A DNA stretch of 21,486 nucleotides from a virus, in IMG/VR virus record IMGVR_UViG_3300024265_000223, positions 1 through 21,486 of that record; one strand, 5' to 3'. The translations under genes were made by a program, and so were the position numbers. How positions within the stretch are numbered: the first letter of the stretch is position 1; every line of letters begins with the position of its first letter. The notes below the pieces were generated by a model that was not told where the DNA came from, did not search any database, and saw only the letters and a list, made by a program, of their open reading frames with translations. Below, piece after piece: positions 1-21,486 of this stretch.

Positions 1-294
1 TTCGACTATGATAATGGCCAATGTGTGAATTATGCAAAAACTCTCAGTGGGATATTTCGTTTTGGTAATGCTATTGATTGGGTACAGTATGTGGATTCTA
101 GTACCCCGACTCTTAAATCTGTTGTGGTCTTTGACACAAGCCATAGCGAACTCGGTCATCTAGCAGTAGTTTATAAAATAGATTTAGACAAACAGATTCT
201 TGTAGTCGAGAGAAATTATGAAGATATCTGGGTTATCTCAACTAGGAGTCTAAATTGGGATAACTCATCAATATTAGGATATGTTACAAAATAA
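1..294 (+). CDS. CHAP-domain peptidoglycan hydrolase (endolysin-like), C-terminal part
   Basis: The reading frame is open from base 1, so the protein starts left of the window; a GTG at 25 lies inside the domain and is not the real start. The visible end matches a CHAP (NlpC/P60-like) amidase or endopeptidase domain. There is a catalytic-type Cys in G-Q-C-V-N-Y-A (Cys codon 22-24), the catalytic-type His in E-L-G-H-L-A-V-V about 50 residues later, and a polar E-R-N-Y after the last strands. Such domains cut peptide or amide bonds in peptidoglycan for host lysis or, in virions, for entry. The frame ends shortly after the domain, so CHAP is the C-terminal module. It could be a lysin or a tail-associated hydrolase; the missing N-terminus would decide. 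Confidence 0.8.
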   Translation, partial: FDYDNGQCVNYAKTLSGIFRFGNAIDWVQYVDSSTPTLKSVVVFDTSHSELGHLAVVYKIDLDKQILVVERNYEDIWVISTRSLNWDNSSILGYVTK

Positions 295-327
295 CAGCAC
301 TCCCCTACCCTACTCTGGGGGGTATCG

Positions 328-353
328 AAAAACCCCTTAAAATGGGGGTTTTT
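328..353 (+). terminator. Rho-independent terminator after the lysin gene
   Basis: A nine-base-pair stem, AAAAACCCC with GGGGTTTTT and a short A/T-rich loop, ends in a run of five T. The A-run on the 5' side could make it work in both directions. It lies about 35 bases after the lysin stop and just before the promoter at 384, so it separates two transcription units. Confidence 0.8.
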
Positions 354-383
354 GCGGTGGGGGAGCGAGGAAAAGTTATCCAC

Positions 384-411
384 TTGACTCATACCGAGCG
401 GTTGCTATAAT
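384..411 (+). promoter_or_regulatory. Sigma70-type promoter with extended -10
   Basis: TTGACT at 384-389 and a perfect TATAAT at 406-411 are separated by 16 bases. TGC directly precedes the -10 box, giving an extended -10. Transcription should start near 418, a few bases before the first strand of the long helix of the structured RNA at 422-620. This is the best promoter in the window. Confidence 0.85.
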
Positions 412-421
412 GTAGATAGTA

Positions 422-620
422 GGAACTTTGAAAGCTGGGTGTGGCGGAATAGGTAGACGCTAATTCGTGGATTTATAGGCAGTCCTTCGAGGAAATCCAA
501 ATATCTGCTATGTAGGGTGACTATACGAGTACAACTGCACTATTAACATAGCACGCAGTTAATTGGAACATTGTTCTGGTTGCTCTCGGCAAATCCCTAC
601 CACCCAGCTTTCAGAGTTTC
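422..620 (+). ncRNA. Structured RNA of about 200 nt with a tRNA-Leu-like acceptor and D-arm
   Basis: The ends form a helix of about 20 bp (422-441 with 601-620, including G-U pairs). The inner seven pairs, CTGGGTG with CACCCAG, act as a tRNA acceptor. They are followed by TG and a D-arm (GCGG, loop AATAGGTAGA, CGC) that is almost identical to the bacterial tRNA-Leu consensus. After base 460 the tRNA plan breaks. There is a hairpin 468-474/493-499, a helix GTAGGG 512-517 with CCCTAC 595-600 where a T-stem would be, and inside that helix the hairpins AACTGC/GCAGTT (533-538/555-560), GAAC/GTTC and TTGC/GCAA. The 3' part reads CAAAT before CCCTAC, as in a T-loop. No proper anticodon loop is visible. 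An alternative 8-bp helix, 506-513 with 546-553, competes with two of these. It could be a tRNA with large insertions or an intron, or a tRNA-mimicking RNA. It has its own promoter. Confidence 0.65.
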
Positions 621-653
621 TATGGTCGAAATAATAATCTAAATAATAAAAAA

Positions 654-773
654 ATGGACATAAAAATAAAATCATATTACCCACATAGCAAGCGAGATGT
701 AAATAAAATAACGAACAGAGAATTACTCATGGTCGTCATTGCACTTATCGCCCTGCTCGCTACGAGGTTATAA
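654..773 (+). CDS. Small predicted membrane protein (39 aa)
   Basis: An ATG-started frame of 39 codons lies between the structured RNA and the recombination ATPase gene and ends eight bases before that gene. The N-terminal half is polar and basic. The C-terminal half is a hydrophobic helix (L-L-M-V-V-I-A-L-I-A-L-L-A) that could span the membrane, followed by a basic end. There is no Shine-Dalgarno; the leader is A-rich. I do not recognise a family. Short C-anchored proteins are common in phages, but a coincidental open frame cannot be excluded. Confidence 0.45.
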   Translation: MDIKIKSYYPHSKRDVNKITNRELLMVVIALIALLATRL

Positions 774-781
774 AAAATAGA

Positions 782-1621
782 ATGGAAATAAAAAATACAG
801 GAGACTCTACGTTCAGACCATCTGTAGTAATGGTCATTTACGGTGAGGGTGGAGTTGGCAAAACTACATTCGCAGCATCGGCTCCAAAAGCTGTGATCGC
901 AGACTGCGAGAATGGAGCTAAGTATTTCGGTCTACGTGGTATTAAAGTAGACGTAGCCCAAATCAAAAGTTGGAAGGATATGAACTTCGCAGATGGATTT
1001 GGATCTATCGCCAAGGGAGATAAGTATGACACTATTGTCATCGATCCTATTGGTGAGCTCATGGAGAAGCTGAAAGCATCCATGGTTACCAAGGGAGACA
1101 GAAAGCTAATCCAGCCAGACGGATCTCCTTCCATGGCCGGATGGGGTTGGATGAAAGATACCATGAAGAATTTTCTCAAAGTTCTTAGAGATAGTGGTAA
1201 ACACGTCATCCTTGTTGCTCACGTTGAGGAAAAAGGAGACGAGGATCGATTGGTTAAAAGACCTCTCATCCAAACCAAGATATCCAATGACATAATCAGT
1301 ATGGTTGATATAGTCGGATATATGACCGTCGTTCAAAAGGACGGAGAAAGTAAGAGGGTCATTTACGTCGATCCGACAAATGACAAGATTGTTTGTAAAG
1401 ACAGAACTGGGCAACTTGGCCAGTATGTTGAACCAGACTTCACAAAGATCATTGCAGCTTGCAATGGTACGAAGAGTTATAAATGGAGCAATCCTTCAAA
1501 GAATCAGAAGGAACAGAAGGAGATAGAGATCCCAGTCATCAATGATGATGATGATGAGATAACTCCAAAGAAGAAAAAGGCAGTAACAAAATCTAAACTG
1601 GCGAAAGCCAATGCAAAATAA
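782..1621 (+). CDS. RecA-like P-loop ATPase (AAA_24/Sak4-type phage recombination ATPase)
   Basis: The protein has a Walker A motif G-E-G-G-V-G-K-T-T at residues 21-29 near the N-terminus and a Walker B strand T-I-V-I-D at 84-88. Then come W-G-W-M-K-D and a V-I-L-V-A-H strand, the layout of the phage AAA_24 family related to Sak4 single-strand annealing ATPases. The last 40 residues are a charged tail rich in Asp, Lys and Glu, as in single-strand-DNA-interacting proteins. The stop codon overlaps the start of the PD-(D/E)XK nuclease gene by one base, so the two are probably translationally coupled and act as a recombination pair (exonuclease plus annealing or strand-pairing ATPase). Family assignment is from motif and context; exact biochemical role is inference. 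Confidence 0.8.
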   Translation: MEIKNTGDSTFRPSVVMVIYGEGGVGKTTFAASAPKAVIADCENGAKYFGLRGIKVDVAQIKSWKDMNFADGFGSIAKGDKYDTIVIDPIGELMEKLKASMVTKGDRKLIQPDGSPSMAGWGWMKDTMKNFLKVLRDSGKHVILVAHVEEKGDEDRLVKRPLIQTKISNDIISMVDIVGYMTVVQKDGESKRVIYVDPTNDKIVCKDRTGQLGQYVEPDFTKIIAACNGTKSYKWSNPSKNQKEQKEIEIPVINDDDDEITPKKKKAVTKSKLAKANAK

Positions 1622-2427
1622 TGGCTGAAAAAATTACAAAAGAATTATATAGCGGAAAAGTGTTAATTGATTTCTGGCCTGCATCTCACAGATATAGGAT
1701 CCAGGGAGATAAAAGTTATCTCATCTCAGCTACAGGAGCTACCGGGATGTTAGATAAAAGCCGTCCACTTAAAAAGTGGGCCGTAGAGCTTGCTTGTACA
1801 TTCATTCGTGAATACCTCGAGAGAGCAGAGGTAGACAAGTTCACAAAGGGTGAGTTGATGCCAATAATTGCTGAGGCTGAGGTCAAGCACGATCAGAAGC
1901 TAGAAGAAGCTGCAACATTTGGATCTATGGTCCATGATTTTGCAGAGAAGTTTGCTATAGCTAAAATGGCTGGGGAAGAGGTTGCAGAATCAGAACTGGA
2001 TGATCTGCCAGAACCAGTCGAAAACGGGATCAATGCTTTCCTCGATTGGTATAATAAGAATGATGTGAAATTCTTGGAGATTGAAACCCTTGTGTACTCT
2101 AAGAAGCATAAATATTCTGGTACCTTTGATGCTGTCGTTGAGATCGAAGGCAAGAGATATTTACTCGACTACAAGACTTCCTCCGGAATCTACAACGACA
2201 TGAAGTATCAGATTGCTTGTTACAAAGAGGCATATCTTGAAGAGCATGGAAAGCAGGATCTAGGAGCAATCTTGATTCACTTCGATAAAAAGACTGGAGA
2301 TTTCCATCCGCACTTTGTCTCAGACGAAGATCATAAAAAGGACTTCCCAGCATTCCTAGGTCTGTTGGCAGTTAAGAGAAGAGAGAAAGAACTGCAAGCG
2401 GAGTGGTATGCGAAGAATAAGAAATAA
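1621..2427 (+). CDS. PD-(D/E)XK nuclease (Cas4/RecB-like exonuclease)
   Basis: A complete set of RecB/Cas4-type nuclease motifs is visible. They are G-S-M-V-H around His105, G-T-F-D with Asp170, L-D-Y-K-T with Asp183 and Lys185, and the Q-x-x-x-Y motif Q-I-A-C-Y at 197-201. The second catalytic acid is Asp rather than Glu, which the family allows. No CxnCxxxxxC iron-sulfur cluster of true Cas4 is seen, so it is the simpler phage exonuclease type of about 270 residues. It probably resects double-strand ends to give the single strand used by the upstream RecA-like ATPase. The ATG shares its A with the last base of the upstream stop. Confidence 0.85.
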   Translation: MAEKITKELYSGKVLIDFWPASHRYRIQGDKSYLISATGATGMLDKSRPLKKWAVELACTFIREYLERAEVDKFTKGELMPIIAEAEVKHDQKLEEAATFGSMVHDFAEKFAIAKMAGEEVAESELDDLPEPVENGINAFLDWYNKNDVKFLEIETLVYSKKHKYSGTFDAVVEIEGKRYLLDYKTSSGIYNDMKYQIACYKEAYLEEHGKQDLGAILIHFDKKTGDFHPHFVSDEDHKKDFPAFLGLLAVKRREKELQAEWYAKNKK

Positions 2428-2429
2428 TC

Positions 2430-2753
2430 ATGGGAAACCAAGAACAACAAAAAAAAGCACAAGCAGATACTGAGATGGATTTGCTTAAAGCATTAGAGAA
2501 TACAAGGAAAGAATGGCAAGGTATCTCTATCTCTTCAATATCAAAATTTATCAAACAGATATTTGACGAAGAGGAGATTGGTAGTCTAGTGGAAGAGTTA
2601 AACCCGAAAAGATTTATCCTTGGAATTATATTAGAAGAAGCAAAAAACATTCAAGATATAGCTGGTCGTGGCGATGAAAATGATCTAGTCCACACAGATA
2701 TATTATATGATCGTGTTCAAGAGATAGAACGGGAAATCAATGAAATGGTATAA
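2430..2753 (+). CDS. Hypothetical protein (107 aa), helical and acidic
   Basis: No family is recognised. The sequence is mainly charged helix with a central amphipathic segment (S-I-S-K-F-I-K-Q-I-F) and many Glu and Asp. It starts two bases after the nuclease stop and its end overlaps the next gene by 14 bases, so it belongs to the same operon as the recombination pair. A partner or modulator of those enzymes is possible but is inference only. Confidence 0.75.
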   Translation: MGNQEQQKKAQADTEMDLLKALENTRKEWQGISISSISKFIKQIFDEEEIGSLVEELNPKRFILGIILEEAKNIQDIAGRGDENDLVHTDILYDRVQEIEREINEMV

Positions 2754-2931
2754 CCTGAAAAGAAATAAATGCCCCAAGGACGGCCTAGAGCTAGGCTATC
2801 AAATCAGTAAACAACAGCTTGTCTGTCCTTGCGGGTTCATCATTACAGCAGATAAGATGAATGAAATAGTTAGCAAGATGGTATCTGGGGAGGTCGATGC
2901 GGAAACTGAAGAACAATTTAATAGGGAATAA
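2740..2931 (+). CDS. Small zinc-ribbon-like protein (63 aa)
   Basis: The N-terminal half holds Cys11 (C-P-K-D-G) and a second knuckle C-P-C-G-F at about residues 29-33, the pattern of a minimal zinc ribbon. The C-terminal half is an acidic helix. It overlaps the upstream gene by 14 bases. Only three Cys are present, so zinc binding may need another ligand or a dimer. It is one of several tiny Cys-knuckle proteins in this phage. Function unknown. Confidence 0.7.
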   Translation: MKWYNLKRNKCPKDGLELGYQISKQQLVCPCGFIITADKMNEIVSKMVSGEVDAETEEQFNRE

Positions 2932-2950
2932 ATAATTAACAAAAAATATT

Positions 2951-3205
2951 ATGGAAAAATTACCAAAATATAATATCAACGATAAGGTGTGGGCGGTAAA
3001 GAATAACGAAGCTAAGGAACGTACAATTGTGGCAATAGTACAATATACCGAGAGAGAATCGTACTACTATGCGTTTGAGGTTAAAAAACAATATGAAATG
3101 GATGAAGTATTCATCGAAGATGTAGTATTTAAAAATAAAGGTGACTATATTGCATCATTAGAAGGAAATAATGAAGAAGAGGAGGAATCTACTCCTGCAA
3201 TGTAA
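2951..3205 (+). CDS. Hypothetical small beta-rich protein (84 aa), paralogue of the gene at 8850
   Basis: The N-terminal pattern K-Y-N-I-N-D-K-V-W-A is followed by an I-V-A-I-V strand and an aromatic Y-Y-Y-A-F-E-V strand. The gene at 8850 has K-F-N-V-G-D-N-V-W-F followed by a similar pair of strands, so the two look like paralogues with an SH3-like or KOW-like beta fold. The C-terminus is a run of Glu. The gene is preceded by a 20-base A-rich leader (2931-2950) without Shine-Dalgarno and overlaps the next small gene by one base. Function unknown. Confidence 0.75.
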   Translation: MEKLPKYNINDKVWAVKNNEAKERTIVAIVQYTERESYYYAFEVKKQYEMDEVFIEDVVFKNKGDYIASLEGNNEEEEESTPAM

Positions 3206-3345
3206 TGAAACTATTGATATTTATAACAGCAGCGATTCTCATTACATTATTAGGTCTGTGGCCACTTGTATTGGTAATCCTGGCAATATTTATAGTAATG
3301 GCGATAATTGGGTGGATAACGAAGCCTTTTGATCCATCTGAGTAG
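3205..3345 (+). CDS. Small membrane protein (46 aa)
   Basis: ATG overlaps the upstream stop as TAATG. Nearly the whole protein is hydrophobic: a first segment at about residues 3-16, a G-L-W-P break, and a second segment at about 21-38, then a short charged tail K-P-F-D-P-S-E. The topology resembles small phage holin-like or accessory membrane proteins, but its position among replication genes does not suggest lysis. No family recognised. Confidence 0.6.
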   Translation: MKLLIFITAAILITLLGLWPLVLVILAIFIVMAIIGWITKPFDPSE

Positions 3346-3355
3346 GGTTGTCTAC

Positions 3356-3384
3356 TTTACATTATACCAATCGCACGCTATAAT
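3356..3384 (+). promoter_or_regulatory. Sigma70-type promoter giving a nearly leaderless mRNA
   Basis: TTTACA at 3356-3361 and a perfect TATAAT at 3379-3384 are 17 bases apart. A start about seven bases after the -10 falls at about 3391, only two bases before the ATG of the replication protein at 3393. The transcript would therefore be leaderless or nearly so. Confidence 0.75.
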
Positions 3385-3392
3385 ATAACTAT

Positions 3393-4133
3393 ATGGATAA
3401 AAAGCAAAAAGAAAAACTAAAATACACGATGATTTATCATGAGGTGAGAATTGAATTTGATTTAAGTTTAGCTGAATACTGCGTTGCTGATTCTATATAT
3501 CATCTATCACACAATCCTAAGAGTGATATTATCGGTTGGTGCTATGCCTCTAAGAAAACACTTGGTGACAACTTAAATCTATCAAGGCAGAGTATACATA
3601 CAATTCTTAACTCATTGGAAGAGAAAAATCTAATCGAGAGAAACACAGAAACGAATCATATTAGAACAACTCAAAGATGGTATGACAATGTAGTTCTATC
3701 TAATAGACAGAGTGTAAAGAAACTTGACTCAAGTGTGTCAAGAAACGTTACTCTAAATAGTAAAGAAATGTTACACGATAATAATACTAATAGTAATAAA
3801 GATATAGATACTATATTTGGTATGTTTAACGAACAGATCAGAGTATCGAGAAGCACAGAACCAACAAGAAGAGCTATAGCTAATGCTTTAAAGGATTTCA
3901 ATGTAGATGATCTTTGTAAGATTGTTGAAAATCGAGCGAACGACAAATGGTTCATAGATAATAATGCTAAGAGGGGCGCGCTATGGTTCTTTAGTAGTAA
4001 GGCTAGATTACATAGGTGGTTCGATGAGATTGAAGTTGAAGAGGAGAAAGCACAATTGCCGGATGTTCAATATTGTAGTGACTGTGACGTGGCACACGAG
4101 GTTGGGAAACATTCAGCACAATTAGGAGCTTAA
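3393..4133 (+). CDS. Winged-helix replication protein (phage replisome-organiser-like)
   Basis: Residues about 25-95 form a winged helix-turn-helix of the kind found in phage replication initiators: A-D-S-I-Y-H-L, a G-W-C-Y-A-S-K-K-T-L-G turn, L-S-R-Q-S-I-H-T recognition helix, and L-E-E-K-N-L-I-E-R leading into the wing. A polar Asn/Ser-rich linker follows. A C-terminal helical part (about 150-220) with W-F-F-S-S-K-A-R-L-H-R-W-F resembles DnaD/replisome-organiser tails. The protein probably binds the phage origin or loads the helicase. The gene has its own promoter two bases upstream of the start codon, so transcription is set apart from the recombination operon. A transcription-regulator role is the main alternative. 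Confidence 0.7.
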   Translation: MDKKQKEKLKYTMIYHEVRIEFDLSLAEYCVADSIYHLSHNPKSDIIGWCYASKKTLGDNLNLSRQSIHTILNSLEEKNLIERNTETNHIRTTQRWYDNVVLSNRQSVKKLDSSVSRNVTLNSKEMLHDNNTNSNKDIDTIFGMFNEQIRVSRSTEPTRRAIANALKDFNVDDLCKIVENRANDKWFIDNNAKRGALWFFSSKARLHRWFDEIEVEEEKAQLPDVQYCSDCDVAHEVGKHSAQLGA

Positions 4134-4152
4134 AAACAATTAACAAAAAAAC

Positions 4153-4317
4153 ATGGAAGAAATAGATAAACTTATAGAAAAAGCGGAAAAGCGTTTAGGA
4201 GAAGATTGTAAAAATAGTGCGTGGCGTGCTGCCGCAATCAATACAGAATCTTGTGCCCATTCTCTTCTTGCGATAGCCAAGTTATTGAAGATAAAACAAA
4301 ACAATAAAAAACGCTAA
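4153..4317 (+). CDS. Hypothetical small protein (54 aa)
   Basis: An ATG frame of 54 codons follows an 18-base A-rich leader (AACAATTAACAAAAAA type) like those before 2951 and 5752. The product is a basic two-helix protein with Cys19 and Cys34 and a Lys-rich end. It lies between the replication protein and a gene starting four bases after its stop. No family recognised. Confidence 0.6.
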   Translation: MEEIDKLIEKAEKRLGEDCKNSAWRAAAINTESCAHSLLAIAKLLKIKQNNKKR

Positions 4318-4321
4318 AATC

Positions 4322-4558
4322 ATGACTGAAGAAAAACAAAAAATCAGAACGTGGAAGGTTGAAGCACCAATAGGATTAGATATAGTGACAGCTAATCTTA
4401 TGAATGAAGCAGAGCTTAGACAATTTGCAAAAAACTTAGTTAAAGAACCTAAAACAGAGGAATATGCAGCGTGGATGGAGAAAATTGAGAAAGATAGTGT
4501 TGAACAAGTAGTTGAGTATCTTGTAGGTCTTGATTATAAGGTGAAAGAGAGTAAATGA
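4322..4558 (+). CDS. Hypothetical protein (78 aa)
   Basis: A small acidic mixed alpha/beta protein without recognisable motif (W-K-V-E-A-P-I-G strand, then helices). Its TGA stop overlaps the ATG of the methyltransferase-like gene as ATGA, which implies translational coupling. A role linked to the methyltransferase is possible but not shown. Confidence 0.7.
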   Translation: MTEEKQKIRTWKVEAPIGLDIVTANLMNEAELRQFAKNLVKEPKTEEYAAWMEKIEKDSVEQVVEYLVGLDYKVKESK

Positions 4559-5130
4559 AGAAAATAATTTTAGATCTATGCGGTGGGACTGGAGCTTGGA
4601 GTAGGCCGTATGAAGATGCTGGGTATGATGTTAGGGTGATTACTTTTCCAGATGACGATGTTAGGACTTTCAACCCACCAAACAACGTGTATGGAATACT
4701 CGCCGCACCGCCTTGCACAATGTTCAGTCTGGCTAGAACAAGAGCAAAAAGACCCAGAGATTTCGGGGAAGGAATGGAAACAGTGATAGCTTGCCTGAAT
4801 ATAATTTGGCATTGCAGATATAAAGATAAACTGGCATTTTGGGCATTAGAAAATCCTATGGGTTATCTCCGGCAATTTCTAGGTAGGCCACCATTTACAT
4901 TTAATCCTTGTGATTTCGAAGAACCCTATACTAAAAAAACGGACTTATGGGGATATTTTAAAGAGCCGACAAAGAAACCTTACAAGCTAACAAAGGAAGA
5001 AGAAGCGGCTTGTGCTATAAATAACAGAAGGCTACCAAGCATTTCAGATTTCACTGGAAGCAAACAAGCGGCTCGGAGAGCAGTAACTCCCACAGGATTC
5101 GCTAAAGCATTTTTCAAAGCTAATCAATAG
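4555..5130 (+). CDS. Cytosine-C5 DNA methyltransferase-like protein (phage type)
   Basis: The N-terminus has an S-adenosylmethionine-binding motif I, I-L-D-L-C-G-G-T-G-A-W (residues 5-15). At 51-58 A-P-P-C-T-M-F-S is motif IV with the catalytic Cys54, and A-L-E-N-P at 97-101 is motif VI. The later G-R-P-P-F-T-F-N-P-C-D-F and Y-T-K-K-T-D-L-W-G patterns are typical of a compact phage family related to C5-cytosine methylases. At 191 residues it is much shorter than full C5 methylases and lacks a long target-recognition domain. It may protect phage DNA from restriction or modify the base in another way. Overlaps the upstream gene by four bases. Confidence 0.75.
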   Translation: MKKIILDLCGGTGAWSRPYEDAGYDVRVITFPDDDVRTFNPPNNVYGILAAPPCTMFSLARTRAKRPRDFGEGMETVIACLNIIWHCRYKDKLAFWALENPMGYLRQFLGRPPFTFNPCDFEEPYTKKTDLWGYFKEPTKKPYKLTKEEEAACAINNRRLPSISDFTGSKQAARRAVTPTGFAKAFFKANQ

Positions 5131-5132
5131 AA

Positions 5133-5474
5133 ATGGTACCAACACCAGAAAAAAAAGAAGAAAAAAGAACTTTAAGACAGAACAGAGCGTTGCATCTGTA
5201 TTTCAATTTAATAGCTGAGAGATTAAATGATGCTGGGCTAGACATGAAAGCAGTGTTAAAACCAGAGATAGATATTCCGTGGACCGGTGGCACAGTCAAA
5301 GATTTTCTATGGCGTCCAATCCAAAGGCTACAGCTCGGGAAAAAGAGTACCACTGAATTAACAACAAAAGATATTGATAAGATATTTGATACAGTTAATC
5401 GACACCTCGCGAAGCACGGAATACATGAGGCATTCCCAAGTATTGAGGAAATAATGAGAAAACAATTACAGTAA
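5133..5474 (+). CDS. Conserved phage protein with R-T-x-R-Q-N-R-A-L-H motif (possibly NinB-like)
   Basis: The N-terminus is Lys/Glu-rich, then R-T-L-R-Q-N-R-A-L-H-L-Y-F resembles the R-S-x-x-Q-N motif at the DNA-binding side of NinB/Orf recombination mediators. Further on, D-I-P-W-T, K-D-F-L-W-R-P-I-Q, K-S-T-T-E-L and N-R-H-L-A-K-H-G-I-H make a pattern I associate with a widespread phage protein usually left unnamed. It starts two bases after the methyltransferase stop. DNA recombination or replication is the likely context, but the NinB relation is only a motif-level suggestion. Confidence 0.65.
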   Translation: MVPTPEKKEEKRTLRQNRALHLYFNLIAERLNDAGLDMKAVLKPEIDIPWTGGTVKDFLWRPIQRLQLGKKSTTELTTKDIDKIFDTVNRHLAKHGIHEAFPSIEEIMRKQLQ

Positions 5475-5492
5475 TTTATCCACATTAACAGG

Positions 5493-5521
5493 TTGTAGAT
5501 GCCAAGCGATTGTTATATAAT
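5493..5521 (+). promoter_or_regulatory. Promoter for the KGG-like gene, nearly leaderless
   Basis: TTGTAG at 5493-5498 and a perfect TATAAT at 5516-5521 are separated by 17 bases. The expected start at about 5528 is three bases before the ATG at 5531, the same near-leaderless geometry as the promoter before 3393. Confidence 0.7.
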
Positions 5522-5530
5522 TAATATATC

Positions 5531-5701
5531 ATGACTAAAAAGGTCAAAACCCAAAAACAAAAAAAGAATCAAGATGCCGCTGCACTCGGTCGACTCGGAG
5601 GTCAATCGGTAGCTCGTAAGCGTGGGAAGGCCTACATGAGCAAGATCGGTAAAAAAGGCGCTCAAGCCCGTTGGGGTAAGAAGAAAAAGAAGTCAAAATA
5701 G
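5531..5701 (+). CDS. Small very basic KGG-like protein (56 aa)
   Basis: The frame has 56 codons and about a third of the residues are Lys or Arg. The centre, A-L-G-R-L-G-G-Q-S-V-A-R-K-R-G followed by I-G-K-K-G-A-Q-A-R-W, is close to the Gly/Lys repeat of KGG-motif (GsiB-like, general-stress) proteins and to small nucleoid-type proteins. The ends are Lys-rich tails. The protein probably binds nucleic acid. The gene is a complete unit with its own promoter, start codon at the 5' end of the transcript and terminator overlapping the stop codon, so it may be expressed strongly and alone. Confidence 0.7.
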   Translation: MTKKVKTQKQKKNQDAAALGRLGGQSVARKRGKAYMSKIGKKGAQARWGKKKKKSK

Positions 5702-5723
5702 CCACGAATCAGTGTGGCTTTTT
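5700..5723 (+). terminator. Rho-independent terminator after the KGG-like gene
   Basis: AGCCAC (5700-5705) pairs with GTGGCT (5714-5719), with an eight-base loop and a run of five T. The 5' arm begins inside the TAG stop codon, an economical overlap. Confidence 0.75.
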
Positions 5724-5751
5724 GCTGTATAAATAATTAACAAAAAAAACC

Positions 5752-6021
5752 ATGAAAGAAGAACAACCAAAAGCACCTGGAATACCTGAAGCACCTAGTG
5801 TTCCTGAAGAACTCCAAAAAAGAGTCAATGCATTTAATGAGAAGGTAACTCCATTACTGGCAGAATTTAGACTTGGTATTTCTGCACAACCGGTAGTAAT
5901 GCCTGATGGTAGACTAGGGGCAATACCAATAATGGTTGATGCTGACAAAATATCAAAAGGTAGACCTGTCGATATTAAAGAAAAAGTAGAAGAAGAAAAG
6001 GGTAATCTAGCAGAAGCATAA
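5752..6021 (+). CDS. Hypothetical protein (89 aa)
   Basis: Pro/Glu-rich N-terminus, a helix, then a beta-hairpin-like stretch Q-P-V-V-M-P-D-G-R-L-G-A-I-P, and an acidic Lys/Glu tail. The M-P-D-G-R motif recalls small phage proteins of unknown role that sit near membrane protein genes. A 20-base leader (5732-5751) with AATAATTAAC and eight A precedes the ATG, with no Shine-Dalgarno. Function unknown. Confidence 0.7.
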   Translation: MKEEQPKAPGIPEAPSVPEELQKRVNAFNEKVTPLLAEFRLGISAQPVVMPDGRLGAIPIMVDADKISKGRPVDIKEKVEEEKGNLAEA

Positions 6022-6022
6022 T

Positions 6023-6268
6023 ATGTTATTCGTACTTGGAATCATTGTCGGTATGTCTATAATGGGTACTATTGTATCTGTACTGATATATTTCAGAAGT
6101 AAAATCGAACCGAAGTTGGCTGTGATGGAGAAGATAGTAGAGAATGCCGGGCCTAGACCAAAGGGCTTTATAGTCGAACCTATTAGCGAGGCCGATGAGA
6201 TTAGGGATGAAGTTATTGCTAAGAATAGAGAAAAAGGCGAAGATACTCCCATAAAAGATTTACGATGA
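6023..6268 (+). CDS. Single-pass membrane protein (81 aa)
   Basis: Residues 1-23 form one hydrophobic helix rich in Gly, Ile and Val, followed by a basic residue and a soluble, charged tail of about 55 residues, so a signal-anchored protein with a cytoplasmic tail is likely. Stop and next start overlap as ATGA. No family recognised. Confidence 0.7.
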   Translation: MLFVLGIIVGMSIMGTIVSVLIYFRSKIEPKLAVMEKIVENAGPRPKGFIVEPISEADEIRDEVIAKNREKGEDTPIKDLR

Positions 6269-6585
6269 ATAAACTATCATACAAAGACGCAAAAGAGTTA
6301 AAAGATGCGGGATTTCCACAGGGTGAACCAAATAGTTGGTCAGTTCAATTTGCTGATAGACCCAAGCAAGAAATAAAGGGAAATCCATTTGAAGAATATA
6401 TCCCCACCCTCTCAGAACTTATAGAGGCGTGTGGAGATGATTTTTCCCATTTAAAAAAGCTTGAAACTAGTTGGATAGCTGTTACTCATTCTGCTTTTGA
6501 CGAGAATGGAAATAACTTTGAAGAATTTGGCAAAACCCCAGAACAAGCAGTAAAAAATCTATGGATAAAGTTAAACAAAAAATAA
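6265..6585 (+). CDS. Conserved hypothetical protein (106 aa)
   Basis: The sequence shows K-E-L-K-D-A-G-F-P-Q near the start, Y-I-P-T-L-S-E-L-I-E-A-C-G in the middle and G-K-T-P-E-Q-A-V-K-N-L-W at the end. This looks like a common small phage or bacterial protein of unknown function that I know by pattern only. The start overlaps the upstream stop by four bases; it lies immediately before groES with one spare base. Confidence 0.7.
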   Translation: MNKLSYKDAKELKDAGFPQGEPNSWSVQFADRPKQEIKGNPFEEYIPTLSELIEACGDDFSHLKKLETSWIAVTHSAFDENGNNFEEFGKTPEQAVKNLWIKLNKK

Positions 6586-6586
6586 T

Positions 6587-6868
6587 ATGAAAATTATCCC
6601 AAGAAAAACACAAATATTAGTCAAACCCGATAAAGCTTTATCGGGAACGACTGAATCTGGTTTAGTAAGACCAGACAACGAAGAGAAGGAAAAGAAAGCC
6701 ATCGGCACAGTCGAAGCCGCAGGCCCTGAAGTTAAAGATGTGAAAAAGGGTTATCGCGTCATTTATGGTCAGTTCGCTGGTGAGCCGATAGGTTTTGAGC
6801 AAGATAAGGACGATGAATACATACTCCTATTTGATGAAGATGTCTTAGCCGTAGTAGTAGAAGAATAA
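6587..6868 (+). CDS. groES: GroES-like co-chaperonin (Cpn10)
   Basis: The length of 93 residues is that of Cpn10. The N-terminal I-x-P-x-x-x-x-I-L-V-K-P strand, a mobile loop at about 17-33 containing S-G-L-V (the hydrophobic tripeptide that docks on GroEL), G-T-V-E-A-A-G-P-x-V-K-x-V-K-K-G, V-I-Y-G and the C-terminal Y-I-L-L-x-D-E-D-V-L-A-V-V are all present. It should form a heptameric lid for the GroEL encoded at 7325. The mobile loop differs from the usual bacterial G-G-I-V-L, which would suit a phage-specific partner. Two short genes separate it from groEL, unlike the adjacent host arrangement. Confidence 0.9.
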   Translation: MKIIPRKTQILVKPDKALSGTTESGLVRPDNEEKEKKAIGTVEAAGPEVKDVKKGYRVIYGQFAGEPIGFEQDKDDEYILLFDEDVLAVVVEE

Positions 6869-6870
6869 TC

Positions 6871-7131
6871 ATGATGAGATATAGAACAAGATTCGGATGT
6901 CGTTTTGGGCAACCACATGACATGAAAATTTTGGATAACGGTATATATGTCAAATATGAGGTATGTAGGATATGCAACAAGAAATTCCGATGGAAAAAAG
7001 GCTATAAAGGTCGCATTGATAATGTGGCATATCTCAAAGCTCATGTCAGAAATTATGCACAGAAGTTTGGTGCAACCAAGAGAGTATATTACAGAGTAAA
7101 CAGTCCCGAAAAACTAAAAATAATAATATGA
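6871..7131 (+). CDS. Hypothetical protein with C-x-x-C knuckle (86 aa)
   Basis: A basic protein with an early Cys (F-G-C-R-F-G), a C-R-I-C-N-K-K-F-R-W knuckle at about 32-41, G-Y-K-G-R and K-A-H-V-R-N-Y-A. The Cys/His layout suggests a small zinc-binding, probably nucleic-acid-binding, protein. The ATG at 6874 is an equally possible start. It is inserted between groES and groEL and overlaps the next gene by four bases. Function unknown. Confidence 0.7.
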   Translation: MMRYRTRFGCRFGQPHDMKILDNGIYVKYEVCRICNKKFRWKKGYKGRIDNVAYLKAHVRNYAQKFGATKRVYYRVNSPEKLKIII

Positions 7132-7325
7132 TCTACAAATTTCAAGATTCAACAATTCGAGAAGTAGCGGAAGTGCTATTTCCCAAAAAACCTCATGCCA
7201 AACTCGCACAGAGCGTGGCTGAGTATATGGCAGTTGAAGTGCAAAAAAGTGAATCATCGCGTGTCGATATAGGAACCCTCCAAGGGTTCGTAAACTTCTT
7301 AATTAAAGAGAAAGGATATAACTAA
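7128..7325 (+). CDS. Hypothetical small protein (65 aa)
   Basis: A helical protein with no recognised motif (I-R-E-V-A-E-V-L-F-P-K-K-P, then L-A-Q-S-V-A-E-Y-M). It overlaps the previous gene by four bases and shares its last base with the ATG of groEL, so its translation probably couples to that of the chaperonin. AAAGGA sits 8-13 bases before the groEL ATG, inside its last codons. Confidence 0.65.
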   Translation: MIYKFQDSTIREVAEVLFPKKPHAKLAQSVAEYMAVEVQKSESSRVDIGTLQGFVNFLIKEKGYN

Positions 7326-8845
7326 TGAGTAAAGTACAAATTAACAGCGAAAAAACATTCGAGATAATTAAGTTAGCCGTAGATAACCTCACTAATCTTA
7401 TTAAACCAACATTCGGCCCAGCCGGGAATAATGTCATCGTTTCAAAAATGCTCAGTCGAGGTGTATTTGATGACGGTGTGCAAATCGCCAGAGATTACGA
7501 AACAGATGATCCATCCGAAAGAGCAATTATAGATATTATTCGTGAGACACCAATCAAGACGAACGACAGGGCAGGTGATGGCACAACGCAGTCGCTTATT
7601 ATTCTACAGGCGATTATGAGTGAAGCTGCAAGGAAACCAAGGCGTAACAATCTCAAGATAGTTAATGAACTTAAGGTTGCATCTAAATATATCTCCGAGA
7701 TACTGAAGAAGGACGCAAAGAAAATTACCTCTCTAGGAGATCTTTATAAAGTGGCCCGTATATCGTTTGACGACGAAAAGATATCTGAAATGATCGCTGA
7801 TCTGTATCACAAGCTTGGGAAAGATGGTGTAATTACAGTCGATAAATCTCCTACCCTTGAAACATTTGTTGAGACGACTGATGGGATAAAGGTGGAGAAT
7901 GGCTACATAAGCCAGTATATGATCACAAATGCTGAACGGATGGAGGCAGAGATCCAGAAGCCGTACATTTTGATTACCGATTACCGCATTACTGAGACGA
8001 ATGACATATTGCCGATTATGGAAAAATTAAGCAAAGCCAATAGGAGAGAACTTGTAGTGATATGTGAGAATATGGAACAGCACGCACTCGCAACAGCAGT
8101 TGTTAATAAGATTCAAGGTAAATTCAATCTTGTGGCCATAGTTGGTCCCAAGCATGACAAAACTTGGATTGACGACTTTGCAACCGCAACAGGAGGTAAG
8201 GTATTTAGTGAATCCAAAGGTGACAAGCTAGAACTCGCTGAAATAGCAGATCTTGGCCAAGCTAATAAGGTTGTCGTTAGACGTACTGAAACGATCATAC
8301 TCGAACCAAAGAGTAAGGATGAAGATGTAAAGAAGGCAATCGCCTCTCTTCGAACAGCACACGATGCAGAGAAAAACGAGGCACTGAAAAAGGCAATTAT
8401 GAAACGTATCGGCATGTTTGAGAATACTATCGCTGTAATCCGAGTGGGTGCATACACCGATAGTGAACAGAAGAATATAAAATACAAGGTAGAAGATGCC
8501 GTGAGTTCCGTACGTCAGGCACTTCACAATGGTGTGGTATGTGGCGGCGGTTTATCGTTAGCTAGAATCAAGACTAAGAGTGCAATCATGAATGTAGCAC
8601 TCAAGGCTCCGATGGATCAGCTATGCGAAAATATGGGGATAGAGATGACTGTTGACCTGAAGAAGCCAGATGAAGCTATAAACATGGTTACCAGTAAAAC
8701 GGGAAATTATCTTGAAGTAGGAGTTATGGATCCAGTTGATGTACTTGTCGCCGGGATAGAGAGTGCGGTATCAACAGTATCGATATTATTAAAGAGCACT
8801 GGAATGATTGTCGAATTTCCAGAAGTACCAACTAAACAAGAGTAA
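7325..8845 (+). CDS. groEL: GroEL-like group I chaperonin, phage-type
   Basis: The 506-residue protein aligns along its length with GroEL (about 548): P-T-F-G-P-A-G-N-N-V near residue 28, F-D-D-G-V-Q-I-A-R with Asp50 (GroEL Asp52), A-G-D-G-T-T with Asp85 (Asp87), G-Y-I-S-Q-Y at 193-198 in the apical domain, K-V-E-D-A-V with Asp391 (Asp398, needed for ATP hydrolysis), V-V-C-G-G-G and G-N-Y-L-E-V-G-V-M-D-P. The nucleotide site therefore appears intact. The Gly-Gly-Met C-terminal tail that lines the bacterial cavity is missing. The GroES gene upstream is the expected partner; likely clients are phage structural proteins. Divergence is strong, as in other phage chaperonins. Confidence 0.93.
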   Translation: MSKVQINSEKTFEIIKLAVDNLTNLIKPTFGPAGNNVIVSKMLSRGVFDDGVQIARDYETDDPSERAIIDIIRETPIKTNDRAGDGTTQSLIILQAIMSEAARKPRRNNLKIVNELKVASKYISEILKKDAKKITSLGDLYKVARISFDDEKISEMIADLYHKLGKDGVITVDKSPTLETFVETTDGIKVENGYISQYMITNAERMEAEIQKPYILITDYRITETNDILPIMEKLSKANRRELVVICENMEQHALATAVVNKIQGKFNLVAIVGPKHDKTWIDDFATATGGKVFSESKGDKLELAEIADLGQANKVVVRRTETIILEPKSKDEDVKKAIASLRTAHDAEKNEALKKAIMKRIGMFENTIAVIRVGAYTDSEQKNIKYKVEDAVSSVRQALHNGVVCGGGLSLARIKTKSAIMNVALKAPMDQLCENMGIEMTVDLKKPDEAINMVTSKTGNYLEVGVMDPVDVLVAGIESAVSTVSILLKSTGMIVEFPEVPTKQE

Positions 8846-8849
8846 AAAT

Positions 8850-9101
8850 ATGGCTGAAGAAAAAAGGGAAAAACCAAAGTTTAACGTGGGTGACAATGTG
8901 TGGTTTATTGAAGGTAGAAAAGTTATTGAGAAAGTAATTCAGGCAGTATTCTATTATGATAATAATCTAAAATATGGATTCTCCGTATCTTCTTATAGTG
9001 GCGGAGAATATGATGATGGTGGGATAGGGGTCGCACATGGTAGTTATATTGAGCCAAAATTTGTTTTTGCAACGAAAAAACAATTAACAGACAGCTTATA
9101 A
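8850..9101 (+). CDS. Hypothetical beta-rich small protein (83 aa), paralogue of the gene at 2951
   Basis: The ATG at 8850, four bases after the groEL stop, is chosen rather than an in-frame start at 8808 inside groEL, because the protein then begins M-A-E-E-K like its neighbours. Residues about 9-19 (K-F-N-V-G-D-N-V-W-F) match K-Y-N-I-N-D-K-V-W-A of the gene at 2951, and both continue with a short-strand pattern ending in Y-G-F-x-V or Y-A-F-x-V. Gly/Asp-rich loops follow. An SH3-like barrel is plausible. Function unknown. Confidence 0.7.
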   Translation: MAEEKREKPKFNVGDNVWFIEGRKVIEKVIQAVFYYDNNLKYGFSVSSYSGGEYDDGGIGVAHGSYIEPKFVFATKKQLTDSL

Positions 9102-9105
9102 AAAT

Positions 9106-9447
9106 ATGGAAAAAGCAAAAGAATGTCTTGAATATCTTGTTAATAATATAGTTGAAAACAAGGAAGCAGTAAAAATAGATGTTAAGCATGATGAGAAAGG
9201 AGTTCTATTAGAACTTCATGTAGCAGAGGAAGATATGGGAAGAGTTATTGGTAAGAAAGGAAAAACTGCGGATGCAATGCGAATATTTATAAGAACAATC
9301 GGTGCGCGAGAGAAAGCCAATGTATCACTTATGATTATTGAGCCAGAAGGATCTTCTAAATTTAGAAAGCCTGAACCTGTTGCACAAGATGATAATGATG
9401 CAAGTAAGGGAGGTACAAGTTACGAAGATGCATCAGCGGGAATATAA
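9106..9447 (+). CDS. KhpA-like KH-domain RNA-binding protein
   Basis: Residues 1-80 match bacterial KhpA (YlqC) over its whole length. There is a first helix and two strands (L-E-L-H-V), then E-E-D-M-G-R-V-I-G-K-K-G-K-T-A-D-A-M-R with the G-x-x-G loop (G-K-K-G, 49-52) between two helices, and a final strand V-S-L-M-I-I-E. A polar, probably disordered tail of 30 residues follows. Bacterial KhpA pairs with KhpB and binds many RNAs; a phage copy may bind phage transcripts or the structured RNAs described here, which is inference. No Shine-Dalgarno; AT-rich leader. Confidence 0.85.
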   Translation: MEKAKECLEYLVNNIVENKEAVKIDVKHDEKGVLLELHVAEEDMGRVIGKKGKTADAMRIFIRTIGAREKANVSLMIIEPEGSSKFRKPEPVAQDDNDASKGGTSYEDASAGI

Positions 9448-9454
9448 TAATCTG

Positions 9455-10570
9455 ATGGAAATCAAGGGAATAAAACCATATGAGAAGAATGCAAAGAAAC
9501 ACCCGAAAAAACAGATTCGCCAGCTTGCTAATATAATAAAAGAGGTTGGTTGGCGACAACCTGTTATCGTTAATCAAGAGGGTGTGATTGTAGTCGGTCA
9601 TGGCAGATACGAGGCCTACGTGCAACATGCTAAAGAGCTTGGCTTGAGCCCAGTATGGATCATTGACGATATAGGGAAAACATTAAGTGGTAAGCCATCC
9701 AATATTCCACTAACGCCAGAGCAGGAAAAGACGTATCGATTGGCTGATAATAAACTTAATGAATCTGATTGGGATATGAAGCTTGTGTTACCAGAGCTTC
9801 AATCCCTTTCACTACCAATGGTTTCTCTCACTGGATTCGACACGGATTTAATTTTAAAGCCAGAAGATAAAGACGATCAAGTTCCTGCTACACCAGAAAA
9901 GCCGAAGTCTAAACTAGGTGATATTTACCAGCTAGGAAACCACAAAGTTATATGTGGTGACTCCACAAAAAAAGAGGACGTTGAAAAATTAATGAATGAG
10001 CAGAAACCAGATATGGTATTTACTGATCCACCTTATGGACTTGGTGGCTATGGAGGTAGAAACAATATGGATTTAAAAGGTGACGATGAAGATGTGCAGA
10101 AATTCTATGATTGTATTCCCTACGATATTGAAGAGAGATATATTTGGGGTAATGCCTATAATTTAGCGAACCTTAACCAAAAGCCAAGAGATGTCATAGT
10201 CTGGGTAAAAAATAATTTTGGGCTTGGTAAAGGATACCGAGGTCAATATGAATTATGTTTTTATTACGGAAAGTTTGCTGGTAGCGATAGCGATGTATGG
10301 AAAGTAGATAAAGAAACTAGATACGAACATCCAACACAGAAGCCAGTCGAATTGGCGGTCAGAGCCATGAAGAATAGTTCTAAAGTTGGGGGTGCAGTTT
10401 TGGATTTATTTGTAGGTTCAGGCTCAACCCTTATAGCTTGCGAAAAAACAAAAAGGATATGCTATGGGATGGAGATAGATCCAAAATATGTGGATGTAAT
10501 AGTGAGCCGATACTGTAAATTTGTCGGCAGTAACAAAATAATTCGCAATGGTAAACAGGAGCAGTGGTAA
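9455..10570 (+). CDS. ParB/Srx-like domain fused to a DNA N6-adenine/N4-cytosine methyltransferase
   Basis: The ATG at 9455 gives 371 residues; the in-frame start at 9338 would only add KH-gene antisense-frame sequence. Residues 1-130 are a ParB/sulfiredoxin-like domain (Q-P-V-I-V, then V-V-G-H-G-R-Y-E-A at 46-54). Residues 155-371 are a beta-class amino-methyltransferase in which the catalytic D-P-P-Y (191-194) precedes the cofactor motif D-L-F-V-G-S-G-S-T (317-325), with H-P-T-Q-K-P at 292-297. Such fusions are common in phages and prophages and methylate phage DNA, perhaps against restriction. Which base is modified cannot be read from the sequence. Confidence 0.88.
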   Translation: MEIKGIKPYEKNAKKHPKKQIRQLANIIKEVGWRQPVIVNQEGVIVVGHGRYEAYVQHAKELGLSPVWIIDDIGKTLSGKPSNIPLTPEQEKTYRLADNKLNESDWDMKLVLPELQSLSLPMVSLTGFDTDLILKPEDKDDQVPATPEKPKSKLGDIYQLGNHKVICGDSTKKEDVEKLMNEQKPDMVFTDPPYGLGGYGGRNNMDLKGDDEDVQKFYDCIPYDIEERYIWGNAYNLANLNQKPRDVIVWVKNNFGLGKGYRGQYELCFYYGKFAGSDSDVWKVDKETRYEHPTQKPVELAVRAMKNSSKVGGAVLDLFVGSGSTLIACEKTKRICYGMEIDPKYVDVIVSRYCKFVGSNKIIRNGKQEQW

Positions 10571-10581
10571 TTAATAATTAA

Positions 10582-10724
10582 TTTGATCTCTACCCCCCGG
10601 TAAGGTTTAATCTTCAAACATTTTCCTTACTGGGAGTCATTTGGTTGATTCCCTCGGTGTCTGCATCGACCCAGACCGTCAACACTGTCCTGGATAGGTT
10701 GGCAGCCGGGGGATAGGGATTAAA
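10582..10724 (+). ncRNA. Multi-hairpin structured RNA, copy A of a two-copy family
   Basis: A closing helix joins 582-600 to 706-724 (offset 10000) with 18 of 19 positions paired (two G-U, one C-A mismatch). Inside are four hairpins: 10601-10605/10625-10629, GGGAGTC 10632-10638 with GATTCCC 10647-10653, GTCTG 10659-10663 with CAGAC 10672-10676, and GTCAAC 10678-10683 with GTTGGC 10698-10703. The closing helix and the GGGAG-TCATTT hairpin recur at 14785-14887 with compensatory changes. The element fills the otherwise gene-free gap between the methyltransferase and a small membrane protein gene. No known riboswitch or ribozyme signature recognised. Confidence 0.75.
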
Positions 10725-10731
10725 TAAAATA

Positions 10732-10863
10732 ATGACCAAATCATCAACTATAATTTCAACAGTAGTATTAGCATTAATCACGGCTTGTCTATTTGTTGCA
10801 TTGATTCATTATGGCATCGAGCCAGTGATTCTAGCATTTATAGATGCAGCTCGTGCATTTTAA
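10732..10863 (+). CDS. Small membrane protein (43 aa)
   Basis: ATG lies eight bases after the structured RNA. Residues 7-26 are a hydrophobic helix (I-I-S-T-V-V-L-A-L-I-T-A-C-L-F-V-A-L-I), then H-Y-G and a second shorter apolar stretch. It resembles single-pass phage membrane peptides. No family recognised. The upstream RNA could be its leader or an independent transcript. Confidence 0.55.
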   Translation: MTKSSTIISTVVLALITACLFVALIHYGIEPVILAFIDAARAF

Positions 10864-10881
10864 AAGAAAGTGGGGTGAAAT

Positions 10882-11076
10882 ATGAAAGATAAATTTGATT
10901 ACCACAAACCAACAGACGAGCAGAAAGAAGATATGCAGGCGAATAGGGATGCCTATAAAGCTCTCTATGCACAGCTTGAGACCCTACCAGATGGTAGAGA
11001 GAAGAGTTTAGCTCTCACAAGGCTTGAAGAGTCTGCTGTATGGGCTAATAAAGCTATCGTGTTCGAGGAAAAGTAA
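10882..11076 (+). CDS. Acb2-like anti-CBASS cyclic-oligonucleotide sponge
   Basis: The 64-residue protein matches the Acb2 (Acb2/Tad1 helical hairpin, T4 Vs.4-related) family by pattern. It has F-D-Y-H-K-P-T-D-E-Q at 5-14, then a first helix with R-D-A-Y-K-A-L-Y, a turn T-L-P-D-G-R-E, and the hallmark second helix K-S-L-A-L-T-R-L-E-E-S-A-V-W-A-N-K-A-I. Known members form hexamers that bind and hide the cyclic di- and trinucleotide signals of CBASS defence. This one is a little shorter than described members. The ATG is preceded by a purine-rich GGGGTGA at 10871-10877. Assignment is by memory of the family pattern, not a search. Confidence 0.72.
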   Translation: MKDKFDYHKPTDEQKEDMQANRDAYKALYAQLETLPDGREKSLALTRLEESAVWANKAIVFEEK

Positions 11077-11088
11077 ACAAAATAAAAA

Positions 11089-11132
11089 CCGAGGACCAAT
11101 TATTGGATATACCTCGGGAAAACCGTCGTTTT
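11089..11132 (+). terminator. Hairpin pair, possible terminator after the Acb2-like gene
   Basis: CCGAGG (11089-11094) pairs with CCTCGG (11112-11117) around an inner CCAAT/ATTGG hairpin. Directly after it AAAAC/GTTTT (11119-11123/11128-11132) makes a second small hairpin ending in T. The position 12 bases past a stop fits a terminator, though the T-run is short. Confidence 0.4.
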
Positions 11133-11158
11133 ATTCTGTATCAATAACCTCTATATTA

Positions 11159-11181
11159 TATAATTTAATTGACACAGTGTC
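11159..11181 (+). promoter_or_regulatory. TATAAT box with a palindromic operator-like site
   Basis: TATAAT at 11159-11164 has no good -35 box. The perfect palindrome GACAC-A-GTGTC at 11171-11181 lies where transcription would start, a usual place for a repressor site. The ATG of the next gene is at 11197. Confidence 0.35.
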
Positions 11182-11196
11182 TAGAAAGTTATCAAC

Positions 11197-11352
11197 ATGG
11201 CAAAATATCAAAAATTAATCACACCAATCTTTACGCTCGTACTCGTATTTGGTGGACTAGCTATGATATGGATTTGGAGTTCTTGGCAGATTGCAGTAGG
11301 TTTATTCTTCGTAGTCTGGGGGAATAATGTAATGGAAAAGAATAGTCGATAA
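11197..11352 (+). CDS. Small two-pass membrane protein (51 aa)
   Basis: Residues 7-30 (I-T-P-I-F-T-L-V-L-V-F-G-G-L-A-M-I-W-I-W) and 31-41 (Q-I-A-V-G-L-F-F-V-V-W) are two hydrophobic segments split by S-S-W, followed by a short polar tail. A holin-like topology is possible, but the gene is far from the lysin at the left edge. The stop overlaps the next ATG by one base. No family recognised. Confidence 0.6.
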   Translation: MAKYQKLITPIFTLVLVFGGLAMIWIWSSWQIAVGLFFVVWGNNVMEKNSR

Positions 11353-11492
11353 TGCCTAAGAAATCTAAAAACTATAAAGGGGCTCAACCCCAATCTTTCA
11401 AAGGAGAAAGAATAACATTTGTAAAAAAAGCTAACATGCAATGCCGAACTTCGTTTGAAGGAGGCAAACAAAAAGTAGAATGGCTGAAGTAG
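11352..11492 (+). CDS. Small basic hypothetical protein (46 aa)
   Basis: ATG overlaps the upstream stop (TAATG) and the end overlaps the next gene by 13 bases. The product is Lys-rich (M-P-K-K-S-K-N-Y-K-G) with a short beta-like part and one Cys. Overlap on both sides supports a real gene in an operon; no function can be given. Confidence 0.5.
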   Translation: MPKKSKNYKGAQPQSFKGERITFVKKANMQCRTSFEGGKQKVEWLK

Positions 11493-11776
11493 ACCAAACA
11501 AGAAATTTAAACCCTTCACCGGAAGCCGTAGTTGCTATGGTTATCTGGGGGAAGGAATATTCCGAACAAGGAGGTGGATCTATGGATTTCTGGGATCAAT
11601 TGGATAAACCCAGAAAGAATAGATGTAGATCGGTGGTAAAAGAAATACATGGACGAGGCATGGAAAAAGCAAAAGAAGATATATTGGAATTTATAAAAGA
11701 AAGACAGAAAATGGGGCATGAACCGCATACCATTATTCAAAGTTTAAAAACAAAATTATCAGTAGAAAGGAGGTAA
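11480..11776 (+). CDS. Conserved hypothetical protein (98 aa)
   Basis: The N-terminal half, P-S-P-E-A-V-V-A-M-V-I-W-G-K-E-Y-S-E-Q-G-G and S-M-D-F-W-D, is a strong pattern that looks conserved; the C-terminal half is a basic helical segment. I recognise it only as a recurring small phage protein of unknown role. Its last codons contain the Shine-Dalgarno of the next gene. Confidence 0.7.
   Translation: MAEVDQTRNLNPSPEAVVAMVIWGKEYSEQGGGSMDFWDQLDKPRKNRCRSVVKEIHGRGMEKAKEDILEFIKERQKMGHEPHTIIQSLKTKLSVERR
11767..11774 (+). promoter_or_regulatory. Full-length Shine-Dalgarno before the gene at 11780
   Basis: AAGGAGGT lies five bases before the ATG at 11780 and overlaps the end of the upstream gene. 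It is one of the few full anti-16S matches in the window, together with AGGAGGT at 14426-14432, and shows that the host ribosome can use such sites. Confidence 0.8.
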
Positions 11777-11779
11777 AAC

Positions 11780-11941
11780 ATGGCACAAGGACCACACGTA
11801 CACGAATGGAAATATAACGAAGCTGAAATATATCGTAATGACCAAAGAGAATTAAGACAATGCACCGTAGTTAGATTTTGTGTTCATCCAGGGTGTTTAG
11901 AAGTAGAAGAAGTTGAGTTAAAAGTTGCTAAGAAGAAATAA
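11780..11941 (+). CDS. Small Cys/His protein (53 aa)
   Basis: The start is fixed by a full Shine-Dalgarno. The sequence has H-V-H-E-W near the N-terminus, then Cys28, Cys34 and C-V-H-P-G-C (34-39), enough ligands for one zinc. The C-terminus alternates Glu and Val and ends K-K-K. It is probably a small zinc-binding protein. Function unknown. Confidence 0.65.
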   Translation: MAQGPHVHEWKYNEAEIYRNDQRELRQCTVVRFCVHPGCLEVEEVELKVAKKK

Positions 11942-11944
11942 ACC

Positions 11945-12439
11945 ATGAATATGAATTACAAAAAAGAAGTAGAAAAGTGGTTGAACGAAAATACGCCTTA
12001 TCCAGGAGTAAAAACTTTAAGTTGGGTAGATACAGAGAACCTCGTTAGAAAATTCGCCAACTACCTCACGCTTTTAGCAAAGCCCGAAGGGGAGTGTTGT
12101 GAGAAGTGTATAAAATATGAATCTATATTAAATCATCCGACTCAAATCACTTGCACAAACCCAAACTGCCCCTGCCATAATGAAAAGAGAGAGGAGAAAG
12201 TTGATTTAGGTGCTCGTAATTCAACTGGAAATCCCGAATATGACCAAGAAGAAAAGAAAGAGATAGAATTACTGCCGAAATATAAGCGTGAGTATTATGA
12301 GAAAAAGGAAGAAGGTGGATTTGTTTCTGAATGTGGATATAAAGAAATACCAAGTCAAGAAGAAGTTGTAGAAAAAATCAACCAACTAACTAAATCAATT
12401 AACACCCTATGGGGAATAGTGAGGGGGAAAGGAGAATAA
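11945..12439 (+). CDS. Hypothetical Cys-rich protein (164 aa)
   Basis: Helical N-terminus (W-L-N-E-N-T-P-Y-P-G), then E-C-C-E-K-C at about 50-55 and C-T-N-P-N-C-P-C-H at about 70-78, which together could hold a zinc. A long charged helical region rich in Glu and Lys follows. The start at M1 or M3 cannot be separated. No family recognised; it is followed by a gene with an AAAGGAG ribosome site. Confidence 0.65.
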   Translation: MNMNYKKEVEKWLNENTPYPGVKTLSWVDTENLVRKFANYLTLLAKPEGECCEKCIKYESILNHPTQITCTNPNCPCHNEKREEKVDLGARNSTGNPEYDQEEKKEIELLPKYKREYYEKKEEGGFVSECGYKEIPSQEEVVEKINQLTKSINTLWGIVRGKGE

Positions 12440-12440
12440 T

Positions 12441-12626
12441 ATGGAGAAATTTATAGTTGAAGTAAATAGACGAGCTGGATATACAGATATTAAATTTGGC
12501 TGGATTGGTTGGAAGTTTGTTTGGGCAGCATTTATTGCTTGTGTGTTTGGAAAAACTTTTATGTTTACAGCTAAAACTGGGGAAATGAACTTTACCCCCC
12601 AACCAAACCAAATAAATAAAAAATAA
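12441..12626 (+). CDS. Hypothetical small protein (61 aa), possible membrane segment
   Basis: AAAGGAG at 12428-12434 places the start at 12441. The middle, W-I-G-W-K-F-V-W-A-A-F-I-A-C-V-F-G, is hydrophobic and could be one membrane helix; the ends are polar. No family recognised. Confidence 0.6.
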   Translation: MEKFIVEVNRRAGYTDIKFGWIGWKFVWAAFIACVFGKTFMFTAKTGEMNFTPQPNQINKK

Positions 12627-12627
12627 T

Positions 12628-12756
12628 ATGAGAATAAATTTCAAAAGAACAATAGGATACTCAGAGTTATTACCCACCATCACCTTGGATTGGGGAGCTA
12701 GAAGACTGAAAATATATATTGGTTGGTTAATTGGATTTATGGCGATAAATTTCTAA
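12628..12756 (+). CDS. Hypothetical small protein (42 aa)
   Basis: The ATG follows the previous stop by one base (TAATATG). A basic start is followed by T-I-T-L-D-W-G and an apolar end Y-I-G-W-L-I-G-F-M-A-I. Its G-W-x-x-G pattern is like that of the preceding gene, so the two may be small membrane-associated partners. Weakly supported because of its length. Confidence 0.45.
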   Translation: MRINFKRTIGYSELLPTITLDWGARRLKIYIGWLIGFMAINF

Positions 12757-12825
12757 TCCCCTCAAAAGGGTAAATAGAGATGGAGAGCTTGGTACTGGGT
12801 GTGTAGAGTATGGAGATTTAATTCT

Positions 12826-13080
12826 ATGGAGAACAAGACAACCACAGAGTTACTAAATCTCTTACAAAGTTTAGTAGACGAAGATGGTAAAACAAAAGAA
12901 GGGTATGAAGAGGCATATGCAGAACTACGAAAGCGTGAGCCATTTGAAAGTATCCTTGAAAGTGAATATCAAACTGGAGAAAGTTTAGAAGAAAAAGTCG
13001 CAGAGTTAGAGGCCGATGTTAAAGAATTAAAACGTCATAAGCACGATGAGAAAAATGGAGATGTGCTTATAAGAATCTAA
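12826..13080 (+). CDS. Hypothetical protein with C-terminal coiled coil (84 aa)
   Basis: The ATG at 12826 is preferred over an in-frame GTG at 12799 because M-E-N-K-T-T-T-E-L-L begins a regular helix. The last third, E-E-K-V-A-E-L-E-A-D-V-K-E-L-K-R, has clear heptads and should form a coiled coil, so the protein probably oligomerises. The rest is acidic and helical. Function unknown. Confidence 0.65.
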   Translation: MENKTTTELLNLLQSLVDEDGKTKEGYEEAYAELRKREPFESILESEYQTGESLEEKVAELEADVKELKRHKHDEKNGDVLIRI

Positions 13081-13149
13081 CCAATTTCTATATTATCTAC
13101 CACCCAGCCCCCAGCCCTTCATCTAATCAACAAAGTAAATAAAAGGAAT

Positions 13150-13362
13150 ATGAGAAAGAACAAATACAAGGAAAGAAAATTTATTACAGTAGATACCTCT
13201 AAAAAGATAAGAAAAAGATTTGATAATATAAAAAGTATTGCTATTAAAGACGGTCTTATTTCAAATGATACAACTTTGTGGGATGAATTATTTGATGTAT
13301 TTTTAGAAGAATTAGGAGAATTTGCACTTGAAATTAGGAAACACACAATTGAGAATCACTAA
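13150..13362 (+). CDS. Hypothetical small protein (70 aa), possibly ribbon-helix-helix
   Basis: A basic N-terminus (R-K-N-K-Y-K-E-R-K) leads into one beta strand K-F-I-T-V-D and two helices (K-K-I-R-K-R-F-D-N-I-K and W-D-E-L-F-D-V-F-L-E-E-L), which is the order of a ribbon-helix-helix DNA-binding protein. Size agrees with that fold. AAAGGA lies just upstream of the ATG. The assignment is from secondary-structure reading only. Confidence 0.55.
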   Translation: MRKNKYKERKFITVDTSKKIRKRFDNIKSIAIKDGLISNDTTLWDELFDVFLEELGEFALEIRKHTIENH

Positions 13363-13385
13363 CCCCAATAAAACCAAGATAAATT

Positions 13386-13835
13386 ATGAAGAAGTGCACT
13401 AGTTGTAAAATAGAAAAACAGTCGAGTGATTTTCCGCCACAAAAGTTAAAGAAAGATGGTAGATCATCTCATTGTCGAGAATGTCATAAAAAGTCGTATA
13501 AAAAATGGTATTACAGTGGAGGCAAAATTGTGGGTAGAAAGGCAAATCAAAGATGGCGTAAGAAAAATACGGATAAATATAAAGAGAATACGGCAAGAAA
13601 TTATACATCAAAAGATAAACTAACTGATCCTATTAAAATTAAAGCTAATATGGAATTTCGCAAAGCACTAAAGACAGGGAAAATAAAACGAGAACCCTGT
13701 GAATTCTGTGGGAATCCCAAGTCAGAAGGACACCACCATGATTATACCAAGCCTTTATTGGTAAGATGGGTATGTAAAAGGCATCATTTGTTAGTTCATA
13801 GTTTTATCAGAGATTTTATAGAATTTAATAAATAA
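13386..13835 (+). CDS. HNH-type endonuclease-like protein with N-terminal zinc knuckle
   Basis: C-T-S-C (4-7) and C-R-E-C (30-33) make an N-terminal zinc site. The C-terminus shows C-E-F-C (105-108), G-H-H-H-D-Y at 115-120 and C-K-R-H-H-L-L-V-H (130-138), the metal and catalytic pattern of small phage HNH proteins. The region between is very basic (R-W-R-K-K-N), suiting DNA binding. It may be a free-standing homing-type nuclease or a helper of packaging; it is about 1.3 kb upstream of the terminase genes. No nearby intron is evident. Confidence 0.8.
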   Translation: MKKCTSCKIEKQSSDFPPQKLKKDGRSSHCRECHKKSYKKWYYSGGKIVGRKANQRWRKKNTDKYKENTARNYTSKDKLTDPIKIKANMEFRKALKTGKIKREPCEFCGNPKSEGHHHDYTKPLLVRWVCKRHHLLVHSFIRDFIEFNK

Positions 13836-13841
13836 CTAACC

Positions 13842-14087
13842 ATGAATATACAAGAAAAAATTAAAGTATGTTCAGAATGCCAAGCCGAACCATATAGTGA
13901 TGGTACAGAGAATCACATGCTTTGGTGTTCACAGAATAAAAACAAATTAGTAGCGGTAAAATGCCTAGATTGCACAGCAGTATTTTACATTGATAAAGAT
14001 AAATTAGAGGAAACGAGATGTCCGCACTGTTTTGACCATAAATGCCCCGAAGGTAGAGTAAAATTACATGGAAAATATGCCAAATAA
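13842..14087 (+). CDS. Small zinc-finger protein (81 aa)
   Basis: C-S-E-C (10-13), a further His and Cys, C-L-D-C (41-44) and C-P-H-C (60-63) give two possible zinc sites, the later pair being a typical zinc ribbon (C-x2-C, 15 residues, C-x2-C). The end overlaps the next gene by 20 bases. Such proteins often contact nucleic acid or a host protein; no more specific role can be read. Confidence 0.7.
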   Translation: MNIQEKIKVCSECQAEPYSDGTENHMLWCSQNKNKLVAVKCLDCTAVFYIDKDKLEETRCPHCFDHKCPEGRVKLHGKYAK

Positions 14088-14385
14088 CAAAAACAAAAAA
14101 GAAGGATGGGAGGAGAGATTCAAGGAAATAGGACATTGTATCAGAACTGATAATCCATATAACTTTAGATTTGTTAAGAACTTTATCAATGATGAACTCC
14201 AAGCCCAAAAGAATGAGATTATAGAGATGATAAGCGGAAGACTTGGTAGATTTGAAGATAGTATGGATGTATCAAGTGTAGGGGAAAACGGTACAATTCA
14301 TACATCTGATTACAAGAAAGGATATAGAGATGCAATTTTTGAGCTACTAAAGAAATTTCCTAAAGCAATAGAAAAACTAAAATGA
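14068..14385 (+). CDS. Hypothetical protein (105 aa)
   Basis: A Lys/Asn-rich start, W-E-E-R-F-K-E-I-G, and a helical centre, then S-D-Y-K-K-G-Y-R-D-A-I-F-E-L-L-K-K. The ATG at 14077 is another possible start and would shorten the overlap with the upstream gene. No family recognised. Confidence 0.65.
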   Translation: MENMPNNKNKKEGWEERFKEIGHCIRTDNPYNFRFVKNFINDELQAQKNEIIEMISGRLGRFEDSMDVSSVGENGTIHTSDYKKGYRDAIFELLKKFPKAIEKLK

Positions 14386-14410
14386 CAGAGATGATAAAAT
14401 ACTGTATAAT
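14382..14410 (+). promoter_or_regulatory. Sigma70-type promoter before two zinc-ribbon genes
   Basis: ATGACA (14382-14387) and a perfect TATAAT (14405-14410) are 17 bases apart. The -35 box overlaps the stop of the previous gene. The transcript would have a leader of about 20 bases including the Shine-Dalgarno at 14426-14432, and could run on into the RNA block at 14741-15123. Confidence 0.65.
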
Positions 14411-14437
14411 ATAGTCAGCACATTTAGGAGGTAAGAA

Positions 14438-14587
14438 ATGATTCGAATAAAAATAGTCTGTCTTTTCTGTAATAGAGAAATGAGGGTGTGGATTCGCAAT
14501 TTGAGTCAACAGACTAAAGTAACCTGCCCGCACTGCATGGCGACTCTTAACTACAAGTACCAAGCGGAGGTGAATAATGGTAATTAA
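14438..14587 (+). CDS. Zinc-ribbon micro-protein (49 aa)
   Basis: C-L-F-C (8-11) and C-P-H-C (30-33) at the ends of two short beta hairpins form a minimal zinc ribbon that makes up nearly the whole protein. AGGAGGT six bases... upstream fixes the start. It overlaps the next zinc-ribbon gene by 11 bases, and both probably descend from the same simple fold. Transcription-factor-like contact with host RNA polymerase is one option, unproven. Confidence 0.7.
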   Translation: MIRIKIVCLFCNREMRVWIRNLSQQTKVTCPHCMATLNYKYQAEVNNGN

Positions 14588-14741
14588 GAAAACCAAAGAC
14601 GGCTATGAGTGTGACTGCGGAGGCAAGATCGAAGTTCGCAGGACAGTCAAAACTCTCCAGGGATATTATATCAATGGAAAGTGTATGAAGTGTGATGGCT
14701 TCAAGATTTTCAAGGTCAAATTCAAACCTCCAAATCGTTAG
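14577..14741 (+). CDS. Zinc-ribbon micro-protein (54 aa)
   Basis: C-D-C (12-14) and C-M-K-C (36-39) are spaced as in a zinc ribbon, with a basic R-R-T-V-K-T strand between and a basic tail. It starts inside the previous gene in another frame (AATAATGG, GGAGG nine bases upstream). Together they form a two-gene unit under the promoter at 14382. Function unknown. Confidence 0.65.
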   Translation: MVIKKTKDGYECDCGGKIEVRRTVKTLQGYYINGKCMKCDGFKIFKVKFKPPNR

Positions 14742-14772
14742 TGCTGGTGAAATCGAAAGAAAGTAGCCAGCA
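14741..14772 (+). ncRNA. Small hairpin after the zinc-ribbon pair
   Basis: GTGCTGG (14741-14747) pairs with CCAGCAT (14767-14773, ending in a G-U pair), with a purine-rich loop of 19 bases. No T-run follows, so it is not a classical terminator. It may protect the 3' end of the zinc-ribbon mRNA or be part of the RNA block that follows. Confidence 0.4.
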
Positions 14773-14784
14773 TAACTTTAACAA

Positions 14785-14887
14785 TTAAATCTTTTCCCCT
14801 GACGAAAGTCGGGAGGTCATTTTGACTCCTGATGCGATTGTGGTTTTTAATCGTTAATCGTAATCGCCATCGGGGGAAAGGGTTTAA
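14785..14887 (+). ncRNA. Multi-hairpin structured RNA, copy B of the two-copy family
   Basis: A closing helix of up to 18 bp joins 14785-14802 to 14870-14887, with three G-U pairs near the outside. Inside are a GAAA-capped hairpin (14801-14810), a GGAG-GTCA/TGACTCC hairpin (14812-14829, one bulged G) and a hairpin GATGCGATT 14831-14839 with AATCGCCATC 14862-14871. The inner end of the closing helix competes with the third hairpin for two bases. Closing helix and GGGAG-TCATTT hairpin are shared with 10582-10724. It ends four bases before tRNA-His, so the two are probably on one transcript. Confidence 0.72.
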
Positions 14888-14891
14888 CATG

Positions 14892-14963
14892 TGGATGGTG
14901 GTGTATCTGGTAGCACATCACTTTGTGGTAGTGAGGGAGGCAGTTCAAATCTGCTCCATCCAA
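14892..14963 (+). tRNA. tRNA-His (anticodon GTG)
   Basis: A complete cloverleaf: acceptor TGGATGG/CCATCCA, D-stem GTGT/GCAC with loop ATCTGGTA, anticodon stem TCACT/AGTGA with loop TTGTGGT (anticodon GTG), four-base variable loop, T-arm GGCAG-TTCAAAT-CTGCT. The discriminator base is A and the first pair is T-A; the usual G-1/C73 identity pair of tRNA-His is not formed (G at -1 faces A73). No CCA is encoded; CAA follows. Confidence 0.88.
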
Positions 14964-14985
14964 CAAGTAGACATTTTATAAGCTA

Positions 14986-15046
14986 ACTGTCCATCAACAG
15001 ACTAGTGATAAACACAGATGTCCATATTAGACAGTTATTGGACAGT
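14986..15046 (+). repeat. Inverted repeat between the two tRNA genes
   Basis: ACTGTCCA (14986-14993) and TGGACAGT (15039-15046) are perfect eight-base inverted copies 45 bases apart. Inside, TGTCCAT occurs again at about 15019-15025, followed by AGACAG, so partial direct copies exist too. It could be a processing hairpin between tRNAs or a remnant of a degraded tRNA gene. Confidence 0.45.
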
Positions 15047-15049
15047 AAA

Positions 15050-15123
15050 GCACTGGTAGTTTAACGGTAAGAATAACCGAGTTTGTTACTCGGGAGATCC
15101 AGGTTCGACTCCTGGCCAAGGCG
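15050..15123 (+). tRNA. Divergent tRNA, probably tRNA-Thr (anticodon TGT)
   Basis: The T-arm CCAGG-TTCGACT-CCTGG, the D-arm GTTT-AACGGTAA-GAAT and the anticodon stem CCGAG/CTCGG are all good. The seven-base loop TTTGTTA puts TGT at 34-36. Oddities: two mismatches in the acceptor stem (C4-A69, A3-G70), one extra base between D- and anticodon stems, and T instead of a purine at position 37. It ends four bases before the small-terminase ATG. It may be a decaying or specialised tRNA. Confidence 0.7.
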
Positions 15124-15127
15124 CAAT

Positions 15128-15676
15128 ATGAGCAAACCTGAAAATTGTGGAAAATGTAAGAAGCCTAAGAGTGCCTGTAAATGCGGGCGACCCGAGGTTG
15201 TTACTAAAGAAGTCCTCCAAAAACTAAAGGACGCTTTCATGTACACTTTTAGTGACGAAGAAGCGTGTTTATATGCAGGTATCTCAACAAGTACTCTATA
15301 TAATTACCAAAAGAAATACCCAGAGTTCTTGGAGATAAAACAGCAACTTAGACTACACCCCAATATGAATGCGAAGAAAGAATTGGTTGATCAGATAAAG
15401 GGCAACATAGATCAAGCTAAGTGGTGGGCCAAGAATCACAAGAGTATGCGTGGCGACTTTGGTGAATTACAAGAACTAAAATCTACAGTACCTATGCTTG
15501 AAGTGGAAGGAAGTGATGCTGAAGTCGATGCACTGACGAGAAAATATAACAGTGATTTGCGTGCGTTATATGCCAAGGGACCAGATCAGAAAGAAGAGCC
15601 TAAAAAAGAGGAACCTAAACCTAAACCAAAAAAAGATGTCAGCAAGCAAGATCCACAAGTGGCTAAGGGAAAATAA
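15128..15676 (+). CDS. Terminase small subunit
   Basis: The ATG at 15128, five bases after the tRNA, gives 182 residues; an in-frame TTG at 15083 lies inside the tRNA and is rejected. The N-terminus has C-x-x-C-K-K-P and C-K-C-G, then at about 40-63 T-F-S-D-E-E-A-C-L-Y-A-G-I-S-T-S-T-L-Y-N-Y, the helix-turn-helix that small terminases use to grip packaging DNA. P-N-M-N-A-K-K-E-L-V and K-W-W-A-K-N-H then follow the usual family order. The C-terminus is a Lys/Pro/Glu tail. It overlaps the large terminase by 41 bases and would guide it to the pac or cos site. Confidence 0.85.
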   Translation: MSKPENCGKCKKPKSACKCGRPEVVTKEVLQKLKDAFMYTFSDEEACLYAGISTSTLYNYQKKYPEFLEIKQQLRLHPNMNAKKELVDQIKGNIDQAKWWAKNHKSMRGDFGELQELKSTVPMLEVEGSDAEVDALTRKYNSDLRALYAKGPDQKEEPKKEEPKPKPKKDVSKQDPQVAKGK

Positions 15677-17261
15677 AATCACCAATGAGAAAGGTGAGCC
15701 GATAGACTTCTATGACCACTTATTTCTATATGATATATATCTTGACCAATCACAGTATCTAACAATTTTGAAAGCTGCACAGGTAGGATTATCGACGTGT
15801 TCGATCCTTAAAAATCATTACGATGCTAAAGAGCATAAAATGGATATTATTTACACCCTGCCTACTGACCAGGACTCTCGTGTATTCGTAGGAGGAAAGG
15901 TAAATAGAATTATTGCTAATAATCCGATTATGCTCGAGGATGTAGCCGACAAGGATTCAATTGAGCAGAAAGCTATAGGTCTGTCGATGATTTACTTCCG
16001 AGGCACATGGACTAAGAAGTCCGCAATCATGATCACAGCTGACAGATTGGTTCACGATGAGAAGGATAGCTCAAAATTAGATGTCATTAATGAGTATCAA
16101 GCCCGACTGCAACACTCGAAGTTAAAACAGGTGCATACATTCAGTCACCCTAGCTTACCCGAAACAGGTGTTCACCTCGATTGGATCAAAAGCGACCAGA
16201 AACATTGGTTCATTAAATGCCCGCATTGCAAGAAGTGGCACTACATGGATTGGGATACGGATAATCCCAGGAGCATGAGCGTTGATATTGAAAGGCAGAT
16301 ATTTATATGTAAAATGTGCGGCGGTGAACTTGACCGGGAATCCCGGCGAAATGGCCAATGGGTCGCAAAGTACAAAAACCGAAAGATAAGCGGATATTGG
16401 GTTCCTTTATTAATAGCTCCATGGATTACTGCAAGGGATATAGTTGCTAAATATAAAGATCCCGAGAGTACGCTTGAATTCTTTTATAACAAAGTGCTTG
16501 GGCTACCATATGCTGATGGGTCATCGAAACTGCTCCGCCAACACTTCATGCAGAACCTCACAGGAGAGGCGTGGGCAGCCCCTGGGAGCGATAGAATCGT
16601 AATAGGGATAGATACGGGGCTTAGGCTCGATTACGTGATGGGTAACGCAAATGGGCTATTCTTCCATGGCGAAGCATCTGATTATGATGAACTGGACAGG
16701 CAAATGGAACGATGGCCGAAAGCAATCGCTGTTATTGACCAAGGTGGTGATCTTATAGGTGCTAGGAAATTTCACGCCCGATGGCCTGGCAGAGTATATT
16801 TGTGTTCGCTCGGTGGTGACAAGAAAACCAAAGAACTTACGAAATGGGGCAAGGGAGATGAACACGGAACAGTTATAGTTGAGCGAGATAGAGCTATAAC
16901 TCTTGTGATAGGTGAGTTCCGAAACAAGCGTATAAAGGTACACGGAACTGAGCAAGACTGGTTCGAATATTGGCTAGACTGGAATCACTTGACCAAGATG
17001 AAGATATTGGATCCCGACACAAATCAGGTGAAGGGCTATAAATGGATACGTTCCGGTAGAGATCACAAGGCCTTAGCAACAGTATTCTGGAGAGTAGGGA
17101 TGATGAGGTTTGCCGGAATGGGCCATATTATACAGCCTGAAAGTAAACCGAAAGCTGATAGTTACATGGTAGAACCAGATGGTACAGTGAAATTTGATCC
17201 AGAAGAAATGTTTGATCTCATGGAGAAGGATCAAGAAGAGGATTGGCGTATACCACAATAA
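15636..17261 (+). CDS. Terminase large subunit (GpA-like packaging ATPase/nuclease)
   Basis: Starting at the ATG at 15636 gives 541 residues, typical of the family; an in-frame start at 15552 would add a basic piece lying within the small terminase. K-A-A-Q-V-G-L-S-T (46-54) is the Walker A variant of GpA-type terminases and L-V-H-D-E (138-142) the Walker B. C-P-H-C (195-198) and C-K-M-C (225-228) form an inserted zinc ribbon, common in this type. The nuclease domain has V-I-G-I-D-T-G with Asp326 and A-V-I-D-Q-G-G-D with Asp368, an RNase H-like metal site. It pumps and cuts the genome at the portal. Confidence 0.93.
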   Translation: MSASKIHKWLRENKITNEKGEPIDFYDHLFLYDIYLDQSQYLTILKAAQVGLSTCSILKNHYDAKEHKMDIIYTLPTDQDSRVFVGGKVNRIIANNPIMLEDVADKDSIEQKAIGLSMIYFRGTWTKKSAIMITADRLVHDEKDSSKLDVINEYQARLQHSKLKQVHTFSHPSLPETGVHLDWIKSDQKHWFIKCPHCKKWHYMDWDTDNPRSMSVDIERQIFICKMCGGELDRESRRNGQWVAKYKNRKISGYWVPLLIAPWITARDIVAKYKDPESTLEFFYNKVLGLPYADGSSKLLRQHFMQNLTGEAWAAPGSDRIVIGIDTGLRLDYVMGNANGLFFHGEASDYDELDRQMERWPKAIAVIDQGGDLIGARKFHARWPGRVYLCSLGGDKKTKELTKWGKGDEHGTVIVERDRAITLVIGEFRNKRIKVHGTEQDWFEYWLDWNHLTKMKILDPDTNQVKGYKWIRSGRDHKALATVFWRVGMMRFAGMGHIIQPESKPKADSYMVEPDGTVKFDPEEMFDLMEKDQEEDWRIPQ

Positions 17262-17334
17262 AATACTAAAATTAGGTAGAACGGATAATAGGTCGACTAT
17301 TCGTAAATAAACAATAACAAAAGTTTTTAATATT

Positions 17335-17604
17335 ATGGCTGAAGAAGAAAAACAAGACAATGTAGCCAGCGAAGAGGAAGTTGCTCCTGAAGGGGTACCT
17401 ACAGGAACAGCACCAGAAGTTCCTGCACCAGGAGACGACTCGGAAACGACTCCTCAAGTAGCCGAGTCCGAAGGAGAAACAGAAGCAGAGGATTCTGAAA
17501 AAGAGGAGGGTTCTGAGGAAAAGGCTGAAGAAGAAGCTCCTGCCAAAGAGCAACCTACCTCATGTCGTAAGTGTGGAAGGTCAGATTGCTGTGCGATGGT
17601 ATAA
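17335..17604 (+). CDS. Very acidic low-complexity protein with C-terminal Cys cluster (89 aa)
   Basis: About a third of the residues are Glu or Asp, with Pro and Ala; no folded core is visible until the end, where C-R-K-C-G-R-S-D-C-C-A-M-V gives four Cys. It lies between the terminase and portal genes and has an A-rich leader without Shine-Dalgarno. Acidic disordered proteins in this position may be head decoration, DNA mimics or assembly factors; none is demonstrated. Confidence 0.65.
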   Translation: MAEEEKQDNVASEEEVAPEGVPTGTAPEVPAPGDDSETTPQVAESEGETEAEDSEKEEGSEEKAEEEAPAKEQPTSCRKCGRSDCCAMV

Positions 17605-17613
17605 TATTCCGAC

Positions 17614-17632
17614 GGCGGAGCCACTGGTTCCG
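17614..17632 (+). ncRNA. Strong GC hairpin upstream of the tRNA-like gene
   Basis: Eight-base-pair stem GCGGAGCC with GGTTCCGC around a three-base ACT loop (one G-U pair), four bases before the tRNA-like acceptor. No T-run follows. It may stop ribosome or RNase readthrough or act as a processing signal. Confidence 0.5.
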
Positions 17633-17636
17633 CTAT

Positions 17637-17723
17637 GCCCTAATAGTTTAATAGGTAAAACATCCGAAGCGTGATCCCTCCATCATTAATTGGAAAATCT
17701 AGGTTCAAATCCTAGTTAGGTCT
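17637..17723 (+). tRNA. tRNA-like gene with an enlarged anticodon arm
   Basis: The acceptor GCCCTAA/TTAGGTC (one C-T mismatch), TA at 8-9, D-arm GTTT-AATAGGTA-AAAC, four-base variable region and perfect T-arm CTAGG-TTCAAAT-CCTAG are canonical. The anticodon stem TCCGA/TTGGA (17663-17667/17690-17694) closes a loop of 22 instead of seven bases. Within it GTGAT/ATCAT (17671-17675/17682-17686) forms a further helix with a CCCTCC loop and a three-by-three internal loop. No T33 or anticodon can be assigned. It may be an intron-containing tRNA, a non-decoding tRNA mimic or a pseudogene. Confidence 0.6.
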
Positions 17724-17737
17724 CACATTATCCACAG

Positions 17738-17764
17738 TTGTCAATAATTAATATATGCTATACT
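17738..17764 (+). promoter_or_regulatory. Promoter with extended -10 upstream of the portal gene
   Basis: TTGTCA (17738-17743) and TATACT (17759-17764) are only 15 bases apart, but TGC directly before the -10 makes it an extended -10 promoter. A second TATAAT at 17807-17812 with CTGACA upstream (15-base spacer) may be another start. Confidence 0.6.
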
Positions 17765-17770
17765 GAAGAA

Positions 17771-17880
17771 GTCAGGGAAGCGCAACTGACAGTTTAATTA
17801 TTAATGTATAATCATCGGCCTCATGCTGCTCCGGTGAAATAAATAGGCTAGGTGATTGCAAAATCTCTAGTCTGTTTTTT
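17771..17880 (+). ncRNA. Candidate small RNA or attenuated portal leader
   Basis: From the predicted start the RNA holds hairpin GTCAG/CTGAC (17771-17775/17785-17789), then TCATCGG with CCGGTGA (seven pairs, about 17812-17837), and ends in the terminator at 17846-17880. Promoter, hairpins and terminator together look like an independent RNA of about 110 nt. Alternatively it is an attenuator that sets portal expression. No open frame of note lies in it. Confidence 0.5.
17846..17880 (+). terminator. Rho-independent terminator just upstream of the portal gene
   Basis: GGCTAG (17846-17851) pairs with CTAGTC (17867-17872, one G-U), with an inner GATT/AATC stem, and TGTTTTTT follows at 17873-17880. 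It stands 17 bases before the portal ATG, an unusual place within an expected late operon. Confidence 0.7.
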
Positions 17881-17896
17881 ATAAACAACAAAAAAT

Positions 17897-19804
17897 ATGT
17901 CTGATAATAACAATATAGATATCGCCGGAGCCGAATCTCTTGGATCCGACATCAATAAACAAAAGGATGATGGCACCCTTGAAACCAAAGAGGGTATTGT
18001 ATCTGAAAAACTGCCTGAACTTAAGCTTACAATGAGCGATGAGAAGATTGTTGAACTCACAGATGCGTGGGAGAAATTATGGAAAGAATCACCTGAGAGA
18101 TCTAAGTGGGAAAAAGAGATTGAAGAGAATGAGAAGTATTGGTTAGGTGATCAGTTTGATTTACCAAAAATCGACAGTCATTCACGGCGAGGTAAAGGGT
18201 CAGTAGACAATATGATATTTGAATCGTTGGAAACCTATCTACCGCAAGTTACACGCCGTAATCCTGAACCAATGATAAAGCTTGAATCTGGTGAAGATGA
18301 TAACGAAGAGAATCAGAAATATGTAACCAAGGTAAAGATAAGGCTTGGAGAGCTTGCCGATTTAAACAAAATCAGATTGAAATTAAAGCGTGTATCTCGA
18401 CATTGGGCTCTATACCAGTTAGGCGCTGTGAAACTAGGGTGGGATTTAGATCGCGATATCCCGGTGTCTAGAGTTATAAGGCCAAAGAGGATAATACTCG
18501 ATCCTAAAGCAACGATTGATGAGGATGGGTACGGTGGTAATCGAATAGGAGAACATCGCAAACTTTCTAAAGATATAATCCTTGCAATTATAGGTGATGA
18601 CGCATCTAAAGAAGCTAAAGCTGAACTTGAAAAATTAGCTGACAAGCAAGAGGGAGGCACTGAAATCCAGTTTATTGAATGGTGGACTTCAGAGTTCATG
18701 TGCTGGAAGCTCAATAAGGTAATTTTACTTAAAAAGAAGAATCCCCATTGGAATTATGATAGTAAGATGCCAGGCGAAACAACCACTGACGAATTTGGTG
18801 CTGAAACAGTTGGCGAACCAACCGAAGTCAAAGGGATTAACCATTTCACAGTGCCAAAAATGCCGTACGAATTTCTATCTGTCTATAATCTAGGTGAACA
18901 GCCAATGGATAAAACAGGGTTGATTCATCAAAACCTTTCGAACCAAGATAGAATTAACAAGCGATTTAAGCAAATTGACAAAAACGCAGACAGGATGAAT
19001 GGCGGTGCCGTTATTTCACTTGAGCGTTCTGGGTTGACTCAAGGTCAAGCCAAAGCTGTAAACGATGCGATAAGGAAGGGTGGTTCGGTTGTAATACCTG
19101 CTGGAGCACCACAGGATGCGATATACTTTCCGGACATCAAAGGTTTGCCCAATGATGTATATAACGATCTATTAGATACCCGTGAGAGGCTTAGAGATAT
19201 ATTCGGAACTAGAGGATCTAGCCCAGCCGGACTTGAAAAAGAAAAGACTGTGCGTGGTAAAATAATAAATAGAACTCTTGATACAGATCGAATCGGTGGT
19301 GGTGTAAGTGAATATCTCGAACAATTAGCTGATGATATATATAACTGGTATGTGCAACTTTTATATGTGTATGATGATGACTTCCAATTTATAGGGGATG
19401 TAACACCTCCAAAGGTAAACATTTCGGTAATTGAAGGATCATTACTACCAAAGGACAGCACTACCATCGCAAATCAAGCCATAGAGCTTGCAGGTGTGAA
19501 TAAAATGTCAACGATTGATATGTATAAGAGACTTGAATACCCGAATCCCGAAGAGATGGCTGCAAATAACTGGCTTGAGATAAATGCACCTCATATACTC
19601 TTCAAAGACAATCCATTGGTTCAGGAGGCAATACAGCTACTCGCACAGAATGCCCAGAATGAAGCACAAATAGAGGAACAGAAAGAAGAGAGTGCCCACC
19701 AACGAGATTTAGAAACAGAAGATAAGAAAGCAGAAAACAAAGCGAAAGAGAAGAAAGAGGGTGGGTCGATGCTTAAAAAAGCACCAGTAAAACCAAAAAC
19801 GTAA
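17897..19804 (+). CDS. Portal protein
   Basis: At 635 residues, between terminase and scaffold genes, it has the expected size and place of the dodecameric portal. Supporting features are D-N-M-I-F-E-S-L-E-T-Y-L-P after a disordered acidic start, W-A-L-Y-Q-L-G-A-V-K-L-G-W in the wing region, a long helix Q-D-R-I-N-K-R-F-K-Q-I-D-K-N-A-D-R-M typical of the P22-like portal stem, and G-S-V-V-I-P-A-G later. The C-terminal 70 residues are a Glu/Lys/Gln-rich coil. It forms the channel on which the terminase docks. The leader is A-rich without Shine-Dalgarno. Confidence 0.85.
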   Translation: MSDNNNIDIAGAESLGSDINKQKDDGTLETKEGIVSEKLPELKLTMSDEKIVELTDAWEKLWKESPERSKWEKEIEENEKYWLGDQFDLPKIDSHSRRGKGSVDNMIFESLETYLPQVTRRNPEPMIKLESGEDDNEENQKYVTKVKIRLGELADLNKIRLKLKRVSRHWALYQLGAVKLGWDLDRDIPVSRVIRPKRIILDPKATIDEDGYGGNRIGEHRKLSKDIILAIIGDDASKEAKAELEKLADKQEGGTEIQFIEWWTSEFMCWKLNKVILLKKKNPHWNYDSKMPGETTTDEFGAETVGEPTEVKGINHFTVPKMPYEFLSVYNLGEQPMDKTGLIHQNLSNQDRINKRFKQIDKNADRMNGGAVISLERSGLTQGQAKAVNDAIRKGGSVVIPAGAPQDAIYFPDIKGLPNDVYNDLLDTRERLRDIFGTRGSSPAGLEKEKTVRGKIINRTLDTDRIGGGVSEYLEQLADDIYNWYVQLLYVYDDDFQFIGDVTPPKVNISVIEGSLLPKDSTTIANQAIELAGVNKMSTIDMYKRLEYPNPEEMAANNWLEINAPHILFKDNPLVQEAIQLLAQNAQNEAQIEEQKEESAHQRDLETEDKKAENKAKEKKEGGSMLKKAPVKPKT

Positions 19805-19805
19805 T

Positions 19806-20075
19806 ATGGCATTTAGAAAAATAAAACCTAAATCGAGTAATGAGTTAGGTATAGGTCCATCGTCTGAGAACAAAAAGATCTTCCCTCATCTCCGAATTGA
19901 ATTGGTACATCTTCCCGAAGCAAAGAAATGGGATATTGGCAAAGAACATACAATAACACTGAAATTGAAACAGACAGGTATATCTATTAGTAGATTTCAG
20001 AATGATGCAGAATTTGATATTATAGCCATTGATCCGCAAGGACCGGCTGTAGAGACTAAAGACAGTGAAAAATAG
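19806..20075 (+). CDS. Conserved small head-module protein (89 aa)
   Basis: A basic start, then L-R-I-E-L-V-H-L-P-E-A, H-T-I-T-L-K-L-K-Q-T-G and E-F-D-I-I-A-I-D-P give a beta-rich core. It starts one base after the portal stop, and its position between portal and scaffold suggests a minor head component or assembly factor. I do not recognise a named family. Confidence 0.7.
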   Translation: MAFRKIKPKSSNELGIGPSSENKKIFPHLRIELVHLPEAKKWDIGKEHTITLKLKQTGISISRFQNDAEFDIIAIDPQGPAVETKDSEK

Positions 20076-20083
20076 TTTAAGGG

Positions 20084-20103
20084 TCTCCTCGTTTCCCAAG
20101 ACC
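20084..20103 (+). other. Weak hairpin between the head genes
   Basis: GGTCT and AGACC around 20082-20086/20099-20103 can pair over a 12-base loop, seven bases after the stop codon of the upstream gene. No T-run follows. A minor mRNA-stability hairpin at most. Confidence 0.3.
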
Positions 20104-20152
20104 TACCAAAAATAAAGGGCACGCTAGTCAATAAACATTTAACAATAATATT

Positions 20153-21007
20153 ATGTCAGATCAAAATTCGATGCAGTTCAAAACGGAAGGGCAACCGGCC
20201 TTTCCAGTGGCGAACGGAGGAGATGATACTCCTTCCGACTCATCACCGGTAGAAGAAGAGGGTACTGAAGAAGAAAGTACCGAAGAAGAAACAAACGACA
20301 CCGACGCGGCTTCCTCGTCTGAGGAGTCTAAAGAGGAATCAGACGCAGATAAAGATGGCGGTGCGGGAAAGAAAGACGACGAGAGTGGGCTTAATAACCC
20401 AACAGTCAAAAGGTGGCAGGAGCGTGAAGAAGATTGGAAAAAGCGCTTCAACGATCAGGAGACACGCCACACTAACGACATGAAGGCATTGCGAGAGGAG
20501 ATTAGTAAAGGTAAAGAAACTCCAGCTCCTAGTAGTGATGCACCAACAGAGGTCCCTGCTTGGTTCGGAGGCGATGAGGCACAATGGGCTTCATTCCAGA
20601 AGTATAACGGTGAGCTCATGGCCAAAGCCGAAGAAAACATCAGAAAGACATTCGAAAAGGCTCAGGATGAAGATCAGAAGAAAGTCGATGAAGCGACAAC
20701 ATACCTTAACGAACAAGTATCTTCAATACAGGATGATAAGACTCTAAATCCTAAAGGAGTCAAAGTAGATCGAAACAAACTCTTGAAGTTTGTTCTCGAG
20801 AACGATTTAGTAGATTCTAAAGGCCGTTGGAACTATAAAGCTGGGTGGCAAATGATGAATGCCGCCGCTACAAGTGCCAAACCGAAAGATAAAAAGGATC
20901 TAAAGAAGCTTGCTGACGCGACAACCGCAAAAGGTGATGTCGAGGAAAAGTCAGATGAAGCTACCAGTAGTAAGGATTTCGACGATCCAGCTAAAAGACC
21001 TTGGTAG
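20153..21007 (+). CDS. Capsid scaffolding protein
   Basis: The 284-residue protein sits directly upstream of the major capsid gene and has scaffold character. The N-terminal third is Glu/Ser-rich and disordered. A long charged helical centre follows (W-Q-E-R-E-E-D-W-K-K-R-F and on to K-A-Q-D-E-D-Q-K-K-V-D). The end is Lys-rich with a compact patch that would contact capsid subunits. It would direct assembly of the procapsid and leave before DNA packaging. The assignment rests on position and composition; no enzymatic motif is seen. Confidence 0.75.
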   Translation: MSDQNSMQFKTEGQPAFPVANGGDDTPSDSSPVEEEGTEEESTEEETNDTDAASSSEESKEESDADKDGGAGKKDDESGLNNPTVKRWQEREEDWKKRFNDQETRHTNDMKALREEISKGKETPAPSSDAPTEVPAWFGGDEAQWASFQKYNGELMAKAEENIRKTFEKAQDEDQKKVDEATTYLNEQVSSIQDDKTLNPKGVKVDRNKLLKFVLENDLVDSKGRWNYKAGWQMMNAAATSAKPKDKKDLKKLADATTAKGDVEEKSDEATSSKDFDDPAKRPW

Positions 21008-21037
21008 CAAAAATAATATTAATTCATCACTTAAATT

Positions 21038-21486
21038 ATGGCCGAACTATACGGACAAAGGATTCAAACTACAGTGCAAACTAAGTATTTGCCATTCGTA
21101 GTTGACACAGTCCTTAACTCAAATGTGCTATTTCAGCGCATTGTTCGAGCAGGTAAAAAGTGGAGTGGACGAACTCTTAGATCACCTGTAAAGGTATCAA
21201 AGAACACCACAGGGCAATCGTTCCGTGGGTTTGACACATTCTCCACTGCTGCGACGGACAATCGCCAGTATCTAGAGTTCACACCATCCTTCTACCAGAT
21301 TACGGTTGCATTGCCTGGTGACGAACTTTCAGTTGCCGATACAGAAAGTAAGGTACTTGACCTTATGAAACTTACAATCCAGTCAGACACAGAAGATATG
21401 GCTGATGATCTTGGTACTATCTTCTATGCCGATGGGACTGGTAATAGCTCAAAGGACCCATTGGGTCTTGCGGCATTGGTTGACGA
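21038..21486 (+). CDS. Major capsid protein, N-terminal part
   Basis: The frame opens at the ATG at 21038 and runs off the right edge after 149 codons. The part seen has the start of a major capsid protein: T-K-Y-L-P-F-V-V-D-T-V-L-N-S-N-V, S-G-R-T-L-R-S-P-V-K-V, F-D-T-F-S-T-A, F-Y-Q-I-T-V-A-L-P-G-D-E-L and D-D-L-G-T-I-F-Y-A-D-G-T-G. This resembles HK97-fold capsid proteins that follow a scaffold gene. It should be the main client of the scaffold and perhaps of the phage GroEL/GroES. The leader is A-rich without Shine-Dalgarno. Confidence 0.85.
   Translation, partial: MAELYGQRIQTTVQTKYLPFVVDTVLNSNVLFQRIVRAGKKWSGRTLRSPVKVSKNTTGQSFRGFDTFSTAATDNRQYLEFTPSFYQITVALPGDELSVADTESKVLDLMKLTIQSDTEDMADDLGTIFYADGTGNSSKDPLGLAALVD

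Follow-up and report, generated by a model that had tools for sequence, protein, structure and literature searches.

A widespread family of phage RNAs that keeps the body of leucine tRNA and has lost its codon-reading part

We describe an unnamed and widespread family of phage RNAs in which the body of leucine tRNA is kept and the codon-reading part is lost, so that its members cannot work as ordinary tRNAs. The retained core comprises a 13-bp acceptor/T-arm stack (7 + 6) together with those residues of the D-arm and T-loop that form the tRNA-Leu elbow, and the anticodon arm is replaced by a structured domain, a stem termed P3, often with a pseudoknot. Three architectures were distinguished: type I has an intact T-loop (TGCAAAT), type II has a T-loop opened between T54 and G55, and type III has an intact T-loop and a D-loop opened between G18 and G19. 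The RNA at 419-623 of the window, that is, the whole 21,486-base IMG/VR virus record IMGVR_UViG_3300024265_000223, is almost certainly a type II member of this large family. Phage genes identified in the window by Pfam include an AAA_24 ATPase, a chaperonin, and a gpA-type terminase.

Structure of the window RNA

The RNA is flanked by a CHAP-domain gene (25-294) and an ATPase gene starting at 782. Its parts and surroundings are as follows.

334-348: terminator-like hairpin 3′ of the CHAP-domain gene
384-411, + strand: sigma-70-like promoter, TTGACT-16-TATAAT with an extended -10 TG, 11/12 consensus match
419-441, + strand: 5′ strand of the acceptor helix, a 7-bp tRNA acceptor (435-441) plus a 16-bp extension; pairs with 601-623
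442-460, + strand: U8, G9, and the Leu-type D-arm TGGCGGAATAGGTAGACGC, with D-stem 444-446/458-460; identical in most members
468-474, + strand: pseudoknot 5′ strand TGGATTT; pairs with AAATCCA at 493-499
478-482, + strand: P3 stem 5′ strand GGCAG; pairs with CTGCT at 505-509, giving a short (5 bp) P3 in the window
493-499, + strand: pseudoknot 3′ strand AAATCCA; pairs with 468-474
505-511, + strand: P3 3′ strand CTGCT, then the conserved linker AT, in which U48 could pair with A15
512-517, + strand: T-stem 5′ strand GTAGGG, 6 bp; pairs with 595-600
518-594, + strand: opened T-loop, with T54 at 518 and G55 at 589; a 70-nt insert (519-588), then GCAAAT (589-594)
526-529, + strand: inner stem CGAG; pairs with CTCG at 585-588; compensatory changes at 3/4 pairs among 27 relatives
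533-560, + strand: variable hairpin in the insert, AACTGC (533-538)/GCAGTT (555-560), from sequence and MFE fold
566-576, + strand: variable hairpin in the insert, GAAC/GTTC, from sequence and MFE fold
595-600, + strand: T-stem 3′ strand CCCTAC; pairs with 512-517
601-623, + strand: 3′ strand of the acceptor helix; pairs with 419-441, the tRNA acceptor part being 435-441/601-607
782-1621, + strand: downstream AAA_24 (RecA/Sak4-like) ATPase gene (Pfam PF13479, E 1.3e-36), given for context only

The initial annotation had described a tRNA-Leu-like RNA that lacks an anticodon arm and has an insertion in its T-loop, and both direct reading of the sequence and comparison across the family confirmed this. 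The closing helix, which had been put at about 20 bp, is in fact 23 bp long (419-441/601-623) and unbroken when G-U pairs are counted. The acceptor closes directly onto the 6-bp T-stem, the halves of which are separated by 77 nt, as had been reported, with GCAAAT directly before the second half, and the Leu-type D-arm occupies 442-460. P3 (GGCAG/CTGCT) ends 2 nt before the T-stem and is accompanied by the TGGATTT/AAATCCA pseudoknot, while the T-loop insert has the conserved ends GACTATACGAG...CTCG, followed by GCAAAT. The minimum free energy of 421-621 was -73 kcal/mol (z -5.27), a value equalled by 0/200 shuffles, and much of this stability was due to the long helix, since 432-611 alone had a z of -2.81.

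A normal, shorter tRNA-Leu fold covering the locus had been named as the finding that would speak against this reading; none was detected by ARAGORN, which made no call, or by Rfam, with no credible match at the window RNA even at E ≤ 10. Mutually exclusive helices had also been taken to indicate an RNA switch. The helix 506-513/546-553 does exist, but helices this large joining the corresponding parts were present in 4/25 type II relatives versus 26% in shuffles, which is chance level, and the switch was rejected.

Distribution of the family

BLAST searches with the 5′ half of the window RNA returned matches at unannotated places in many phages, and these followed a common plan: a variable paired acceptor, TGGCGGAATAGGTAGACGC, a middle domain of ~45-160 nt, the dinucleotide AT, and a 6-bp T-stem enclosing TGCAAAT, after which came the matching acceptor strand. 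From phages, prophages, and virus contigs, pattern scans recovered at least 157 distinct members (less than ~78% similarity between middle domains), as well as 27 type III members, a sample biased by the patterns towards the exact D-arm and T-loop and owing part of its uniformity to them. At least 120 loci matched the pattern among 2.9 million viral contigs. The same pattern was found at 66 loci among 84,980 species genomes, which were mostly from Firmicutes and also included MAGs labelled Bacteroidales, Acidobacteria, Alphaproteobacteria, and Methanoperedens. A scan free of the D-arm gave 51 matches, of which 17 were not directly type I (many of these being type III); it still recovered mostly the same D-arm, so the constancy of this element is not only a product of the patterns.

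With model R1, a member was identified in 15/151 Lactobacillaceae genomes, and in ~200 genomes from each of two other phyla none further was found beyond the centre genomes themselves. Members scored ~56-88 bits with R1, and matches at or below 49 bits included genuine tRNA-Leu. R1 alone aligned just the 5′ half of the window RNA, and a second model, R2, was therefore needed.

Members are encoded in sequenced, even cultured phages of Enterococcus, Lactobacillus, Listeria, Bacillus, Brochothrix, and Weissella, and are unannotated because tRNA finders and Rfam miss them. No family in Rfam 15 matched the sampled members (the window RNA and a sample of loci), and a description of the family was not found in the open-licence PMC literature. 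The covariance models provide a ready handle for annotation. Separately, tRNA-Leu-like RNAs with a long middle domain and a standard T-loop were observed in phages of Flavobacterium (L129:1997-2171, T-loop TTCGAAC) and Bacteroides (L135:1998-2114, T-loop TTCGAGT), the latter reaching the Rfam tRNA threshold; these possibly represent a Bacteroidota branch of the family.

Conservation and covariation

Across 89 sequences, the acceptor, D-, and T-stems were paired in 97.8% of cells, and the covariation score was 0.686, versus 0.166 for shuffled and at most 0.14 for slid controls. Compensatory changes occurred at all 7 acceptor pairs in this set, T-stem covariation was seen at 4/6 pairs in types I and II, and compensating D-stem variants (GTG/CAC) were present in three loci (L245, L237, and L094). 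In the middle domain, a P3 ending exactly 2 nt before the T-stem was present in 74/157 distinct members versus 5.5 in shuffles, pseudoknot pairing between the linker and the P3 loop was 1.5- to 3.5-fold above shuffles, depending on the threshold, and the AT linker was retained in 104/114 members, with the U48 column invariant. These helices are conserved in the family comparison and are thus not a product of chance.

Three architectures

Type II was recovered by two patterns. Barring the plain T-loop gave 21 loci, the majority of them opened in the T-loop in the same way, and searching by the ends of the insert gave 26 loci that partly overlapped these. The type II insert ends, GGTGACTATACGAG...CTCGGCAAATCC, and the covarying inner stem are present in the window RNA, and R2, the type II model, which was built without the window, matched 512-600 (55.8 bits, E 4.3e-14). 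The covariation among homologues that had been proposed as a check was found for the inner stem CGAG/CTCG; the interiors of the inserts vary among relatives. Many type II members, including that in the window, also have long acceptor helices. All 27 type III members showed the full architecture with all other parts intact, and their D-loop insert, AC...A, carried GGTAAA in 19/27.

In canonical tRNA, the pairs G18-55 and G19-56 lie adjacent to each other at the tip of the elbow. The extra arms of types II and III would therefore share one position, such that, by analogy with canonical tRNA geometry, their insertion points would meet at the elbow tip.

Comparison with known RNAs

The family resembles tRNA-Leu in its acceptor stem, its Leu-type D-arm with a 3-bp D-stem, G18G19, C56, U8/A14, and a likely A15-U48 pair, but differs from it in the missing anticodon arm, 6-bp T-stem, G55, variable P3/pseudoknot domain, and loop inserts of types II and III. 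The tRNA model (RF00005) did not match the window RNA even at E ≤ 10, its gathering score not being reached. Bacterial tmRNA likewise combines a tRNA-like acceptor/T-arm with pseudoknots and lacks an anticodon arm. Compared by architecture and covariance model, the family RNAs are much smaller than tmRNA, are of Leu- rather than Ala-type, and keep the D-stem, and the tmRNA model (RF00023) had no match at the window RNA. A true tmRNA adjoins one member (L005). The tRNA-like structures of plant viruses, which form the 3′ ends of genomic RNAs and take a tRNA shape with pseudoknots, are similar in that a viral RNA imitates tRNA; however, the family RNAs are encoded by DNA phages, and in them a pseudoknot stands in for the anticodon arm.

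ROOL and GOLLD are structured RNAs of phages and prophages, of unknown function, that often occur near tRNA islands (PMC12286853). Both are far larger than the family RNAs, and the ROOL model (RF03087) matched none of the family RNAs scanned. A partnership with ROOL was rejected, as ROOL was present in just 3/49 member-bearing records and adjacent in one of these, where the ROOL RNA (L026:667-1248) stops 13 nt short of a type I member.

Genomic context and 3′ ends

In many Firmicutes phages, type I members are located after an ArpU/RinA-like late activator and before HNH and terminase genes. No common neighbouring genes were found among type II members. A gene context shared with the window phage was likewise rejected, the RNA being absent from the fetched flanks of the ATPase homologues (L136-L149). 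In 26/125 members, tRNAs were present within 1.5 kb, and in every case on the strand of the member. Each of five loci (L063, L094, L100, L105, and L106) carries two or three members that differ in their middle domains. In L100 (7173-7827), one member of type I and one of type III are close together, with the same acceptor stem and different middle domains. A short array in L063 (253-865) combines two tRNA-like members with a genuine tRNA-Leu(UAA) that has their D-arm, which hints at the ancestor of the family.

The strong promoter that the initial annotation had assigned to the window RNA was recovered as a promoter-like site at 384-411. Upstream of type I members promoters were not enriched (8/88 with a score of at least 9 versus 8% in controls), and a promoter was rejected as a general feature of the family. 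Terminators were found downstream of 15/85 members versus 2 in shuffles.

At the type I 3′ end, A73 (52/96) and U74 (49/96) were above background (p 5e-5 and 9e-8, respectively), and U74 was also present in 71/118 genuine tRNAs of the same loci that lack an encoded CCA. The type I signal suggests, on sequence grounds, tRNA-type 3′ trimming. It was not significant in type II and is absent from the window RNA, where position 73 is a C inside the 23-bp helix.

Proposed function and alternatives

We tentatively consider the family to be a new and widespread regulatory or counter-defence class of phage RNA, in which the anticodon arm of tRNA-Leu has been swapped for a fast-evolving pseudoknot domain and optional elbow-tip arms have been added by two independent routes; our confidence in this falls slightly short of an even call. 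Such an RNA would derive from a phage tRNA-Leu, as the D-arm match to the genuine tRNA-Leu(UAA) of L063 would indicate, and, given that type II neighbours are not shared, would act in trans as a stand-alone molecule. The type I 3′ end would be trimmed like that of a CCA-less pre-tRNA, the tRNA body may gain host processing, stability, or recognition, with codon decoding impossible, and the fast-changing arms would hold a host tRNA-handling factor or a defence effector.

We favour a decoy or scaffold role, probably directed at a host factor, because of the tRNA-type 3′ end, the lack of shared type II neighbours, the varied copies, and LeuRS identity that is not kept, although we rate it, from sequence features, as somewhat less than an even prospect. 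The tRNA mimic suggested earlier thus stands as the best working idea, and the enzyme or nuclease named as its target stays a candidate. Several points count against a decoy or scaffold: canonical elbow binders would be hindered by the elbow-tip arm of types II and III, the favoured type I site near late activator and terminase genes could also suit a role in the late operon, the 3′-end signal lacks significance in type II, and the 23-bp helix of the window RNA is unlike a tRNA end. The family would clearly exemplify the conversion of a tRNA by a virus to another use. Owing to the tRNA core, its processing, charging, and binding can be tested directly in culture.

Among the alternatives, the RNA could be a processing or regulatory element that heads phage late transcripts and, being cut by tRNA-maturation enzymes, sets mRNA ends or timing. 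The position of type I members between the late activator and the HNH/terminase genes, their tRNA-like 3′ trailer, and the placement of the window RNA between a promoter and an operon are consistent with this, but type II neighbours are not shared, other type I members are found within tRNA clusters or at further sites, a phage may carry several copies, and a variable pseudoknot domain would be needless for a bare processing signal. We consider this role unlikely.

Bacterial LeuRS does not read the anticodon, and an RNA with the D-arm and elbow of Leu type, and with A73 enriched in type I, might be charged by it, the leucine being used or sequestered outside translation. However, G1-C72 was present in just 44/132 and A73 in 75/132 (57%) type I members, neither pair 1:72 nor the acceptor stem is constrained in sequence, the acceptor/T stack is 13 bp, and C73 of the window RNA lies within the long helix. 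Charging by LeuRS is accordingly not favoured, and leucylation for a non-translational purpose appears improbable.

The initial annotation had also raised a tRNA interrupted by a small intron, which, extended to the family, would make the type II and III inserts spliced introns and the mature RNA always type I. Excision of the 54/55 T-loop or 18/19 D-loop insert would indeed leave an exact type I loop, but it cannot restore a complete tRNA, because the insert-free RNA is itself of type I and still lacks an anticodon arm. In addition, where the inserts (~40-100 nt) were scanned they gave no match to an Rfam intron, their variable interiors have no common catalytic core, the two insertion sites coincide in three dimensions, as would suit an added arm, and extended acceptor helices accompany many type II members, the window RNA included; we regard splicing as very improbable. 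A functionless origin, as degenerate tRNA genes or attP remnants, was considered because the matches included an attP-like tRNA-Leu half beside an integrase (S-CBP1, L127), but the strong covariation and near-complete pairing of the acceptor, T-stem, and inner stem are not those of decay, leaving this reading a negligible probability and valid just for look-alikes such as S-CBP1.

Other features of the window

A 39-codon reading frame with a hydrophobic C-terminal half is present between the RNA and the ATPase gene (654-773), and the chaperonin gene encoded by the phage (Cpn60_TCP1, PF00118) is at 7325-8845. Lastly, 17637-17723 was identified as a tRNA by Rfam (48.4 bits) and not by ARAGORN. 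Its anticodon arm consists of two stacked stems (TCCGA/TTGGA and GTGAT/ATCAT) with no 7-nt loop, making it a second unusual tRNA-like gene of this phage.

Follow-up and report, generated by a model that had tools for sequence, protein, structure and literature searches.

Structured intergenic elements with long closing helices in a phage of a probable parcubacterium

Results

Two structured elements in gene-free gaps

The stretch of phage DNA analysed here (IMG/VR record IMGVR_UViG_3300024265_000223, 21,486 nucleotides, hereafter the window) contains two real structured elements, A and B, which are probably RNA and probably related to each other, but do not make an established RNA family. Seen together with similar elements of related phages, they have the look of genuine RNA parts, readily replaced and with a putative function. 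We put at about even the chance that both are structured RNAs lying between cistrons, transcribed from the + strand together with their neighbours and released by RNase III and RNase P cuts.

Element A (10571..10735, + strand) is multi-branched and begins directly at the stop codon of a ParB-like DNA methyltransferase gene (9338..10570, + strand; PHROG 498, Pfam N6_N4_Mtase; ORF bounds as listed, with an uncertain start), which is the synteny anchor on its 5' side. These limits include weak outer A-T pairs, and the core of the element is 10583-10723. The core is shut by the closing helix P1, whose arms are taken from a table of 17 pairs: the 5' arm at 10583..10599 (pair probabilities mostly >0.95) and the 3' arm, CGGGGGATAGGGATTAA, at 10707..10723. 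Enclosed are the less certain hairpin P2 (GGTAAGG...CCTTACT, 10602..10628; pair probabilities 0.66-0.74), hairpin P3 (GGGAGTCATTTGGTTGATTCCC, 10632..10653; 0.95-1.0), which the interior alignment finds in B as well, and hairpin P4 (10678..10703; 0.98-1.0), all on the + strand. A 43-codon ORF read from the sequence follows immediately 3' of the element (10732..10863, + strand).

Element B (14785..14887, + strand) lies immediately 5' of tRNA-His (GTG; 14892..14964, + strand; called by ARAGORN and by Rfam as tRNA), which begins four bases past the B helix. In the same table, and with the support of pair probabilities for the 5' arm, its P1 joins 14785..14801 to the 3' arm CGGGGGAAAGGGTTTAA at 14871..14887. 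Inside are hairpins P3 (14808..14833, including GGGAGGTCATTTTGACTCC; pair probabilities mostly 0.8-0.95) and P4 (14834..14867; 0.88-0.98), likewise on the + strand, and TTAA is present at both ends of the helix. The 3' synteny anchor is the ORF of the terminase small subunit, TerS (15083..15676, + strand; PHROG 4102), whose true start is probably downstream of the listed one.

A previous sequence-only reading of the window had placed two structured elements in gene-free gaps, and this observation is confirmed. Its coordinates were right for both elements (with the weak outer pairs extending A), and no ORF of at least 60 aa occurs at either. As RNA, A folds with -62.8 kcal/mol (z -5.06) and B with -46.9 kcal/mol (z -5.32), values that no shuffle equals; on the - strand, A folds with a z of only -3.10. 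The helix score of A (47) was reached in none of 100 shuffles of the window's 3954 non-coding bases and that of B (39) in four. Stem scans of the non-coding DNA of the window identified three strong long closing helices, namely those of A, B and a further element, C (406-636).

Neither A nor B has a promoter or terminator that rises clearly above chance. An intrinsic terminator, that is, a short GC-rich hairpin followed by a T run, is absent from A, and the single weak match inside B (tail AGGTCATTTT) leaves the total within about two standard deviations of shuffles. Neither ARAGORN nor Rfam called a tRNA or a tRNA-like cloverleaf with a T loop at either element, leaving tRNA-like RNAs unsupported. 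Judged by eye, the core sites of integron attC do not fit; a retron non-coding RNA was also rejected by eye, with no reverse transcriptase among ten scanned proteins.

Relationship between A and B

Homology of A and B is probable, not certain, as judged from their sequences. When the closing helices were compared by script in helix register, nine of the 17 pairs were the same, two differed on both sides and six on one side, including the C10593.A10713 mismatch in the closing helix of A. The two double-sided changes are exactly those claimed earlier (T10587-A10719 against A14789-T14883, and A10592-T10714 against T14794-A14878). Also seen were the reported C-G/T-G exchanges at three neighbouring pairs, with one further at 10598, and the hairpin GGGAG(G)TCATTT, present in both elements. 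Of the 17 positions of the 3' arms, 15 are identical (P = 5e-5 when pairs are shuffled, 0.0025 when blocks of three are); by itself the interior match, consisting of the shared hairpin, is weak (P = 0.12). The core of the closing helix has five G.T against one A.C, and the local alignment of A with B ranks fifth among all 435 pairs of similar elements.

The 5' arms are less straightforward. Their text match, ATCT-T-CCCC, is one base off the helix register in which the covariation was counted, and by our own count the arms agree as plain text at 10 of 16 positions with a one-base shift versus 9 of 17 in helix register. Since they match about equally when shifted, the double changes hinge on which register is used. 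Moreover, with only two sequences any differing helices look compensatory, so that covariation is not independent evidence here. MAFFT did not align full-length A and B in helix register, and the covariance model, R1, was built from shortened, hand-cut versions. Of the proposed family with covarying helices, the two members and the named changes stand; of the further homologues with significant covariation by which a single RNA family would be recognised, none was found, two sequences being too few for covariation to reach significance.

The searches for such homologues covered several collections. In IMG/VR, the 3' arm pattern occurred at 22 viral loci and the two-arm pattern at four, none with a related element; on inspection the loci were a terminator-like repeat, coding-like stretches and an unrelated GC-rich repeat. 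The repeated terminator-like motif lies near TTCCCCCAGGAACGGGGGAAAGGGGTTAA in L002, L004, L007, L009, L011, L014, L015 and L023, and has only the text of the A/B 3' arm in common with our elements. Comparison of A and B with phage records by blastn produced chance-level matches only. A covariance model search through related phages and Rfam had been suggested earlier; in our hands, with 380 Patescibacteria genomes included, it yielded no third member. In 1.0 Mb from 83 sources including the window, R1 matched nothing besides A and B, and its weak matches in five of the 380 genomes were taken as chance, the best being a 36-nt hairpin on both strands and the rest having E of about 0.005 per genome. 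The elements were rightly called unrecognised, as no Rfam family matches them: across the whole window only tRNAs reach the gathering score of an Rfam 15 family, and the top scores of local scans were 16.2 bits for A, where the cut-off is 49, and 16.4 bits for B, where it is 80. Of the two outcomes that the sequence-only reading had named as fatal to it, the lack of homologues and of supported covariation applies at the level of sequence, and identity with a trivial element such as a transposon end is unsupported. In position and architecture, A and B have many analogues.

Elements at the same junction in related phages

TerL relatives in the species-genome collection come only from Parcubacteria MAGs (Jorgensenbacteria, Nealsonbacteria and another Parcubacteria bacterium), from which we infer that the phage host is probably a parcubacterium; all three host MAGs have RNase III genes. 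The window encodes a Sak4-like protein, an exonuclease, a replication protein, GroEL- and GroES-like chaperonins, a KhpA-type KH protein, the ParB-like methyltransferase, terminase subunits and tRNAs. The gene for the KhpA/KhpB-type KH-domain RNA-binding protein (9106-9447) has relatives in 24 other contigs of the phage group. Queries with TerL, portal and methyltransferase collected about 170 viral loci.

Between the methyltransferase stop codon and TerS, a long-helix element is also present in L028, L030 and L045, starting 1, 3 and 284 bases after the stop, respectively. As whole contigs L028 and L030 share roughly 92% identity, with 94.1% in the 1200 bases that end at the stop and 94.6% beyond the element, but their elements are 45.6% identical, which is the level of unrelated sequences. 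By this comparison the cassette was swapped precisely from gene to gene. L030 additionally carries about 146 bases (~6518-6664) with tRNA-like text, inserted between the genes for Cpn60 and the methyltransferase and absent from L028. The unlike elements in near-identical contigs, taken together with this insert, show that phages of this group gain, lose and exchange structured cassettes with gene-to-gene precision. The closing helix is the feature that is shared and kept, unlike sequence and loops; between close relatives loops and even whole elements are replaced. The swap between L028 and L030 provides a natural experiment on the movement of intergenic RNA cassettes.

Long closing helices are not confined to this junction. 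In 86 related contigs, cleared of such duplicates as were recognised, the 79,689 non-coding bases contain 24 helices with a score of at least 40 (0.3 in shuffles) and 17 with at least 44 (0.1 in shuffles). On the opposite strand the corresponding numbers were lower (16 and 7), so that pairing is better on the gene-sense strand. With strand-neutral selection, arms contain 153 G.T against 102 A.C (P 0.0017 against equality, P = 0.07 after allowing for arm base composition), and 21 elements lean to G.T against 6 (P 0.006). The L028 helix pairs better on the other strand.

Many of the elements fall into two intervals, one before the operon homologous to 5531-6268 of the window and the other between Cpn60/methyltransferase and terminase. 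A strong element is present in the methyltransferase-terminase interval of 10 of the 54 contigs with both anchor genes, which makes it dispensable. Elements adjoin tRNA or tmRNA genes in several cases (B with tRNA-His, L146 with tmRNA and L195 with tRNA); in L146 a phage tmRNA (6953-7378; Rfam RF00023, 72.7 bits) is directly 3' of the long-helix element. Long helices also surround tRNAs or tRNA-like sequences at L127 2434-2537, L162 956-1074 and L152 2503-2646, and in the first two the enclosing helix lengthens the tRNA acceptor stem by many base pairs. Stable look-alike hairpins occur in gaps between structural genes of several relatives (L027 17764-17888, L035 8089-8237, L036 12560-12698, L039 5715-5840); their inner sides, CTCACTCT ... 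GYGATGAG-like, vary, and the hairpins might be a processing site.

Discussion

The proposal that A and B function as RNA is partly upheld. That they act as + strand RNA is moderately supported: G.U outnumbers A.C in the closing helices of related elements, and relatives occupy the same junction; covariation adds little to the argument. As both lack a clear promoter or terminator of their own and B ends four bases from a tRNA, co-transcription with cleavage by RNase III and RNase P is the simplest account. A and B would then lie on a + strand polycistronic message leading from the methyltransferase gene to the tRNA and terminase genes, and each transcript would fold into a multi-branched structure shut by a helix of ~17 bp. 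Most likely host RNase III would cut this long helix, and RNase P, acting at the 5' end of tRNA-His, would free the 3' side of B. Both predicted folds place long double-stranded RNA between cistrons, as expected of an RNase III site. The two kinds of cut would set free a stable RNA of 100-165 nt and split the upstream messages from the downstream ones. The account is grounded in the fold, the position, the A/B similarity, the same-junction analogues, the exact cassette exchange and the RNase III genes of the MAGs, from which we infer transcription, processing and any further role of the released RNA. Against this account speak the absence of A/B homologues past two copies, the composition-adjusted G.T excess (P = 0.07), the strand of the L028 helix and the presence of a strong element in only 10 of the 54 contigs.

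Early mRNA of phage T7 has RNase III processing hairpins between genes. A and B resemble them in being intercistronic and in having a long imperfect helix with sequence free to vary, but their interior is branched with several hairpins instead of one, and their cleavage is predicted only. Phage tRNA/ncRNA islands are where GOLLD and ROOL sit. Like A and B, they are multi-branched, have no ORF and occur beside phage tRNA genes; A and B, in turn, are 103-165 nt long, are not large ornate RNAs and have no Rfam match. The nearest literature to A and B is that on these large phage-associated RNAs (PMC12286853). We found no literature on structured RNAs in phages of Patescibacteria. If they are processed RNAs, the elements would represent a reservoir of structured RNA that escapes family searches based on sequence, since helix and position last while the sequence changes.

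It is conceivable, although rather unlikely in our estimate, that the released folded RNA and not the cut is the function, A and B being trans-acting small RNAs (regulators, decoys or counter-defence) that vary from phage to phage with the host or its defences. The exchange of whole elements by near-identical phages, patchy presence among contigs, adjoining tRNA/tmRNA genes and the nearby gene for a KhpA-type RNA-binding protein would all fit, yet beyond A and B no conserved loop sequence is common to the elements, no target is known and neither A nor B has a promoter of its own. It would be more speculative still, and we consider it unlikely, that Parcubacteria phages carry a class of exchangeable long-helix RNA cassettes, inserted precisely between genes at favoured sites and replaced as a whole among near-identical phages, which act in trans on the reduced host, for example as defence decoys, and are perhaps bound by the KhpA-like protein of the phage.

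A cis-regulatory leader, with a closing helix that would mask or free the start of the following gene (the 43-codon ORF at 10732 in the case of A), seems doubtful to us. An ATG does lie about nine bases past the end of A, and the 3' arm in L045 includes GGAGGTGATTAACTATG, a Shine-Dalgarno and start; in L028 and L030, however, the next ATG is some 20-30 bases past the helix, and what comes next after B is a tRNA gene and no ORF. We regard as improbable that A and B are mobile DNA cassettes whose terminal inverted repeats form a helix by accident, with no role as RNA. The like ends around unlike interiors in the two copies, the precise exchange at a single site (L028/L030) and the TTAA flanking the B helix would be in keeping with mobility, but the arms differ by G.T, with five to one A.C in the core, and not by mismatches at random, changes affect both arms together, and neither more copies with these ends nor a clear target duplication were found. 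As for a miniature transposable element in particular, which would have near-perfect terminal repeats, a target duplication and many copies, the arms are imperfect, the copies are two and no other locus with these ends holds an element. That A and B are chance folds in AT-rich gaps, with GC-rich arms alike by accident, is highly improbable, because shuffle tests exceed chance and relatives have same-junction analogues, even though there are only two copies, their interior likeness is not significant (P 0.12) and they are only the fifth of the 435 element pairs.

Element C as a candidate for a separate RNA family

Element C is a stronger candidate for a new RNA family, better supported than A and B. 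It shares with L027 3163-3324, L033 1667-1811 and L136 2819-2963 the motifs GGTGAC-ATA and CAAAYCC, a stricter form of which is found only in L027, L033 and L136 among viral contigs. In an alignment of these three elements, 16 of the 36 predicted pairs have at least one two-sided change with pairing kept. Like A and B, C and its relatives (145-231 nt) are intergenic, have a very long closing helix and belong to the same phage group. Unlike A and B, with which it has no sequence homology, C has these motifs, tRNA-like halves and its own sigma70-type promoter, a preceding TTGACT-16-TATAAT (11/12 match). The closing helices of C and its relatives are ~20 bp or more, and the 5' half of C resembles tRNA-Leu (GGCGGAATAGGTAGACGC). 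The T loop of the tRNA-like halves seems to be opened by an insert (GGTGACGATA ... CCGAACCAAAYCC in relatives).
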